Assembly: GCA_020431405.1 (NCBI GenBank) | Contig: JAGQIK010000237.1 | Coordinates: forward strand, 1 to 53,442 | From: Myxococcales bacterium | GTDB lineage: Bacteria > Myxococcota_A > Polyangia > GCA-2747355 | Direction of reading: 5' to 3' | Length of the DNA: 53,442 nucleotides | Part shown: positions 1 through 53,442 of the stretch, in pieces | How positions within the stretch are numbered: position 1 is the first letter of the stretch | How the letters are laid out: the number at the start of each line of letters is the position of its first letter | Made by a program: the position numbers and the translations under genes | The notes under the pieces: generated by a model | Seen by the model: the letters and a program-made list of their open reading frames with translations, nothing else | Database searches by the model: none | Told to the model about the DNA's origin: nothing

Positions 1-100
1 CGCTGCCCACCGTGCCCTTGCGACGGCAGGCCGAAAGCCCCAGCGCTGCAGCGAGCAGGGCACACAGCGCGACGGCGAAGGCGAGGCGCGAGCGGCACAT
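1..100 (-). CDS. N-terminus of a lipoprotein, cut by window edge
   Basis: Reading leftward from an ATG at 98-100 gives 33 residues before the window ends. They form a textbook lipoprotein signal: basic start MCRSR, a hydrophobic run (LAFAVALCALLAAALG), then the lipobox LSAC followed by RRKG. Only the export signal is visible, so the function is unknown. The gene is divergent from the Nudix gene, with 82 bp between the two starts to hold both promoters. It could be chance in GC-rich DNA, but the ordered n-region, h-region and lipobox make that unlikely. Confidence 0.7.
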   Translation of the reverse strand, partial: MCRSRLAFAVALCALLAAALGLSACRRKGTVGS

Positions 101-182
101 CACGCTGTGCTTCTACCACAGCCGCCGCCTTGACGGCCGCCCGAGCGAGCGGCAAGCTTCTCTCCTTTTTCGATCGAGCCAT

Positions 183-635
183 ATGGGAAACGACTCCGAA
201 AACAACAGTGACGGCTCGCGCAAGCGGATCCGCGTCGTCGCGGCGACCATCGAGCGCGACGGAAAATTCCTCATCACGCAGCGGCGAGCCGAGGCGGTGC
301 TGCCGCTGCTGTGGGAGTTTCCGGGCGGCCGCGTCGAGGCGGGCGAGAGCGACGCCGGCGCGCTTCAACGCGAGCTCGACGAGCGGCTCGGCGCGCGCAT
401 CGAAGTAGGCGACGAGCTCGCGACGATCTTCCACGACTACGAGCGCTACTCGGTGACGCTCGTGATCTACCAGGCGACGCTGCTCGCCGGCGAGCTCGAG
501 CCGCGACGCGTCAACGAGTATCGCTGGGTCCCCTCGTCCGAGTTCGGCAACTACGAGTTCCCGCCCGCCGACCAGTCGACGATGGACAAGCTGCTCGGCG
601 AGGCCGGCGGCAACGCCGGCGCCGCCGCGGACTAG
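183..635 (+). CDS. Nudix hydrolase (MutT-like)
   Basis: A 150-residue single-domain Nudix protein. The family cleaves nucleoside diphosphates linked to another moiety; MutT-type members remove 8-oxo-dGTP or act on modified NTPs. The Nudix box starts at G49: G-x5-E55-x7-R63-E64-L-D-E67-R68-L-G70. The first part is intact, but the second Glu of the usual EE pair, a metal ligand in E. coli MutT, is Arg68. The preceding strand and loop (ITQRR, LLWEFPGG) fit the MutT/NudG group. The frame is open back to position 12, but the conserved domain begins just after the ATG at 183 and the upstream 57 residues look non-coding, so 183 is preferred. No clear ribosome binding site is visible. Substrate cannot be assigned. 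Confidence 0.85.
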   Translation: MGNDSENNSDGSRKRIRVVAATIERDGKFLITQRRAEAVLPLLWEFPGGRVEAGESDAGALQRELDERLGARIEVGDELATIFHDYERYSVTLVIYQATLLAGELEPRRVNEYRWVPSSEFGNYEFPPADQSTMDKLLGEAGGNAGAAAD

Positions 636-655
636 GACTAGGCTAGAGCGACGCG

Positions 656-1948
656 ATGACCGAAGGCCCCGCAGTCAACCTCAACATCCGCGTGCGGGGC
701 CTGCGTCAGTCGGCCACCATCGCGATCAACGATCGCTCCAACGCGCTCATCGCCGCCGGCCGCTCGGTCTACAAGCTCGGCCTCGGCCAGTCGCCGTTTC
801 CCGTGCCGCGCGAGGTCGTCGACGCGCTGCGCGACAACGCCGAGCGCAAGGACTACCTGCCGGTGGCGGGGCTGCCCGAGCTGCGCGCCGCCGTAGCGGA
901 CTTTCACCGGCGCGTGGACCACGTCGACGTGGCCGCCGAGAACGTGCTGGTTGGCCCCGGATCCAAGGAGCTGATGTTCCTGCTGCAGCTCGCCTATTAC
1001 GGCGACCTGCTCGTGCCGGCACCGTGCTGGGTCTCCTACGCGCCGCAGGCGCGCATCATCGGACGCCCAGTGACGTTCATCCCGACGCGCTACGAGGAGC
1101 GCTGGCGCCTCAAACCGGAGCGGCTCGAAGAGATCTGTGCCGACGACCCAGGCCGGCCGCGCCTTCTGATCCTCAACTACCCTGGCAACCCCGACGGCAG
1201 CACCTACAGCGCGACGGAGCTGCAGCAGCTCGCCGAGGTCGCCAAGCGCTATAAGGTGGTGCTGCTCAGCGACGAGATCTACGGCCCGCTCTATCACGAC
1301 GAAGACGAAGGCCACGTCTCGATCGCCAAGTACTACCCGACGGGCACCATCATCAGCTCCGGGCTCTCCAAGTGGTGCGGCGCTGGCGGCTGGCGCCTCG
1401 GTACGTTCGCCTTTCCTCCCGCGCTGCGCTGGCTCTTCAAGGCGATGGCCTCGGCCGCGTCCGAGACATTCACCAGCACCTCGGCGCCGATCCAGTGTGC
1501 CGCTGTAACGGCGTTTGCTGGCAGCGACGCCATCGACGCTTACCTCGCGCGCTCGCGCCGCATCCTCGCCGCTCTCGGGCAGTGGTGCTGCAACGCGCTG
1601 CGTCGCGCCGGCGCGCGCATCTGGGAGCCGCGCGGCGCCTTCTACCTGCTGCCCGACTTCAGCCCCATGCGCGAGCACCTCGAAGCGCGCGATATCCGCG
1701 ACGACCGCGAGCTTTGTCGGCGCGCGCTCGAGGAGACCGGCGTGGCGTTCCTGCCGGGCGCCGATTTCGGCATGTGGCCGCAGCAGCTGACGGCGCGCCT
1801 GGCCTACGTCGACTTCGACGGCGCCGCGGCGCTCGACGCGCTCGAAGCGGGTGGCGACGCGCCCGTCGACGAGGAGTTCCTGCGCGCCTACTGCCCGAAA
1901 GTGATCGACGGCATCGAGGCGCTCTGCAGCTGGCTCAAGGGCAAGTAG
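656..1948 (+). CDS. PLP-dependent class I/II aminotransferase
   Basis: A 430-residue fold-type I aminotransferase. The family transfers an amino group between an amino acid and a keto acid through pyridoxal phosphate. Visible landmarks are N178 in NYPGNPDG, D206 and Y209 in SDEIYG (cofactor ring and phosphate contacts), the Schiff-base lysine K239 in SGLSKWCGAGG, and R247 in WRLG. The N-terminal SPFPVP and YLPVAGLPELRAAVA segments match aspartate/aromatic aminotransferases. It begins 20 bp after the Nudix stop and is followed 19 bp later by the TPR gene, so the three may be co-transcribed. Substrate is open; aspartate or an aromatic/branched amino acid is plausible. Confidence 0.85.
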   Translation: MTEGPAVNLNIRVRGLRQSATIAINDRSNALIAAGRSVYKLGLGQSPFPVPREVVDALRDNAERKDYLPVAGLPELRAAVADFHRRVDHVDVAAENVLVGPGSKELMFLLQLAYYGDLLVPAPCWVSYAPQARIIGRPVTFIPTRYEERWRLKPERLEEICADDPGRPRLLILNYPGNPDGSTYSATELQQLAEVAKRYKVVLLSDEIYGPLYHDEDEGHVSIAKYYPTGTIISSGLSKWCGAGGWRLGTFAFPPALRWLFKAMASAASETFTSTSAPIQCAAVTAFAGSDAIDAYLARSRRILAALGQWCCNALRRAGARIWEPRGAFYLLPDFSPMREHLEARDIRDDRELCRRALEETGVAFLPGADFGMWPQQLTARLAYVDFDGAAALDALEAGGDAPVDEEFLRAYCPKVIDGIEALCSWLKGK

Positions 1949-1967
1949 CTGGTGGTAAAGTAGCGAG

Positions 1968-4900
1968 ATGTCCTCGGCGCCGGCCCGCTCCATCGAGCTC
2001 GAGACGCTCGAAGCCACACTCGCCAGCGCCCAGTCGCGCCCGCCCGAAGAGCGTGCGGCGTTGCACCTGCGAGCAGCGGAGCTGTGGCTCGCGCGCGCCG
2101 ACGCCGAACCGCACGGCCACACCGACAACGGCTCCACGCGCCAGCGCGCGCTCGAGCACCTGTGGGCTGCCTGGGGTGCGCAGCCGGGCGACAGCGACAT
2201 CGCGGCGCTGCTGCTCGAGCTGACCGACGACGACGACCCGAGCCGCGCCGAGATCTTCGAGCGCAACGCGGCCGACGAGGAAGAGCCCGACGCGCGCGCC
2301 GACCTGCGCCTCGCGGCGGCCGAGCTGCGCGCGGCGAGCGGAGAAGACGAGCGCGCCGGCGAGCTGTGTCTAGCCGCGCTGGGCGACGTGGCTTCGAGCG
2401 AGCGCGGCTTCGAGCGGCGCGTGCGGCGGGCGCTGCGGATCATCGGCGAAACCAGCCAGGCGATCGACCCGGACATGCTCGACGCGCTGGCCGCGCGCGG
2501 CACACCGGCGCGCGACCCGCTCGCCGATCTGGCGCGGCGGCGCGAGGCCAAACGCGACGACCAAGGCGCCTTCGACGCCTGGCGGGCGGTGCTCATCGCG
2601 GCGCCCGGCCATCGCACCGCGCTTTCGGCCTGCGCACGCAGGCTGCGCGACGACGGCGCCTACGCCGAGCTCGCCGATCTGCTCGAACGCAGCGCGCCGC
2701 TCTCCGAGGCGCGCAGGCGGCGCGAGCTGTGGTGCGAGCTCGCAGCGCTGTGTCAGGGCGAGCTCGCCGACCCGCAGCGCGCGGCGACCGCGTGGCTCGA
2801 GGCCTGGAACGGCGGCGCGGTGGAACGCGCACCCGCCGAGCTCAAGCGCATCTACGCCGAAGGCGAGGATTGGGCGGCCTACGTCAAGGTGCTCGAGCGC
2901 CAGGCGCGCGGCGCCATGGCCCGTGACGAGAAGCTCGACGTCTATCGCGAGCTGGCCACGCTGCAGCGCGAGGTGCTCGAGGACGCCGGCGCCGCCGCCA
3001 CCACCTACGCGCGCATCTTACAGCTCGCTCCGGACGACCTCGAGGCGCTGCGCGCGCGCGTCGAGCTGCTCGAGGCCGATGGCGATCACAACGAAGCGCT
3101 GCTGCTGCGCGCGCTGCGGCGCTATCTGCGACACGAGCGCGGCCCGTCGCGCCAGGCGCTGGTCGGCCGGGTGGCGCGCATCGAGCTCGCACGCGGCCAG
3201 TACGAGGCGGTGGCGCGGCTGCTGTCGGATCTCGATCTCGGCGACGATTCGGCGCGCGCGCTGCTCGGCGAAGTGCGCGAGGCGCTCGGCTCGGCGCCGC
3301 CGCCGCTGACCGTCGAGAGCGACGCCAAGCTGCGCAACCTGCGCCGTCGCGTCGACACGCTGCTGATCGACAGCGCCGCCCTCGATCACGATCCCGAGCA
3401 GGCGCTCGCGCTGGCCAAACAGGCCGAAGCGCGCGGCGAGAGCCGGGTCGCCGCCGACGTCTACCGGCGGCTGCTCGCGCGCCAGCCGGATCTGGAGGCG
3501 GCGCGCGAGGCGCTGCAAGCGCTCGAGCACGAGGACGAGGCGCCAGCGAGCGCCTCGCAGGCGCTGGCGCGCGAGGCCGAGCAGGTCGCGACACAAGACG
3601 CCGCGCGCGCTGTGCGTATGCTGGTGCGCGCCGCCAACGTCGTGCGCCACGCGCAAGCCCACGGCGAGAACGCCGCCGGCGCACACGAAGACGACAAGAG
3701 CGAGGACAAGGCCGAGGGCGAGGCCGACGCGCCAGCTGGCGCCGACGCGCAGAAGAAGGCCGAGATCGAGGCGCTGCTCGACCGCGCCGTCGAGCTCTGC
3801 CCCCATGGTGACAACGCCGAGCTGCGACTGCTCGAGAGCGCGCTGCGCCAGGCCGGGCTGCTGTGGCGTTTGGCCGATCTGCTGGCCGATGCGGCCGAGC
3901 ACGAAGCGCGCGGCTACAAGCGGCGCGCGCTGCTGCGGGCGCTCGCCGAGCTGCTCGAAGACGAGCTCGGCGAGGCGCAGCGCGCGGTCGGCGTGCTCGA
4001 GCAGGCCTTCGACCTCGATCGCAGCGACCGCGTGCTGGCGCAAGACATCTGCGACCTGCACCGCCGCCTCGACAACAAGGCGGCGCTGGCGCAGATCCTC
4101 GAAGAGCTGCTCGCCGAGACGACCGAGGTCGAACGCGACGCGATGCTCGAGGAGCTCGCCGCGCTCTACGCCGAAGAGCTCGACGACCCCGCGGGCGCGC
4201 TGCGTCACTACGGCGAGCTGCTCGAGCGCACCCCCGACCACAGCGCGGCGCTTCACTACTGCCGCCAGCACGACGAGCGGGTCGGCGACCATCGCGCCGT
4301 GGCCGTGATGTTGGGCCGCGCAGCGGAGGCCAAGGGCGATCCGATGGAGCGCGCGGAGCTTCATCGCGAGATTGCGAGCATCGCCGAGAACGTGCTCGGC
4401 GACCTCGATTTCGCGATCCTGCAGTGGCGCAAGGTCGTCGAGCTGTTGCCGGCGGACACGGCGCCGCGCGCCGAGGTCAAGCGGCTGCTGCGCGCGGCGG
4501 GGCGGGCGCAGGAGGTCGAGGCCGTGCTGCTCTCGGAGGTCTCGCGCGCCAGCACCGAAGAGAAAATCCCGCTCTACCTCGAGCTGTCGGAGCTGGCGCT
4601 CAAGGGCCAGCGCAACCGACGCGCCGCGGCCGCCTACCTGCGCAACGCGATGCAGCTCGCGCCGGAAAACCGCGACGTGATCGAGCGGCTCGAGACACTC
4701 TACGAGGGTATGGGCCAGTGGCGCGAGCTCGCCGCGACGTTGACGCGCCACGCCGAGATCGAAAAGGAGACCACCGACAAGGTCTCGCACCTGCTGCGTG
4801 CCGCCCAGGTGCTCGCCGCCAACCTCGGCCGCGAGGAGGAGGCTCTCGCGATCTGCCGGCGCGTGCGCGAGCTGGACACCAGCGACCGGCGCGCGGCCAA

Positions 4901-6863
4901 CTTGATGTGCGACATCTACGCGCGCCGCGACCGCTGGCAGCAGGTCGCTAACGTGCTGCGCGAGCAGATCGCGCAGGAGACAGATCCCAAGGAGCTGTCG
5001 CGGCTCCACGTCGAGATCGGCCGCGTGCTGCTGGAGCGCAGCGAAGACCCCGAGGGCGCGGCGACCCACTTCGAGATGGCGCTCGATCAAGACGCCGAAG
5101 GCGCCGAAGACGTCATCTCGCTGCTGCGCGAGCTCTACTCGTCGCTCGGCCGCTGGGATCTGCTCGCCGAGCTGATCCGACGGCGCGCCAACACCGAAGA
5201 GCTGCCGCCAGACGAGCGTGCAGAGGCGCTGTGCGAGATCGGTCGCCTGCGGCAGGACCAGCAGAACGACCTCGAAGGCGCCTGGGAGGCCTTCGAGAGC
5301 GCCGTGCACCTGGCCCCCACGTATCGGCCGGCCCTCACCGCGCTGCGCGAGCTGGCGGTCACGCGCGAGCGCTGGCGCGATGCGGTCAGCGTCGCGCGCC
5401 GCGAGCTCGAGGTGATCGAAGACAAACCCGAGCGAGCGCGCCTGCTCGTCGAGATCGCTGGCATCCTCGGCGACCACCTCGATCGCCCCAGCGCCGCCAC
5501 CGAGGCGCTCGAAGAGGCCATCGACAACGACAGCAGCCACATCGGCGCCTGCGAGCAACTCGCCAAGACCTACTTCGACGCCGGCGATTGGGAGAAGGCG
5601 GGCATGTTCCTCGAGCAGCTCGTCGGCTCCGGTCTCGAGCTGCCCGAGCTGCACGACTACTACTACCGGCTCGGTTTCGCCAACGAACGTCTCTCGCGCG
5701 AAGAGGACGCCTTCGGCTTCTACGTCAAGTCGTTCGGCCGCGAGCCGATGTATCTGCCAACGCTCAATCGCCTGGTAGACCTCTGCTACAAGCGCAACCA
5801 ATGGGACAACACGCTGCGCATCGCCGAGGCGATCGTCGAGACCTACGCCGACGAGAAGACACCCGACGAGCTCGCCGATCTCTACGTGCGGCTCGGGCTA
5901 TGCGAGCTGCATCTCGCGCAGCGCGACGCCGCCGTGCGGCGCCTGCATCGCATGGTCGTGCCGCCGGGTCAGGCACCGCTCACCGACGCCAGCGCCTGGC
6001 AAGACGTCGCCGAGTCGTGGGCGGCCACGCCGCTCGAGCCGCGGCTGCTCGCGGCGGTCGACGTGCAGGTCGTCACGCGCGTGATCAAGGCGATGGAGCA
6101 GGCGCTGACGCGTGTCCCTGACCACTCGGGGGCACTGCAAACGCTCGCCGCGTTGACCACCTGCCGCGGCGACTGGGAGCGCAGCCTGCGCTACATGGAG
6201 CGCGCCGCCGACTCCGAGCGCACCGAGCGGCGCACGCAGGGCATGCTGCTCATCTCGGCCAGCGACATCGCGCTGCACAAGCTGCGCGACCCGCGGCGCA
6301 CCGAGGCGTATCTGCGGCGCGCGCAGTCGGTGCTGCCGGGCTCGCGACTGATCCGCGAGCGGCTCGAGCAGCTGCAGGTCAAGGCGGCACCGCGCTCGCG
6401 GCCGCGGCCAGCGTTGCCCACGGCGCCGATCGAGAAGATGCCGTCCGTCGAAGCGTCCGGGTCGTCGACGGGGCCCAAGAAGAAGCCACCGCCGCCGCCT
6501 GTCTCGGGCGAGATCATGGCCGCGACGGCGGCGCCGCCGCCACCACCGCCGATGTCGGACGAGGTCCCGCTCGCGCCACCACCGCCGCCCATGTCGAGCG
6601 AGGTCTCGATCGGGCAAGCCCCGCCGATCATCGGCGGCGACGATGACGACGACGACGAGGGCGAGAGCACGCGACCGCTGGCGCGCGGCGCCGCGGCGGC
6701 GAGCCTCAGGTCGGGCCCGCGCGCGGTGCCCAAGCCGATGAGCCTGCCCAAACCTTCGGCGCGCAGCACGGCGGGCAAGATCACCGGACCGCACAAGCCC
6801 AAGAAGGCGCCGGTGCCGCGCTCGATGCCGATGCCGCCGCCGCCGCACGACGAAGAAGACTAG
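1968..6863 (+). CDS. Giant TPR-repeat protein with Pro-rich tail
   Basis: 1631 residues with no signal peptide, so probably cytoplasmic. From about residue 60 to 1470 it is a chain of degenerate tetratricopeptide-type helical hairpins (recurring patterns such as A-x-x-x-Y-x-x-L-L and L-x-P-x-x-x-x-A). TPR solenoids act as protein-binding scaffolds. An acidic Lys/Glu/Ala linker near residues 555-595 splits the solenoid. The last ~160 residues are low complexity: repeated blocks of 5-6 prolines followed by M-S-x-E-V or V-S-G-E-I, an Asp run, then a basic Pro/Lys-rich end. Such tails often bind SH3-like or membrane partners, but no partner is visible here. Similar long TPR proteins are common in myxobacteria, some linked to motility. 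The partner and role here are unknown. Confidence 0.85.
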   Translation: MSSAPARSIELETLEATLASAQSRPPEERAALHLRAAELWLARADAEPHGHTDNGSTRQRALEHLWAAWGAQPGDSDIAALLLELTDDDDPSRAEIFERNAADEEEPDARADLRLAAAELRAASGEDERAGELCLAALGDVASSERGFERRVRRALRIIGETSQAIDPDMLDALAARGTPARDPLADLARRREAKRDDQGAFDAWRAVLIAAPGHRTALSACARRLRDDGAYAELADLLERSAPLSEARRRRELWCELAALCQGELADPQRAATAWLEAWNGGAVERAPAELKRIYAEGEDWAAYVKVLERQARGAMARDEKLDVYRELATLQREVLEDAGAAATTYARILQLAPDDLEALRARVELLEADGDHNEALLLRALRRYLRHERGPSRQALVGRVARIELARGQYEAVARLLSDLDLGDDSARALLGEVREALGSAPPPLTVESDAKLRNLRRRVDTLLIDSAALDHDPEQALALAKQAEARGESRVAADVYRRLLARQPDLEAAREALQALEHEDEAPASASQALAREAEQVATQDAARAVRMLVRAANVVRHAQAHGENAAGAHEDDKSEDKAEGEADAPAGADAQKKAEIEALLDRAVELCPHGDNAELRLLESALRQAGLLWRLADLLADAAEHEARGYKRRALLRALAELLEDELGEAQRAVGVLEQAFDLDRSDRVLAQDICDLHRRLDNKAALAQILEELLAETTEVERDAMLEELAALYAEELDDPAGALRHYGELLERTPDHSAALHYCRQHDERVGDHRAVAVMLGRAAEAKGDPMERAELHREIASIAENVLGDLDFAILQWRKVVELLPADTAPRAEVKRLLRAAGRAQEVEAVLLSEVSRASTEEKIPLYLELSELALKGQRNRRAAAAYLRNAMQLAPENRDVIERLETLYEGMGQWRELAATLTRHAEIEKETTDKVSHLLRAAQVLAANLGREEEALAICRRVRELDTSDRRAANLMCDIYARRDRWQQVANVLREQIAQETDPKELSRLHVEIGRVLLERSEDPEGAATHFEMALDQDAEGAEDVISLLRELYSSLGRWDLLAELIRRRANTEELPPDERAEALCEIGRLRQDQQNDLEGAWEAFESAVHLAPTYRPALTALRELAVTRERWRDAVSVARRELEVIEDKPERARLLVEIAGILGDHLDRPSAATEALEEAIDNDSSHIGACEQLAKTYFDAGDWEKAGMFLEQLVGSGLELPELHDYYYRLGFANERLSREEDAFGFYVKSFGREPMYLPTLNRLVDLCYKRNQWDNTLRIAEAIVETYADEKTPDELADLYVRLGLCELHLAQRDAAVRRLHRMVVPPGQAPLTDASAWQDVAESWAATPLEPRLLAAVDVQVVTRVIKAMEQALTRVPDHSGALQTLAALTTCRGDWERSLRYMERAADSERTERRTQGMLLISASDIALHKLRDPRRTEAYLRRAQSVLPGSRLIRERLEQLQVKAAPRSRPRPALPTAPIEKMPSVEASGSSTGPKKKPPPPPVSGEIMAATAAPPPPPPMSDEVPLAPPPPPMSSEVSIGQAPPIIGGDDDDDDEGESTRPLARGAAAASLRSGPRAVPKPMSLPKPSARSTAGKITGPHKPKKAPVPRSMPMPPPPHDEED

Positions 6864-6872
6864 AGAGCGGCG

Positions 6873-7709
6873 TCAGGGGCAGCGCGCGCGGTACAGCGCG
6901 CCAACCTCCGTCGCCGAGAGCGCGCGCGCGAAGATCATCACCGAGTCGAGCACGCCAGGCAGCGCGTTGGTGCTGCCTCCGATGCGCAGGTATTTGCCGA
7001 CGCCGCTCGGGACGTCGCCCGACGCGGTGGCTGCCAGCGACCCGTCGAGATACGACCAAGCCTTCTGCTGCTGGGTCGACCAGACGAACACGATGTGGCT
7101 CAGCTTGTCTTTGGGCAGTGACGACTCGGGCAACGAGACGTCGAGACCCGCCAGGTAGATCGGAATGCGGCGCGGCGCCTCGGCTTGGTGCTTGATCACG
7201 AGCTGCGTGCCGTCGCTCAGCGCGCCGTGCACCATGTGAAGCAGCGTCGCCGAGCCGTTGTAGCTCGGCAGATCGTAGCTCGGTGCGACCCACAGCGAGA
7301 TCGTCGCCTCGCCGAGGTTGTCGAGCAGCGACGGAGGGTACTCCAGCGGCGGGCTCGCCAGCTCGCGCGACAGGCCCGGCGGCGGCGCGCCGACGGCGCC
7401 GTTGTAGAGGGCCGTCGCGCCGCCCGATAGCGGGGCCGCGCTGTTGACCGCGTCGAGCACGCTGTTGTCGAAGCCGAGCATCAAACGCAGCGCGGGATCG
7501 CTGCACAGCGGCGAAGGCGCGGGCGCGTCGGGGGCCGACGTGTCGCGCGCGGCGTCGACGCGAGCGTCGCTGCGCGGCGCATCGGCGACGCCATCGGGCT
7601 TTGCCGCGGCGGCGTCATCGTCGTCGAAGATGTGTTGTACGCGCACGCAGCCGGGCGCCGACAGGGCGAGCCCGCCAAGCAGGAGGGCTATGGCCCACCT
7701 ACAGCGCAC
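6873..7709 (-). CDS. LamG/concanavalin-like lipoprotein
   Basis: 278 residues from a GTG at 7709. The N-terminus is a lipoprotein signal ending LSAPGC (C21), then an acidic Asp/Ala linker (FDDDDAAAAKPDG and onward to about residue 68). The C-terminal ~200 residues read as a LamG/ConA-like jelly roll: ATISLWVAPSY, LSHIVFVWSTQQQ, AWSYLDGSLAAT, LRIGG, and the closing helix-strand LDSVMIFARALSATEVGALYRA. The family binds carbohydrates or protein ligands, and in Myxococcota it is common in surface lipoproteins. Its start overlaps the stop of the DUF4178-like gene by 11 bp, which suggests translational coupling at the end of the rng operon. It converges on the TPR gene. Confidence 0.8.
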   Translation of the reverse strand: MRCRWAIALLLGGLALSAPGCVRVQHIFDDDDAAAAKPDGVADAPRSDARVDAARDTSAPDAPAPSPLCSDPALRLMLGFDNSVLDAVNSAAPLSGGATALYNGAVGAPPPGLSRELASPPLEYPPSLLDNLGEATISLWVAPSYDLPSYNGSATLLHMVHGALSDGTQLVIKHQAEAPRRIPIYLAGLDVSLPESSLPKDKLSHIVFVWSTQQQKAWSYLDGSLAATASGDVPSGVGKYLRIGGSTNALPGVLDSVMIFARALSATEVGALYRARCP

Positions 7710-8292
7710 CGCCCCCAGGAATGAACTCGATCATGTGGCGTGGATCGCGCCGCCCGGCGAAGCTGCGAAAGGCGTTGCCCGAGCGTCGAATCCACAGCCG
7801 CTCGCTGCCCGTGCAGCGGTAGTCCCAGAACTCGAGCTCGCCGACGGCGTAGCCGCCCGCGTCGCCTTCGACCTCGATGCGCGCCTCGCCGTAGCGTTCG
7901 AGCTGGTAGATGCGGCCATCGTGATCGATCGCCTCGGGTGGCTCGCCGCGCAGGGGCAGCCCGTCGATGCGTTCGCCGACGACAAGCCCCGAGCTGTCGT
8001 CGGGGCGCACGACGATCCACCGCTCGACGCTGACGTCGAGCAGACGACACTCGATCCAGCTGCGCGCGCCCTCGCCGAAGCGCACCACGCCTTGCACCAA
8101 CGAGTCCCCCTCGTCGAGCACGACCACGTCGCCCGGGCGCGCCTGGTCGACGTCGCGTGGCTCGGAGAGCACGTCGGCGCGCGCCTGCTCGGCGCTGTCG
8201 TGTTGTTGGCGCTGGCGCTTGCGCCGCCGCGCGTAGAGCGCGAGCGACCCGAGGCCGCTGGCGAGCAATCCGGCGAGGAGCAGGTACTCCAT
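7699..8292 (-). CDS. Membrane-anchored DUF4178-like protein
   Basis: 197 residues. Residues 3-20 form one membrane segment followed by a basic stretch (ARRRKRQRQ), which predicts an N-out, C-in anchor. Residues ~50-195 resemble the DUF4178 fold: a GDVVVLDEGDSLVQGVVRF strand pair, an acidic E-C-R-L-L-D strand, a Y-x-L-E-R-Y-G-E-A-R-I-E-V strand, an F-W-D-Y motif and a late LWIRRSGN turn. No enzymatic function is known for the family. Members often sit near DUF350 or polyamine genes, which are absent here. The start lies 7 bp after the J-domain gene stop. The family call is by pattern only. Confidence 0.65.
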   Translation of the reverse strand: MEYLLLAGLLASGLGSLALYARRRKRQRQQHDSAEQARADVLSEPRDVDQARPGDVVVLDEGDSLVQGVVRFGEGARSWIECRLLDVSVERWIVVRPDDSSGLVVGERIDGLPLRGEPPEAIDHDGRIYQLERYGEARIEVEGDAGGYAVGELEFWDYRCTGSERLWIRRSGNAFRSFAGRRDPRHMIEFIPGGGAL

Positions 8293-8299
8293 CGACGCT

Positions 8300-8890
8300 C
8301 TACTGCAACGCGCGACGCAGCTCGTTGTAGGCCTGGGTCAGCTTCTGGCTGAGCTCGGTCGCGAGCCGCTGCTTGTCGTCGTCGCCCGAGTGCAGGTCCG
8401 GGTGATACTTGCGCATCAGGCGGCGGTAGTGCTTTCGCACGGTGGTGAGGTCGGACCCGGGCGGACACTCGAGCTGGGCGTAGAGGCGCGCGAGGTTGGT
8501 CGAGCTGCCCGCAGCCGGGCGGCGGCGCGACTGCTGCTCGTGACGCTGGCTCGTGCGCCGTGGCCGACGCCCCGCCGTGCGATAGCGGCCGGTGGTGTCG
8601 TTCATCGCTTCTTCGACCTCGCGCCAGGCCTCCTCCTCGATGGAGTCGCCGCCGGTCGCGCGGCGGGAGGAGGTGTCGCGCGAAGTATCGCGCGGTTGAT
8701 CACGCGCCGACTCGGCGGCCCGCTCGGGCGCGGTGCGACGCGCGCGGCGGCGCGACATCTCCGCTTCGATCTCGGCGTCCGAAAGCTCCTCGAGCCGCAC
8801 CGTTCGCGAGGCCTCGTAGTCGGCGGTCTTGTCGAGCAGCGAGTTGAGGTTGGAGCGGATGAGCTTGACGAAGCGTTTGCCGATACTCAC
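8300..8890 (-). CDS. J-domain (DnaJ-like) co-chaperone
   Basis: 196 residues from a GTG. The J-domain is C-terminal (about 132-196), the reverse of classical DnaJ, and carries the HPD loop in KYHPDLH, needed to stimulate Hsp70 ATPase, plus the helix II pattern VRKHYRRLMRKY. Residues 1-130 are charged and largely disordered (Arg/Glu/Ser-rich). No zinc fingers or substrate-binding domain are present, so it is a class III (type C) J-protein. The GTGA start overlaps the pilZ-like stop by 4 bp, so the two are translationally coupled. The hydrophobic N-terminal helix (RFVKLIRSNLNSLL) may be amphipathic. Confidence 0.8.
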   Translation of the reverse strand: MSIGKRFVKLIRSNLNSLLDKTADYEASRTVRLEELSDAEIEAEMSRRRARRTAPERAAESARDQPRDTSRDTSSRRATGGDSIEEEAWREVEEAMNDTTGRYRTAGRRPRRTSQRHEQQSRRRPAAGSSTNLARLYAQLECPPGSDLTTVRKHYRRLMRKYHPDLHSGDDDKQRLATELSQKLTQAYNELRRALQ

Positions 8891-9195
8891 AGCGGGGTCC
8901 TTGTCAGCAGTCGTTCGATGAGCTGCTTGCTGAAGTGTGTCAGCTCGACGAAGGCGACGCCCATCCCCGGCGGATCGTGAGAGACGCGGACCACCTCACC
9001 GATGCCCTCGATGGTCTCGATCTCGTCCATGATCACGGTGAACTTGAGATTGACGCGTGTGCCTGGCGGCAAGGGATCCTTCGAGCGAATGAAGACGCCC
9101 GAGCGCGAGATGTTGGTGACGTACTCGGTGATGAACTGCTCGACGCTGTCGAACTCGTGATTGATCGTGATGCGCGCTTCACGCGGGACTTTCAT
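8887..9195 (-). CDS. PilZ-like domain protein (Myxococcus paralogous type)
   Basis: 102 residues from ATG 9195 (a GTG lies directly before it at 9198). The core matches the small PilZ-related domain multiplied in Myxococcus: NISRSGVFIRS with the N-x-S-x-x-G half of the c-di-GMP motif, then DPLPPGTRVNLKF, IEGIGEVVRVS and GMGVAFVEL. The other half, RxxxR before the barrel, is not seen; the N-terminal PREARI has the wrong spacing. Canonical c-di-GMP binding is therefore doubtful. It is a single-domain adaptor-sized protein between rng and the J-protein, starting 57 bp after the rng stop. Confidence 0.75.
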   Translation of the reverse strand: MKVPREARITINHEFDSVEQFITEYVTNISRSGVFIRSKDPLPPGTRVNLKFTVIMDEIETIEGIGEVVRVSHDPPGMGVAFVELTHFSKQLIERLLTRTPL

Positions 9196-9252
9196 CACGC
9201 CGCTCCCACCTCGCCAGATGAGCAGACTCGACCAGCAGAGTCTAACCTACCG

Positions 9253-10791
9253 CTATTTATCGACATTAACACGTATCTCGAACTGCTCAACATGAAACTG
9301 TGACTCGGCGAGGACCGAGATCTTGCGCGCGAAGCGGCGCTCGAGATGCTCGAGGTAATCTTGCTCTTCGTCAGCGAGCAGGTCGGCGACCTGCGGGTGC
9401 ACGGCGACGACGATGGTCGGTCCCGGAAGCGACGCCGCCTGGCGGCGGATCTCGCGCAGCACGTCGTAGCAGACGGTGGTCGCCGACTTGAGGTAGCCGC
9501 GCCCGGCGCAGTAAGGGCACGGCTCGGTGAGCTGGCGCAACAGGCTCTCGCGCACGCGCTTGCGCGTCATCTCGACGAGACCCAGCGCCGAGATCTCGAG
9601 CACGTTGGTGCGCGTGCGGTCGGCCTTGAGCGCGGTCTGCAGCGCCTGCCAGACCTTGTTGCGGTCTGCCTCGCGCTCCATGTCGATGAAGTCGATGATG
9701 ATCAGGCCGCCGATGTTGCGCAGCCGCAGCTGGTTGACGACCTCTTTGACCGCCTCGAGGTTGGTCTTGACGATGGTGTCTTGCAGGTTGCGGTAGCCGA
9801 CGAAGCGCCCGGTGTTGACGTCGATGGAGGTCAACGCTTCGGATTGGTCGATGACGAGATAGCCGCCCGACTTGAGCCACACCTTGCGGTCGGTGGCGCG
9901 GTCGATCTCGAGCTCGACGCCGAAGCCGTCGAAGATGGGATCGCTGTCTTGGTAGAGCTCGACGCGCTCTTCGAGCAGCGGCATGAAGTTGCCGACGAAC
10001 TCGCGGATGCGTTCGTACTCGTTGACGTCGTCGATGACGAGCCGTTCGATGTCCTCCGAGAACAGATCGCGCACCATGCGCAGCGAGAGATCGAGGTCGC
10101 GGTAGATCAGGCTCGGCGAGCGCGCCTCGCCCGCGCGGCGCTCGATGTCGCGCCACAGCTTGAGCAGGAAGGCCATGTCGGCCTGCAGGTTGCTCTCGCT
10201 CTGGCCCTCGGCGACGGTGCGCACGATGAAGCCGGGCGGCTCGCCGTTGTCCTGGTCATCGCCGCTAGCCGCGGGGCGAATACGCTCGACCGCCTCGCGC
10301 AGGCGCTCGCGCTCGGCGTCGTCGGTGATGCGGCGCGAGACGCCGACGTGGCTGACGGTCGGCATCAGCACCAGCTGCCGGCCGGCGAGCGAGATGTGGC
10401 TCGTGATGCGCGCGCCTTTGGTGCCGATCGGCTCCTTGGCGACCTGCACGAGCAGCTCTTGTCCCTCGCGCAGCAGCTGCTGGATCGGCGGTGCCTGGCG
10501 AATGGCCGGCGCCTGAGAGACCGGCATCTCGGGATCGCCTTCGCGCGTCTCGCGCAGCGCGGGTCCATGCTCGACGTCGCCCGCGTACAGAAACGCCGCG
10601 CGCCCGATGCCGATGTCGACGAAGGCTGCCTGCATGCCTGGCAGCACGCGCACCACGCGGCCTTTGTAGATGTTGCCGACGATGCCGTGGTCGCCGTCGC
10701 GCTCGACGTGCAGCTCGGCCAACGTGCCGTCCTCGATCAGCGCGACGCGCGTCTCGGGGCTGTCAGCGTTGATCAGGAGCAGGTTCGCCAT
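9253..10791 (-). CDS. rng: Ribonuclease G (RNase E/G family)
   Basis: 512 residues, close to E. coli RNase G (489). The family is a single-strand-specific, 5'-end-sensing endoribonuclease maturing 16S rRNA and turning over mRNA. An S1 domain is at 35-130 (GNIYKGRVVRVLPGMQAAFVDIG), with the insert after DVEHGP seen in many delta-proteobacterial homologues. The catalytic DNase I-like site includes SIDVNTGRFVG and IIIDFIDM (metal-binding Asp). The zinc-link pair is CPYCAGRG. It lacks the long RNase E degradosome tail. It is the first gene of a leftward run of five. Upstream on its strand lies TTGTCA with AT-rich TTAATT about 17 bp on, a weak promoter candidate near 10806-10834. Confidence 0.93.
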   Translation of the reverse strand: MANLLLINADSPETRVALIEDGTLAELHVERDGDHGIVGNIYKGRVVRVLPGMQAAFVDIGIGRAAFLYAGDVEHGPALRETREGDPEMPVSQAPAIRQAPPIQQLLREGQELLVQVAKEPIGTKGARITSHISLAGRQLVLMPTVSHVGVSRRITDDAERERLREAVERIRPAASGDDQDNGEPPGFIVRTVAEGQSESNLQADMAFLLKLWRDIERRAGEARSPSLIYRDLDLSLRMVRDLFSEDIERLVIDDVNEYERIREFVGNFMPLLEERVELYQDSDPIFDGFGVELEIDRATDRKVWLKSGGYLVIDQSEALTSIDVNTGRFVGYRNLQDTIVKTNLEAVKEVVNQLRLRNIGGLIIIDFIDMEREADRNKVWQALQTALKADRTRTNVLEISALGLVEMTRKRVRESLLRQLTEPCPYCAGRGYLKSATTVCYDVLREIRRQAASLPGPTIVVAVHPQVADLLADEEQDYLEHLERRFARKISVLAESQFHVEQFEIRVNVDK

Positions 10792-11101
10792 ATCGCTAAC
10801 CGCTTCTAATTAAAGGTTTAATCAGAGCTATGACAACAGAGTAGACAGGGTATGGCGGCCGATCTGTCCGGCTGTCCTGCTCGCGTCATACCCACGCGGC
10901 GAAGAGCAATTACCTTGTTTCTTCGCGGCATTCAAGCGATGAGGCCGCGAAGATCCGGCGATCACGCGCAGAGAGCCTGACATGGATGTCGCGATTGCGC
11001 CAAGGGGTGAAGGCGAGGATCTGCGAGAAAGTAAATGATCACAGCAAGCTGCGGCAATGGCACATGCGTTGCTCTGATGTCCGGGCGGAGGGAAATCGGG
11101 T

Positions 11102-11477
11102 CTTAGCTTAAAGCCTTAAGACATTTCCTAGCTTGAGACTTGTGACGTAAATCTTAGTACGAGCAATTCTCCCCAACTGTTCCCGAACCTCCTTCTCCTC
11201 CCCCGCAGCGGCTTCGGCCGCTGTGACTTAGAGGACGGCACATTAAGCGGAAGGAACGCCGCCTGATGCGCCGATGGCAGATAGGACGCGAAAACTACAG
11301 CTTGATGCTTGCTAGCCTGCGCTGGCTTAACGATTAGAGCTCCGCTTACTTCGTCAATCGACTTTTCTTGCGCTTAGCTTAACGCCGTCTTAGATAAGAG
11401 CCGCTTACCTTAGAAATTCAGCTCGAGGTGTTCGATGGGGGCCTGCACGCACTACGCGCAGGCCCCTTTCGTTATTT
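11102..11477 (+). ncRNA. Candidate structured noncoding RNA
   Basis: Three signs point to a rightward RNA. The hairpin at 11206-11223 has a 7-bp stem closed by C(UUCG)G, a tetraloop that is specific to the + strand. A strong stem followed by a T-rich tail ends the region at 11438-11477. The motif CTTA occurs 12 times on this strand but TAAG only three times. No tRNA, tmRNA, RNase P or 6S signature was recognised. The 5' end is a guess, since no convincing rightward promoter was found. Confidence 0.3.
11438..11477 (+). terminator. Rho-independent-type terminator
   Basis: GGGGCCTGC (11438-11446) pairs perfectly with GCAGGCCCC (11458-11466) across an 11-nt loop and is followed by TTTCGTTATTT. 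No rightward gene lies upstream within 800 bp, so it would end a noncoding transcript. Confidence 0.55.
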
Positions 11478-11483
11478 GGGGGT

Positions 11484-11555
11484 GCACTTCGGCTTCGCCG
11501 AAGTGCTCGCGACCTTCGCGCTGCGCGCGAGGTCGCTCCCGGCGCTTCGCGCCGG
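11484..11555. repeat. Three adjacent perfect hairpins
   Basis: Stem 1 is a 10-bp pairing of 11484-11493 with 11497-11506. Stem 2 is 12 bp with one bulged T (11509-11521 with 11525-11536). Stem 3 is 7 bp (11539-11545 with 11549-11555). Loops are only 3 nt (TTC, TGC, TTC). The array lies just downstream of the leftward gene ending at 11635, so it may end that transcript, or it may be part of a repeat family. Confidence 0.6.
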
Positions 11556-11634
11556 CGGGTCGTTGGGGCGCTGGCGCTGCAATTGGGCGTGGGGGGCTCC
11601 CGTCGGACCGTTTTGATCAACTCGACATCCACGA

Positions 11635-12183
11635 CTAGAACGCGAGCCCGACGCGCAGCAGCCGCTCCCCGCGCGCCACGCCGAAGACCGACGCCGCGTC
11701 CTGCGGCTGCGCGCGCTCGCGGGCGACGACCACGAGGTCGATGATCTGCGCCGCGATGAGCGCGGCCGCCCCGACCACCAGCGCCGAGCGGGCGGCGCGT
11801 TCTCCGACCGGATCGCCCGGCTCTTCGCTGAGCACGACCGTCAATGCCGCGACCACCAACGCACCCGCACGCAGGCCCAAGCTGCCTAGGCCCGCGCCGC
11901 CGCGCCCGTTGGCGAAGTGCACGATGGGGCCGCCGAGCGTCGCGGTGATCACGCCGAGGTATTCGAGCGGTCCGCGGCCGCTCTCGGGCATCAACGTGTA
12001 GCCGGCGCCGATCAACGCCCAGGCGGCGAGATCGCTAGGCAGCATCTGCCAGCCATACCAGCGCTCGTCGTCGGCGGCGTGCGCGCGCGGCGCGGCCCCG
12101 ACGCCGAGGCACAGCACGAACAGCAGCGCGACGACCACACGACGCGCGCGGGTCGAGCACACGATGCATTGCGGACGCTGCAT
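11635..12183 (-). CDS. Small exported membrane protein, unknown function
   Basis: 182 residues. The N-terminus has a basic region (STRARR), a hydrophobic core (VVVALLFVLCLGVGAA) and a likely cleavage after RAHA (residue ~36). The mature part keeps YGWQMLPSDLAAWALIGAGY, GGPIVHFANG and SLGLRAGALVVAA, a pattern I recognise from short uncharacterised envelope proteins of delta-type bacteria. Three or so hydrophobic segments follow, the last near LVVGAAALIAAQIIDLVVVARE. No enzymatic motif is seen. It is divergent from the glycosidase-like gene, with 172 bp between. Confidence 0.6.
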   Translation of the reverse strand: MQRPQCIVCSTRARRVVVALLFVLCLGVGAAPRAHAADDERWYGWQMLPSDLAAWALIGAGYTLMPESGRGPLEYLGVITATLGGPIVHFANGRGGAGLGSLGLRAGALVVAALTVVLSEEPGDPVGERAARSALVVGAAALIAAQIIDLVVVARERAQPQDAASVFGVARGERLLRVGLAF

Positions 12184-12355
12184 GCCTTCATCCTATCGTG
12201 GTCGGCATCGCCTGGCGTCACCCGCCAAACCGGCTTTACAGCGTCACGCCTGCGCTACGCCTCGCGGCACAACCTGCGTCATCGCTCGGATCGTGCCGAG
12301 CTGCGAAGCCGTGTCGTTTCCGCGCGTCACCGTCGCGCGCGCGTTGGAACGTCCG

Positions 12356-15154
12356 ATGCACTCCCAGGCGAGCATGACTTCATCGACCATACGCGTTCGA
12401 ATTGCGCCGCGTCAGCGGTCCAATCAATCTGGTATTGCTCGCGGCGCGAGCCGCGGTGCAATTCACCCGCTGCTTAACGCTCTGCTCGCTCTGGCGACGC
12501 TGTGTTGCATGCACGCGCCCGCGCTCGCGGCGCCGGTGCCGAGCAGCTATGCGCTCAGCGATGGTGTCACCAGCGCGACCTTTGCCATAGACGCGACCGT
12601 CGGACCGCGACTGGTCTCCATCGGCGATGCGCGCGAGCCCGCGGCGCACGGCTTCGCTTCTGACGTCGGCCTGTGGTCGGTGCGCTTGTGGAACGGCAAC
12701 GACATCGACATCAGCGCAGCGCAAGCGCAGTGCGCGACCCGCACGATCAGCCAGTCGGGCAGTGGCGCCGCCGCGCTGCTCACCTTGAGCTGGGGAGACT
12801 GCGCCAGCAGCAAGCTCGACAGCACGGACCGCTTCGACGTGACCATCAAAGCCAAGCTCGGCGCCGACCACGCACTGGCCATGACCATCGACGTCACCAC
12901 GCGCATCCCCAACAAGGTGTTGCGCGCGGTGGAGTTCCCACGCCTGTCGATCAACTCGCGCGGCGCGGTCAAAGACCAAGTGCTGAGCTACCCGCAAGTC
13001 GGCGGCTGGCTGCTCAAGGCTCCGCTGAACAACCCGATCCTCAAGGCGGCGGGCGGCGCGGCGATGTCGATGCCCGGCACGCTGAGCATGCAGTGGTTCA
13101 GCTACTACGACGCGTCGAAGACCGACGCCGCGGTGCTGTTCTTCGGCACGCGCGACGATCGCGGCCGACTCAAAGAAGTGATCTTCGACCAGCCGACCGC
13201 CACGACGCTGCCCATGCGCCTGCGCCACGTGATGGCTGTGCCGCTCGCGGCGCCTCTCGACAACGACTACAGCGCGCCCTTCCCCTTCGTGCTGCGCGTG
13301 CTGCGCGGCGGCTGGCTCGAGGCCGCGGACTTCTATCGCAGCTGGGCCACGACGCAGCCGTGGACGCAGCAAGGCCCGATGCGCAGCAACACGAGCTTCT
13401 CGTCGATCATTCGCGACGCGCGCGTCTTCGCCGCGAACACCCTCGAGTGCCAGGGCAAGGTCTGCGATTCAGCCGGCTTCAACAGCTGGCTCACCGACAT
13501 CGACGAGCAGCGCAAGCGCTACGGCGTCAAGGCGATCCCGCAGCTGCAGTACAAGTGGCACCACGGCCCAGAGCTGGGCGAGTCCGGCGACTGGCTGCCG
13601 GTCCACGCGCCGGTGATCAGCAACGGCCCCGGCCTCGCCGCCGCGGGGCACGCTTGGGCGCCGTACTTCTACAACCTGAGCTTCAACTACAAGCTGCCCA
13701 CCTTCACCAGCTCTGACGTGCCTGGACACGTCGGCCAGTCGGTCTTGCCGCACGTCGTCAAGAACATCGACCAGACGCCGGTGGTCGGCGGCGGCTCGGG
13801 CGTCGAGCCGACCGCTGTGCTTTGCCCGCACACGTCGTTCATGCGCGACTACTCGGTCTACATCGCCAAGAAGCTGCAGTCTCAGGCGGGCGCGCAAGGC
13901 ATCTACCTCGACGTGTTTAACGCCACGCCGCCGCAGCGCTGCTACGACCCTTCGCACGGTCACCCGCTAGGCGGCGGCGACACGTACATGCAGGGCTTGA
14001 TCGCCACCGCTCGCCACCTGCGCAAAGAGCTGCGCAAGAGCGAGCCGCAGTTCTTCGTCTACAGCGAGGGGCTCAACGAGATGCTGCTCGGCGAGATCGA
14101 GCTCGGCTACACGCACCTGACCGCGCCCTCGGCCCCCGCGGCGAGCTGGCGACCGCACATCGACCTGGTGCCGCTCTTCGAGACCGTCTACGGCGACTAC
14201 ATGATGATCACGTCGCTGCTCTACCAACTCAAGGCGCCTGCCTTCAAGGCGATACCGGCACAGACCGCGATGAGCATCCGCGCCTCCTACGCGGGACAGC
14301 TCGATCAGGGCGCCATGCCGCCCACCGGCGCGTTTGTCGGGCCGACCGCGCTGTCGAGCGTGATCAACAACAACGCGCCGTGGCTCGATCTGTGGGCCTT
14401 GGCGGTCTCCACCGTCGACGTGATCAAGCAGCCCGTGGTCGCCGACTACTTCGTCTTCGGCCGCCGCCGGCGCAACCTGCACCACGACGCGCCAACCGTC
14501 GAGACGACAGCCAGCAGCAACGACCTGCGTCGCCAGGTCGTGGTTTCGACGTGGCGCTCGGACACGCGCCCAGGCGTTGGCCTGCTGCTGATCAACTGGA
14601 CGGCGGCCACCGACACCTACGCCACCGCGGGCGCGACCGGTGGCAACCGCACGGTGAGCCTCACGCTCTCGGCGACGCAGCTCGGCCTGGCGCCGGGCGA
14701 CTACGATCTCATCGACGAGACAGCCCAAGGCGCGAAGACCCTGCGACGCATCACCCTCGGCAGCGCGCCGCTCATCGAGCCGATCAAGGTGCCCGCGCTC
14801 AGCGCACGCTTCGTGCGTATCGTGCCCGCCGCTGCCAGCGGTGATGGCGGCGCCGGCGGCAGTGACGCAGGTGACGGCGGCGCGGGCGCCAGCGACGGCG
14901 GCAGCGACGGCAGCGACGACGTCGGCGGCGGACCCGACGCTGGCGCGGGTGCTGACGGCGCCGCAATCGACGGCAGCAGCAGCAGCAGCGACAGCCGCGC
15001 TGGCGCAGATGCGAGCGCGAGCGCCGACGCGGGCTCGGGCGGCAACGCCAGTGGAGGATGCGCGCTAGGTGGACCGGACGCGACGAGCAGGCCTACGACG
15101 CTGTGGCTGCTGCTGCTGCTCGGCCTGCTGGCGTGCTCGCGCAGGCGCGCGTAA
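12356..15154 (+). CDS. Secreted glycosidase-like protein with MYXO-CTERM tail
   Basis: 932 residues from ATG 12356 (ATG 12374 is equally possible; the frame is open further upstream without coding character). A signal peptide with a long n-region ends near PALAAP. Residues ~40-280 look like a beta-sandwich. Residues ~340-640 look like a TIM-barrel glycoside-hydrolase-type domain resembling DUF6259, with candidate acids in GIYLDVF and VYSEGLNE. The last ~110 residues are a Gly/Asp/Ser/Ala low-complexity linker, then GGC, a hydrophobic helix (TTLWLLLLLGLLA) and CSRRRA. That is the Cys/hydrophobic/Arg pattern of MYXO-CTERM sorting signals, used for surface lipid anchoring in Myxococcota. The substrate is unknown, probably a polysaccharide. 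Confidence 0.75.
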   Translation: MHSQASMTSSTIRVRIAPRQRSNQSGIARGASRGAIHPLLNALLALATLCCMHAPALAAPVPSSYALSDGVTSATFAIDATVGPRLVSIGDAREPAAHGFASDVGLWSVRLWNGNDIDISAAQAQCATRTISQSGSGAAALLTLSWGDCASSKLDSTDRFDVTIKAKLGADHALAMTIDVTTRIPNKVLRAVEFPRLSINSRGAVKDQVLSYPQVGGWLLKAPLNNPILKAAGGAAMSMPGTLSMQWFSYYDASKTDAAVLFFGTRDDRGRLKEVIFDQPTATTLPMRLRHVMAVPLAAPLDNDYSAPFPFVLRVLRGGWLEAADFYRSWATTQPWTQQGPMRSNTSFSSIIRDARVFAANTLECQGKVCDSAGFNSWLTDIDEQRKRYGVKAIPQLQYKWHHGPELGESGDWLPVHAPVISNGPGLAAAGHAWAPYFYNLSFNYKLPTFTSSDVPGHVGQSVLPHVVKNIDQTPVVGGGSGVEPTAVLCPHTSFMRDYSVYIAKKLQSQAGAQGIYLDVFNATPPQRCYDPSHGHPLGGGDTYMQGLIATARHLRKELRKSEPQFFVYSEGLNEMLLGEIELGYTHLTAPSAPAASWRPHIDLVPLFETVYGDYMMITSLLYQLKAPAFKAIPAQTAMSIRASYAGQLDQGAMPPTGAFVGPTALSSVINNNAPWLDLWALAVSTVDVIKQPVVADYFVFGRRRRNLHHDAPTVETTASSNDLRRQVVVSTWRSDTRPGVGLLLINWTAATDTYATAGATGGNRTVSLTLSATQLGLAPGDYDLIDETAQGAKTLRRITLGSAPLIEPIKVPALSARFVRIVPAAASGDGGAGGSDAGDGGAGASDGGSDGSDDVGGGPDAGAGADGAAIDGSSSSSDSRAGADASASADAGSGGNASGGCALGGPDATSRPTTLWLLLLLGLLACSRRRA

Positions 15155-15272
15155 CGCGACGCGCAGCCTTTGCGCGCGACGCGAAGCAGCGGGTATGATG
15201 CCTGTCATGAAGCGGAAGGCGACGGGGTTTGCGCCGCAGCGCAGTGTGCTGGCGGCCCGACAGAGACATCAG

Positions 15273-15914
15273 ATGCTCACCGCGCGCAGGCGCTCGCGCA
15301 CGCGCCTGCTGCTAGCCTTGGCGGCGTGTCTGCCGCTCGGCGGCTGCGCGCTGTTCGGCGCGTCCTCGCTGTGGTGGGTGCTGGCGGTGCTGCTCGCGTC
15401 CTCCGTGGCCGTGGCCAGCGGCGGTCGCACACCGGCGGCGCGTCGCGCAGCGCCAACGCCCGCGAGCAGCGCGCACAAAGCGACACCGCCGCCGGCGCCG
15501 AGCTTCGCCAAGTGCAGCGGGTGGGTGCACAAGAGCTGCTACAACAACAAGATCGTCGGCAGCTGCTGTCCCAAGAACGCCAAGTGCAACTACCGCTACA
15601 GCCCCTACACCGACTGCGGCCAAGGCACCTGCGTGTCCGGCCAGCGCGACCAAGCCAAGTGCCCGCACCGCAAGAAGGGCCCCAAGACCAAGAAGGCCTG
15701 CGACGCCAAACGCGGCCTGTGGCGCCAGACGTGTCAGAGCCATCGCCTCGGCATGGAGTGTCTGCCCGGCATGCCGACCAACTTCAACGGCAAGGTCTCG
15801 GACATCTATCCCGCGGCCCGCTTCGTTCGCTGCGCCGCCGCGCCCGACCCGGCCTGCGTGCTCGGCAGCAACAAGGCCAAGTGCAAGACGCTCAAGAAGG
15901 GCAAGAAGCGCTAG
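15273..15914 (+). CDS. Cys-rich lipoprotein, unknown function
   Basis: 213 residues from ATG 15273, chosen because it puts a basic n-region (MLTARRRSRTR) before the hydrophobic core and lipobox LGGC. Earlier in-frame ATGs at 15195 and 15207 would add ~25 residues. A second hydrophobic run follows the lipobox directly (SLWWVLAVLLASSVAVA), which is odd for a lipoprotein and could make it a transmembrane protein. The C-terminal 140 residues hold about 16 cysteines among many Lys/Gly (SCYNNKIVGSCCPKNAKC, DCGQGTC), so a disulfide-stabilised exported domain is likely. No known family was recognised. Confidence 0.6.
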   Translation: MLTARRRSRTRLLLALAACLPLGGCALFGASSLWWVLAVLLASSVAVASGGRTPAARRAAPTPASSAHKATPPPAPSFAKCSGWVHKSCYNNKIVGSCCPKNAKCNYRYSPYTDCGQGTCVSGQRDQAKCPHRKKGPKTKKACDAKRGLWRQTCQSHRLGMECLPGMPTNFNGKVSDIYPAARFVRCAAAPDPACVLGSNKAKCKTLKKGKKR

Positions 15915-15939
15915 AAGCGCTCGGCCTCGCCCGTAGCTC

Positions 15940-16758
15940 ATGCGCGTAGGGCGCCCCATCGACCACGTCGGCGGCATCTTTCGCCGCCTGCACGACGAGC
16001 TCGTCGGCGTGCCCGTCGACTTCACGAAGCTCGACGCCGACGACTTCAGCCCCGAGCTCGCCGAGCGGGCGCGCACCGTGTGGGGCGACCGCGTGATGAC
16101 CGAGTTTCGCTCGGTGCAGGTCATGCTGCGCTTCGCCACCGATGTTGTCGCCGCGGGCGACCCGCTCGAGGTCTACGCCGGCGCGGCCGACGCCGTGCTC
16201 GACGAGATCCGCCACACCGCCCTCTGCGTCGGCGTCGTCGAGGCCCTCGGCGGCGAGCCGTGCCTGCCCGATCCCCTCGTCGAAGAGGAGCACGACACGT
16301 TCGAAGGGCTGCCACCCGCCGAGCGCGCGCTGATCGTCGGCATCAACATGCTCGCCATCAACGAGACGATCTCCACCTGCTACATCCGCGACCTGCACCA
16401 GCGCTGCGATCACCCCGTGCTCTCGCAAGTGCTCGGCGCCACGGTCGCCGACGAAGAGGCGCACCACGAGTTCGGTTGGAGCTACATCGAGGCGTCCATC
16501 GCGCGCTTCGACGACGACGCCCGCGCGCTGTGGCGCAACGTCACGGCCCACGCCCTGCGCGAGCACTTCGCTGACGCCGAGACGGTGCTCGCCAGGGTGC
16601 CGCCCGAGCAGCGCCGGCTCGACGCATGGCCCGAGCCCGAGCTGGCCCACGCCGGCTTGCTCGGCTTCGAGCGCCAGTCGCTGCTGTTCGAGCGGGTCTA
16701 CGAAGAAGAGCTCGGACCCAAGCTCACCGCCCTCGGCTTGCTTGGCGACGCGAGCTAG
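15940..16758 (+). CDS. Ferritin-like diiron-carboxylate protein
   Basis: 272 residues with the ligand set of a four-helix diiron protein: E55, E89-x-x-H92 in DEIRHT, E142 in INETIST, and an E-x-x-H in DEEAHHEF (172-176). This E / ExxH / E / ExxH pattern is shared by ribonucleotide reductase R2-like, AurF-like N-oxygenase and related ferritin-like enzymes, which use two irons to activate oxygen. No signal peptide, so cytoplasmic. The start follows the Cys-rich gene by 25 bp. Reaction and substrate are not predictable. AurF-type oxygenase or an uncharacterised ferritin-like family are the main options. Confidence 0.7.
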   Translation: MRVGRPIDHVGGIFRRLHDELVGVPVDFTKLDADDFSPELAERARTVWGDRVMTEFRSVQVMLRFATDVVAAGDPLEVYAGAADAVLDEIRHTALCVGVVEALGGEPCLPDPLVEEEHDTFEGLPPAERALIVGINMLAINETISTCYIRDLHQRCDHPVLSQVLGATVADEEAHHEFGWSYIEASIARFDDDARALWRNVTAHALREHFADAETVLARVPPEQRRLDAWPEPELAHAGLLGFERQSLLFERVYEEELGPKLTALGLLGDAS

Positions 16759-16766
16759 GACGGGAG

Positions 16767-17999
16767 CTAGGCCCAGGCGCCGGTCAGCGTCTCGTCGACG
16801 ATGCTCTGCAGCCAGCGGCTGCCTTGCGCGGCCGCATCGTCGCTGAGGCCGCTCTGGATCGCCTCGATGTAGCCATCGGCGAGCGACAGCTTGCTCGCGG
16901 CCTCGGCGAACGGCGCGTAATCGGCGTGGCTGCTGCCATCGCGCTCGGCGTAGGCCGACAGGAAGTCCTTCATCGCCGGCCAGCGCGCGGCGAAGGCGCG
17001 CTGCTCTTCGATCTCGCGCTGCGTCTTGCTGCCGCCTTCGGCCTCGAGCGTCGCGATCGACGCTTCCATGTAGCTCGCCAGCTGGCCAAGGCGCTTGATG
17101 CGCTCGCCGAGCGCGCCCTCGAGCAGCGCGACGGCGCGACCGTAGAGCGCGCTGAGCGCCTTGTCGCCGCTCGCCAGCGGCAGCCGCACCTTCTGATACC
17201 AGTGGTAGAGCGCCGCCACGTTGCCGACGTAGCGCAGGTTGCGATCGACCTTGTCGCGCACGCGGCGGTAGCTCGCCGTGGTGAACGGCTTGGAGAACGG
17301 CTTGAGCTCCTCGCCCACCACCAGCTCGTCGGGGCCGTGGTCGCGCCGATAAACGGCGCCCGCCGCGAGCACCGTGCCGTAGCCGATGCTCACCGGCCCG
17401 ACCAACCCCGCCTGTCCGCCGAGGAAGATGCGTCGCTCGCGCAGGAACGCGCCGCGCGGCACGTCACCGATCAGCGACGCGGTGGCCTTGTCGCCACGCT
17501 TTCCAAAGGGCGTGAAGTTGAAATGGATGAACGAGCTTCCGACCTCGCTGTGATCCTCGCGGCTGGTGCCGCCGCTCATCAGCACGTCGCAGAAGTTGAT
17601 CAGACTGCCCAGCGTGACGAACGGCAGCAGGATCGTCTGCTTGAGGCCCACCGTGTGCGCGCCGTTGGCCTGCTCTTCGAGCAGCGTGCCCGCGCGCACC
17701 TGCGCACCCGAGCCCATCGACGCCTTCTCGAGGTACACGGCGCCCGAGTGAAAGCCGCCGGCCAGCTCGACGCCGCGCCCCAGGGCGCAGTCATGCACCG
17801 TGACCGGCGACTCCCAGCCGATCTTCGCACCGGGCATCACCATGGTCTGCGCGCCGTACAGCTTGCTGCCGGCGTGCAGCACCGTGCCTGGCCCCTGGAT
17901 GTTCTCGAGAACCACGTCGTCGCCGATCTCTATCGACGACGCTGAGGGGATCTCGACGCCCTGCTCGCGCAGCACCTCGATCTTCTGGTCGTGGTTCAT
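16767..17999 (-). CDS. Left-handed beta-helix protein (GlmU C-half-like)
   Basis: 410 residues from ATG 17999. The open frame continues upstream inside the next gene, but MNHDQKIEVL is the natural start, 11 bp after that gene's stop. Residues ~20-210 contain hexapeptide-type turns (I-G-D-D-V-V, G-P-G-T-V-L-H-A-G, V-M-P-G-A-K-I-G-W, G-S-G-A-Q-V-R-A-G-T, V-S-I-G-Y-G-T-V-L-A-A-G-A-V) as in the acetyltransferase half of GlmU and sugar-nucleotide pyrophosphorylases. The N-terminal uridylyltransferase domain with its GxGTRM loop is absent. The rest (~250-410) is alpha-helical. Transferase activity on a sugar nucleotide is a guess. It is third in a leftward operon. Confidence 0.65.
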   Translation of the reverse strand: MNHDQKIEVLREQGVEIPSASSIEIGDDVVLENIQGPGTVLHAGSKLYGAQTMVMPGAKIGWESPVTVHDCALGRGVELAGGFHSGAVYLEKASMGSGAQVRAGTLLEEQANGAHTVGLKQTILLPFVTLGSLINFCDVLMSGGTSREDHSEVGSSFIHFNFTPFGKRGDKATASLIGDVPRGAFLRERRIFLGGQAGLVGPVSIGYGTVLAAGAVYRRDHGPDELVVGEELKPFSKPFTTASYRRVRDKVDRNLRYVGNVAALYHWYQKVRLPLASGDKALSALYGRAVALLEGALGERIKRLGQLASYMEASIATLEAEGGSKTQREIEEQRAFAARWPAMKDFLSAYAERDGSSHADYAPFAEAASKLSLADGYIEAIQSGLSDDAAAQGSRWLQSIVDETLTGAWA

Positions 18000-18010
18000 C
18001 GGAGCACCCG

Positions 18011-19252
18011 CTACTCCTTCTCTTTGTACTTGAAGACCTCGTCCATCAGCTTCTTGCGCACGCCGCGATACTTGACCCAGACCTTGCCGACGTCGTTGAG
18101 CTCCTTCAGCGCGAAGCCGCGATTGGCGCGCTTGAAGCAGTCCCTCAGCGCGGGCTGGTCGCGCGCGTCGCCGGCGAACTTCTTGTAGACCGTCGCGTAC
18201 CAGGACGGCTTGCTCGGGTCGGACTCGACCGCCTTGAACTCGCCGAAGCAGTCGAGGCGGAACTTGTCGGCGTACTTCGGGTTGGCCTTGCACGTGTTGA
18301 AGACGTGCTCGACCACCGCTTGCGTGTTCGGTGGCTTCTTGGCCTTCTTGGCCATCGCGACGAGGTCGGGGATGGCGCACTTGAGCACGCGCGCGTAGCC
18401 CACCGCCAGCGAGACCTTGTCCTTGTCGCCCGCGTGAAACGCCGCCGACGCCTCGAGCACCTTCTTCTCGTTGGCCGCCTGCTGTTTGCGCTCGTCGAGC
18501 TGCGCGATGTACTTCTTGAACTCGCCGCCGATGGTGGCCATCACGCGCGCGACGTCTTCGGTCACGCCGGCGAAGCCATCGGGCGTCTTGATCGCACGCA
18601 GCTCCTTGGCGGCCGCGTCGAGCATCGGCAGACACTTGGTCTTGAGCCGATCGGGCTGCGTGGTGGGGAAGTTCTTGAAGGCGCGCGCCAGACCGTCGGT
18701 GAGGATCAGGTTGTCTTTGGCCAGTCGCACGTCGAGATGCTTGGCGCGCACGACGCAGCGCCAGAAGTCGGCGATGGTCGAGTCGTCGACCTTGCGGAAC
18801 GCGATGTAGTAGCGCGCCACGCGCTCGCGCTTGGCCTTGGCGCGCTGTCCGCGGATGATGAAGAACGCCCCCAGGCCGCCCAGCGCGATCAACACCATCA
18901 GCCAGATCAGCCGCTTGTTGCGCTTGCGCGCCTTCTGCTCGGCGAGAAACTCGTTGATCTGCGCCTGAGCAGCGGTCGGATCCGTGCTCGTGACACCGGC
19001 GCCCGGCGCCAGCGGCGACGGATCGAGCGGCTGATAGTCGCTCGCCGGCGCAGCAGCGGGCGGCGGCGGCGGCGGCGCATCCGGCACGGCCGGCGGCGCG
19101 GAGCTCGCCGGCGCAGCGGGGGCGTCAGCCGTGCTCGCCTGCGCGCGATCGAGCGCGGCGGCGAACTGCTGGCTATGCAGCGCCGTGCCGCAGCCCTTGC
19201 AGGCGCTGGCGTTGTCGTCATTCGGCATCTGGCACTTGTCGCAAATGATCAT
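18011..19252 (-). CDS. Zinc-ribbon single-pass membrane protein
   Basis: 413 residues. An N-terminal zinc ribbon uses C4-x2-C7 and C18-x2-C21. A Pro/Ala-rich linker runs to ~90. One membrane helix spans ~115-133 (LIWLMVLIALGGLGAFFII), flanked by basic residues. The ~270-residue C-terminal domain is helical and Lys-rich, with scattered cysteines (FWRCVVRA, TKCLPML, LKCAIPD, NTCKANP, LDCFGEF, RDCFKRA) that could pair if it is periplasmic. The positive-inside rule is ambiguous, with basic clusters on both sides. It lies 8 bp after the hydratase gene, so it is co-transcribed. No function recognised. Confidence 0.7.
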   Translation of the reverse strand: MIICDKCQMPNDDNASACKGCGTALHSQQFAAALDRAQASTADAPAAPASSAPPAVPDAPPPPPPAAAPASDYQPLDPSPLAPGAGVTSTDPTAAQAQINEFLAEQKARKRNKRLIWLMVLIALGGLGAFFIIRGQRAKAKRERVARYYIAFRKVDDSTIADFWRCVVRAKHLDVRLAKDNLILTDGLARAFKNFPTTQPDRLKTKCLPMLDAAAKELRAIKTPDGFAGVTEDVARVMATIGGEFKKYIAQLDERKQQAANEKKVLEASAAFHAGDKDKVSLAVGYARVLKCAIPDLVAMAKKAKKPPNTQAVVEHVFNTCKANPKYADKFRLDCFGEFKAVESDPSKPSWYATVYKKFAGDARDQPALRDCFKRANRGFALKELNDVGKVWVKYRGVRKKLMDEVFKYKEKE

Positions 19253-19260
19253 CTGCCCGA

Positions 19261-21264
19261 TCAGCTCCTTTGCAGCTGGTCGAAGGTGGCGTCGCCATAG
19301 CGGCGGATTGCCGCGACGATGCCTCCTTCGGCGGTCAGCGCGCGCACCATCGGCGATGGCGCGGCGGCCGCGAACCGCTCACCAGCGACGCGAACCTGGC
19401 CCGCGTCGAGTTCGATTTCTACTTCGGCGTTCTCGACCGCGAGCTCGTAGAAGCGCGGATCGCTGATCACGAAGTGCGGCAGCGCTTCGTTGACCAGGTT
19501 GCGCTTGTGGATAAAAGCGAAGGAACGCGCGATGACGGCGGCGACGCCGGCGCCCTGCAACGCCCACACGGCGTGCTCGCGCGAGCTGCCCGAGCCCCAG
19601 GCCTCGCCAGCGACGACGATGGTCTGGCCGTCGGCGACGCGCGCCGGGAACTCGGGACGAACGTGAAAGAAGGCTTTCGAGCCGATCTCTTCGAGATCGG
19701 TGAGGTGGCAAAACTCGCCGGGGATGATCGCGTCGGTGTCGACGTGATCACCAAAGCGCTGCACGCGGCCCGCCACGACGCTCGCTGTGGCGCCGGGGCG
19801 CGCGCCCTCGCGCGCGGCGCCGGCCATCGTGGGTGCCGGCGCAGACTCTGCCTGCGGCTCGCTGTGTCGCACTTCGGGCAGTGCAGCGCGCTGATCGCGC
19901 CCCAGCAGCGCGGCGACGCGATCGCGGTCGATGCCTGCGAGCAGCGGGCGCGGGTCGGCGATCTCGAGCGACAACGCCGAGGCGGCGACCGTCGCTGCCG
20001 AGCCGAGCCACGCGATGCTGCCCTTGCCCATGCGGTTTTGGAAGTTGCGGTTCTGCGAGCTGAGCCAGACCTCGCCTTCGCCCGCGCGGTCGCTGGCGAT
20101 GCCGAGGCACATGCTGCAGCCCGGCGGTCCGACGCGAAAGCCCGCCTTCTCGTAGATCGCGAGCAGCCCGCTGTCGGCGAGTCGCTCGGTGATCTCGCGA
20201 TTGCCCGGCACCACGAGCCGGTTGTTGCTCGCCACCGCCGCGCCACCGCTCGCCAGAGCCTGCTCGAGCACCAGCGCGCCGACGACGAGCTCCTCTTCCG
20301 TCGTGGTGCAGGCGCCGATGAAGACGCCGTCGAGCTTGGTGCCCGCCGCCTCGCTGACGCCGAAGACGTTGTCCGGCGCGAACGGCTTGGCCACCTGCGG
20401 CTCGAGCGCGTCGAGATCGATGACGAAGCGCTCGACGTAGGGGGCGTCCTCGTCGGCGGCGAAGTAGCTGCCGCCGACGTAGTCTTTGTAGCGTGCTTTG
20501 AGCGCGCGACGCTGCAAGGCCTCGGCGATGATCGGATCGGGCGCGAAGATGCCGTTGAGCCCGCCGAACTCTGCCGTCATGTTGCAGATCGTGAAGCGCA
20601 TGTCGGCGCTGAACTTGCGCGCCGCCTCGCCGACGAACTCGACGGTGCGCTCGAGCGCCACCGTGTTGCGGCCGAGATCGCCGAGCGTTTTGAGGATCAC
20701 GTCCTTGCCGGTGAGGCCGAACGGGATGTCGCCGCGATACTCGACGGCGATCGCCTCCGGCACCTCGATCCACGTCTCGCCGAGCACCATCGCCACCGTC
20801 ACGTCGGCGCCGCCGAGCCCGATGGCAAAGGCGCCCATGCCACCGTGCGAGCTGGTGTGCGAGTCGGCGCCGAGCACCACGTCGCCAGGCCGGACCAGGT
20901 CACGATAGAAAGTCGTGTGCATGATCGTGACGTTGGCGTCGTAGAAGTGGCTGATGCCAGCCTCGCGGGCGAAGTCGCGGCTCAGCTGCACCAACCGCCG
21001 GGTGCGCGCGTCGCGCTCGAGCGTGCCCGGATCGACGGTGTGGTCGAGCGCGAGATAGAAGCGGCTCGGGTCGTGGAGCCGTGGCCGCCCGAGCGCCGAG
21101 TACGTCTGGTCCATCCCGTTCCAGGCGAGCTCGCTGGCGATCGTCCAGTCCACGCGCACGCGGATCAGATCGCCAGCCTCGACCCACGGGCGCCGCGGCG
21201 CGATGGCGTGGTGATAGAGGATCTTGCCCGTCAGCGTCATCGGGCGCGCAAGGCTCGCGCTCAT
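19261..21264 (-). CDS. LeuC-LeuD fused hydratase (aconitase superfamily)
   Basis: 667 residues. The N-terminal ~420 residues match the large subunit of 3-isopropylmalate dehydratase/homoaconitase, with 4Fe-4S cysteines C319 (GACTTT), C383 and C386 (PGCSMCLG) and the substrate loops DHTVDP and ADSHTSSHGG. After a Pro/Ala linker (~445-490), residues ~490-667 match the small swivel subunit (DHVDTDAIIPG, GSGSSREHAVWAL, FAFIHKRNLVNEALP). Bacteria usually encode these two parts separately as leuC and leuD; the fusion resembles fungal Leu1/homoaconitase. Substrate could be isopropylmalate, homocitrate or another 2-alkylmalate. No leucine or lysine genes sit beside it. Confidence 0.8.
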   Translation of the reverse strand: MSASLARPMTLTGKILYHHAIAPRRPWVEAGDLIRVRVDWTIASELAWNGMDQTYSALGRPRLHDPSRFYLALDHTVDPGTLERDARTRRLVQLSRDFAREAGISHFYDANVTIMHTTFYRDLVRPGDVVLGADSHTSSHGGMGAFAIGLGGADVTVAMVLGETWIEVPEAIAVEYRGDIPFGLTGKDVILKTLGDLGRNTVALERTVEFVGEAARKFSADMRFTICNMTAEFGGLNGIFAPDPIIAEALQRRALKARYKDYVGGSYFAADEDAPYVERFVIDLDALEPQVAKPFAPDNVFGVSEAAGTKLDGVFIGACTTTEEELVVGALVLEQALASGGAAVASNNRLVVPGNREITERLADSGLLAIYEKAGFRVGPPGCSMCLGIASDRAGEGEVWLSSQNRNFQNRMGKGSIAWLGSAATVAASALSLEIADPRPLLAGIDRDRVAALLGRDQRAALPEVRHSEPQAESAPAPTMAGAAREGARPGATASVVAGRVQRFGDHVDTDAIIPGEFCHLTDLEEIGSKAFFHVRPEFPARVADGQTIVVAGEAWGSGSSREHAVWALQGAGVAAVIARSFAFIHKRNLVNEALPHFVISDPRFYELAVENAEVEIELDAGQVRVAGERFAAAAPSPMVRALTAEGGIVAAIRRYGDATFDQLQRS

Positions 21265-21322
21265 AATCGCGCGACCATACCCCCATTTATCGGCGGCGGT
21301 CTAGCCCGTGGATGAACGCTGA

Positions 21323-21358
21323 AGCGGCGTTGACATCGAAATCAACAGCCGCTCTAAT
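21323..21358 (+). promoter_or_regulatory. metK promoter overlapped by an inverted repeat
   Basis: TTGACA (21330-21335), a 17-bp spacer and TCTAAT (21353-21358) form a near-consensus sigma-70 promoter, the best in the window. An inverted repeat, AGCGGC-GTTGA with TCAAC-(A)-GCCGCT (21323-21333 and 21342-21353), covers the -35 box and spacer and touches the -10, the right place for a repressor operator. Transcription should start near 21365, leaving a ~35-nt leader with two AAGGAAC copies (21369-21375, 21388-21394). The second is the ribosome binding site, 7 nt before the ATG. Confidence 0.7.
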
Positions 21359-21399
21359 CGCCGCCTTCAAGGAACCCTACGCCCTGTAAGGAACGCTCG

Positions 21400-22560
<1,161 letters not shown>

Positions 22561-22601
22561 ATCGCTGTCAGCTGTCAGCGATCAGCGGTCAGCTGACCGC
22601 T
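22561..22601. repeat. Palindromic repeat cluster downstream of metK
   Basis: Directly after the metK stop, ATCGCTG (22561-22567) pairs with CAGCGAT (22576-22582), and then AGCGGTCAGCTGACCGCT (22584-22601) is a perfect 18-bp palindrome. The block is built from short TCAGC-type units (CTGTCAG, GATCAGC, GGTCAGC). It could form a 3' hairpin or belong to a dispersed intergenic repeat family. No T-run follows. Confidence 0.65.
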
Positions 22602-22713
22602 CGACGAGCCACCGATGAAGTCCCACTAGCCGCGCGATGGCAGCTCGCGCGGCATAGATCTCAGCGTTTAGAGGAGCGCCTGTTCGGCTTGGCCGTTGCA
22701 TAGAAGCAACGGC

Positions 22714-24231
22714 ATGAACGCCACCCGTTTGTCCGCCGTCCTGTGCCTCGGCCTGCTCGCCGCCCTCGCCGCGGCGTGCGGTGCGCCCGCCCCGAGCGAA
22801 TCCATCGACGAGCCGATCCCGCGCGGCAAGCTCGACGACTTTCGCAGCACCATCGGTTACGAGTACGAGCTGACCGCCACGGCCTCGGTGACGCTCGCCG
22901 GTGACGACGCCGCGCTCGAAGGCGAGGCGCGGGCGGCGCGCGCCGCGGAGCTCGCGCAGAGCGAGGTCGACCGCATCACGCGCGCGGTCAACAGCGCGCT
23001 CGACGCGATCTGGTCGAAGGACGACAAGCTGCAGCGCGGCGCGGCGCTCACGCTACGCAAGGGCACCTTCAGCGCGGCCGACATGACGGTCACGGCCGAC
23101 GACGCCAACACCTTCACGTTCACCTACAAGGGCCAGCTCGCGGGCCGCACCGATCTGCTCTCCAAGCTGCCGCTCGAGACGCGCGACGGTCGTCGCGTGC
23201 TCGACGTGGACCTCGGCGGCGACCGCACCCTCGAGCTGACCTTCAAGCAGGTCGACGAGACGCCAGACGCCTATCCGCGCTACCGCGAGCTGTTCGAAGG
23301 CGGGCTCGACGTGACGGTTCACGTCGGCGGCGACTACAACGAGGAGCGCTACGACCTCAGCAAGGCGCGCGAGATCTTCGACAAGCTCGCCGGCGAGCTC
23401 GGCTTCAGCAAACCCGAAGGCGTCGCGTCGTTCGAGGATCTGGCGCTCGACTCGGGCCCGTTCACCAAGACCCTGCGCGTCGACGGCGAAGAGGTCGCCG
23501 TGCGCGTGAAGCTGATCCACCCCGACATGGCTGAAGACGACGCCCTCGACACGCTGGTCGATGCGTACAAGGAGCAGGTCAAGACCGCCGACGTCGTCTA
23601 CTACACGGGGCACGCCGGGCTCGACGCGAGCTACAGCGGCGTCGTCGTGCACTACAACCCGCGCGTCGCGCTCAAGGCCGCCGACTTCCGCAACCTCGAG
23701 CTGCCCGACAAGTACCAGCTCTTCGCCTTCGTCGGCTGCGAGACCTACGCGCACTACGCCGATCAGATTTACCACCACCCGCGCAAGACCACCGCCAACC
23801 TCGACGTGATCACCGCCGTCAACTACACGCGCCTGAGCCGCTCGGGCCAGCACTTCATCAGCTTCCTCGAGGGGCTGACGGCTGCCGACGGCGCCGGCCA
23901 GTGGGCGCCGCGCAGCTACGGTCAGCTCTTGTCGCCGATGAACATCGAGAGCCGCACGTGGGTCGAGATCTTCGGCGTGCACGGCCTCGAGGACAACCCG
24001 CGGCTCTCGCCGCTGGCGCGCGTCGAGACGCTCGGTCAGAGCTGCAGCCGCGCGTCGGACTGCCCTGGCGTCGACAGCCGCTGTGTTCGCCTGTCGGGCA
24101 GCGACAGCTCGGTTTGCGGTGTGGCCTGCGCCGATCAGAGCGCCTGCCCGGAGGGCTACTCGTGCCGCCGTATCAACACCAGCTGGTGGAACGGGCCCGG
24201 CAAGCTATCGCAGTGCCTGCCCACGCAGTAG
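22714..24231 (+). CDS. Lipoprotein with clan CD peptidase-like core
   Basis: 505 residues from ATG 22714. The signal ends at a lipobox with C22 (LAAAC). Residues ~45-290 are a mixed region with no match recognised. The core at 293-350 reads as a hydrophobic strand, then YYTGHAG (H300), and 42 residues later LFAFVGCETY (C342). That strand-GH / strand-GC spacing is typical of the His/Cys dyad in clan CD proteases (caspase, CHAT, gingipain). The C-terminal ~60 residues hold an EB-type eight-Cys module (CSRASDCPG, CPEGYSC) common on myxobacterial surface proteins. A protease role is inferred from this motif alone; it may be a non-catalytic relative. Confidence 0.6.
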   Translation: MNATRLSAVLCLGLLAALAAACGAPAPSESIDEPIPRGKLDDFRSTIGYEYELTATASVTLAGDDAALEGEARAARAAELAQSEVDRITRAVNSALDAIWSKDDKLQRGAALTLRKGTFSAADMTVTADDANTFTFTYKGQLAGRTDLLSKLPLETRDGRRVLDVDLGGDRTLELTFKQVDETPDAYPRYRELFEGGLDVTVHVGGDYNEERYDLSKAREIFDKLAGELGFSKPEGVASFEDLALDSGPFTKTLRVDGEEVAVRVKLIHPDMAEDDALDTLVDAYKEQVKTADVVYYTGHAGLDASYSGVVVHYNPRVALKAADFRNLELPDKYQLFAFVGCETYAHYADQIYHHPRKTTANLDVITAVNYTRLSRSGQHFISFLEGLTAADGAGQWAPRSYGQLLSPMNIESRTWVEIFGVHGLEDNPRLSPLARVETLGQSCSRASDCPGVDSRCVRLSGSDSSVCGVACADQSACPEGYSCRRINTSWWNGPGKLSQCLPTQ

Positions 24232-24246
24232 CGCGCGACGAGGACC

Positions 24247-26619
24247 TCAAAGCGAGATCAGGTGCGGCGACCAGTCGCGTGGCGTGCCGTTGCCCGACTG
24301 ATCGAAGAAGTCGTCGCCGAAGCAGCGCGCGCCGCCGGTGGTCAGCGCGCACGTGTGTGCCTCGCCGGCGACGACGTCTTGCACGCCGGTCAACATCAGA
24401 TCGGTGGGCGGCTGATTGGTGCTCGTCAGCGCCCCGCCCGACTGCAGCGCGCGGTTGTCGCCCCAGCAGTAGAGCTTGGCCGACGCGACGGCGCAGGAGT
24501 GGCGGCCACCAACGGCGACCGCGGTGGCGTTTACCAGTGCGCTGCCTTGGATCACCACCGGCCGGATGTCGAAGCTCGACACGCTGCCGTTGGCGAGCTG
24601 CCCTTCTTGCCGACGCCCCCAGCACTGCACAGCGCCCATGTTGTCGATGGCGCAGCCGTGCGAGGGGCCAACGCTCACCGCCTTGAACGTCTGCGTGCCG
24701 CCGAGCCGTCGCGCGAGGTGGCTGCCAGCGTCTACCGTGCCGTCGCCGAGCTGGCCCGCGTCGTTGCCGCCCCAGCAGTAGAGCGCGCCGCCGGCGGCGA
24801 TGCCGCAGGACGTATCGCCGCCCGCGCTGACCGCGATGGCGTCGCCTAGCGCAGCTTGCGCGAGCCCGAAGACACCGACGCCAGCGAAGCCGAGCTGGCC
24901 GCTGCTGTTGTCTCCCCAGCAGTAGACGCCCGCCGGCAGCGCCAGGTACTTCAGCAGCGCGCAGGTATGGGCGCGACCGCCGTCGACGCCGCCAGCGCTC
25001 TGCCAGTCGCTCGAGCCGGTGGCGGTGTAGAAGACGTAGTTGGACGCGCTGCGCGCCGTGCCGTCGAGCTGGCCGCCGTCGCCGCGCCCTGCGCAGATGA
25101 CACCGCCCGTGCTAACCGCGCAGCTGTGCTCGTAGCCGAGGCCGAATTGGGCGGGAAAGCCCATGCCGGCATAGGGGCGTGGCGAGGCGACGAGCCTGTC
25201 GCTCTGCGCGGCGGCTGACTGCCCCTGCGCGTTGAGCCCCCAGCACCGTACGTCGTTCGTGCCGCTCGACTTGGCGCAGACGTGGTAGCCACCGCTGGCC
25301 AACTGGTCGAGCTTCTTGCTCGGCGCCTGCGAAAGCGCGACGCGCGCCACGGTGCCGTCGCCGACCTGACCGAAGGTGTTGCGCCCCCAACAGGTGATCG
25401 TGGCGCCCGTCACGGCGCAGGTGTTGTTGGCGCCCGCGAAGACGCGCTCTTGCTGCGCGAGCGGCGTGACCGGCGCTTTGGTGTAGGCGCGGTCGGCTGT
25501 GATGCCGCGGCCGAGCTGGCCGTAGCGATCGTCGCCCCAGCAGACCACCGCTCCGCTGCCCTTCAAGACGGCGCAGCTGTGCGCCACGCCGACGCTGACG
25601 TCGCTGACCGAGTCGGAGAATGCCGACGTGGTGAGCATTGGCGTGCTCACGCCGATTCCGGCGAGCTGGCCGCGGTCGTTGGCGCCCCAACAGGTAACGT
25701 TCTTGTCGTGCGCGGCGCAGGTGTGATCGCCGTGGCTGGCGATCTGCCGGGCGTTGGCCGCAGCGCTGACGAGGTTGAGCGGATTGCTGGTCGCTGGCGT
25801 GGCGCTGCCGAGCCTGAAGTCTTGCGCGTTGCCCCAGCAGTAGACCGAGCTGTTGATCTTGGCGCAGCAGTGCGAGGTGCCGCACGAGATCAGCGTGGTG
25901 TTGTTGCTGCCCGGCAGTGGCACGGGCGTGCTGGTCCCCATGCTCCCAGGACCGAGCTGGCCAGAGTCGCCACGCCCCCAGCAGTAGATGTTGGCGCTGG
26001 TCGCGCTGGTGGTGACGGCACAAACGAAGCCGTCTCCGCAGCCGACGAGGTCGCTGTCCTTGGCATTGCTGACGAAGCCCGGCTTGCCTGGCTGCGCGGG
26101 CGTCGCGCCGAGCTGCCCGTCGTCGTTGGCGCCCCAGCACAGCACCTTGCCGTCGGCGTCGACGGCGCAGGTGTTGAGCGCGTTGGCGCACAGGTCGCGC
26201 ACGGGCTCTTTGAGCCCGCTGAGCTTCTGCGGTGAACCGCCTGGCGCGCTGCTGACGCCGCATTGGCCGCGGTCGTTGTCGCCCCAGCAGTAGACACGCC
26301 CGTCGGCGAGCGCGCAGGTGTGGCGCTCGCCGTAGACGATCTTGGCGACGCTGGTCGGCGGCTGAACCATGGCGTCGAGCACGCCATCGCTGGTCGTGTC
26401 GCCAACGCCGATGTCGCGCGCGGTATCGGTGATGCCGACGTCGCCGTCGAACACGCCGATGTCGCCGTCGCGTGTGGTGTCGCCGACGCCGATGTCTGCA
26501 TCAGCGTCGATGCTTGGGTGTGCGTCGGAAGCGTAGAAGCTCGCGATGGCGTCGCACCCACATGTGAGAAGCGCGACGACACCGCATAGCGAGAGGAGGG
26601 TATAGAACCGGCGAACCAT
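24247..26619 (-). CDS. RCC1-repeat beta-propeller lipoprotein
   Basis: 790 residues from ATG 26619 (an in-frame TTG lies just before it). The lipobox is LLTCGC. Residues ~32-85 are an acidic repeat linker (DIGVGDTT, DGDIGVFDGDV). Then come 14 RCC1-type units, each with an H-T/S-C-A-L...Y-C-W-G-x-N/D-x-x-G-Q-L pattern and a paired cysteine, enough for two seven-bladed propellers. One unit has CAG and the last has CFG instead of CWG. Bacterial RCC1 proteins of this Cys-paired type are exported, and the cysteines probably form one disulfide per blade. Ligand unknown. It converges with the preceding lipoprotein gene, 15 bp apart. Confidence 0.85.
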   Translation of the reverse strand: MVRRFYTLLSLCGVVALLTCGCDAIASFYASDAHPSIDADADIGVGDTTRDGDIGVFDGDVGITDTARDIGVGDTTSDGVLDAMVQPPTSVAKIVYGERHTCALADGRVYCWGDNDRGQCGVSSAPGGSPQKLSGLKEPVRDLCANALNTCAVDADGKVLCWGANDDGQLGATPAQPGKPGFVSNAKDSDLVGCGDGFVCAVTTSATSANIYCWGRGDSGQLGPGSMGTSTPVPLPGSNNTTLISCGTSHCCAKINSSVYCWGNAQDFRLGSATPATSNPLNLVSAAANARQIASHGDHTCAAHDKNVTCWGANDRGQLAGIGVSTPMLTTSAFSDSVSDVSVGVAHSCAVLKGSGAVVCWGDDRYGQLGRGITADRAYTKAPVTPLAQQERVFAGANNTCAVTGATITCWGRNTFGQVGDGTVARVALSQAPSKKLDQLASGGYHVCAKSSGTNDVRCWGLNAQGQSAAAQSDRLVASPRPYAGMGFPAQFGLGYEHSCAVSTGGVICAGRGDGGQLDGTARSASNYVFYTATGSSDWQSAGGVDGGRAHTCALLKYLALPAGVYCWGDNSSGQLGFAGVGVFGLAQAALGDAIAVSAGGDTSCGIAAGGALYCWGGNDAGQLGDGTVDAGSHLARRLGGTQTFKAVSVGPSHGCAIDNMGAVQCWGRRQEGQLANGSVSSFDIRPVVIQGSALVNATAVAVGGRHSCAVASAKLYCWGDNRALQSGGALTSTNQPPTDLMLTGVQDVVAGEAHTCALTTGGARCFGDDFFDQSGNGTPRDWSPHLISL

Positions 26620-26670
26620 CAACTTGGAGTCAACGCACTGGGCTCACCGCCTATTTCGGCCGCGTCAGCG

Positions 26671-27930
26671 CTAGGTGCCGGCGCTGTAGTCGGTGGCGTA
26701 GGCGATCTGCTCGTCGGTGAGCTTGTCGATGCTCAGGCCCTGCGCGGCGAGCTTGATGCTGGCGACCTCTTGGTCGAGCTCGGGCGGCAGCACGTAGACC
26801 TTCTTGTCGAGCGTGCGACCGTTCTCGGCCAGCTCCTTCATGGCGAGGAACTGGTTGGCGAAGGACATATCCATCACCTCCGAGGGGTGACCCTCGGCGG
26901 CGGCGAGGTTGACCAGGCGTCCCTGCGCCAGCACGTAGACGCGGCGCCCGTCCGAGAGCGTGTACTCGACGTTGTTCGCACGCACTTCGCGCTTGCCCTT
27001 GGAGAGCGCGCCGAGCTGCTCGAGGTTGAGCTCGCAGTCGTAGTGGCCGGTGTTGCAGACGACGGCGCCGTCCTTCATCGACTCGAAGTGACGCTTGACG
27101 ACGATGTCCTTCATGCCGGTGGCGGTGATGAAGATGTCGCCGATCTTGGCGGCCTCATCCATCGTCATCACGCGGAAGCCCTCGAGCGTCGCTTTGAGCG
27201 CGGCGGTGGGCTTGACCTCGGTGACGACGACGTTGGCGCCGAGACCTTTGGCGCGCATCGCGCAACCGCGACCGCAGTGGCCGTAGCCGGCAACGACGAA
27301 GGTCTTGCCAGCCACCAGCACGCTGGTGGCGCGCAGGATGCCGTCGATGGAGCTCTGGCCGGTGCCGTAGACGTTATCGAAGTCCCACTTGGTCTCCGAG
27401 TCGTTGACCGCGTAGACGGGGTACATCAGCTTGCCGTCGTCGGCCATCGCGCGCAGCCGGTGCACGCCGGTGGTGGTCTCCTCGGTGCCGCCGATGACCT
27501 TCGACGCGAGCTGCTTGTGCTTGTTGTGCACGGTGAAGATCAGGTCGGCGCCGTCGTCGAGCGTGAGCGTGGGCTCGAGCTCGAGCGTCTTGTCGATGCA
27601 CCAGTAGAACTCTTCGTTGTTCATGCCGTGCCAGGCGTACATCGAGACGCCTTCGGCGGCGAGCGCCGCGGCGACGTCGTCCTGCGTCGAGAGCGGATTG
27701 CAGCCCGACCAGCTGATCTCGGCGCCAGCTGCACGCAGCGTGCGGATCAGCACGGCCGTCTCTTTGGTGACGTGCAGGCAGCCGGCGATGCGCTGGCCTG
27801 CCAGCGGCTTGGTCTTGGCGAACTTCTCGCGCAGCGACATCAGCACCGGCATGCGGGACTCGGCCCACTCGATGCGCAGCTTGCCTTTGTCGGCGAGGCT
27901 CAGGTCAGCGACTTTGTAGTTGTCGGCCAT
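26671..27930 (-). CDS. ahcY: S-adenosylhomocysteine hydrolase
   Basis: 419 residues from ATG 27930, which has a strong TAGGAG ribosome binding site; the frame extends upstream without coding character. It splits SAH into adenosine and homocysteine with bound NAD+, relieving methyltransferase inhibition. Seen are HVTKETAVLI, SGCNPLSTQDDVAAAL, the NAD-binding GYGHCGRGCA (many bacteria have GYGDVGKG), VTEVKP, and NTGHYDCE. The C-terminus stops at ATDYSAGT and lacks the longer Lys...Tyr tail that contacts NAD in the neighbouring subunit in most bacterial and eukaryotic enzymes. Its length fits the short archaeal/Thermotoga-like group. It pairs functionally with metK. Confidence 0.95.
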   Translation of the reverse strand: MADNYKVADLSLADKGKLRIEWAESRMPVLMSLREKFAKTKPLAGQRIAGCLHVTKETAVLIRTLRAAGAEISWSGCNPLSTQDDVAAALAAEGVSMYAWHGMNNEEFYWCIDKTLELEPTLTLDDGADLIFTVHNKHKQLASKVIGGTEETTTGVHRLRAMADDGKLMYPVYAVNDSETKWDFDNVYGTGQSSIDGILRATSVLVAGKTFVVAGYGHCGRGCAMRAKGLGANVVVTEVKPTAALKATLEGFRVMTMDEAAKIGDIFITATGMKDIVVKRHFESMKDGAVVCNTGHYDCELNLEQLGALSKGKREVRANNVEYTLSDGRRVYVLAQGRLVNLAAAEGHPSEVMDMSFANQFLAMKELAENGRTLDKKVYVLPPELDQEVASIKLAAQGLSIDKLTDEQIAYATDYSAGT

Positions 27931-28069
27931 CTCGGCTCCTATGGCGGTCTTCGTTAGGGAACGCGTTGACGTACTGCGTTGGCGCGGCCAAGTCAAGGCG
28001 TGTCCTGGCTTTGTTGGGGTCCAATGCGGCGCCCAGCGTTCATGGATTCATGGGTAGACTCCGGCGGTC

Positions 28070-29104
28070 GTGTCGCTGCTGTGGAGATACGTGCTCTCGG
28101 GGCTGCTGCCGCGCCTGGCGCTCTCGCTGCTGGCGCTCTGTGGGCTCTACCTGGTCTTCGATCTGGGCGACCAAGGGCGGCGGGCGGCGGCGCAGCTCGG
28201 CTGGGCCGTGGTGCTCGAGGCGACGCTGCTGAGGCTGCCGTTGATCGCGGTTCAGGTGCTGCCGGCGGCCCTGCTCGCGGCCGCGGCGCTGTGGATCGTG
28301 GGCCTGCGGCGCGGCGGCGAGCTCGAGGCGCTGCGCGCGGCGGGGCTACGACCGCGGCAGCTGGCGATGCCGCTGCTGGCGGTGGGGCTGGTGGCGGGCG
28401 TGTCGAGCTTCTCCGTGCTCGAGCTGCTCGTGCCACGCAGCGAGCAGGCTGCCGACGTGCTGCTCGGCGCGCATCGCTCGCCTTTGACGGGCCTCGGACA
28501 AGCGGGGGCGTGGCTGCGCCAAGGGCGCTGGCTGCTCGAGCGACAGACGGACGGCTCGGTGCTGGCGCTCGAGCTCGACGCGCGCGGTCGAGCGCTGCGG
28601 CGCGTGCGCGGGCGCGTGGCGGCGTCGGGTGACGCCCTCGTCGGTGCGCGCGTGATCGCGCTCGGCGAGCGCATGGGGCGGCGGCGCGAGGTGGCGCGCT
28701 TGCCGCTACCCGGCTTGCGCGAGGCGCTCGCGCTGTGGCGTGCGCCGCGCGCCGAGGCGCTGTCGTGGCGCGAGCTGGCGGCGCTCGTCTCGGCGCGTGC
28801 ACGCGCCGGGCAAGGGCGGCCCGCTGAGGTGCTGGTGCTGCACGCCAAGCTGATCTACCCGCTCGTCAACGTCGTGCTGGCGCTGTTCGCCGTGGGCCTT
28901 CTGATCGGGACGCGGCGGCGCGGCTCGGGCGCAGAGCTGTGGCGCGCAGCCGGGGCACTGCTGGCGACGTGGGCGTTGCTGGCGGCGAGCTGGTCGCTCG
29001 CCCGCGCGGGTTTGCTCTCGGCGGCGGCGGCGAGCTGGGGGGCGCTTTTCGCCGCGATCACGTGCGCCGCGGCGTTCGCGCTGCGTCGGGGCAGCAAGGG
29101 CTGA
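28070..29104 (+). CDS. LptF/LptG-family permease
   Basis: 344 residues from a GTG. The YjgP/YjgQ topology is visible: three N-terminal helices (LALSLLALCGLYLVF, LPLIAVQVLPAALLAAAALWIV, LAMPLLAVGLVAGVSSFSVLELLV), a periplasmic beta-jellyroll-like segment (~130-230), and three C-terminal helices. The cytoplasmic loop LRRGGELEALRAAGLRP is a hallmark of LptF/LptG, which with LptB2 extracts LPS from the inner membrane toward LptC/A. Only one of the pair is here. LptF versus LptG cannot be told from motifs. The pseudo-ATPase gene starts 38 bp after its stop. Confidence 0.85.
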   Translation: MSLLWRYVLSGLLPRLALSLLALCGLYLVFDLGDQGRRAAAQLGWAVVLEATLLRLPLIAVQVLPAALLAAAALWIVGLRRGGELEALRAAGLRPRQLAMPLLAVGLVAGVSSFSVLELLVPRSEQAADVLLGAHRSPLTGLGQAGAWLRQGRWLLERQTDGSVLALELDARGRALRRVRGRVAASGDALVGARVIALGERMGRRREVARLPLPGLREALALWRAPRAEALSWRELAALVSARARAGQGRPAEVLVLHAKLIYPLVNVVLALFAVGLLIGTRRRGSGAELWRAAGALLATWALLAASWSLARAGLLSAAAASWGALFAAITCAAAFALRRGSKG

Positions 29105-29142
29105 AAGCGAGCCGGATCGCTGCTAACGTTCCTCGTTTCTTT

Positions 29143-32034
29143 ATGTCCGACGAGCGCGGCGACAAACCCAGTCAAGAGCCCGAGGGGCGCGGCGAGCGCG
29201 AGCGTCGCCCGCGCGCCAGCGGCACGCTCGAGATCACGCGCATCCCGCCGAAGACGTACGCGCGACCGCAGCGAAGCGGCGGCAGCAAGCTGCGCTTCGT
29301 CACCAAGCTCCCCGCCGCCGTTCACACGACCGCCAAGAGCAAGGCGCCCGCGCAGCCGACGCCGACGCCGCAGAGCGGCTACAAGAAGGGACCGCTGACG
29401 GGACCCACGCGCGTGATGGTCAACACGCCGCCGACGCCGCGCGCCAAGCGCGTCAGCACCGTGGTGCCCAAGCCCGCGACCGTGCGTATGCGCCTGCCCG
29501 CGGCGTTGTCGAAGGCGTCTCGCACGACGGAGGTCCAACCCGAGCCCGAGCCCGAGCCGCCTACGCCCGCGCCCGAGGCCGAGGTGCAAGCGCGTGCGGA
29601 GACGCCGGTCGAAGCGCCGGCGCCGGTCGAAACGCCCGCGCCTGCCGAAACCGAAGCCGAAGCCGAAGCCGAAGCCGAAACCGAAGCCGAGGCCGAAACC
29701 GAAGCCGAAACCGAAGCCGAAACCGAAACCGAAACCGAAACCGCTGCCAGCGTCGCGGAGGCCGAGGAGGCCGAAGCGACAGCGCCGCCCGCCGATGCCG
29801 AAGGCATCGGGGCAGCCGAAACCGAGACCGAAGCCGAAGCCGAGACCGAAACCGAAACCGAAGCCAAGGCCTCCGATAGCGCACCGAACCTCGTCGCCGC
29901 GGTCGCCGCCGCGGCGGCCGCGAGGGCGACGGGGCGACGGGGGCGTCGGGCGCGGCGACGGCGCAGTCGTCCCACGACGTCCGAGCAGATGCTGTTCGTC
30001 GAGGCGTCGCTGCCGCCGGTGGAAGAGACGCTGCTGGTTGGCGACGCGCGTGCACCGCGCGTGCCCAGCGCGGAGATCGACGCGCTGCTCGACGCGCGTG
30101 CTGCGCGCGCGGTGCCGCTCGACGACGCGCCGCCGACCGTCGAGCAGCCGTCGCGCGAGGCGCGCGTCGACGACGACACGGAGCCCGAGGCCGCAGCCGA
30201 AGCGCCCGTATCCGAGCAAACGCCCGAGCCGACAGCGCCGGCGGAGCCGCGCGCCGAAGAGCCCGAACCGCCGGCGCCCGCGCCGGCAGCCGAGCCACCG
30301 CACGAAGAACCGCTCGAAGGGCCGCCAGAGCCCCCTCCAGGCAGACCCAAGTCGAAAGCGATCGTCCCACGAGACCCGCTCTCGCGCTCGTCGGTGAGCG
30401 GCCAGTTCGAGATCGCCGAGCTGCTCGCCAAGGTCGACGGCTCGCCGGTGGGCGCCGACGAGCAAGCGACGAGCACGCGCGCGCACAGCAGCAGCGGCAT
30501 CGAGCACGTCCTGCTCGCCATCGACAACCTCAGCTGCGGCTCGTGCGCGCTGCGCGCCGAGCGCGCCATCGCGCGTGCGCCCGGCGTGATCTCGGTGTCG
30601 GTGAACCTGCTGCTCGGCAGCGCCGTGGTCGAGCTCGATCACAGCCTCGCCGATATCGACGCCGTGCTCGCCGAGCTGGCGTCGGAGGGCTATCGCGGGC
30701 GTGTCGTCGATGACGCCGCCCAGGGGCTCGAGCTGCCGCGCGCCCGGCTCGCGCTGCGCGTGGCGCTCGCCTGGGCCGGCGCGCTGGCGTTGCTCGGCCT
30801 GTCTCTGCTCTCGCCGCTGCCGCTGCTGGCCGCCCTGCTCGGCAGCGCCGTCGTGCTGCTTCCGGGCTGGCCGATCATCGGCGACGCGCTCGGCCGCGCG
30901 CGACGCATCGCCCTCACCGGCAACGCGCTCAAGACCATCGGCGCGCTCGGTGCCTGCGGCGTCGGCTGGTATGTCTACGGCCGCGCGGGAGGCGCCGCCG
31001 CGCCGGCGACCGTGACGCTGCTCTTCGAAGCGGGCGCCGCCATCATCGCTGGCGCGCTGCTCTCGCAGCTGCTCGAACGACGCGCAGCGCAGCGCGCGCA
31101 GCTCGACATGCTGGCGCTCATCGCGTCCGAGCCGACACGCGGTCCGCTGCTTCGCGAAGCGCACGGCAGCAAGGCCAGCCGCCAGCGCATCGTCGACGCC
31201 GTGCTGCGCGTGCTCGTGCCGCTGTCGCTGGTGCTGGCCGCGCTGGTGCTCTTCGCCCGACAGAGCGCCAAGCACGCCGTGATGCCCGATCTGCTGCTGC
31301 CCTCGCTGGCGATGCTGGCGGCGATCGCGCCGGCGACCCTCGGTGTCGCCGTCGCCCTCGCCTCCGTCGCCGGCATCCAGCGCGGCGCCGCCAGCGGCGT
31401 GCTTTTTCGCGGTGCCGAGAGCGTCGAACGGCTCGCCGACGCGCAGACGCTCGCCCTGAGCGACAGCGTGGTCGCCGAAAACGGTGTCGCCAAGCGCGGG
31501 GTCAAACGGCTCAGCAGCGCGCTGCGCGCACTGGGCGTCGAGCAGCTGCTGCTCTCGTCGCTCTCCGAGCCAGCGGCGCGCAAGATCGCGCGCGGCGCGG
31601 CGCTCGACAACGTGCTCGCGGCGCTGCGTCCGGGACGACGCGTCAGCGAGCTCAACAGCGCGCGAGGTGACGGCCAGCTCGCCTTGCTCGGCGATCCCAA
31701 ACGCGACGCCGATCTGCTCGCCGCCGCGGACGTCGGGGTCGTGCTCGGCAGCAGCCAGGAGGCGGGGCGCAGCGACGCCCCCGCCGGCCTGTGGCTTGCC
31801 CGCGGTCGGCTGGACGACCTCGCGCTGGCCATCGAGACCGCTCGGGCCACGCGCCGCGTCGCCAGCCAGAACGCCGCCATCGCCATCGCCTGGCACCTGA
31901 TGCTGCTCGGCGCGGCAGCGCTCGGCGTGCTCGGCCCCCACGCCGTGCTGATTGCAGCAGGGGCGTCGACACTGTTATCCTCGACGCTCGCAGCGAATGC
32001 GCGGCGTCTGCGCGGTTCTCGCTCAGCACCCTGA
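29143..32034 (+). CDS. Degenerate P1B-type ATPase with HMA domain (pseudo-transporter)
   Basis: 963 residues from ATG 29143. Residues 1-~445 are disordered: basic/Pro-rich, then Ala/Thr-Glu repeats (168-199 and 225-240), an Arg cluster (GRRGRRARRRRSR) and Pro/Glu-rich stretches. Residues ~455-525 are an HMA metal-binding domain with C465-x2-C468 in NLSCGSC. Then follow membrane helices and a P-type ATPase skeleton aligned to CopA: IAPATLGVAVALASVAGIQRG instead of the CPC helix (A729-P-A731), ALSDSVVAENG (772-) where DKTGT should be, GDPKRD (850-855) instead of GDGxND, then ADVGVVLGSS and two final helices. The nucleotide-binding domain is missing. Pumping by phospho-Asp chemistry is therefore not expected; metal sensing or scaffolding is inferred. 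Confidence 0.8.
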   Translation: MSDERGDKPSQEPEGRGERERRPRASGTLEITRIPPKTYARPQRSGGSKLRFVTKLPAAVHTTAKSKAPAQPTPTPQSGYKKGPLTGPTRVMVNTPPTPRAKRVSTVVPKPATVRMRLPAALSKASRTTEVQPEPEPEPPTPAPEAEVQARAETPVEAPAPVETPAPAETEAEAEAEAETEAEAETEAETEAETETETETAASVAEAEEAEATAPPADAEGIGAAETETEAEAETETETEAKASDSAPNLVAAVAAAAAARATGRRGRRARRRRSRPTTSEQMLFVEASLPPVEETLLVGDARAPRVPSAEIDALLDARAARAVPLDDAPPTVEQPSREARVDDDTEPEAAAEAPVSEQTPEPTAPAEPRAEEPEPPAPAPAAEPPHEEPLEGPPEPPPGRPKSKAIVPRDPLSRSSVSGQFEIAELLAKVDGSPVGADEQATSTRAHSSSGIEHVLLAIDNLSCGSCALRAERAIARAPGVISVSVNLLLGSAVVELDHSLADIDAVLAELASEGYRGRVVDDAAQGLELPRARLALRVALAWAGALALLGLSLLSPLPLLAALLGSAVVLLPGWPIIGDALGRARRIALTGNALKTIGALGACGVGWYVYGRAGGAAAPATVTLLFEAGAAIIAGALLSQLLERRAAQRAQLDMLALIASEPTRGPLLREAHGSKASRQRIVDAVLRVLVPLSLVLAALVLFARQSAKHAVMPDLLLPSLAMLAAIAPATLGVAVALASVAGIQRGAASGVLFRGAESVERLADAQTLALSDSVVAENGVAKRGVKRLSSALRALGVEQLLLSSLSEPAARKIARGAALDNVLAALRPGRRVSELNSARGDGQLALLGDPKRDADLLAAADVGVVLGSSQEAGRSDAPAGLWLARGRLDDLALAIETARATRRVASQNAAIAIAWHLMLLGAAALGVLGPHAVLIAAGASTLLSSTLAANARRLRGSRSAP
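29644..29862 (+). repeat. In-frame hexanucleotide repeat arrays
   Basis: Two arrays of a 6-bp unit (GCCGAA/ACCGAA, some ending GAG): 16 units at 29644-29739 and 8 units at 29815-29862. Each unit adds Ala-Glu or Thr-Glu to the pseudo-ATPase tail. Unit gain or loss by slippage keeps the frame, so only tail length changes. Confidence 0.85.
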
Positions 32035-32045
32035 CGGAGCTCGGG

Positions 32046-33779
32046 TTGCCCTTCGTTCTAGCCATTCACAGTCCCGACGGGGTCCTACGCGATGTCACCC
32101 TCAAAGATGGAGAGACCTCCATCGGTCGCGACCCGTCGAGCCAGCTCGTCCTCGAAGGCCGCGGCGTTTCGCGCCGCCACGCCAAGTTCGTCGTCACCGG
32201 CGATCAGCTGACCATCGTCGATCTCGGCTCGACCTATGGCACGCGCGTCAATGACGTGCCGACCATGCGCCGCGAGCTCAGCCCCGGTGATCGACTGACC
32301 GTCGGCATGCACCAGCTCGAGATCAAGCTCGCCACCGTCGGCTCGAGCTTCGACATCTCGGAGCTGGCAGAGCGCGGGTCGCCGCCCTACTTCAGCGAGG
32401 ACGTGACGCAGGATCCGCAGTTCGCGGAGCTTGGCCAGACGCCCGCTGTCGGCGAGGACGACGAAGACAACCGCAAGACGCTGCAGCTCGATCGCTCGGC
32501 GATCAACTTCGTGCTCGACAACCCCGACGAGCAAGGCCAGGCGGTCAAGGTGCTCTCCAAGCGTCAGAGCGATCTGATGCAGGCAGTGCAGCGCCTCGAG
32601 GCGACCACCGGCAACCTCGAAGAGTTCAAGACCCCCACCGCCGAGCTGCAGCAGGCCGCCGACTACCAGGCGCTGCTGCTGATGTACAAGGTCAGCGCAG
32701 AGCTCGCCGCCGCCACCGACCTCGACAGCTTCCTCGCGCCCACCGCCGATCTCGTGATGGAGGCGGTCAGCGCCAACACCGTCGTGGTGCTGCTGCTCGA
32801 CGGCGACGAGCTCGTGCCGCGTGTGATTCGCCACCGCGGCGCGCTGCATCCGGGCGAGGTGCCCGTCAGCCGCGGCATCCTCGATCTCGTGCTCGCCGAG
32901 GGCGAGACCGTCGTCAGCAACGACGTCGGTCACGACGAGCGCATCCAGACCGGCCACAGCCTCACGCTCTACAACATCCGCTCGGTCGTCGCCGCGCCGC
33001 TGATGGTGCGCGGCGAGGTCAAGGGTGTGCTGTATCTCAATCGCTCGGGGCCGATCCCGTTCTCGAGCGCCGACGGCGACCTCGTCGCCGCGCTCGGCTC
33101 GCTGATGGCGAGCGGCATCGAGCAGTCGCGCCTCAAAGAGGACTACGCTTCCGAGACGCTGCGCAGGCGCGCGCTCGAGCGCTTTCATCCGCCCGAGGTG
33201 GTCGACCGCATCTTCCGCACCGGCGGACAGGTCGGCATGCTCGAGGAGCATCAGGCCACCGCGCTGGTCTGCGACATCAGCGGCTTTCACGCGCTCACCG
33301 AGCGGCTCGGCCCGCGCGAGATCGCGCAGATCCTCCACGAGTACTACGAGACGATCTACGAGAAGGTCTTCGACAACGGCGGCAGCTTGGTCAAGCTGCA
33401 CGACGGCTGGGCGCTGGCGCTGTTCGGCGCGCCCGAGTCCTCCGATCGCGACGCGGTCTGGGCGGTCGAAGCAGGGCTCGCGCTGTGCACCGAGTTCAGC
33501 TCGCTCAAGATGCTGTGGCCCGAAGCCAACACGCTGAGCCTCTGCTGCGCGCTCGACTCGGGCTCCGTGGTCGCTGGCCTTGTCGGGTCCGTCGATCGTC
33601 ACGAGTACGTGGCGCTCGGCTCGCCGATCGTCACCACCGCGGCGGTGGCCGCGCAGACCAACGAGACGGCGTTGATCGTCACCGAGCGCACGTGGGCCGA
33701 GCTGCCGCAGATGCGCTACCGCGTCAAAGAAGTCGACCTGCTCCCCGACCAGCGCATCTACCAGCTCACCGAAGCCTAG
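32046..33779 (+). CDS. FHA-GAF-class III cyclase-like protein, cyclase site degenerate
   Basis: 577 residues from TTG 32046, chosen because GGAG sits 6 nt upstream and the FHA fold starts at once; the frame is open further up inside the ATPase gene. FHA (1-95) keeps G27-R28 and S42-R-R-H45, the phosphothreonine-binding core. GAF spans ~205-360. A class III adenylate/guanylate cyclase domain spans ~395-577 and keeps the first metal Asp (D410 in CDISGF). The second metal site reads KLHDGW, where an ungapped alignment puts Gly454 at the Asp. The region YVALGSPIVTTAAVAA has Ser526, Val529 and Ala533 where base-recognition Asp, transition-state Asn and Arg normally lie. Probably an inactive cyclase used as a regulator; it could also be a divergent active form. 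Confidence 0.8.
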   Translation: MPFVLAIHSPDGVLRDVTLKDGETSIGRDPSSQLVLEGRGVSRRHAKFVVTGDQLTIVDLGSTYGTRVNDVPTMRRELSPGDRLTVGMHQLEIKLATVGSSFDISELAERGSPPYFSEDVTQDPQFAELGQTPAVGEDDEDNRKTLQLDRSAINFVLDNPDEQGQAVKVLSKRQSDLMQAVQRLEATTGNLEEFKTPTAELQQAADYQALLLMYKVSAELAAATDLDSFLAPTADLVMEAVSANTVVVLLLDGDELVPRVIRHRGALHPGEVPVSRGILDLVLAEGETVVSNDVGHDERIQTGHSLTLYNIRSVVAAPLMVRGEVKGVLYLNRSGPIPFSSADGDLVAALGSLMASGIEQSRLKEDYASETLRRRALERFHPPEVVDRIFRTGGQVGMLEEHQATALVCDISGFHALTERLGPREIAQILHEYYETIYEKVFDNGGSLVKLHDGWALALFGAPESSDRDAVWAVEAGLALCTEFSSLKMLWPEANTLSLCCALDSGSVVAGLVGSVDRHEYVALGSPIVTTAAVAAQTNETALIVTERTWAELPQMRYRVKEVDLLPDQRIYQLTEA

Positions 33780-33944
33780 GCCCTACCGCGTCGCGCGCAC
33801 TGTCGTGTCGGGGTAACCGACGGTGGCTAGTGCCGCCGGCGCGCGCGCGATGGCTGCTGGATCTCCGCTGTGATCACGCCCCCGTAGCTGCCGGCCTAGC
33901 TGCCGGCCTGGCCGTTGCACTCGGGGTGCCGCAGGAGGTCGCAG

Positions 33945-35015
33945 ATGAAAGGTCGGCTCGCTCGCTCGCTGCTCCTGTCACTCGTCGCGCTCGTCGCGCT
34001 CGCCGCGCTGCCCGCGAGACACGCGAGCGCTGCACCCGAGCGCGCGCGCTTTCGCAACCTCTATCCGATCGTGCTCGCGCACGGCATCGCGCCGTTCGAC
34101 ATCGTGCACAGGACGCTCACGCGCGGCTGGTCGCGCAGCATGCGGCGGCTGCTTCGTGTCGACTCGCGCAACTACTTCAAGAAGCTCGAGACCACGCTGC
34201 GGCAGAAGGGCTACGACGTGCACACGACGGCGGTCGACTTCGCTGGCAGCGTCGAGAAGCGAGCCGCCGATCTCAAGAAGGAAGTCGCGCGCGTGCTCGC
34301 CGAGACCGGCGCGTCGAAGGTCCACATCATCGGCCACAGCATGGGCGGCCTCGACGCGCGCCACTTCATCGTCGACGCCAACAACGCCGTCGCGGTGGCC
34401 GGCCGCGGAGAGCTCGCCAACGTCGTGGCGAGCCTCACCACCATCGGCACGCCCCATCGCGGCACGCCCTTCGCCGACGCGGGCCTCGGCGCCGGTGGCG
34501 ACAAGCTCGTCGGCGCGCTGCGCGGCCTCGTCGACCTGCGCGGCTTTCGCGACCTGACCGAAGGGGCGGCGGCGAGCTTCAACGCCAAGGCCGCCGCCAT
34601 CGAGGCCAAAAACAGCGTCGTCTACCAGGTCGTTGGCACGCATCAGCCCAAGAGCAAGATCTTCATCCCGCTGAGGCCGAGCTTCGCCATCATCCGCGAC
34701 GCGCTCAAAGGCCGGCCCTCACGTGTCGAGGCCGACAAGCAGGGCCACAACGACGGTCTCGTGCCGCTGACCTCGCAGCTGTGGACGCGCGTGCTGCGCG
34801 CTGGCTCGGGCGCGCGCAAGGTCGTACGCGATCTGAGCCACCTGTTTCCGGCCGGCGACCATCTCAATCAGACCGGCTGGGCTGACATCTCCGAGGGCGG
34901 TGGGCTCGTTCGCTCGCTGATCAGCCCCAGCGCCTGGAAGCGCAAGCGCAGCTACGAGGCCAGCGTGCGCGCGGCCTACGTTAAGATCGTCGAAGGGCTG
35001 TCCGCCCTCGAGTGA
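33945..35015 (+). CDS. Secreted triacylglycerol lipase-like alpha/beta hydrolase
   Basis: 356 residues from ATG 33945 with an excellent AGGAGG site 6 nt upstream. The signal peptide ends near ASAAP (residue ~30). Catalytic features are the oxyanion HG (H46-G47 in VLAHGI), nucleophile S132 in GHSMGG, acid D270 in HNDGLVP, and base H306 in GDHLNQTGW. This arrangement and the DHLNQTGW context resemble Pseudomonas/Burkholderia family I lipases, which usually need a foldase; none is seen nearby. It would act on extracellular or envelope lipid esters. The downstream OmpA-like gene starts 1 bp after its stop. Confidence 0.85.
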   Translation: MKGRLARSLLLSLVALVALAALPARHASAAPERARFRNLYPIVLAHGIAPFDIVHRTLTRGWSRSMRRLLRVDSRNYFKKLETTLRQKGYDVHTTAVDFAGSVEKRAADLKKEVARVLAETGASKVHIIGHSMGGLDARHFIVDANNAVAVAGRGELANVVASLTTIGTPHRGTPFADAGLGAGGDKLVGALRGLVDLRGFRDLTEGAAASFNAKAAAIEAKNSVVYQVVGTHQPKSKIFIPLRPSFAIIRDALKGRPSRVEADKQGHNDGLVPLTSQLWTRVLRAGSGARKVVRDLSHLFPAGDHLNQTGWADISEGGGLVRSLISPSAWKRKRSYEASVRAAYVKIVEGLSALE

Positions 35016-35016
35016 G

Positions 35017-35766
35017 ATGCACCGCAACTGCTCTGGCCTACTGGTCGTCATCGTCGTCATGATCGTCGCGTCGCTGCTCGTGCGCTGCACGCCGACGAGC
35101 GCGCCGCGCGCGACCACCGCGCCCACGACGGCCGCGCCAGCAGCAGGCGCGGCCACGCGACGGCTGAGCGTCCTGTCGCGCGCGCGTGATCGCGACGGCG
35201 ACGGCATCCTCGACCACTGCGACAAGTGCCCCGACGCGCCCGAAGACTACGACGGCACCGACGACGATGACGGCTGCCCCGAGCCGCTGACCGTGCACAG
35301 CTCGTGGCATCCGTTTCTGCGCTACGTCTACTTCAAGGAAGGCTCGGCCGCGATCCAGTCACACCAGCGCACCGTCATCGGCTGGGCCGCGGCGACGCTC
35401 GGCGCTGGCGACAGCTACGCCATCGCCTGCGTCGGCACCATCGCGCCCAACGAGAAGGGCGGCCTCGCGCTCGCCAGCGCACGCGCGCGCGCCGTATGCG
35501 ACGCCATCGCCAAGCGCGGCATCAAACGCGAGCGCCTCGAGACCTACGCCACCGCCAGCGGCGTGTTCACGCGCGGCGGCGCCGTGCCCAAACAGCGCGA
35601 CTGGGCGCGCCGCGTGCTGCTGATGACGGTCAAGCGCAAGCCGACCACCTGGTACCAGAAACCCTGGCGCACGATGAAGTTCGAAAACGGCGTGCTCGTT
35701 GGCACCAACGACAAACCCGCGTCGCGTCCGACGGGCCCACCAACCTGCCCACCCTCCAAGCGCTGA
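35017..35766 (+). CDS. OmpA-like protein with calcium-type repeats
   Basis: 249 residues. The N-terminus is hydrophobic (LLVVIVVMIVASLLV) then RC, an atypical lipobox with Arg before Cys, so it may be a lipoprotein or a simple membrane anchor. A Thr/Ala/Pro linker follows, then one thrombospondin type-3 unit (DRDGDGILDHCDKCPDAPED) with an Asp run. Residues ~95-195 resemble the OmpA C-terminal peptidoglycan-binding fold (YFKEGSAAIQ..., LALASARARAVCDAIAKRGI, YATASGVF). The usual Asp before the LSxxRA helix is not obvious. A role in envelope anchoring is inferred. It is translationally close to the lipase gene. Confidence 0.75.
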   Translation: MHRNCSGLLVVIVVMIVASLLVRCTPTSAPRATTAPTTAAPAAGAATRRLSVLSRARDRDGDGILDHCDKCPDAPEDYDGTDDDDGCPEPLTVHSSWHPFLRYVYFKEGSAAIQSHQRTVIGWAAATLGAGDSYAIACVGTIAPNEKGGLALASARARAVCDAIAKRGIKRERLETYATASGVFTRGGAVPKQRDWARRVLLMTVKRKPTTWYQKPWRTMKFENGVLVGTNDKPASRPTGPPTCPPSKR

Positions 35767-35776
35767 GCGAGCTGCC

Positions 35777-35804
35777 TGAGGCCTGAGGCCCGAGGCCTGA
35801 GGCC
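35777..35804. repeat. Tandem 7-bp repeat between convergent genes
   Basis: Four units TGAGGCC, TGAGGCC, CGAGGCC, TGAGGCC lie between the OmpA-like stop and the lysA stop. The AGGCCT core is self-complementary, so the block can fold in either strand and may aid transcript ending. Confidence 0.7.
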
Positions 35805-35830
35805 GCGCGGTGCGCGCAGCGCGCAGCGCC

Positions 35831-37147
35831 TTACCGCTCGCGCACCCACTTGGGGATCGTCTCGCCGCGCACGAGGTCTTCGTAGGTCTCGCGCTTGCGC
35901 ACGACCGCGTAGCGGTCGTCACGCACCAGCACCTCGGCCACGCGCGGGCGCGAGTTGTAGTTCGATGACATGGACGCGCCGTAGGCGCCCGCGGTACGCG
36001 CGACGAGCAGCTCGCCCGACGCGAGCGGCGGCAGCGCGCGGTCCTTGGCGAGAAAGTCGCCGCTCTCGCAGATCGGCCCCACCACGTCTGCTGGCGTGCG
36101 CGGCGCATCGGCGCTCGGCTCGATCACGGGCAGCAGCGTGTGGTGCGCGTTGTACAGCGAAGGACGCAGAAGGTCGTTCATCGCCGCGTCGACGACGACG
36201 AAGCGTTTGCTGCGACTCTGCTTCTCGAGGAGCACGCGGCAGACCATCACACCCGCGTTGCCCATGATCACGCGACCGGGCTCGCACACCAGCGTGAGGT
36301 CGAGGTCTTCGTACTCGGCGAAGAGCTCGAAGACGGCCTTGCCGTAAGCGGCCGGCGCCGGTGGTGCGTCGCCGTCCTTGTAGGGGATGCCGAGGCCGCC
36401 GCCGATATCGAGGTGCGTCAGCGCGAAGCCTTCGGCCTGCAGCCTGCGCGCCATGTCGAGCACGGCGCGCACGGCGTCGAGCATCGGCTCGAGGCGCGTG
36501 AGCTGCGAGCCGATGTGACAGTCGATACCGCGCACCTCGACGTTGGCGAGGGCGCGCGCGCGCGCGTAGAGCTCGGGCGCCCGATCGATGGGCACGCCGA
36601 ACTTGCTCTCCTTGAGCCCGGTGGAGATGTACGGGTGCGTCTGCGCGTCGACATCGGGATTGACGCGGAACGAGATCGGCGCCGTGCGGCCCAGTCGACC
36701 GGCGACTTCGTCGACGAGCGCGAGCTCGGCTTCGCTCTCGACGTTGAACATCAGGATGCCGGCCTTGAGCGCCGCCGAGATCTCGTCTTCCTGCTTGCCC
36801 ACGCCGGAGAAGACGACGCGCTCGGGCGGGATACCGGCCAACAGCACGCGAAACAGCTCGCCGCCGCTGACGACGTCGGCACCGCAGCCGAGCTGCGCGA
36901 GCGCGGCGAGCACGGCGCCGTTGGTGTTGGCTTTGGCGCTGTAGCAGATCAGCGTGCGCTCGCGCCGCGGCGCCGTGCCAGCGGACGCCGGGTCGGCGCC
37001 GGCCAGCGCCGCCGCGAAGACCTCGTAATGGCGGCGCAGCGTGGCGTAGCTGTAGACGTAACAAGGGCTGCCGACATCGGCGACGATGCGCGCGAGCGGC
37101 ACCGACTCGCAGCACAGCTGCCCGTCGACGTAATTGAAATGGTCCAC
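35831..37147 (-). CDS. lysA: Diaminopimelate decarboxylase
   Basis: 438 residues, near the family norm (~420). It decarboxylates meso-diaminopimelate to L-lysine with PLP, the last step of lysine synthesis. It is a fold-type III alanine racemase-like barrel with PLP lysine K72 in [16 protein letters not shown] and the glycine-rich GGGLGIPY for phosphate binding, and the active-site Cys in [10 protein letters not shown] from the partner subunit. A 9-residue insertion (DPASAGTAP) precedes the lysine strand. The ATG at 37147 lies 18 bp from the inverted-repeat element, so that element sits in its leader. Cytoplasmic dimer. Confidence 0.95.
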
Positions 37148-37165
37148 GCGGTGCCTTTCGGCTTA

Positions 37166-37324
37166 GGACCCGTGCAGGAACAACTTGCTCATTGAGGCCG
37201 CCGATCCATCCCGCCTGACCGTGTTGCTCGTCGTTGGCGTACGCACCAGTATGCCTCCTCCTCGCGCCTTGCCAGGCGGGCGCCTCGACGCCCTCAATTG
37301 ACCAACTTATTCCTGCACGGGTCC
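37166..37324. repeat. 159-bp element with ~32-bp terminal inverted repeats
   Basis: The left arm (37166-37197) and right arm (37292-37324) are imperfect reverse complements: 15 perfect bp starting GGACCCGTGCAGGAA, then a mostly matching tract with two G-G (C-C) mismatches, one wobble and a 1-nt bulge, ending TTGAGG. Inside, CAGGCGGG/CCCGCCTG can form a nested stem. The right arm abuts the fic-like stop codon and the left arm lies 18 bp before lysA. It looks like a MITE or a very long intercistronic hairpin. No transposase frame inside. Confidence 0.6.
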
Positions 37325-38095
37325 CTAGCTGGCGGCGCGCACTTCCTCTTCGAGGAAGCGGGCAGCCGCGTCGAGCGTCGAGACGAGCGACTCGCCGACC
37401 AGGCGGGTCAAGCCCTCGGGCGGCTGGCGCAGCACCTCGTAGTAGCGCTGTCGCTCGATGGCGTGGATCACGCTCGGCAGCAGGCCATCACGAAGCAGCA
37501 TCGCGTTCATGGTCAGACGCGCGATCTTTCCCGAGTGCTTGGGCCACGGGTAGATGCCGATCAGCTTGTGGTGTGCGACGGAGGCGCGGCGCACGGGATG
37601 CATCTTCTTGGCCTCGTCCGAGGTCATCCACTGCATCAGCTTGCGCATCTGATACGAGATCTTCTCGGGCGGTGCGATCTCGTGGAAATAGAGCCGGTGC
37701 AGCGGGTTGTCCTTGCGGTACTGGCCGGCTGCTTTGCCCTTGTCTTTGGAGACGCCGCCCTCTTGCGAGAGCATCGTGTAGAGGCGCTTGAGGTAGTCGA
37801 GGTTGATGGCCGGCTTCTTCTTGGCGCCGGTCATGCGCACGTAGCCGATGGCCTCTTTGTGATTGGAGATCTCGTCGTAGGCGGGGATCAAGCTCGCGTC
37901 GGAGATGATGTCGGGATCGATGGCGGAGTTGAGCTCGTGAAAGGAGAGCACCACGCCTTCGAGGGCGTTGTCGTGGTAGATCCAGCTGAAGTCCAACCGC
38001 TCGTAGAACTCGTCGAGCTGTCCCTCGACGTTCTCGTCGAGGTACTGGCGCACGAGCTCCATCTTGCGGTCGATCTCATAGTACAGCTGGTTCAT
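37325..38095 (-). CDS. Fic-fold protein with degenerate catalytic motif
   Basis: 256 residues from ATG 38095 (a TTG at 38110 would add 5). Fic proteins transfer AMP or related groups to proteins with the motif HPFxDGNGRxxR. The fold is clear: an inhibitory-helix-like HDNALEG (41-47), AGQYRKDNPLH, and a helix VAHHKLIGIYPW before KHSGKIARLTMNAMLL. But the motif reads Y182-P-W-P-K-H-S-G-K-I-A-R193: the catalytic His is Tyr, the phosphate-binding Asn is Ser and the first Arg is Lys. The flanking residues are well ordered, so this is not random decay. AMPylation is unlikely; a binding or altered-chemistry role is inferred. It precedes lysA on the same strand. Confidence 0.8.
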   Translation of the reverse strand: MNQLYYEIDRKMELVRQYLDENVEGQLDEFYERLDFSWIYHDNALEGVVLSFHELNSAIDPDIISDASLIPAYDEISNHKEAIGYVRMTGAKKKPAINLDYLKRLYTMLSQEGGVSKDKGKAAGQYRKDNPLHRLYFHEIAPPEKISYQMRKLMQWMTSDEAKKMHPVRRASVAHHKLIGIYPWPKHSGKIARLTMNAMLLRDGLLPSVIHAIERQRYYEVLRQPPEGLTRLVGESLVSTLDAAARFLEEEVRAAS

Positions 38096-38173
38096 CGAAT
38101 CGCCACTCAAGGCAGCACCCTCACGTTCGGGACAAGAGTTATGGTCGCGGCCGCCGGTTAAGCCCCCGGAGCT

Positions 38174-38200
38174 TATTGACCCGAGCCCAGATTGTCAATA
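38174..38200. promoter_or_regulatory. Bidirectional promoter-like palindrome
   Basis: TATTGAC (38174-38180) and GTCAATA (38194-38200) are perfect inverted repeats 13 bp apart. Each arm carries a -35-like TTGAC: leftward TTGACA for the fic-like gene, and rightward TTGACC followed 17 bp later by TAGAAC. It may be a shared operator or simply two facing -35 boxes. Confidence 0.4.
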
Positions 38201-38303
38201 GAACTGCGCAGTTACGCCGCGTATCACGCCCGCTGGACCAGATTCCTCGCGTGATTCTCGCGATCTAGGCCTGGCAGCACGCGACCCCGCTCCAAACTGC
38301 AAT

Positions 38304-38319
38304 ATGACATGGATGTCAT
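38304..38319. promoter_or_regulatory. Palindromic operator candidate
   Basis: ATGACATGGATGTCAT is a perfect 7-bp inverted repeat with a 2-bp centre, 137 bp before the propeller operon. Its size fits a dimeric helix-turn-helix regulator. The regulator is unknown. Confidence 0.4.
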
Positions 38320-38456
38320 CGGTGGGCACATTGGCGCGCCGGTCGCGGCCGCTCGTCTGATGAATTCCAACAGCTTGCCGCGCCACAGGACAGCTGGCCC
38401 GCGCGTTGCTCTCCACGGCGCTCGACACTCGGTCGATCACGAATGTGGAGGGATCC

Positions 38457-40139
38457 ATGAAGCGAGTCACCTGCGGTGTGTCGCTCGCGCTGTGCTGCGC
38501 GCTCATCGGCGCGTGCGGCGACGCCGGCGACAGCGGCACCAGCGCGCGAGCTGACAGCGCAGCCGGCGCCATCCCCTGCGTCGGCGCCAACGACTGCTTG
38601 CCCGGTCAGATCTGCAACGCCTTCGGACGCTGCGCCTATCCTCCGCCCGCCGTCGAAGCGGGCATCGCCAACGACGCGGATGGCGGTGACAGCGCGCCGC
38701 CCGAGGTGGAGGAGCGCATCGCACCGCCTGCCGCCGGCAAGCGCTACGTCTACGTCGCCGTCGCCGACCAGGACATGGTGGTCAAGATCGACGCGCAGTC
38801 GCTGCGCGTGCGCACGATCAAGGTCGGCCGCGACCCGGGCGCGTTGCGCACGGTCGGTGGCGAGGACGTCGCGCTGCTGCTCGAGCGCGGCGAGGCCAAG
38901 GCCACGCTGCTGCGCTCGCAGCCCGACGGCAGCGACAAGCGCAGTCGGCTCGACACCGTCTCCGGCGTCAACCAGCTCGCGCTGTCCCCCGACGGCCAGC
39001 ACGCCATCGCCTACTACGATCCCAAGGAGAGCGGCGGCACGCTGCCAGGGCAGGCGCTGCAAGAGATCAGCGTGCTGCGGCTCACCGCGGGCAAGGAACA
39101 ATCCGTTCGCATGAGCGTGGGCTTTCTGCCCAGCGACGTGCAGTTTGCCGCCGACGGCAGCAAGGCCTACGTCGTCAGCGAGCAGGGGCTGTCGATCATC
39201 GAGCTGTCAGGGACGCTGGCGCCCGCCATCGTGCCGACCATCGCGCTACGCGACGCCAGCGAGCCGCCGCCCGCCGAGGTGCGCGTGACCAGCGACGGCG
39301 CGCTGGCGCTGGTGACCATCCCGGGCAAGGCCGCGTTGCGCGCGGTCGTGCTGCCGGCAGGGACGCGCTCTGATCTGACGCTGCCCGGCGAGCCCACCGA
39401 CATCGATGTCACGCCCGACGGCAAGCTCGCCGTGGTGGTGCTGCGCGACCAGAAGCTGCTCGCGCTGGTCGACCTGCCCGGCGATCTCGCCGACCCGCAG
39501 CAGGTCGAGACCCGACAGATCGGCCTCGCCCTCGGCCAAGCGGCGCTCACCGACGACGGCAAGCAGGCGCTGCTCTTCACCAACGCCAGCGAGATCGAAG
39601 CCGTCGTGCTCGTTCAGCTCGCCGGCGGCGGCGCTGGTGACAGCGGCAGCAGCGGCGTGACGAGCCTGCCGCTGAAGAAGGCCGTGCGCAGCGTGAGGCT
39701 CGCGCCCGGCGGCAAGACGGCGCTCGTGATCCACAACAAGAAGCCGGGCGAGCCGAGCGAGCAGGACCCCTTCGAGCTGTTCATCGACCGTTCGCACGGC
39801 TTCAGCCTCATCGAGCTCTCCAAGCGCTTCGTCAAGCTGCAGCTGACGGACGCGACACCGGGACCTGCGGCCTTCGCGGCCGACGGCGGCTCGGTCTACG
39901 TGCTCGCGGGCGATCGGGACAAACGCATCCGACAGGTGGTCTCCATCGACCTGAGCAGCTTCGTCGCCGACGAGATCGTGCTCGGCTCGCACCCGCTGAG
40001 CGTCGGCGTCGTGCCGCTGGCAGGGCAGATCTACGTCGCGCAGAGCCACCCACTGGGGCGCGTGACCTTCATCGACGCCAAGACCAGAGAGACCCGCACC
40101 CTCACGGGCTTCGCCCTCAACAGCGAGGTGATCGAATGA
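38457..40139 (+). CDS. Beta-propeller lipoprotein (first of operon)
   Basis: 560 residues from ATG 38457 with GGAGG 5 nt upstream. Lipobox LIGAC. A short Cys module follows (CVGANDCLPGQICNAFGRC), then an acidic linker and from ~95 on a series of YVTN/WD40-like blades: YVYVAVADQDMVVKIDAQSLRVRTIKVG, LALSPDGQHAIAYYD, VQFAADGSKAYVVSEQGLSIIELS, IDVTPDGKLAVVVLRDQKLLALVDLPG. Such propellers bind ligands at the outer surface. It overlaps the next gene by ATGA. With the following lipoprotein and barrel it likely forms one outer-membrane complex. No enzyme motif. Confidence 0.8.
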   Translation: MKRVTCGVSLALCCALIGACGDAGDSGTSARADSAAGAIPCVGANDCLPGQICNAFGRCAYPPPAVEAGIANDADGGDSAPPEVEERIAPPAAGKRYVYVAVADQDMVVKIDAQSLRVRTIKVGRDPGALRTVGGEDVALLLERGEAKATLLRSQPDGSDKRSRLDTVSGVNQLALSPDGQHAIAYYDPKESGGTLPGQALQEISVLRLTAGKEQSVRMSVGFLPSDVQFAADGSKAYVVSEQGLSIIELSGTLAPAIVPTIALRDASEPPPAEVRVTSDGALALVTIPGKAALRAVVLPAGTRSDLTLPGEPTDIDVTPDGKLAVVVLRDQKLLALVDLPGDLADPQQVETRQIGLALGQAALTDDGKQALLFTNASEIEAVVLVQLAGGGAGDSGSSGVTSLPLKKAVRSVRLAPGGKTALVIHNKKPGEPSEQDPFELFIDRSHGFSLIELSKRFVKLQLTDATPGPAAFAADGGSVYVLAGDRDKRIRQVVSIDLSSFVADEIVLGSHPLSVGVVPLAGQIYVAQSHPLGRVTFIDAKTRETRTLTGFALNSEVIE

Positions 40140-41791
40140 GACGCCCACGTACGCACGCCGCGTCGCTGCTGCTCGTCACGAGCTGGCTCGCTGGCGCTAC
40201 GCTCGCCGCCGCGCTCCCGCTCACACTCGCGGGATGCAGCGAACGCGCAGAGATCTGGCAAGCGCCCGCGAGCGTGATCGGCCCGCTGGTGGTCGGCGAG
40301 CAGGTCGTGTGGCTCGAGCGCGCGCGCGGTCTGCTCTTCGCCCTCGACGCCGACGTGCAGTCGCCGCGCAGCTACCAAGTGCGCGTCGGCCGCAACGCGA
40401 CCTTCGCCATGCTCACACCCGACAAAAGGCAGCTGCTGGTCCTCACCGCCGGCCGCGAGGCGATCAAACGCGACCAGAACGACGAACCGCCAACACTGAG
40501 CGTCGTCGACGCCGGCACGCGCGGCCAGCGTCCCGAGGTGCAGCGAGCCTACCGGCTGCCTGCAGCGTTCGATCGGCTCAGCGTCTCGAGCGACGGACGC
40601 TTCGCCATCGCGTTCTATGACGCGGCCAACGACAAGTCGCAGAGCGGCGACGTCTTTCGCAACCCCAACGAGCTGGCGCTGCTCGACCTCACCGCCGCGC
40701 CGGGCAACGACAACCCACGCTCGCGCACGCTGCGCTCCTTCGGATCGTCACCGCTCGGCGTGGCCTTCTCGCCGCCCACGGAGATCCCAGCGGGCGGGCG
40801 CTCGCGCACGCTGGCGCTGGTGCTCTCGCGCGGCTACGTGACCTTCGTCGACATGAACGAGCCCACGCGGCGCGAGATCACCGTGCCGCTGGTGACGTCT
40901 GGCAGCGAGTCCACCGTCGAACCCGAGCAGGTCGTCTTCGCCGGTCAGACCGTCTACCTGCGCGCCAGCGGCGCCGAAGACCTCTACGCGATCAGCCTCG
41001 AGGAGGTCACGCCCGACGGTCCGCAGGGCAACGATTACAGCCCGCGCATCAACCAGCCGAGCGCCGGTCGTCGCGCGCTGGACCTGCTGCTCGTCGACGG
41101 CACCACAGCGGGGGCGCCCGGCAAACGGCTGATCCTGACGGTCAACCAGGAGAACGACCTCGCCCTCATCGACGCCGACACGAGCCAGTTTTCGCGCATC
41201 CCGCTGGGCGAGCCCATCGACACCATCGTCGGCGTGCCCAAGGACAATCCCACGCTGGCGCTGCTCTACAGTCGCAGCGCCCCGCGCGCCCGCATCCACT
41301 TCGTCAACCTCGAGAACATCGCCATCGCCCTCGGTGCCAACGTCCGCAGCCGCAGCACGGCGCGCCCCGTGCGCGAGGTCGTCGCCGTGCCGGGCGGCGC
41401 CCAAGCGCTCGTCGTCCACGACAACGCGCGCGCGGTCGTCTCGCTGGTGGACCTCATCGGCGAAAACCACACCGACACGCCCATCGCCGGCACCCTGCCG
41501 CTGCACAGCTTCGACTTCGTTGGCGAGGCGCAGCTCGTCGGCGTCGCGCCCGGGCTCTCGCGCCTCGGCGTGCTCGACCTGACCACCCTTCATCCGGTCA
41601 ACGTGCGCCTCGACCACGCGCCGCAGCGCGTCCTCGTCGCCGGCCAGACGCTGGTCATCGACCACGGCTCTTCTGCGGGCATGGTCACGTTGCTGCGCTC
41701 GGCCGACGCGATGGCCGGCGAACGCGAGGCCGGCCGCGTGGTGTGGGGCGTTCTGCTCGACAAGCTGCTCGACAGCGATCTGGAGGACTAG
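40136..41791 (+). CDS. Second beta-propeller lipoprotein
   Basis: 551 residues; the ATGA start overlaps the previous stop. The signal is long with a twin-basic start (MRRPR), lipobox LAGC. Blade-like repeats cover the rest: VVWLERARGLLFALDADVQ, LTPDKRQLLVLTAGREAI, VSSDGRFAIAFYDAAN, LVLSRGYVTFVDMNEPTRREITV, LTVNQENDLALIDADTSQFSRIPLG, VLVAGQTLVIDHGSS. The overall architecture parallels its neighbour, suggesting an old duplication, but sequence identity by eye is low and the N-terminal Cys module is absent. Function unknown. Confidence 0.8.
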   Translation: MRRPRTHAASLLLVTSWLAGATLAAALPLTLAGCSERAEIWQAPASVIGPLVVGEQVVWLERARGLLFALDADVQSPRSYQVRVGRNATFAMLTPDKRQLLVLTAGREAIKRDQNDEPPTLSVVDAGTRGQRPEVQRAYRLPAAFDRLSVSSDGRFAIAFYDAANDKSQSGDVFRNPNELALLDLTAAPGNDNPRSRTLRSFGSSPLGVAFSPPTEIPAGGRSRTLALVLSRGYVTFVDMNEPTRREITVPLVTSGSESTVEPEQVVFAGQTVYLRASGAEDLYAISLEEVTPDGPQGNDYSPRINQPSAGRRALDLLLVDGTTAGAPGKRLILTVNQENDLALIDADTSQFSRIPLGEPIDTIVGVPKDNPTLALLYSRSAPRARIHFVNLENIAIALGANVRSRSTARPVREVVAVPGGAQALVVHDNARAVVSLVDLIGENHTDTPIAGTLPLHSFDFVGEAQLVGVAPGLSRLGVLDLTTLHPVNVRLDHAPQRVLVAGQTLVIDHGSSAGMVTLLRSADAMAGEREAGRVVWGVLLDKLLDSDLED

Positions 41792-41793
41792 CC

Positions 41794-42474
41794 ATGCGTT
41801 CTTCTCGATATCTACTGGCAGCGCTCGCCATCGGCTGCCTCTTCGCCAGCGAAGCCCGCGCCAACAACGAGATCTCGCTGCGCCTGAGCAGCCTCAGCAC
41901 CGTCGACCGCGGCGTCGACGCCTTCAGCACCTCGCGCCAGCTGCTGTCGGCCGAGCTGAGCTACGCGCGCGCGTTGACGCACCCTCAGCGCGGCCTGTGG
42001 GTCGAGGCGGCGTGGATGATCAGCGGCTCCAAGGACCCGCTGTTCGGCACGCAGCTGACGGCGCAGGGCACCTTCCACACGTTCAGCCTCGGGGCGCGCT
42101 TTACGTGGCCGCTGTGGTCTTGGCTGGTGCCGCAGGCGCGCGCCGGCGTTGGCCTCATCGTCGGCCGCATCATCGTCGACGGCGACGGCGGCGTCGGCCA
42201 GCCGGTATCCGACACGGCCTACGGCCTCGCGGTCTACGCGCTGGCGGGCGTGCAGTTTCTGCTGCCGCGCCGCTGGATGCGGCGCGAGGACCAGAGCGGC
42301 TTCACCGTGGGCTTCGTCATCGAGGGCGGGATTCTCGCCACCACGGCGATGGCGTTTACGCTCGCGCCGAAGGCAGACGAAGAGCTGCGTCAGATCCCGC
42401 TCAACGGGGTCGACGTGGGCGACGTGTCGCTGACCGCCGGCGTGTTTCGCGCCGGCTTGCTGGTCCGCTTCTAG
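41794..42474 (+). CDS. Outer-membrane beta-barrel (third of operon)
   Basis: 226 residues from ATG 41794, just after the previous TAG, with TGGAGG upstream. The signal peptide ends near SEARAN. Mature sequence alternates polar and hydrophobic residues in strand-length blocks (AELSYARALTH, RGLWVEAAWMISG, FHTFSLGARFTWPL, AYGLAVYALAGVQFLL, SGFTVGFVIEGGIL) and ends in ...LLVRF, a C-terminal Phe typical of BAM substrates. It is probably an 8-10-strand barrel. The operon position suggests that it anchors or exports the two propeller lipoproteins. Confidence 0.75.
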   Translation: MRSSRYLLAALAIGCLFASEARANNEISLRLSSLSTVDRGVDAFSTSRQLLSAELSYARALTHPQRGLWVEAAWMISGSKDPLFGTQLTAQGTFHTFSLGARFTWPLWSWLVPQARAGVGLIVGRIIVDGDGGVGQPVSDTAYGLAVYALAGVQFLLPRRWMRREDQSGFTVGFVIEGGILATTAMAFTLAPKADEELRQIPLNGVDVGDVSLTAGVFRAGLLVRF

Positions 42475-42499
42475 CTTCTAGCGCTTGTCGCTTCGAGCG

Positions 42500-42769
42500 C
42501 TACTGCTCGAGCAGCGCGGCCTCGGCCTCGCGCAGGCAAGCGGGCGTCGTGCCGGGGAAGCCCTTGCAGACATAGCCGCCGGGACAGTCACCGTTGCTGC
42601 TGCAGCTGGTCGTGCAGTAGTCGTCGTTAAGCGTCGTGAGCGTGCTCGGCTGGCAGAAGCCACCCTCGCAGTCCGCGTTGTTCTTGCAAGTCTTGCCGTA
42701 GGGGAAGTCGTCGCCGCAGGCCGCGAAGACGAGGACCAATGCGGCCAGTAGCGCGAAGAGATACCGCAT
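42500..42769 (-). CDS. Small Cys-rich lipoprotein
   Basis: 89 residues. Signal MRYLFALLAALVLVFAAC with the lipobox Cys at 18, then GDD. The mature ~70 residues carry eight cysteines in two short modules (CKNNADCEGGFC, CTTSCSSNGDCPGGYVC), the same EB-like pattern seen in the other lipoproteins of this window. No function known. Convergent with the barrel gene, 25 bp apart. Confidence 0.75.
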   Translation of the reverse strand: MRYLFALLAALVLVFAACGDDFPYGKTCKNNADCEGGFCQPSTLTTLNDDYCTTSCSSNGDCPGGYVCKGFPGTTPACLREAEAALLEQ

Positions 42770-42912
42770 CGTGAGCTCCTGGTAAGCGAAAGGACCTGCG
42801 TTTCGTATCCGAAAAATCCGCGCAGGTCAACGAAGTGACGGCGCCGTCGCGCGGCGCGCGCGAACGTGGGATTTGCTGCTGCTGCGGGATTAGGAACGAG
42901 GGGAGGAGAGAG

Positions 42913-42948
42913 GGGGCGGTCGCCAGATGGGGTCTAGGCGACCGCCCC
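42913..42948. terminator. Strong hairpin downstream of the metalloprotease
   Basis: GGGGCGGTCGCC (42913-42924) pairs perfectly with GGCGACCGCCCC (42937-42948). It lies 29 bp past the metalloprotease stop. The leftward strand continues with a C/T-rich rather than T-only tail, so it may be an mRNA 3' stabiliser or a weak intrinsic terminator. Confidence 0.5.
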
Positions 42949-42976
42949 TGCGGGCAGCTGGCTAGAAAACTACGGC

Positions 42977-45900
42977 CTAGGGATCGAACGGGTTCCAGTT
43001 CCAGGTCCAGCCGAGGACCTTGGACATCTGCACCACGATGTTCATCAGGTGACGATAGTTGTCGAGCTCCTTCTCGGCGTCGGCACGAAGCTGCGTCGAC
43101 AGTCCAGCCACGCACGTGTCGGGCTGGCCGGCGGTCGCGTTGCACTTCGGGCTGCGCGCCTTGAGGAGGTTGGCTCGCTTGATCATCCGCTGCGCGATAC
43201 CGCGGCCGTCCTTGTAGTCGATGCCGACGTACTTGGTGCCGTTCCACGGATCGACGAACGTCGTCGTGCCGTTGATGTCGTCGGTGGGCGTGATGTTCAT
43301 GTTCTGGGCCGTGCCGTCGAACCACATCACCGAGCGACGCGAGAAGTCGTCGCGGAAGTTGCCCTGGAACATCAGCATGCCGTAGACGGCCATGTACATC
43401 TGCAGCGTGAAGCGCGTCGCAGGCTCGACCGCCGCGCCGTTGGCCGGCTTGGGCGGATCGAATTCCTTGTTGACGTAGTCGCGCTGCGCGATGCCGTTGA
43501 TCCACTCCACCTGGTACTTCTTGCCGCTGGTCGAGGTCTTGTTCTCGACAACCGTCTGGTCAGCCGGCTTGTCGGGGTCGAACCACGGCGCGTGCGTGTC
43601 GTAGTCGCTCGAGAGCACCGAGCCCCAGAAGTCGATCAGCTGGCGCTGGAAGTTGTTGAAGTAGCTGATGCGGTACTGACGGACGTCCTCGGCCGTGTCG
43701 CGAGCGACGAAGTAGGTCGCCGGGTGCGCGAGCCAGTACAGGGTGATGATCTTGTCGATGTAGAAGCCGTAGTGGTGCAGGCACTGGTAGAACTGCAGGC
43801 CGCACGAATCGTTGAAGTCGGTGTCACGCCACGAGGTGGTGAAGTAACGACCGTTCACGATGTTCGTGTCGAAGGCGCTCGTGAAGACCGCCTCGCCGTA
43901 CAGCGTCTGGCCGTCGGCGTGCACTTCCTTGTCGCGGAAGCCCTTGACGTCCGGCATCGCGAGGTTGCGAAGCGCGAAGTTGAAGGCGTCGTTGATCGCC
44001 AGCGTGTAGTCACCCCAGCCGCTGATCGGATCGGCGAAGAAGCTGTCGATCTGCTGCTGGTCGTACCACTGGTGGAACAGACCCTGGTAGAGGGCGTAGA
44101 TGTTGTTGAAGTCCTTGATCAGGCGGTAGCGACGCAGCCAGCCACTGATGTAGCCCCACTGCGAAGCGCCCAGCTGATAGCGGGTGAACGAGCGGATCGG
44201 ATACCAGGTGTTCATGTCGTCGATGAACATCTGCATCTTCTCGTAGGCGTCCACGCCGTAGTCACGCGTGCGGCAACCCTGACCGAGGTTGGTGCGGGTG
44301 TACGTACACATGACGTACGGAACGCGCGGCATCAGCTTGTTGCCATCCTGGTAGAAGAAGCCGATGTCGCGGCCGTTCTGCTGGACCTGGGTGACCTTCT
44401 CGACGGGAACGAGGAGACGATTCTCCTCTTTCCAGACGTTGTCGCCCATCGCCGCGTACCAGTTGGTGTAGTGGTAGCCCTGCGCACGGTTCGAGTAGAG
44501 CAGCAGGATCTCGCCGTCGTTGCTGTGCCACTGGTCGAACACGTTGGGGTTGGTCGCCGGCGCGGTGCCGGTGTCTTTGAAGACCTCGACCTTGTTGACG
44601 TGGTTGTACATCAGGCCGGCCACGTCGTAGCGACCGAGACCGTTGCCGTCGATGGTGTAGCGACCGGCGTAGTCCATGATCGACGTGTAGGCGTACTCGT
44701 AGAGCGACTTGATGCCCTGGGCCTTGTTCTTCGCATCGCGACCGAGCTGGTAGTCGTTGATCGGCTTGATGAAGAACGGGCAGAGCTGGTCGGGCTGCGG
44801 GTTCGACGGATTACACTGCTTGGTCTCCGTGAAGTTGTTCGTGCGCAGACGCCAGAACTCCTCGCGGTAGTTGACGGCGTCCTGCGAACCACCCCAGTTG
44901 TGGTGCAGACCGAAGGTGTGGCCGAGCTCGTGGGTCAGGACGGCGGTGTAGATGATCTCGCGGGCCTTGGCCCAGATCTTATCCGCCGGCAGGTCCTTGA
45001 GGCGCTCGGCGAGACCAACCATCGCGTTGTCGGCCATGCCGACGAAGAACGCGTTGAGGTTGTTCGACATCACCGACTTCCACTCCTCCTGCGCGTGCGC
45101 GAGCTGCAGGAAGCCGCCGCGAGCGAGAGAGGCGCGCTTGACGATGTCGTCCGGAAGCTGGCCCGTCTTGTAGATGTTGAGGATCTGCGGGTCGATGCCC
45201 GAGCCGAGCAGAACGTCGGGGTCGTTGACCATCTGACGCTCGATGGGCGTGCCGCGGAGAATCGACGGGTCGGTGTCGACCTTCGACGGGTCGAGCAGAC
45301 CGCTCTTGCCGAACTCCGAGAGCAGGATCGTGCGCAGCTTCTTCTGATTGATCGGCTTGCCCTGCCACATCATGGCGTCGAACTCCTTGGCGGAGCCGAG
45401 CTTCTTGATGTTCTTGTGCCACGGCTGCGTCATGTTCTTGGCCATGGTCTGCAGCTGGGCCGGCGTCACGACGCGACGGTGCTGCATGTCGCGCGCGTTC
45501 TTCTGGCGGATGTAGTCCGACCAGTACTTGATGTTGGCGCCGTTGATGAAGTCGCCAGGCTGCAGCGTGCCCTGGAGCATCTGCACCATCTCCTGGACGC
45601 GCGTGGCGGCCCAGTCGTTGAGGACGTAGATGTTGGCCACGCCAGCGAGGTTCTCACCCGTGCGCGGGTCGGTGTGGCTGGGGCCGAGGCCGAGCAGACG
45701 CCAACCGTCAGAGTAGTCCTTGACGTACTTGACCTGGTTGAAGCGGATGTCGCCAGCGCGGATCAGCGGGCGCATGTCCATCTTGTCCATGCCGGCGTCG
45801 GCCAGCTTCTTGGCCTCGTCGTAGCTCTTGCGGTTGAAGCGGCAGGGCCACGGGTCGTTGTCCAGCGGCGGATTGTGCGGGCACATCACCGAGGCGTAGG

Positions 45901-47470
45901 GGCGCCACTTGGCGTCCTTGGCGTCGAGCTTGCCGAACTTGGCGAGCACGTCCTTCTGCGCCTGGCTGAACTGGTTGGGGTCACGCGTGTCGATCCACTT
46001 CTTGTACGAGGCGTAGTCCCAGCCGTAGGCGCCCATCAGGAAGATCTTCCAGAAGGCGTTGTCGTAGTTGGTGGAGACCTTGTGCAGCATCGACCAGACG
46101 TCCTCTTGGGTCTTCGGGTCGTTGCTGTGCTGCCAGACTTCCTTGACGCAGGGGCCGTCTTTGCCGCCGTCGTCGTGGTCGCAGGTCAGGTCGCGCGGGA
46201 GATCGCCGTCCTGGAAGTAGGCGATGGGCACCGGGATGCGCTTCTCGAGCGGGATGGTGCAGCGCGCCTCTTTCTTGCTGGCCGCCCACACGTAGTAGTC
46301 GTAGAGGTCGGCTTTGCCGTTGCCATTGGCGTCGTCGTACTGATCGACAACACCGTCGCCGTCGCTGTCGGCCGAGTTGGGGTTGAGACCCTCGACGGTG
46401 TTCTCGTAGCTGTCGGGCAGGCCGTCGGCGTCGCTGTCGGTCCAGACGTCCTCGTTGAAGAACTTGATGTCGAGGTCGCAGCGCGAGCCTTCGCCGTACT
46501 TCTGCTTGCAGGCGTCGTCGGCGGAGCAGCTGATCTCGTCGTAGTGCGAACGAACCCAGATGTTGTGGCGGTTCATGAACTTCGCACGCTCGGTGTTGAC
46601 GATGCCGAGCTTGGGATCCCAGTTGAGGCGCTGGTTGTCGAAGATGCCGAACCACTCGGTGACCGCGCCCTCGTGACGACGGGGCTCGTAGTCACGGTTG
46701 GGGTGGCGACGCATGAAGGAGTTGCGGACCTTGATGATCTCGGTGTTGCACTCCGAGTTCTCGTTGCTGAAGAACCAGCACAGCGGGTAGGACGCGTCGA
46801 TCGACGGGAAGTAGGCCTTACCCGGCGTGACGGCCATCGACGTGGTGACGTCGATGTAGCCCTGCTTCGAGTCGAAGATCGGCTTGTACTTGGGGTCGTT
46901 CAGATCCTCGTCGTTGAACGGGATCGACGCCTTGATGAGGTCTTCGTTGGCGTCGAGGAACATGAAGTCGGTCGCCATGTTCTGCGACCAGTCGACGCGG
47001 AAGTATTTGCAGTCGTACCACTTGCAGTCAGACGCGTTCTCCACGATGACGTTGCGCTCTTCGCCCGTCGTCGTGTTGTAGTCGCGCTTGATGTCGAAGT
47101 GGCTCGAGATGCGCCACGCACCGACGATCGCACCCTTGTACTGACCGGTGTCCTGATCGCCTGCTTTGCCGTTCTGGACGTGCTCGTACGCCTTGCGGGC
47201 ATACAGCCAGTCACGCTGCACGTCCCAGCGGATGCGGTGCATACCGCCATAGTTGGTGTTGCCCACCGTGGTGACCGTCTTCGTGCCGGGCACGTCGACG
47301 ACGGTCTGCTGGTAGTACCACTCACCGGTGAACATGGACTTCTGAAGCGCCAGCGATTCCGTTCGGTCGACGGGGTCACGCTGCTCACCGCAGCCTGCTC
47401 CGAAGAGCATGCCGGTGGCGAGCAGCAGTCCCCACGCCCAAGCGGTGCGCGGACTGTAACGGCGAAGCAT
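42977..47470 (-). CDS. Large metzincin zinc metalloprotease lipoprotein
   Basis: 1497 residues from ATG 47470, which has GGAGGGAG 7 nt upstream. The frame extends 23 residues further without a signal. Lipobox FGAGC (C27). TSP3-type calcium repeats lie at ~345-391 (DSDADGLPD, DSDGDGVVD, DANGNGKAD). The zinc site is H847-E-L-G-H851-x2-G854-x2-H857, with HNWGGS following, and SIMDYAGRY about 80 residues later is a metzincin Met-turn. The ~600 residues after it are conserved-looking, with no domain recognised. This resembles the large DUF5117/DUF4953-type zinc proteases. Likely surface-anchored. It follows the barrel gene on the same strand, 84 bp downstream. Confidence 0.85.
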   Translation of the reverse strand: MLRRYSPRTAWAWGLLLATGMLFGAGCGEQRDPVDRTESLALQKSMFTGEWYYQQTVVDVPGTKTVTTVGNTNYGGMHRIRWDVQRDWLYARKAYEHVQNGKAGDQDTGQYKGAIVGAWRISSHFDIKRDYNTTTGEERNVIVENASDCKWYDCKYFRVDWSQNMATDFMFLDANEDLIKASIPFNDEDLNDPKYKPIFDSKQGYIDVTTSMAVTPGKAYFPSIDASYPLCWFFSNENSECNTEIIKVRNSFMRRHPNRDYEPRRHEGAVTEWFGIFDNQRLNWDPKLGIVNTERAKFMNRHNIWVRSHYDEISCSADDACKQKYGEGSRCDLDIKFFNEDVWTDSDADGLPDSYENTVEGLNPNSADSDGDGVVDQYDDANGNGKADLYDYYVWAASKKEARCTIPLEKRIPVPIAYFQDGDLPRDLTCDHDDGGKDGPCVKEVWQHSNDPKTQEDVWSMLHKVSTNYDNAFWKIFLMGAYGWDYASYKKWIDTRDPNQFSQAQKDVLAKFGKLDAKDAKWRPYASVMCPHNPPLDNDPWPCRFNRKSYDEAKKLADAGMDKMDMRPLIRAGDIRFNQVKYVKDYSDGWRLLGLGPSHTDPRTGENLAGVANIYVLNDWAATRVQEMVQMLQGTLQPGDFINGANIKYWSDYIRQKNARDMQHRRVVTPAQLQTMAKNMTQPWHKNIKKLGSAKEFDAMMWQGKPINQKKLRTILLSEFGKSGLLDPSKVDTDPSILRGTPIERQMVNDPDVLLGSGIDPQILNIYKTGQLPDDIVKRASLARGGFLQLAHAQEEWKSVMSNNLNAFFVGMADNAMVGLAERLKDLPADKIWAKAREIIYTAVLTHELGHTFGLHHNWGGSQDAVNYREEFWRLRTNNFTETKQCNPSNPQPDQLCPFFIKPINDYQLGRDAKNKAQGIKSLYEYAYTSIMDYAGRYTIDGNGLGRYDVAGLMYNHVNKVEVFKDTGTAPATNPNVFDQWHSNDGEILLLYSNRAQGYHYTNWYAAMGDNVWKEENRLLVPVEKVTQVQQNGRDIGFFYQDGNKLMPRVPYVMCTYTRTNLGQGCRTRDYGVDAYEKMQMFIDDMNTWYPIRSFTRYQLGASQWGYISGWLRRYRLIKDFNNIYALYQGLFHQWYDQQQIDSFFADPISGWGDYTLAINDAFNFALRNLAMPDVKGFRDKEVHADGQTLYGEAVFTSAFDTNIVNGRYFTTSWRDTDFNDSCGLQFYQCLHHYGFYIDKIITLYWLAHPATYFVARDTAEDVRQYRISYFNNFQRQLIDFWGSVLSSDYDTHAPWFDPDKPADQTVVENKTSTSGKKYQVEWINGIAQRDYVNKEFDPPKPANGAAVEPATRFTLQMYMAVYGMLMFQGNFRDDFSRRSVMWFDGTAQNMNITPTDDINGTTTFVDPWNGTKYVGIDYKDGRGIAQRMIKRANLLKARSPKCNATAGQPDTCVAGLSTQLRADAEKELDNYRHLMNIVVQMSKVLGWTWNWNPFDP

Positions 47471-47554
47471 TCTAATCTCCCTCCTACGTCGATGTGGGTG
47501 CGCTCTGAACGCTGCTTCTTGGAAAGCTTTGGGGTTCATGTCGGCCGCTCCTGA

Positions 47555-48673
47555 TTAGCTCTGCGGCCGTGTTTGGTCTTTGTTGTCGCTCTTGCTGACC
47601 TTCTTCTTGGTGCTGTCGTTCGAGCCGAAGGCGGCCTTGATGGCCTGCGCGATCGGCACGGTGAACGAGAGGTAGAAGCTGGTCGCGTTGTTGAACAGGG
47701 GCTGGCGGAAGTCGGTGTTCGGCTTGCGGATCGAGTGGAAGCTCTGCACGCCGAGGCCGATGTAGGCCCAGCTCGCGGCCGTGTAGGTCACGCTCATCAT
47801 CGACCAGATCGAGAACGGCCGGAAGAAGGCGCCCGCCTCCGGAACGGAGATGTTGGGGTTGTTCGGCAGAGACTCCGTCCCCTTCATTCCGTAGGTCACG
47901 TCGTTGATGAAGAACGCGGTCATACCGAACGACCACTTGGGGTGAATCTGCACGCCGAGGCTGACGGCGTTGAGGAAGCGCCAGCTGCGGTTGAGCCCGC
48001 CGGTCTGCGAGCAGCCGCCGAAGTCAGCGCCCGCGGTGGGGCTGAACGTGCACTTGTCACCGTTGATCGAGGCGGTGTTGTAACGGTGAAACTCTTTGAT
48101 CACGCGCGTGGACGCGCTGACGCTGAGGCCCGAAAACCACTTGCCCTTGCGCAGCTTGAAGCCGCGACTAAGCGCCAAGCCTGGTCCGATGCCGAGAATC
48201 AGGTTGCGGTTGTAGAGCCAGGAGCTGGTGGGCAGGAGGAAGCGCAGGCTGGGCGTGACGCGGATCTTGGCGACGGGGATGGTCAGACGCTTGTCCGTCC
48301 AGACCCAGTCGAAGAACGTGTCGCTCATCGTGAGCCGGCGCGAGCCGTTCTGGTTGTTGGCCTCGGTCAGCTCGATATCGAGCGTGAACAGCAGCCGCGC
48401 GTAGAGGTTGTCGGTGAACCACCACCTGGGCATGAACATCAACGACATGCCGTAGTAGGGGTCGTAGCTGTTCTGTCCGTTTTGGGCGAAGCTCAGCGCG
48501 GACACCGTGGTGATGTAGGTGAGCGCGCTGCCACGCCACGGCACCTTTTCACCCTTGGAGCTGCTCTTTACCTGCAGTGCCTGGGCGAAGGCGACGGAGC
48601 CAGACAACACCATCCCGAAGAGCGCAGCTCCGAGCACGATCATCCGCGATGATCTGCTCGTTCGGCGCGACAC
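47555..48673 (-). CDS. Outer-membrane beta-barrel next to metalloprotease
   Basis: 372 residues from GTG 48673, which supplies the basic n-region (SRRTSRSSR) missing if ATG 48643 is used; the signal ends near AFAQ. Strand-like blocks alternate throughout (LTYITTVSALSFAQ, MSLMFMPRWWF, LYARLLFTLDIELTE, LILGIGPGLALSRGF, WSFGMTAFFINDV, SWAYIGLGVQSFHS, SFYLSFTVPIAQAI). The last ~25 residues are a charged Lys/Asp/Ser tail after the final strand, which is unusual. A barrel of 12 or more strands is likely. It may help place or secrete the protease encoded downstream. Confidence 0.7.
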   Translation of the reverse strand: MSRRTSRSSRMIVLGAALFGMVLSGSVAFAQALQVKSSSKGEKVPWRGSALTYITTVSALSFAQNGQNSYDPYYGMSLMFMPRWWFTDNLYARLLFTLDIELTEANNQNGSRRLTMSDTFFDWVWTDKRLTIPVAKIRVTPSLRFLLPTSSWLYNRNLILGIGPGLALSRGFKLRKGKWFSGLSVSASTRVIKEFHRYNTASINGDKCTFSPTAGADFGGCSQTGGLNRSWRFLNAVSLGVQIHPKWSFGMTAFFINDVTYGMKGTESLPNNPNISVPEAGAFFRPFSIWSMMSVTYTAASWAYIGLGVQSFHSIRKPNTDFRQPLFNNATSFYLSFTVPIAQAIKAAFGSNDSTKKKVSKSDNKDQTRPQS

Positions 48674-48741
48674 GATCTGACCAGTCAAGACAACACCTCG
48701 TGGTAGGACCCTTTGAAGGGGTCGCATACTGGCACACACGA

Positions 48742-48762
48742 TTTCGCTTTTTCAAAGCGAAA
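48742..48762. repeat. Perfect 9-bp hairpin upstream of barrel gene
   Basis: TTTCGCTTT (48742-48750) and AAAGCGAAA (48754-48762) pair across a 3-bp loop, about 70 bp before the barrel-gene start. It may be an operator or a leader hairpin. Confidence 0.5.
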
Positions 48763-49181
48763 ATGTCAGCCGCCAGCGGGCCACCAATTGAAGCTGTCAT
48801 GACGCCTGGTTGGCTCGACGTAGGCCTTCCGAGAATCGGTCACGGGTGGCCACTGTCGACGATCTCTCTCGACGAGCGCTATTTAGCGATGCTGGAAGCG
48901 ATGCCCTGGAGAGGTGGGGACGCAGGCAGCCGCGAGCGCGCGCACGATACAACTAGGCGCTAAACAACTCTGTGGTGGGTAACTTTCCTCGAACCGAAAA
49001 GGCTGGCTGCTGCTTCAGGTCACATACCAAATCCGAGGACCGAAGAAAAGCGTTTTGTGATTTTCTTGCGTGGGCCCCCCAGCCCAGCGACGATCGGGCG
49101 ATACCTTATATATAGGGGCTACCAACAGTCGCTCCCGCCCGCCCGATCTCGAAAACACCCCACCTTACCCCACGATGCGCT

Positions 49182-49236
49182 GACCACTACATCTTGTGGT
49201 CGTGCCTTCGCTCAGACCCAACTTGTGGTAACCACA
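49182..49236. promoter_or_regulatory. Paired GTGGT palindromes
   Basis: GACCAC (49182-49187) with GTGGTC (49196-49201), and TGTGGT-A-ACCACA (49224-49236). Both share the GTGGT/ACCAC half-site but differ in spacing (8 and 1 bp). They lie 33-87 bp upstream of the mraZ -35 box, a place for an activator or repressor. Confidence 0.4.
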
Positions 49237-49268
49237 TGAAGTCAATGCACTTTTTCGGATAGATCAAC

Positions 49269-49335
49269 TTGACGATCTAACCGCGAGCTTGTCATATGGT
49301 GGGAGCGAGTGGGGGATCGTGGAGAGATCGTGGGG
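49269..49335 (+). promoter_or_regulatory. mraZ promoter and MraZ-box array
   Basis: TTGACG (49269-49274), 17 bp, TCATAT (49292-49297) is a usable though weak promoter. Directly after come four direct repeats TGGGA (49300), TGGGG (49310), TGGAG (49320) and TGGGG (49331), with spacings of 10, 10 and 11 bp. MraZ is known to bind TGGGN repeats separated by 5 nt upstream of its own gene and repress the dcw operon, so this is very probably its autoregulatory operator. Confidence 0.75.
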
Positions 49336-49363
49336 AACCGCTCGCTCGGGGAACCAACGCCAC

Positions 49364-49816
49364 GTGTTCATCGGAACTTACGAGCACTCTCTCGACGACA
49401 AAGGGCGCGTCAGCCTGCCGGCGCGCTTTCGCGAGGTGCTGTCCGGCAACGGGGACGCGCGGCTGATTCTCACCACAAATGTAGATCCCGGCGCGCGCTG
49501 CCTCGTGGCCTATCCGATCCACGAGTGGCAAGCGTTTCAGCAGCGCATCGCCGATCTGCCGCAATTCGACGAGCACGTCATTCGGCTCAAGCGCCTGCAC
49601 ATCGCGGGCGCTGCCGAGTGCGCCACCGATCGGCAGGGTCGCATCCTCGTGCCTCCGATGCTGCGCGACTACGCGAACCTCTCGGGCTCGGTGCTCTTCG
49701 CGGGCCTCGGCAGCAACATCGAGATCTGGGACCGCGAGATGTGGCATGCCGAGCGCGAGCGCGCCAAGCAGTCACTGCCCGCGATCAATGACGCCCTGGC
49801 GCGGCTGGGGCTGTGA
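49364..49816 (+). CDS. mraZ: Transcriptional regulator MraZ
   Basis: 150 residues from GTG 49364. The ATG further upstream in the same frame (49289) would translate the operator, and MraZ proteins start at this FxGxYEHSLD point. Two AbrB-like swapped-hairpin halves carry the DxxxR signatures DDKGR and DRQGR. MraZ forms a ring-shaped oligomer that binds the TGGGN boxes before its own gene. First gene of the dcw cluster, 4 bp before rsmH. Confidence 0.93.
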   Translation: MFIGTYEHSLDDKGRVSLPARFREVLSGNGDARLILTTNVDPGARCLVAYPIHEWQAFQQRIADLPQFDEHVIRLKRLHIAGAAECATDRQGRILVPPMLRDYANLSGSVLFAGLGSNIEIWDREMWHAERERAKQSLPAINDALARLGL

Positions 49817-49820
49817 GTCG

Positions 49821-50768
49821 ATGACGGTGACGGCCTTCTCGCACACCACCGTCTTGCTCCACGAAACCGTCGACCTCATCGATCCGCAGCCCGGTGGCCT
49901 TTATTGCGACGCGACGCTCGGCGGCGGCGGACATGCGCGCGCGATCCTCGAGCGCTCGGGGCCCGACGGACGGTTGATCGGCTTCGACCACGACCCCGCT
50001 GCGCTCGCCGCGGCGCGCGAGACGCTCGCGGCGCTGAGCGATCGTGTCACGCTGCACCACGCCAGCTTCGCCGAGCTGCCCGAGCTGCTCGCGCGCGACG
50101 GGCTGCTCGGCGCCGTCGACGGCATCGTCTGCGATCTGGGTGTCTCGTCGCCGCAGCTCGACCAGGCCGAGCGCGGCTTCTCGCTTCGTCAAGACGGTCC
50201 GCTCGACATGCGCATGAATCCTGACGCGCAGACTACGGCGGCCGATCTGATCGAGACGCTCAGCGAGCAGGAGCTCGCCGACGTGCTTTATCGCTTCGGC
50301 GAGGAGCGCAAGAGCCGTCGCGTGGCGCGCGCGATCAAGGCTGCGCGAGCGCGTGGCGAGCTCGAGACGACGCTGCAGCTCGCCGCCGTCGTCGCCGCGG
50401 CGCTGCCTTCGCGCGGCCCGCAGCGCATCCACCCCGCCACGCGCACGTTCCAAGCGCTGCGTATCGCCGTCAACGACGAGCTGGGCGCGCTGGCCAAGCT
50501 GCTCGAGCGCTTCATCGACGTGCTGCGCGTCGGCGGCCGCATCGCGATCATCTCGTTTCACTCGCTCGAAGACCGCGCCGTCAAGCAGCGCTTCGCCGAG
50601 CTGTCGCGCGCCACCGACGCGCCGGCCGGCGTACCGATCCGCGCGGCTGACTACGATCCGCAGCTCGAGGTGCTCACGCGTGGCGCGGTCAAGGCCAGCG
50701 ATGACGAGATCGAGCGCAACCCGCGCGCGCGAAGCGCGAGGCTGCGCGCCGCGCGGAGGCTGCGATGA
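49821..50768 (+). CDS. rsmH: 16S rRNA m4C1402 methyltransferase
   Basis: 315 residues from ATG 49821. RsmH (MraW) N4-methylates C1402 in the 16S rRNA decoding site using SAM. Signatures are HTTVLLHETVDLI at the start, the SAM loop DATLGGGGHARAIL, GFDHDPAAL, DLGVSSPQLDQAERGFSLRQDGPLDMRM, and the C-terminal RTFQALRIAVNDEL and IISFHSLEDR. All the usual parts are present and length is typical. It overlaps ftsL by ATGA. Confidence 0.97.
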   Translation: MTVTAFSHTTVLLHETVDLIDPQPGGLYCDATLGGGGHARAILERSGPDGRLIGFDHDPAALAAARETLAALSDRVTLHHASFAELPELLARDGLLGAVDGIVCDLGVSSPQLDQAERGFSLRQDGPLDMRMNPDAQTTAADLIETLSEQELADVLYRFGEERKSRRVARAIKAARARGELETTLQLAAVVAAALPSRGPQRIHPATRTFQALRIAVNDELGALAKLLERFIDVLRVGGRIAIISFHSLEDRAVKQRFAELSRATDAPAGVPIRAADYDPQLEVLTRGAVKASDDEIERNPRARSARLRAARRLR

Positions 50769-51214
50769 AGCGTGTGACGCCGCTCTTCGTGCCCAAACGC
50801 CGCGGCGTGGTGGTGCTGCTGCTGCTGTCGCTGTTCATCGGCGCCGGCGCCGCGGTCGCGCAGGTTTGGACCAACCTGCGCGCCATCGAGCTCGGCTACG
50901 AGATCTCGAAGCTGACCAAGAAGCGGCGCTCGCTGCTCGAGGCCAACCGGCGGCTGCGCATCGAGGTCGCGCTGCTCAAGAGCCCGGCGCGCATCGGGCG
51001 GCTGGCCCGCGAGATCGGCCTGCGCGAGCCCGAGCCCGAGCAGATCCGGCGCTTGGCGGCGCCGGCGGCCGGCGGGGTCGGCAACGTCAAGCGCAAGGCT
51101 AGCGCGAGCGACAAGCCGGGTCTGCCGAAGGACAGCGCGCGCAACGAAGAGCCCGTGCTCAGCGCGGCGAGCAACGCCTGGCCGACGGCCGCGCGCCAGG
51201 AGGCGACACCTTGA
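50765..51214 (+). CDS. ftsL: Cell division protein FtsL-like
   Basis: 149 residues: a short basic cytoplasmic start (FVPKRRG), one membrane helix (VVVLLLLSLFIGAGAAVAQVW), then a heptad-rich coiled coil (AIELGYEISKLTKKRRSLLEANRRLRIEVALL) and a GLREPEPEQI segment as in FtsL. The call rests on size, topology and the position between rsmH and ftsI, since FtsL is poorly conserved. It pairs with FtsB at the divisome. A ~50-residue low-complexity tail extends beyond the usual end. Confidence 0.85.
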   Translation: MKRVTPLFVPKRRGVVVLLLLSLFIGAGAAVAQVWTNLRAIELGYEISKLTKKRRSLLEANRRLRIEVALLKSPARIGRLAREIGLREPEPEQIRRLAAPAAGGVGNVKRKASASDKPGLPKDSARNEEPVLSAASNAWPTAARQEATP

Positions 51215-53265
51215 AGCTGCCGTTCCTTCGCGCCAAGGACCCGGACAAGGAAAAGCGCCGGCGCGACGACCCGCGGCGCGCGCGCCGCTGGCTGGTGGTG
51301 CGCATGGTGCTCGGCGCGCTGCTCGTCTTCGGGCTCTTCTCGGTGATCATCTGGCGCGCGTACTCGCTGCAGGTCGTCGACGGCAAGCGCATGCGCGAGA
51401 TGGCCGAGCAGCAGTACCTCAAGCAGATCCAGCTGCCGCCACGGCGCGGCACGATCTACGACCGCCACGGCGCGCCGCTGGCCGTCAGCGTCGACGTCGA
51501 CTCGGTCTACGCCAACCCGCGCATGATCGGCGCCAAGAAGGCACCCGAGGTCGCCGCTCGACTCGCCGCCGTGCTCGAGCTCGACAAGTGGGCGCTGACC
51601 AAGCAGCTGTCGTCGAAGCGCTACTTCACCTGGGTGGCGCGGCGCATCGATCCGCAGCGCGCCAAGGCGATCAAGGCGCTCAAGATCCGTGGCGTGTTCC
51701 TCACGCCCGAGAGCCGGCGCTTCTATCCCAACCAGGGGCTCGGCGGCGTGGTGGTGGGCTTCGCCGGGCTCGACGCCAAGGGCCTCGAGGGCGTGGAGCT
51801 GCGCTTCAACGAGCGCCTGCGCGGCACCAAGAAGCGGCTCAAGGGGCTACGTGACGCGCTGGGGCGGCCGGTGCTCACCCACGGTCACCAGCAGGCGGCC
51901 AACGGCGGCCACGAGCTGGTCCTCAGCATCGACAAGTTCATCCAGCACGAGACCGAGGCGGCGCTCGCCGACGCCTACGAGACCGTCGACAAGGAGCGCG
52001 GCGGCTGGGTCACGGCGGTGGTGCTCGACCCGCGAAGCGGCGACGTGCTCGCCATGGCCAACGCGCCGAGCTACGACCCCAACCGCTACGCACAGTTCAA
52101 GCCCGAGCTCAGGCGAAACCGCGCTATCAGCGACGCCTTCGAGCCCGGCTCGACGATCAAGCCCTTCACGGTGGCCGGCGCGCTGCAGCTGGGCCACATC
52201 CGCGCCGACCAGAGCTTCGACTGCGAGAAGGGGCGCTTCAAGGTCGGGCGCTACTGGATTCACGACTCCAAGCCGCACGGCGACCTCGACGTCAAAGCGT
52301 GCCTGCAGAAGTCGTCGAACATCTGCCTCAGCAAGATCGCGATGCAGATGGGCAAGGGCGCGCTCTACAAGACGCTGGCGGGCTTTGGCTTCGGCCGCGC
52401 GTCGGGCGTCGAGCTTCCCGGCGAGCGCGCCGGCAAGCTGCGCCGGCCGCGGCGCGTCTCCGATGTCGGCCTAGCGAACATGTCGTTCGGTCACGGCATG
52501 ACGACCACGGTGCTGCAGCTGGCGCGTGCGTTCGGCGCCATCGCCAACGACGGCGTGCTGATGCGGCCGCGCCTGCTTCTGCGCGTGCGCGGGCCGCTGG
52601 GCGAGACCAAGCGCGAGATCAAGCCGCGCGGCGCGCGCGTGCTGTCGAGCGGCGTGGCGCGCACGGTGCGCGACATGCTCGTCTCGGTGACGCAGCCTGG
52701 CGGCACGGCCGTCGAGGCGGCGCTCGAGCGCTACACGGTGGCCGGCAAGACAGGCACCGCGCAGAAGGTCGATCCCGTCACCGGCACCTACGCCAAGGAC
52801 CGCTGGGTGGCGTCGTTTGTCGGGCTGGCGCCTGCGAGCCGCCCGCGGCTGGTCATCGCGGTGGTGGTCAACGAGCCCGGCGGCGACAAGCACTACGGCG
52901 GCGAGGTCGCGGGGCCGATCTTCAAGCGCATCGCGGCCAAGGCGCTGCGCTACCTCGGCGTGCGCCCCGACCGCGAGCCGAGCAAGAAGAAGACGGTGGC
53001 GGTGACCAGTGTCGCGGGTGCGATCGGCACCGCGGCGACGAGCGACTTCGATCCCGCGCCGCCGCTTCCCGGCGAGCGCCCTGGCGGCCAGGTGCTGGTG
53101 CCCGACTTCACCGGCCTGAGCGTCGTCGAGGCACTCGAGGCGGCGCGCCGCGCTGGGCTGCGCCTGCGCATCGATGGCCACGGTCAGGCGGTGGCGCAGT
53201 CGCCCGGCCCTGGGCCGACGGCGGCCAACACCGTCGCGCGCGTTCGCTTCCGCCCGCCCGGCTAG
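51211..53265 (+). CDS. ftsI: Division transpeptidase FtsI (PBP3) with PASTA domain
   Basis: 684 residues from TTG 51211, overlapping the ftsL stop (TTGA). One membrane helix (~28-49) after a very basic N-terminus, a PBP dimerisation domain (~70-215, PPRRGTIYDRHG), then the transpeptidase with S314-T-I-K317, S368-x-N370 and K513-T-G-T516, all intact. It cross-links septal peptidoglycan. Residues ~625-684 form one PASTA domain (VPDFTGLSVVEALEAARRAG), as in Gram-positive PBP2x and many delta-type FtsI proteins, but absent from E. coli FtsI. Confidence 0.96.
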   Translation: MKLPFLRAKDPDKEKRRRDDPRRARRWLVVRMVLGALLVFGLFSVIIWRAYSLQVVDGKRMREMAEQQYLKQIQLPPRRGTIYDRHGAPLAVSVDVDSVYANPRMIGAKKAPEVAARLAAVLELDKWALTKQLSSKRYFTWVARRIDPQRAKAIKALKIRGVFLTPESRRFYPNQGLGGVVVGFAGLDAKGLEGVELRFNERLRGTKKRLKGLRDALGRPVLTHGHQQAANGGHELVLSIDKFIQHETEAALADAYETVDKERGGWVTAVVLDPRSGDVLAMANAPSYDPNRYAQFKPELRRNRAISDAFEPGSTIKPFTVAGALQLGHIRADQSFDCEKGRFKVGRYWIHDSKPHGDLDVKACLQKSSNICLSKIAMQMGKGALYKTLAGFGFGRASGVELPGERAGKLRRPRRVSDVGLANMSFGHGMTTTVLQLARAFGAIANDGVLMRPRLLLRVRGPLGETKREIKPRGARVLSSGVARTVRDMLVSVTQPGGTAVEAALERYTVAGKTGTAQKVDPVTGTYAKDRWVASFVGLAPASRPRLVIAVVVNEPGGDKHYGGEVAGPIFKRIAAKALRYLGVRPDREPSKKKTVAVTSVAGAIGTAATSDFDPAPPLPGERPGGQVLVPDFTGLSVVEALEAARRAGLRLRIDGHGQAVAQSPGPGPTAANTVARVRFRPPG

Positions 53266-53281
53266 TGCTATCGTGAGCGGC

Positions 53282-53442
53282 ATGCGGCTTGGCGACGTGC
53301 TGCCCGATCTCGCGCCCGAGCTCGGCGACCTCGAAGTCTCGAGCGTCTGCGACGATTCGCGCGCCGTCACGCCGGGCGCGCTGTTTGTCGCCATCGCAGG
53401 GCTGACCGTCGACGGTCACGACTACGCGCGCACGGCGGCCGA
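53282..53442 (+). CDS. murE: MurE ligase, N-terminal part (runs off window)
   Basis: 53 complete codons before the window ends. MRLGDVLPDLAPE leads to VSSVCDDSRAVTPGALFVAIAG and VDGHDYA, the N-terminal UDP-binding domain of MurE, which adds the third amino acid (usually meso-diaminopimelate in this group) to UDP-MurNAc-L-Ala-D-Glu. The DSRxVxPGxLFVAxxG pattern also occurs in MurF, but the order after ftsI favours MurE. It starts 16 bp after the ftsI stop. Confidence 0.9.
   Translation, partial: MRLGDVLPDLAPELGDLEVSSVCDDSRAVTPGALFVAIAGLTVDGHDYARTAA

Follow-up and report, generated by a model that had tools for sequence, protein, structure and literature searches.

The window, i.e., the whole stretch of 53,442 nucleotides of Myxococcales DNA analysed here (contig JAGQIK010000237.1), encodes on its forward strand an open reading frame of 963 amino acids (29143-32034; ATG at 29143, TGA at 32032-32034, no internal stops), flanked by two co-directional genes. 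The intergenic gaps are just 38 nt on the upstream and 11 nt on the downstream side, and this narrow spacing suggests a single transcript for the LptF/G-like permease gene, the pseudo-ATPase gene and the gene for an FHA-domain protein. No canonical ATPase gene was seen beside the pseudo-ATPase gene, and the scan of proteins from the window identified none with a role in metal homeostasis. A 791-aa protein made up largely of RCC1-type repeats is encoded at 24250-26622 (- strand). An open frame of 1028 aa antisense to the pseudo-ATPase (28855-31941, - strand) was rejected as a gene; its coding score is low and we regard it as a by-product of GC-rich codons. The features of the locus are as follows:

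28070-29104, + strand: LptF/LptG-family permease gene directly upstream of the pseudo-ATPase (Pfam LptF_LptG, E 2.4e-34); as left member of the ancestral gene pair, it lies next to the FHA gene in three relatives that lack the pseudo-ATPase.
29143-32034, + strand: pseudo-P1B-ATPase gene, 963 aa (profile matches and alignment with canonical P1B ATPases).
29143-30489, + strand: low-complexity N-terminal tail, probably disordered, residues 1-449 (composition, no Pfam domain, weak coding signal).
29644-29743, + strand: 12-bp tandem repeat inside the tail region, which codes for a tract of the AETEAETE type.
30514-30693, + strand: HMA domain with intact CGSC (C465, C468), residues 458-517 (Pfam HMA).
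30715-32016, + strand: eight membrane helices (MA, MB, TM1-6), residues 525-958, with what remains of the P domain lying between TM4 and TM5 (hydropathy, AlphaFold model, Z 33.4 to CopA 7r0g).
31132-31152, + strand: A-domain excision junction (PTRGP / LL), where about 85 aa including TGE are missing (alignment with canonical P1B ATPases).
31327-31335, + strand: APA at the position of the CPC transport site in TM4 (alignment).
31459-31497, + strand: SDSVV at the DKTGT position and N-domain excision junction, residues 773-785 (alignment, S773-G850 spacing).
31690-31707, + strand: GDPKRD at the GDGxND position, both Asp kept (alignment).
32046-33779, + strand: FHA-GAF-class III cyclase-like gene directly downstream, with a degenerate cyclase site; a possible signalling partner (Pfam, order-wide alignment, synteny).

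It is close to certain that the protein is a derivative of the P1B (CopA-type) metal ATPases, a pseudo-pump. HMA domains with CxxC are common in P1B ATPases, albeit not universal, and the HMA domain at residues 458-517 was matched above the Pfam cut-off (E 8.7e-10) with CGSC present, as had been read from the sequence by eye. The Pfam E1-E2_ATPase profile matched with its C-terminal part only (positions 100-179 of 181; residues 669-749, E 9.9e-8). The NCBIfam heavy-metal ATPase model TIGR01525 yielded 101.4 bits against a cut-off of 346, and TIGR01511 66.6 bits against a cut-off of 397. The core (residues 450-963) was aligned by MAFFT with 36 canonical P1B ATPases retrieved in the class and phylum searches, and the alignment bore out the original prediction that the frame follows CopA-type ATPases from the HMA domain to the last helices. 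In this alignment, 72 columns are near-invariant among the canonical sequences; the pseudo-ATPase has kept 27 of them, whereas 21 are deleted and 24 substituted.

The substitutions and deletions fall on the catalytic machinery. As already noticed in the first inspection, the phospho-acceptor motif DKTGT is replaced by S773-D-S-V-V and the transport-site motif in TM4, which in P1B-type ATPases reads CPC or else SPC, CPH or TPC, by A729-P-A731. TGD is changed to S-S806-L807, the lysine of PxDK to R833, and the copper ligands of TM5 and TM6 are replaced as well (YN by WH, MxxSS by S-LLSS), which leaves the CGSC of the HMA domain (C465, C468) as the sole canonical metal site. The replacement of the GDGxND hinge by G850-D-P-K-R-D855 was likewise part of the original prediction, but is less radical than it implied: both aspartates stay and only the central G and N are gone. 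Moreover, D774 is the immediate neighbour of the phospho-acceptor position, at which MAFFT pairs S773 with the phospho-Asp. With D774 close by and the hinge aspartates remaining, the site has not been erased.

Two entire blocks are missing. The actuator (A) domain with its TGE motif, about 85 aa between TM2 and TM3, is absent and PTRGP is joined to LLREAHGSKASRQ. The other missing block starts immediately past the place of DKTGT and reaches as far as the latter half of the P domain, so that SDSVVAENGVA runs straight into KRGVKRLSSALRALG; the distance between S773 and G850 is 77 residues, compared with a median of 198 between DKTGT and GDGxND in canonical forms, and the N domain is thus absent. 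Both deletions are in frame and both lie at domain borders. The loss of the N domain had been recognised from the outset, whereas that of the A domain had been overlooked. By what is established for the family, a Post-Albers cycle is impossible without KTGT, the A domain and the N domain; judged by these lost parts, the protein is predicted to be unable to pump. Catalytic residues have been lost and fold and frame are kept, which is one mark of a pseudoenzyme, a maintained but catalytically dead relative of an enzyme family.

The predicted structure points to the same family. The AlphaFold model of the core (pLDDT 88.6, pTM 0.87) comprises the HMA domain, eight membrane helices and a Rossmann-like remnant of the P domain; the eight helices are also predicted by hydropathy, in agreement with the earlier claim that the membrane part is preserved. 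Among solved structures, copper P1B ATPases resemble the model most: CopA 7r0g (Z 33.4, 2.8 Å over 435 residues) and ATP7B 7xuk (Z 30.1, 506 residues aligned). The superposition on CopA, which had been proposed as a check, thus recovered a P-type fold and not an unrelated one. The model should be taken as compatibility with this fold and not as independent proof, its confidence being partly borrowed from relatives, because the other rows of the 59-row input alignment were canonical and N-domain-less ATPases with intact motifs and a single-sequence control fold of the core was uninformative (pLDDT 43.9).

The core is preceded by a tail rich in A, E, P and T (residues 1-449), which contains 43 Thr and no Cys. 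The original prediction of an added 450-residue disordered tail holds as far as a low-complexity, probably disordered stretch is concerned, and this stretch is located at the N terminus. No Pfam domain was found in residues 1-449, and a search of the tail against its own genome produced only low-complexity or simple-repeat matches. The coding score of the tail, 0.12 bits per codon, is weaker than that of the core, and no other part of the frame is less certain to be coding.

No orthologue was found in the available genomes of the genus (one), family (three) or order (four). None was seen either among the matches opened from 318 genomes of the class, a 379-genome sample of the phylum, plasmids and two genome-collection scans, searches in which only part of each genome's candidates was scored, so that a very divergent orthologue might have escaped. 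The matches opened were exclusively canonical ATPases or N-domain-less ones with DKTGT. Barring frames cut by contig ends, the best matches opened from the class were canonical pumps with CPC (in a few cases SPC or TPC), DKTGT and GDGxND. An orthologue carrying DKTGT and an N domain, which according to the original prediction would signify recent local decay, was not found in the genomes searched, nor was any other orthologue. A junction query spanning TM2 to the P domain, designed to pick up relatives devoid of the A domain, was run against 310 class genomes; most of the listed matches start at the A-domain junction and few cross it. Of the crossing matches that were opened, one (G000:C114) proved to be a canonical CopA truncated by a contig end, and three apparently DKTGT-less forms (L113, L158 and L169) were dismissed, as the locus was cut or the frame interrupted. 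No branch of the phylogenetic tree is longer than that of the pseudo-ATPase (1.50; median 0.33), for which there is no well-supported sister. Its identity to the nearest canonical sequences reaches up to 34% over the retained columns, and those of its own genome are no nearer than those of other families.

Counterparts of the FHA-GAF-cyclase-like gene, with 50-59% identity, are present in each of the order's three other genomes, where they invariably reside directly behind the LptF/G-like permease gene. Since the two genes are adjacent there without an ATPase in between, the pseudo-ATPase gene is, on synteny, a lineage-specific insertion into the conserved LptF/G-FHA gene pair, or arose within it. 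The residues of the FHA phosphopeptide site (R, S, R, H, T) are intact in 4/4 relatives. The cyclase domain of the same protein looks like a conserved pseudo-cyclase, because the VNxAxR residues are gone in 4/4 relatives, two of which have also lost the second metal Asp.

Is the gene maintained, or is it a pump in decay? A copper ATPase of recent acquisition or duplication, now without function and drifting, its frame open by chance in a GC-rich genome, would account for the restriction of the gene to one genome, its absence from the syntenic site in the three relatives and the very long tree branch. Furthermore, stops are rare in GC-rich DNA, as the 1028-aa frame on the opposite strand illustrates. 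However, by a codon model built from neighbouring genes the core reaches 0.50 bits per codon when read in its own frame versus 0.15 or less in any other, and its GC content by codon position (0.79/0.54/0.89) resembles that of neighbouring genes, GC3 of the HMA domain being 0.93. Under neutral substitution about 14 stops would be expected for the observed branch and 7 for half of it, and none is present. Simulated neutral drift of a canonical gene yielded a mean of 5.7 stops once identity had fallen to 50% and of 8.2 once it had fallen to 35%, and no run to either level was stop-free, whereas some runs to 70% identity were; the simulation leaves out indels and is therefore conservative. It argues for constraint on the reading frame, though it is no substitute for dN/dS. 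The in-frame position of both deletions at domain borders and the retention of the HMA fold with its CxxC also speak against drift, and we consider a decaying pump quite unlikely. The original prediction of a maintained protein thus has indirect support from the open frame, the gene-like codon bias and the several stops expected under drift: the pseudo-ATPase is probably maintained as a non-pumping protein.

The best explanation, to which we assign a probability of roughly 40%, is that of a non-catalytic membrane protein, whose HMA domain binds a soft metal and which acts as a sensor or scaffold, possibly together with the downstream FHA protein. In this lineage, a P1B ATPase gene of the Cu+ type would have come to lie between the LptF/G and FHA genes, by entry or by duplication. 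The inserted ATPase would then have been reduced by in-frame excision of the A and N domains and by loss of the phospho-acceptor, dephosphorylation, nucleotide and transport-site motifs, with the HMA CxxC, the eight membrane helices, the Rossmann core of the P domain and an open, gene-like frame being kept. In the cell, the HMA domain would most likely still take Cu+, or else a different soft metal, from a chaperone. What is left of the membrane part and the P domain would serve as a scaffold on which the HMA domain and the long acidic, Thr-rich tail dock in a metal-dependent manner, and the docked protein would report or buffer metal at the membrane. Going one step further, and as a separate guess, phospho-threonines of the tail could be read by the FHA protein, whose gene follows after 11 nt; the combined proposal, a membrane metal receptor made from a pump without A and N domains, whose phosphorylated Thr-rich tail is read by the co-encoded FHA-GAF-pseudocyclase, we regard as unlikely. 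For active pumps comparable ideas exist. In LpCopA the metal-binding domain has been proposed to be a sensor relieving an autoinhibitory tail and not a delivery site (PMC11970713), and the termini of P1B pumps have been discussed as metal sensors, with a possible role as 'transceptor' (PMC10654040).

Other roles deserve weighing against a metal sensor or scaffold. The pseudo-ATPase might instead be a regulatory partner of an active pump, pairing with the CopA of its own genome or competing for the copper chaperone via its HMA domain, and thereby tune export. The retained HMA and complete membrane domain would suit such a partner, and the genome does encode several canonical P1B ATPases, including the CopA on C114; this account is nonetheless rather unlikely, with no canonical ATPase gene seen next door and the nearest canonical sequences of the genome being no closer to the pseudo-ATPase than those of other families. 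Equally doubtful is a membrane anchor without any metal role, in which the membrane and P-domain remnants tether the acidic tail for neighbouring envelope or FHA proteins. Although the loss of all transport-site residues (CPC, YN, MxxSS) and the company of a permease and an FHA protein, without metal genes, would be in line with it, the HMA domain with CGSC is the best preserved part, which is unexpected if metal binding were irrelevant. The presence of all eight predicted helices might further suggest a passive pore, through which the motorless membrane domain lets metal ions pass downhill, but the ligands of the CopA pathway are replaced (APA, WH, S-LLSS) and an unregulated pore would be harmful, which makes it very improbable. 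The observation of a real and unusual pseudo-pump is firm; its reading as a metal sensor is a reasonable inference.

P-type ATPases are textbook machines, and it is customary to regard their cytosolic domains and the membrane part as an inseparable whole. A protein without A domain, N domain and catalytic motifs that nevertheless retains metal-binding head and membrane domain in an intact, gene-like frame would show that the membrane part of a pump is reusable without its motor, and would offer a natural construct on which to test whether HMA domains act as sensors and not as delivery sites. Within the open-access literature, in which most subscription journals are not represented, we found no account of a P1B pseudo-pump from bacteria. 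With the P1B-1 Cu+-ATPases (CopA, ATP7A/B), the pseudo-ATPase shares the HMA domain, a membrane domain of eight helices with MA and MB among them, and the P-domain Rossmann core. It differs from them in lacking the A domain, the N domain, CPC, DKTGT, TGE, TGD and GDGxND, and in possessing the 449-aa tail.

Similar in one of these losses are three N-domain-less P1B ATPases from gut metagenome-assembled genomes (MAGs), met in the second genome-collection scan:

L104, Oscillospiraceae MAG, 2260-3915: N-domain-less P1B ATPase, 552 aa.
L105, Prevotella MAG, 2968-4845: N-domain-less P1B ATPase, 626 aa.
L187, same Prevotella genome as L105 (two paralogues): ZntA-like N-domain-less P1B ATPase, 568 aa.

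All three lack the N domain at the same place, with 81-95 residues between DKTGT and GDGxND versus 77 in the pseudo-ATPase and a median of 198. However, they keep the A domain with TGE as well as CPC, DKTGT and GDGxND, all of which the pseudo-ATPase has lost, and are not its orthologues; they may be active pumps. Since L104, L105 and L187 are devoid of the N domain yet have intact motifs, N-domain loss has occurred elsewhere too, with the catalytic motifs kept there. The frame adjoining the Oscillospiraceae ATPase gene (L104, 3881-4900) encodes an N-terminal HMA-like CRSC motif ahead of membrane helices and, by eye, resembles proteins of SafE/CcdA type.

Among eukaryotic proteins, human TMEM94/ERMA has a P-type-like fold without TGES, and one study detected no ATPase activity (PMC12134183), a reading contested in a further report (PMC13322241). 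Unlike the pseudo-ATPase, it keeps A-, P- and N-like domains and ten helices, and no HMA domain has been reported for it. The apicomplexan guanylate cyclases are fused to a P4-ATPase-like domain, which is degenerate in PfGCbeta (PMC6592433), and they share with our locus the coupling of a P-type-like membrane module to a cyclase. In apicomplexans this is a single fused protein of the P4 type, whereas here the two modules are encoded by separate adjacent genes, the membrane module is of the P1B type and the cyclase is apparently inactive.
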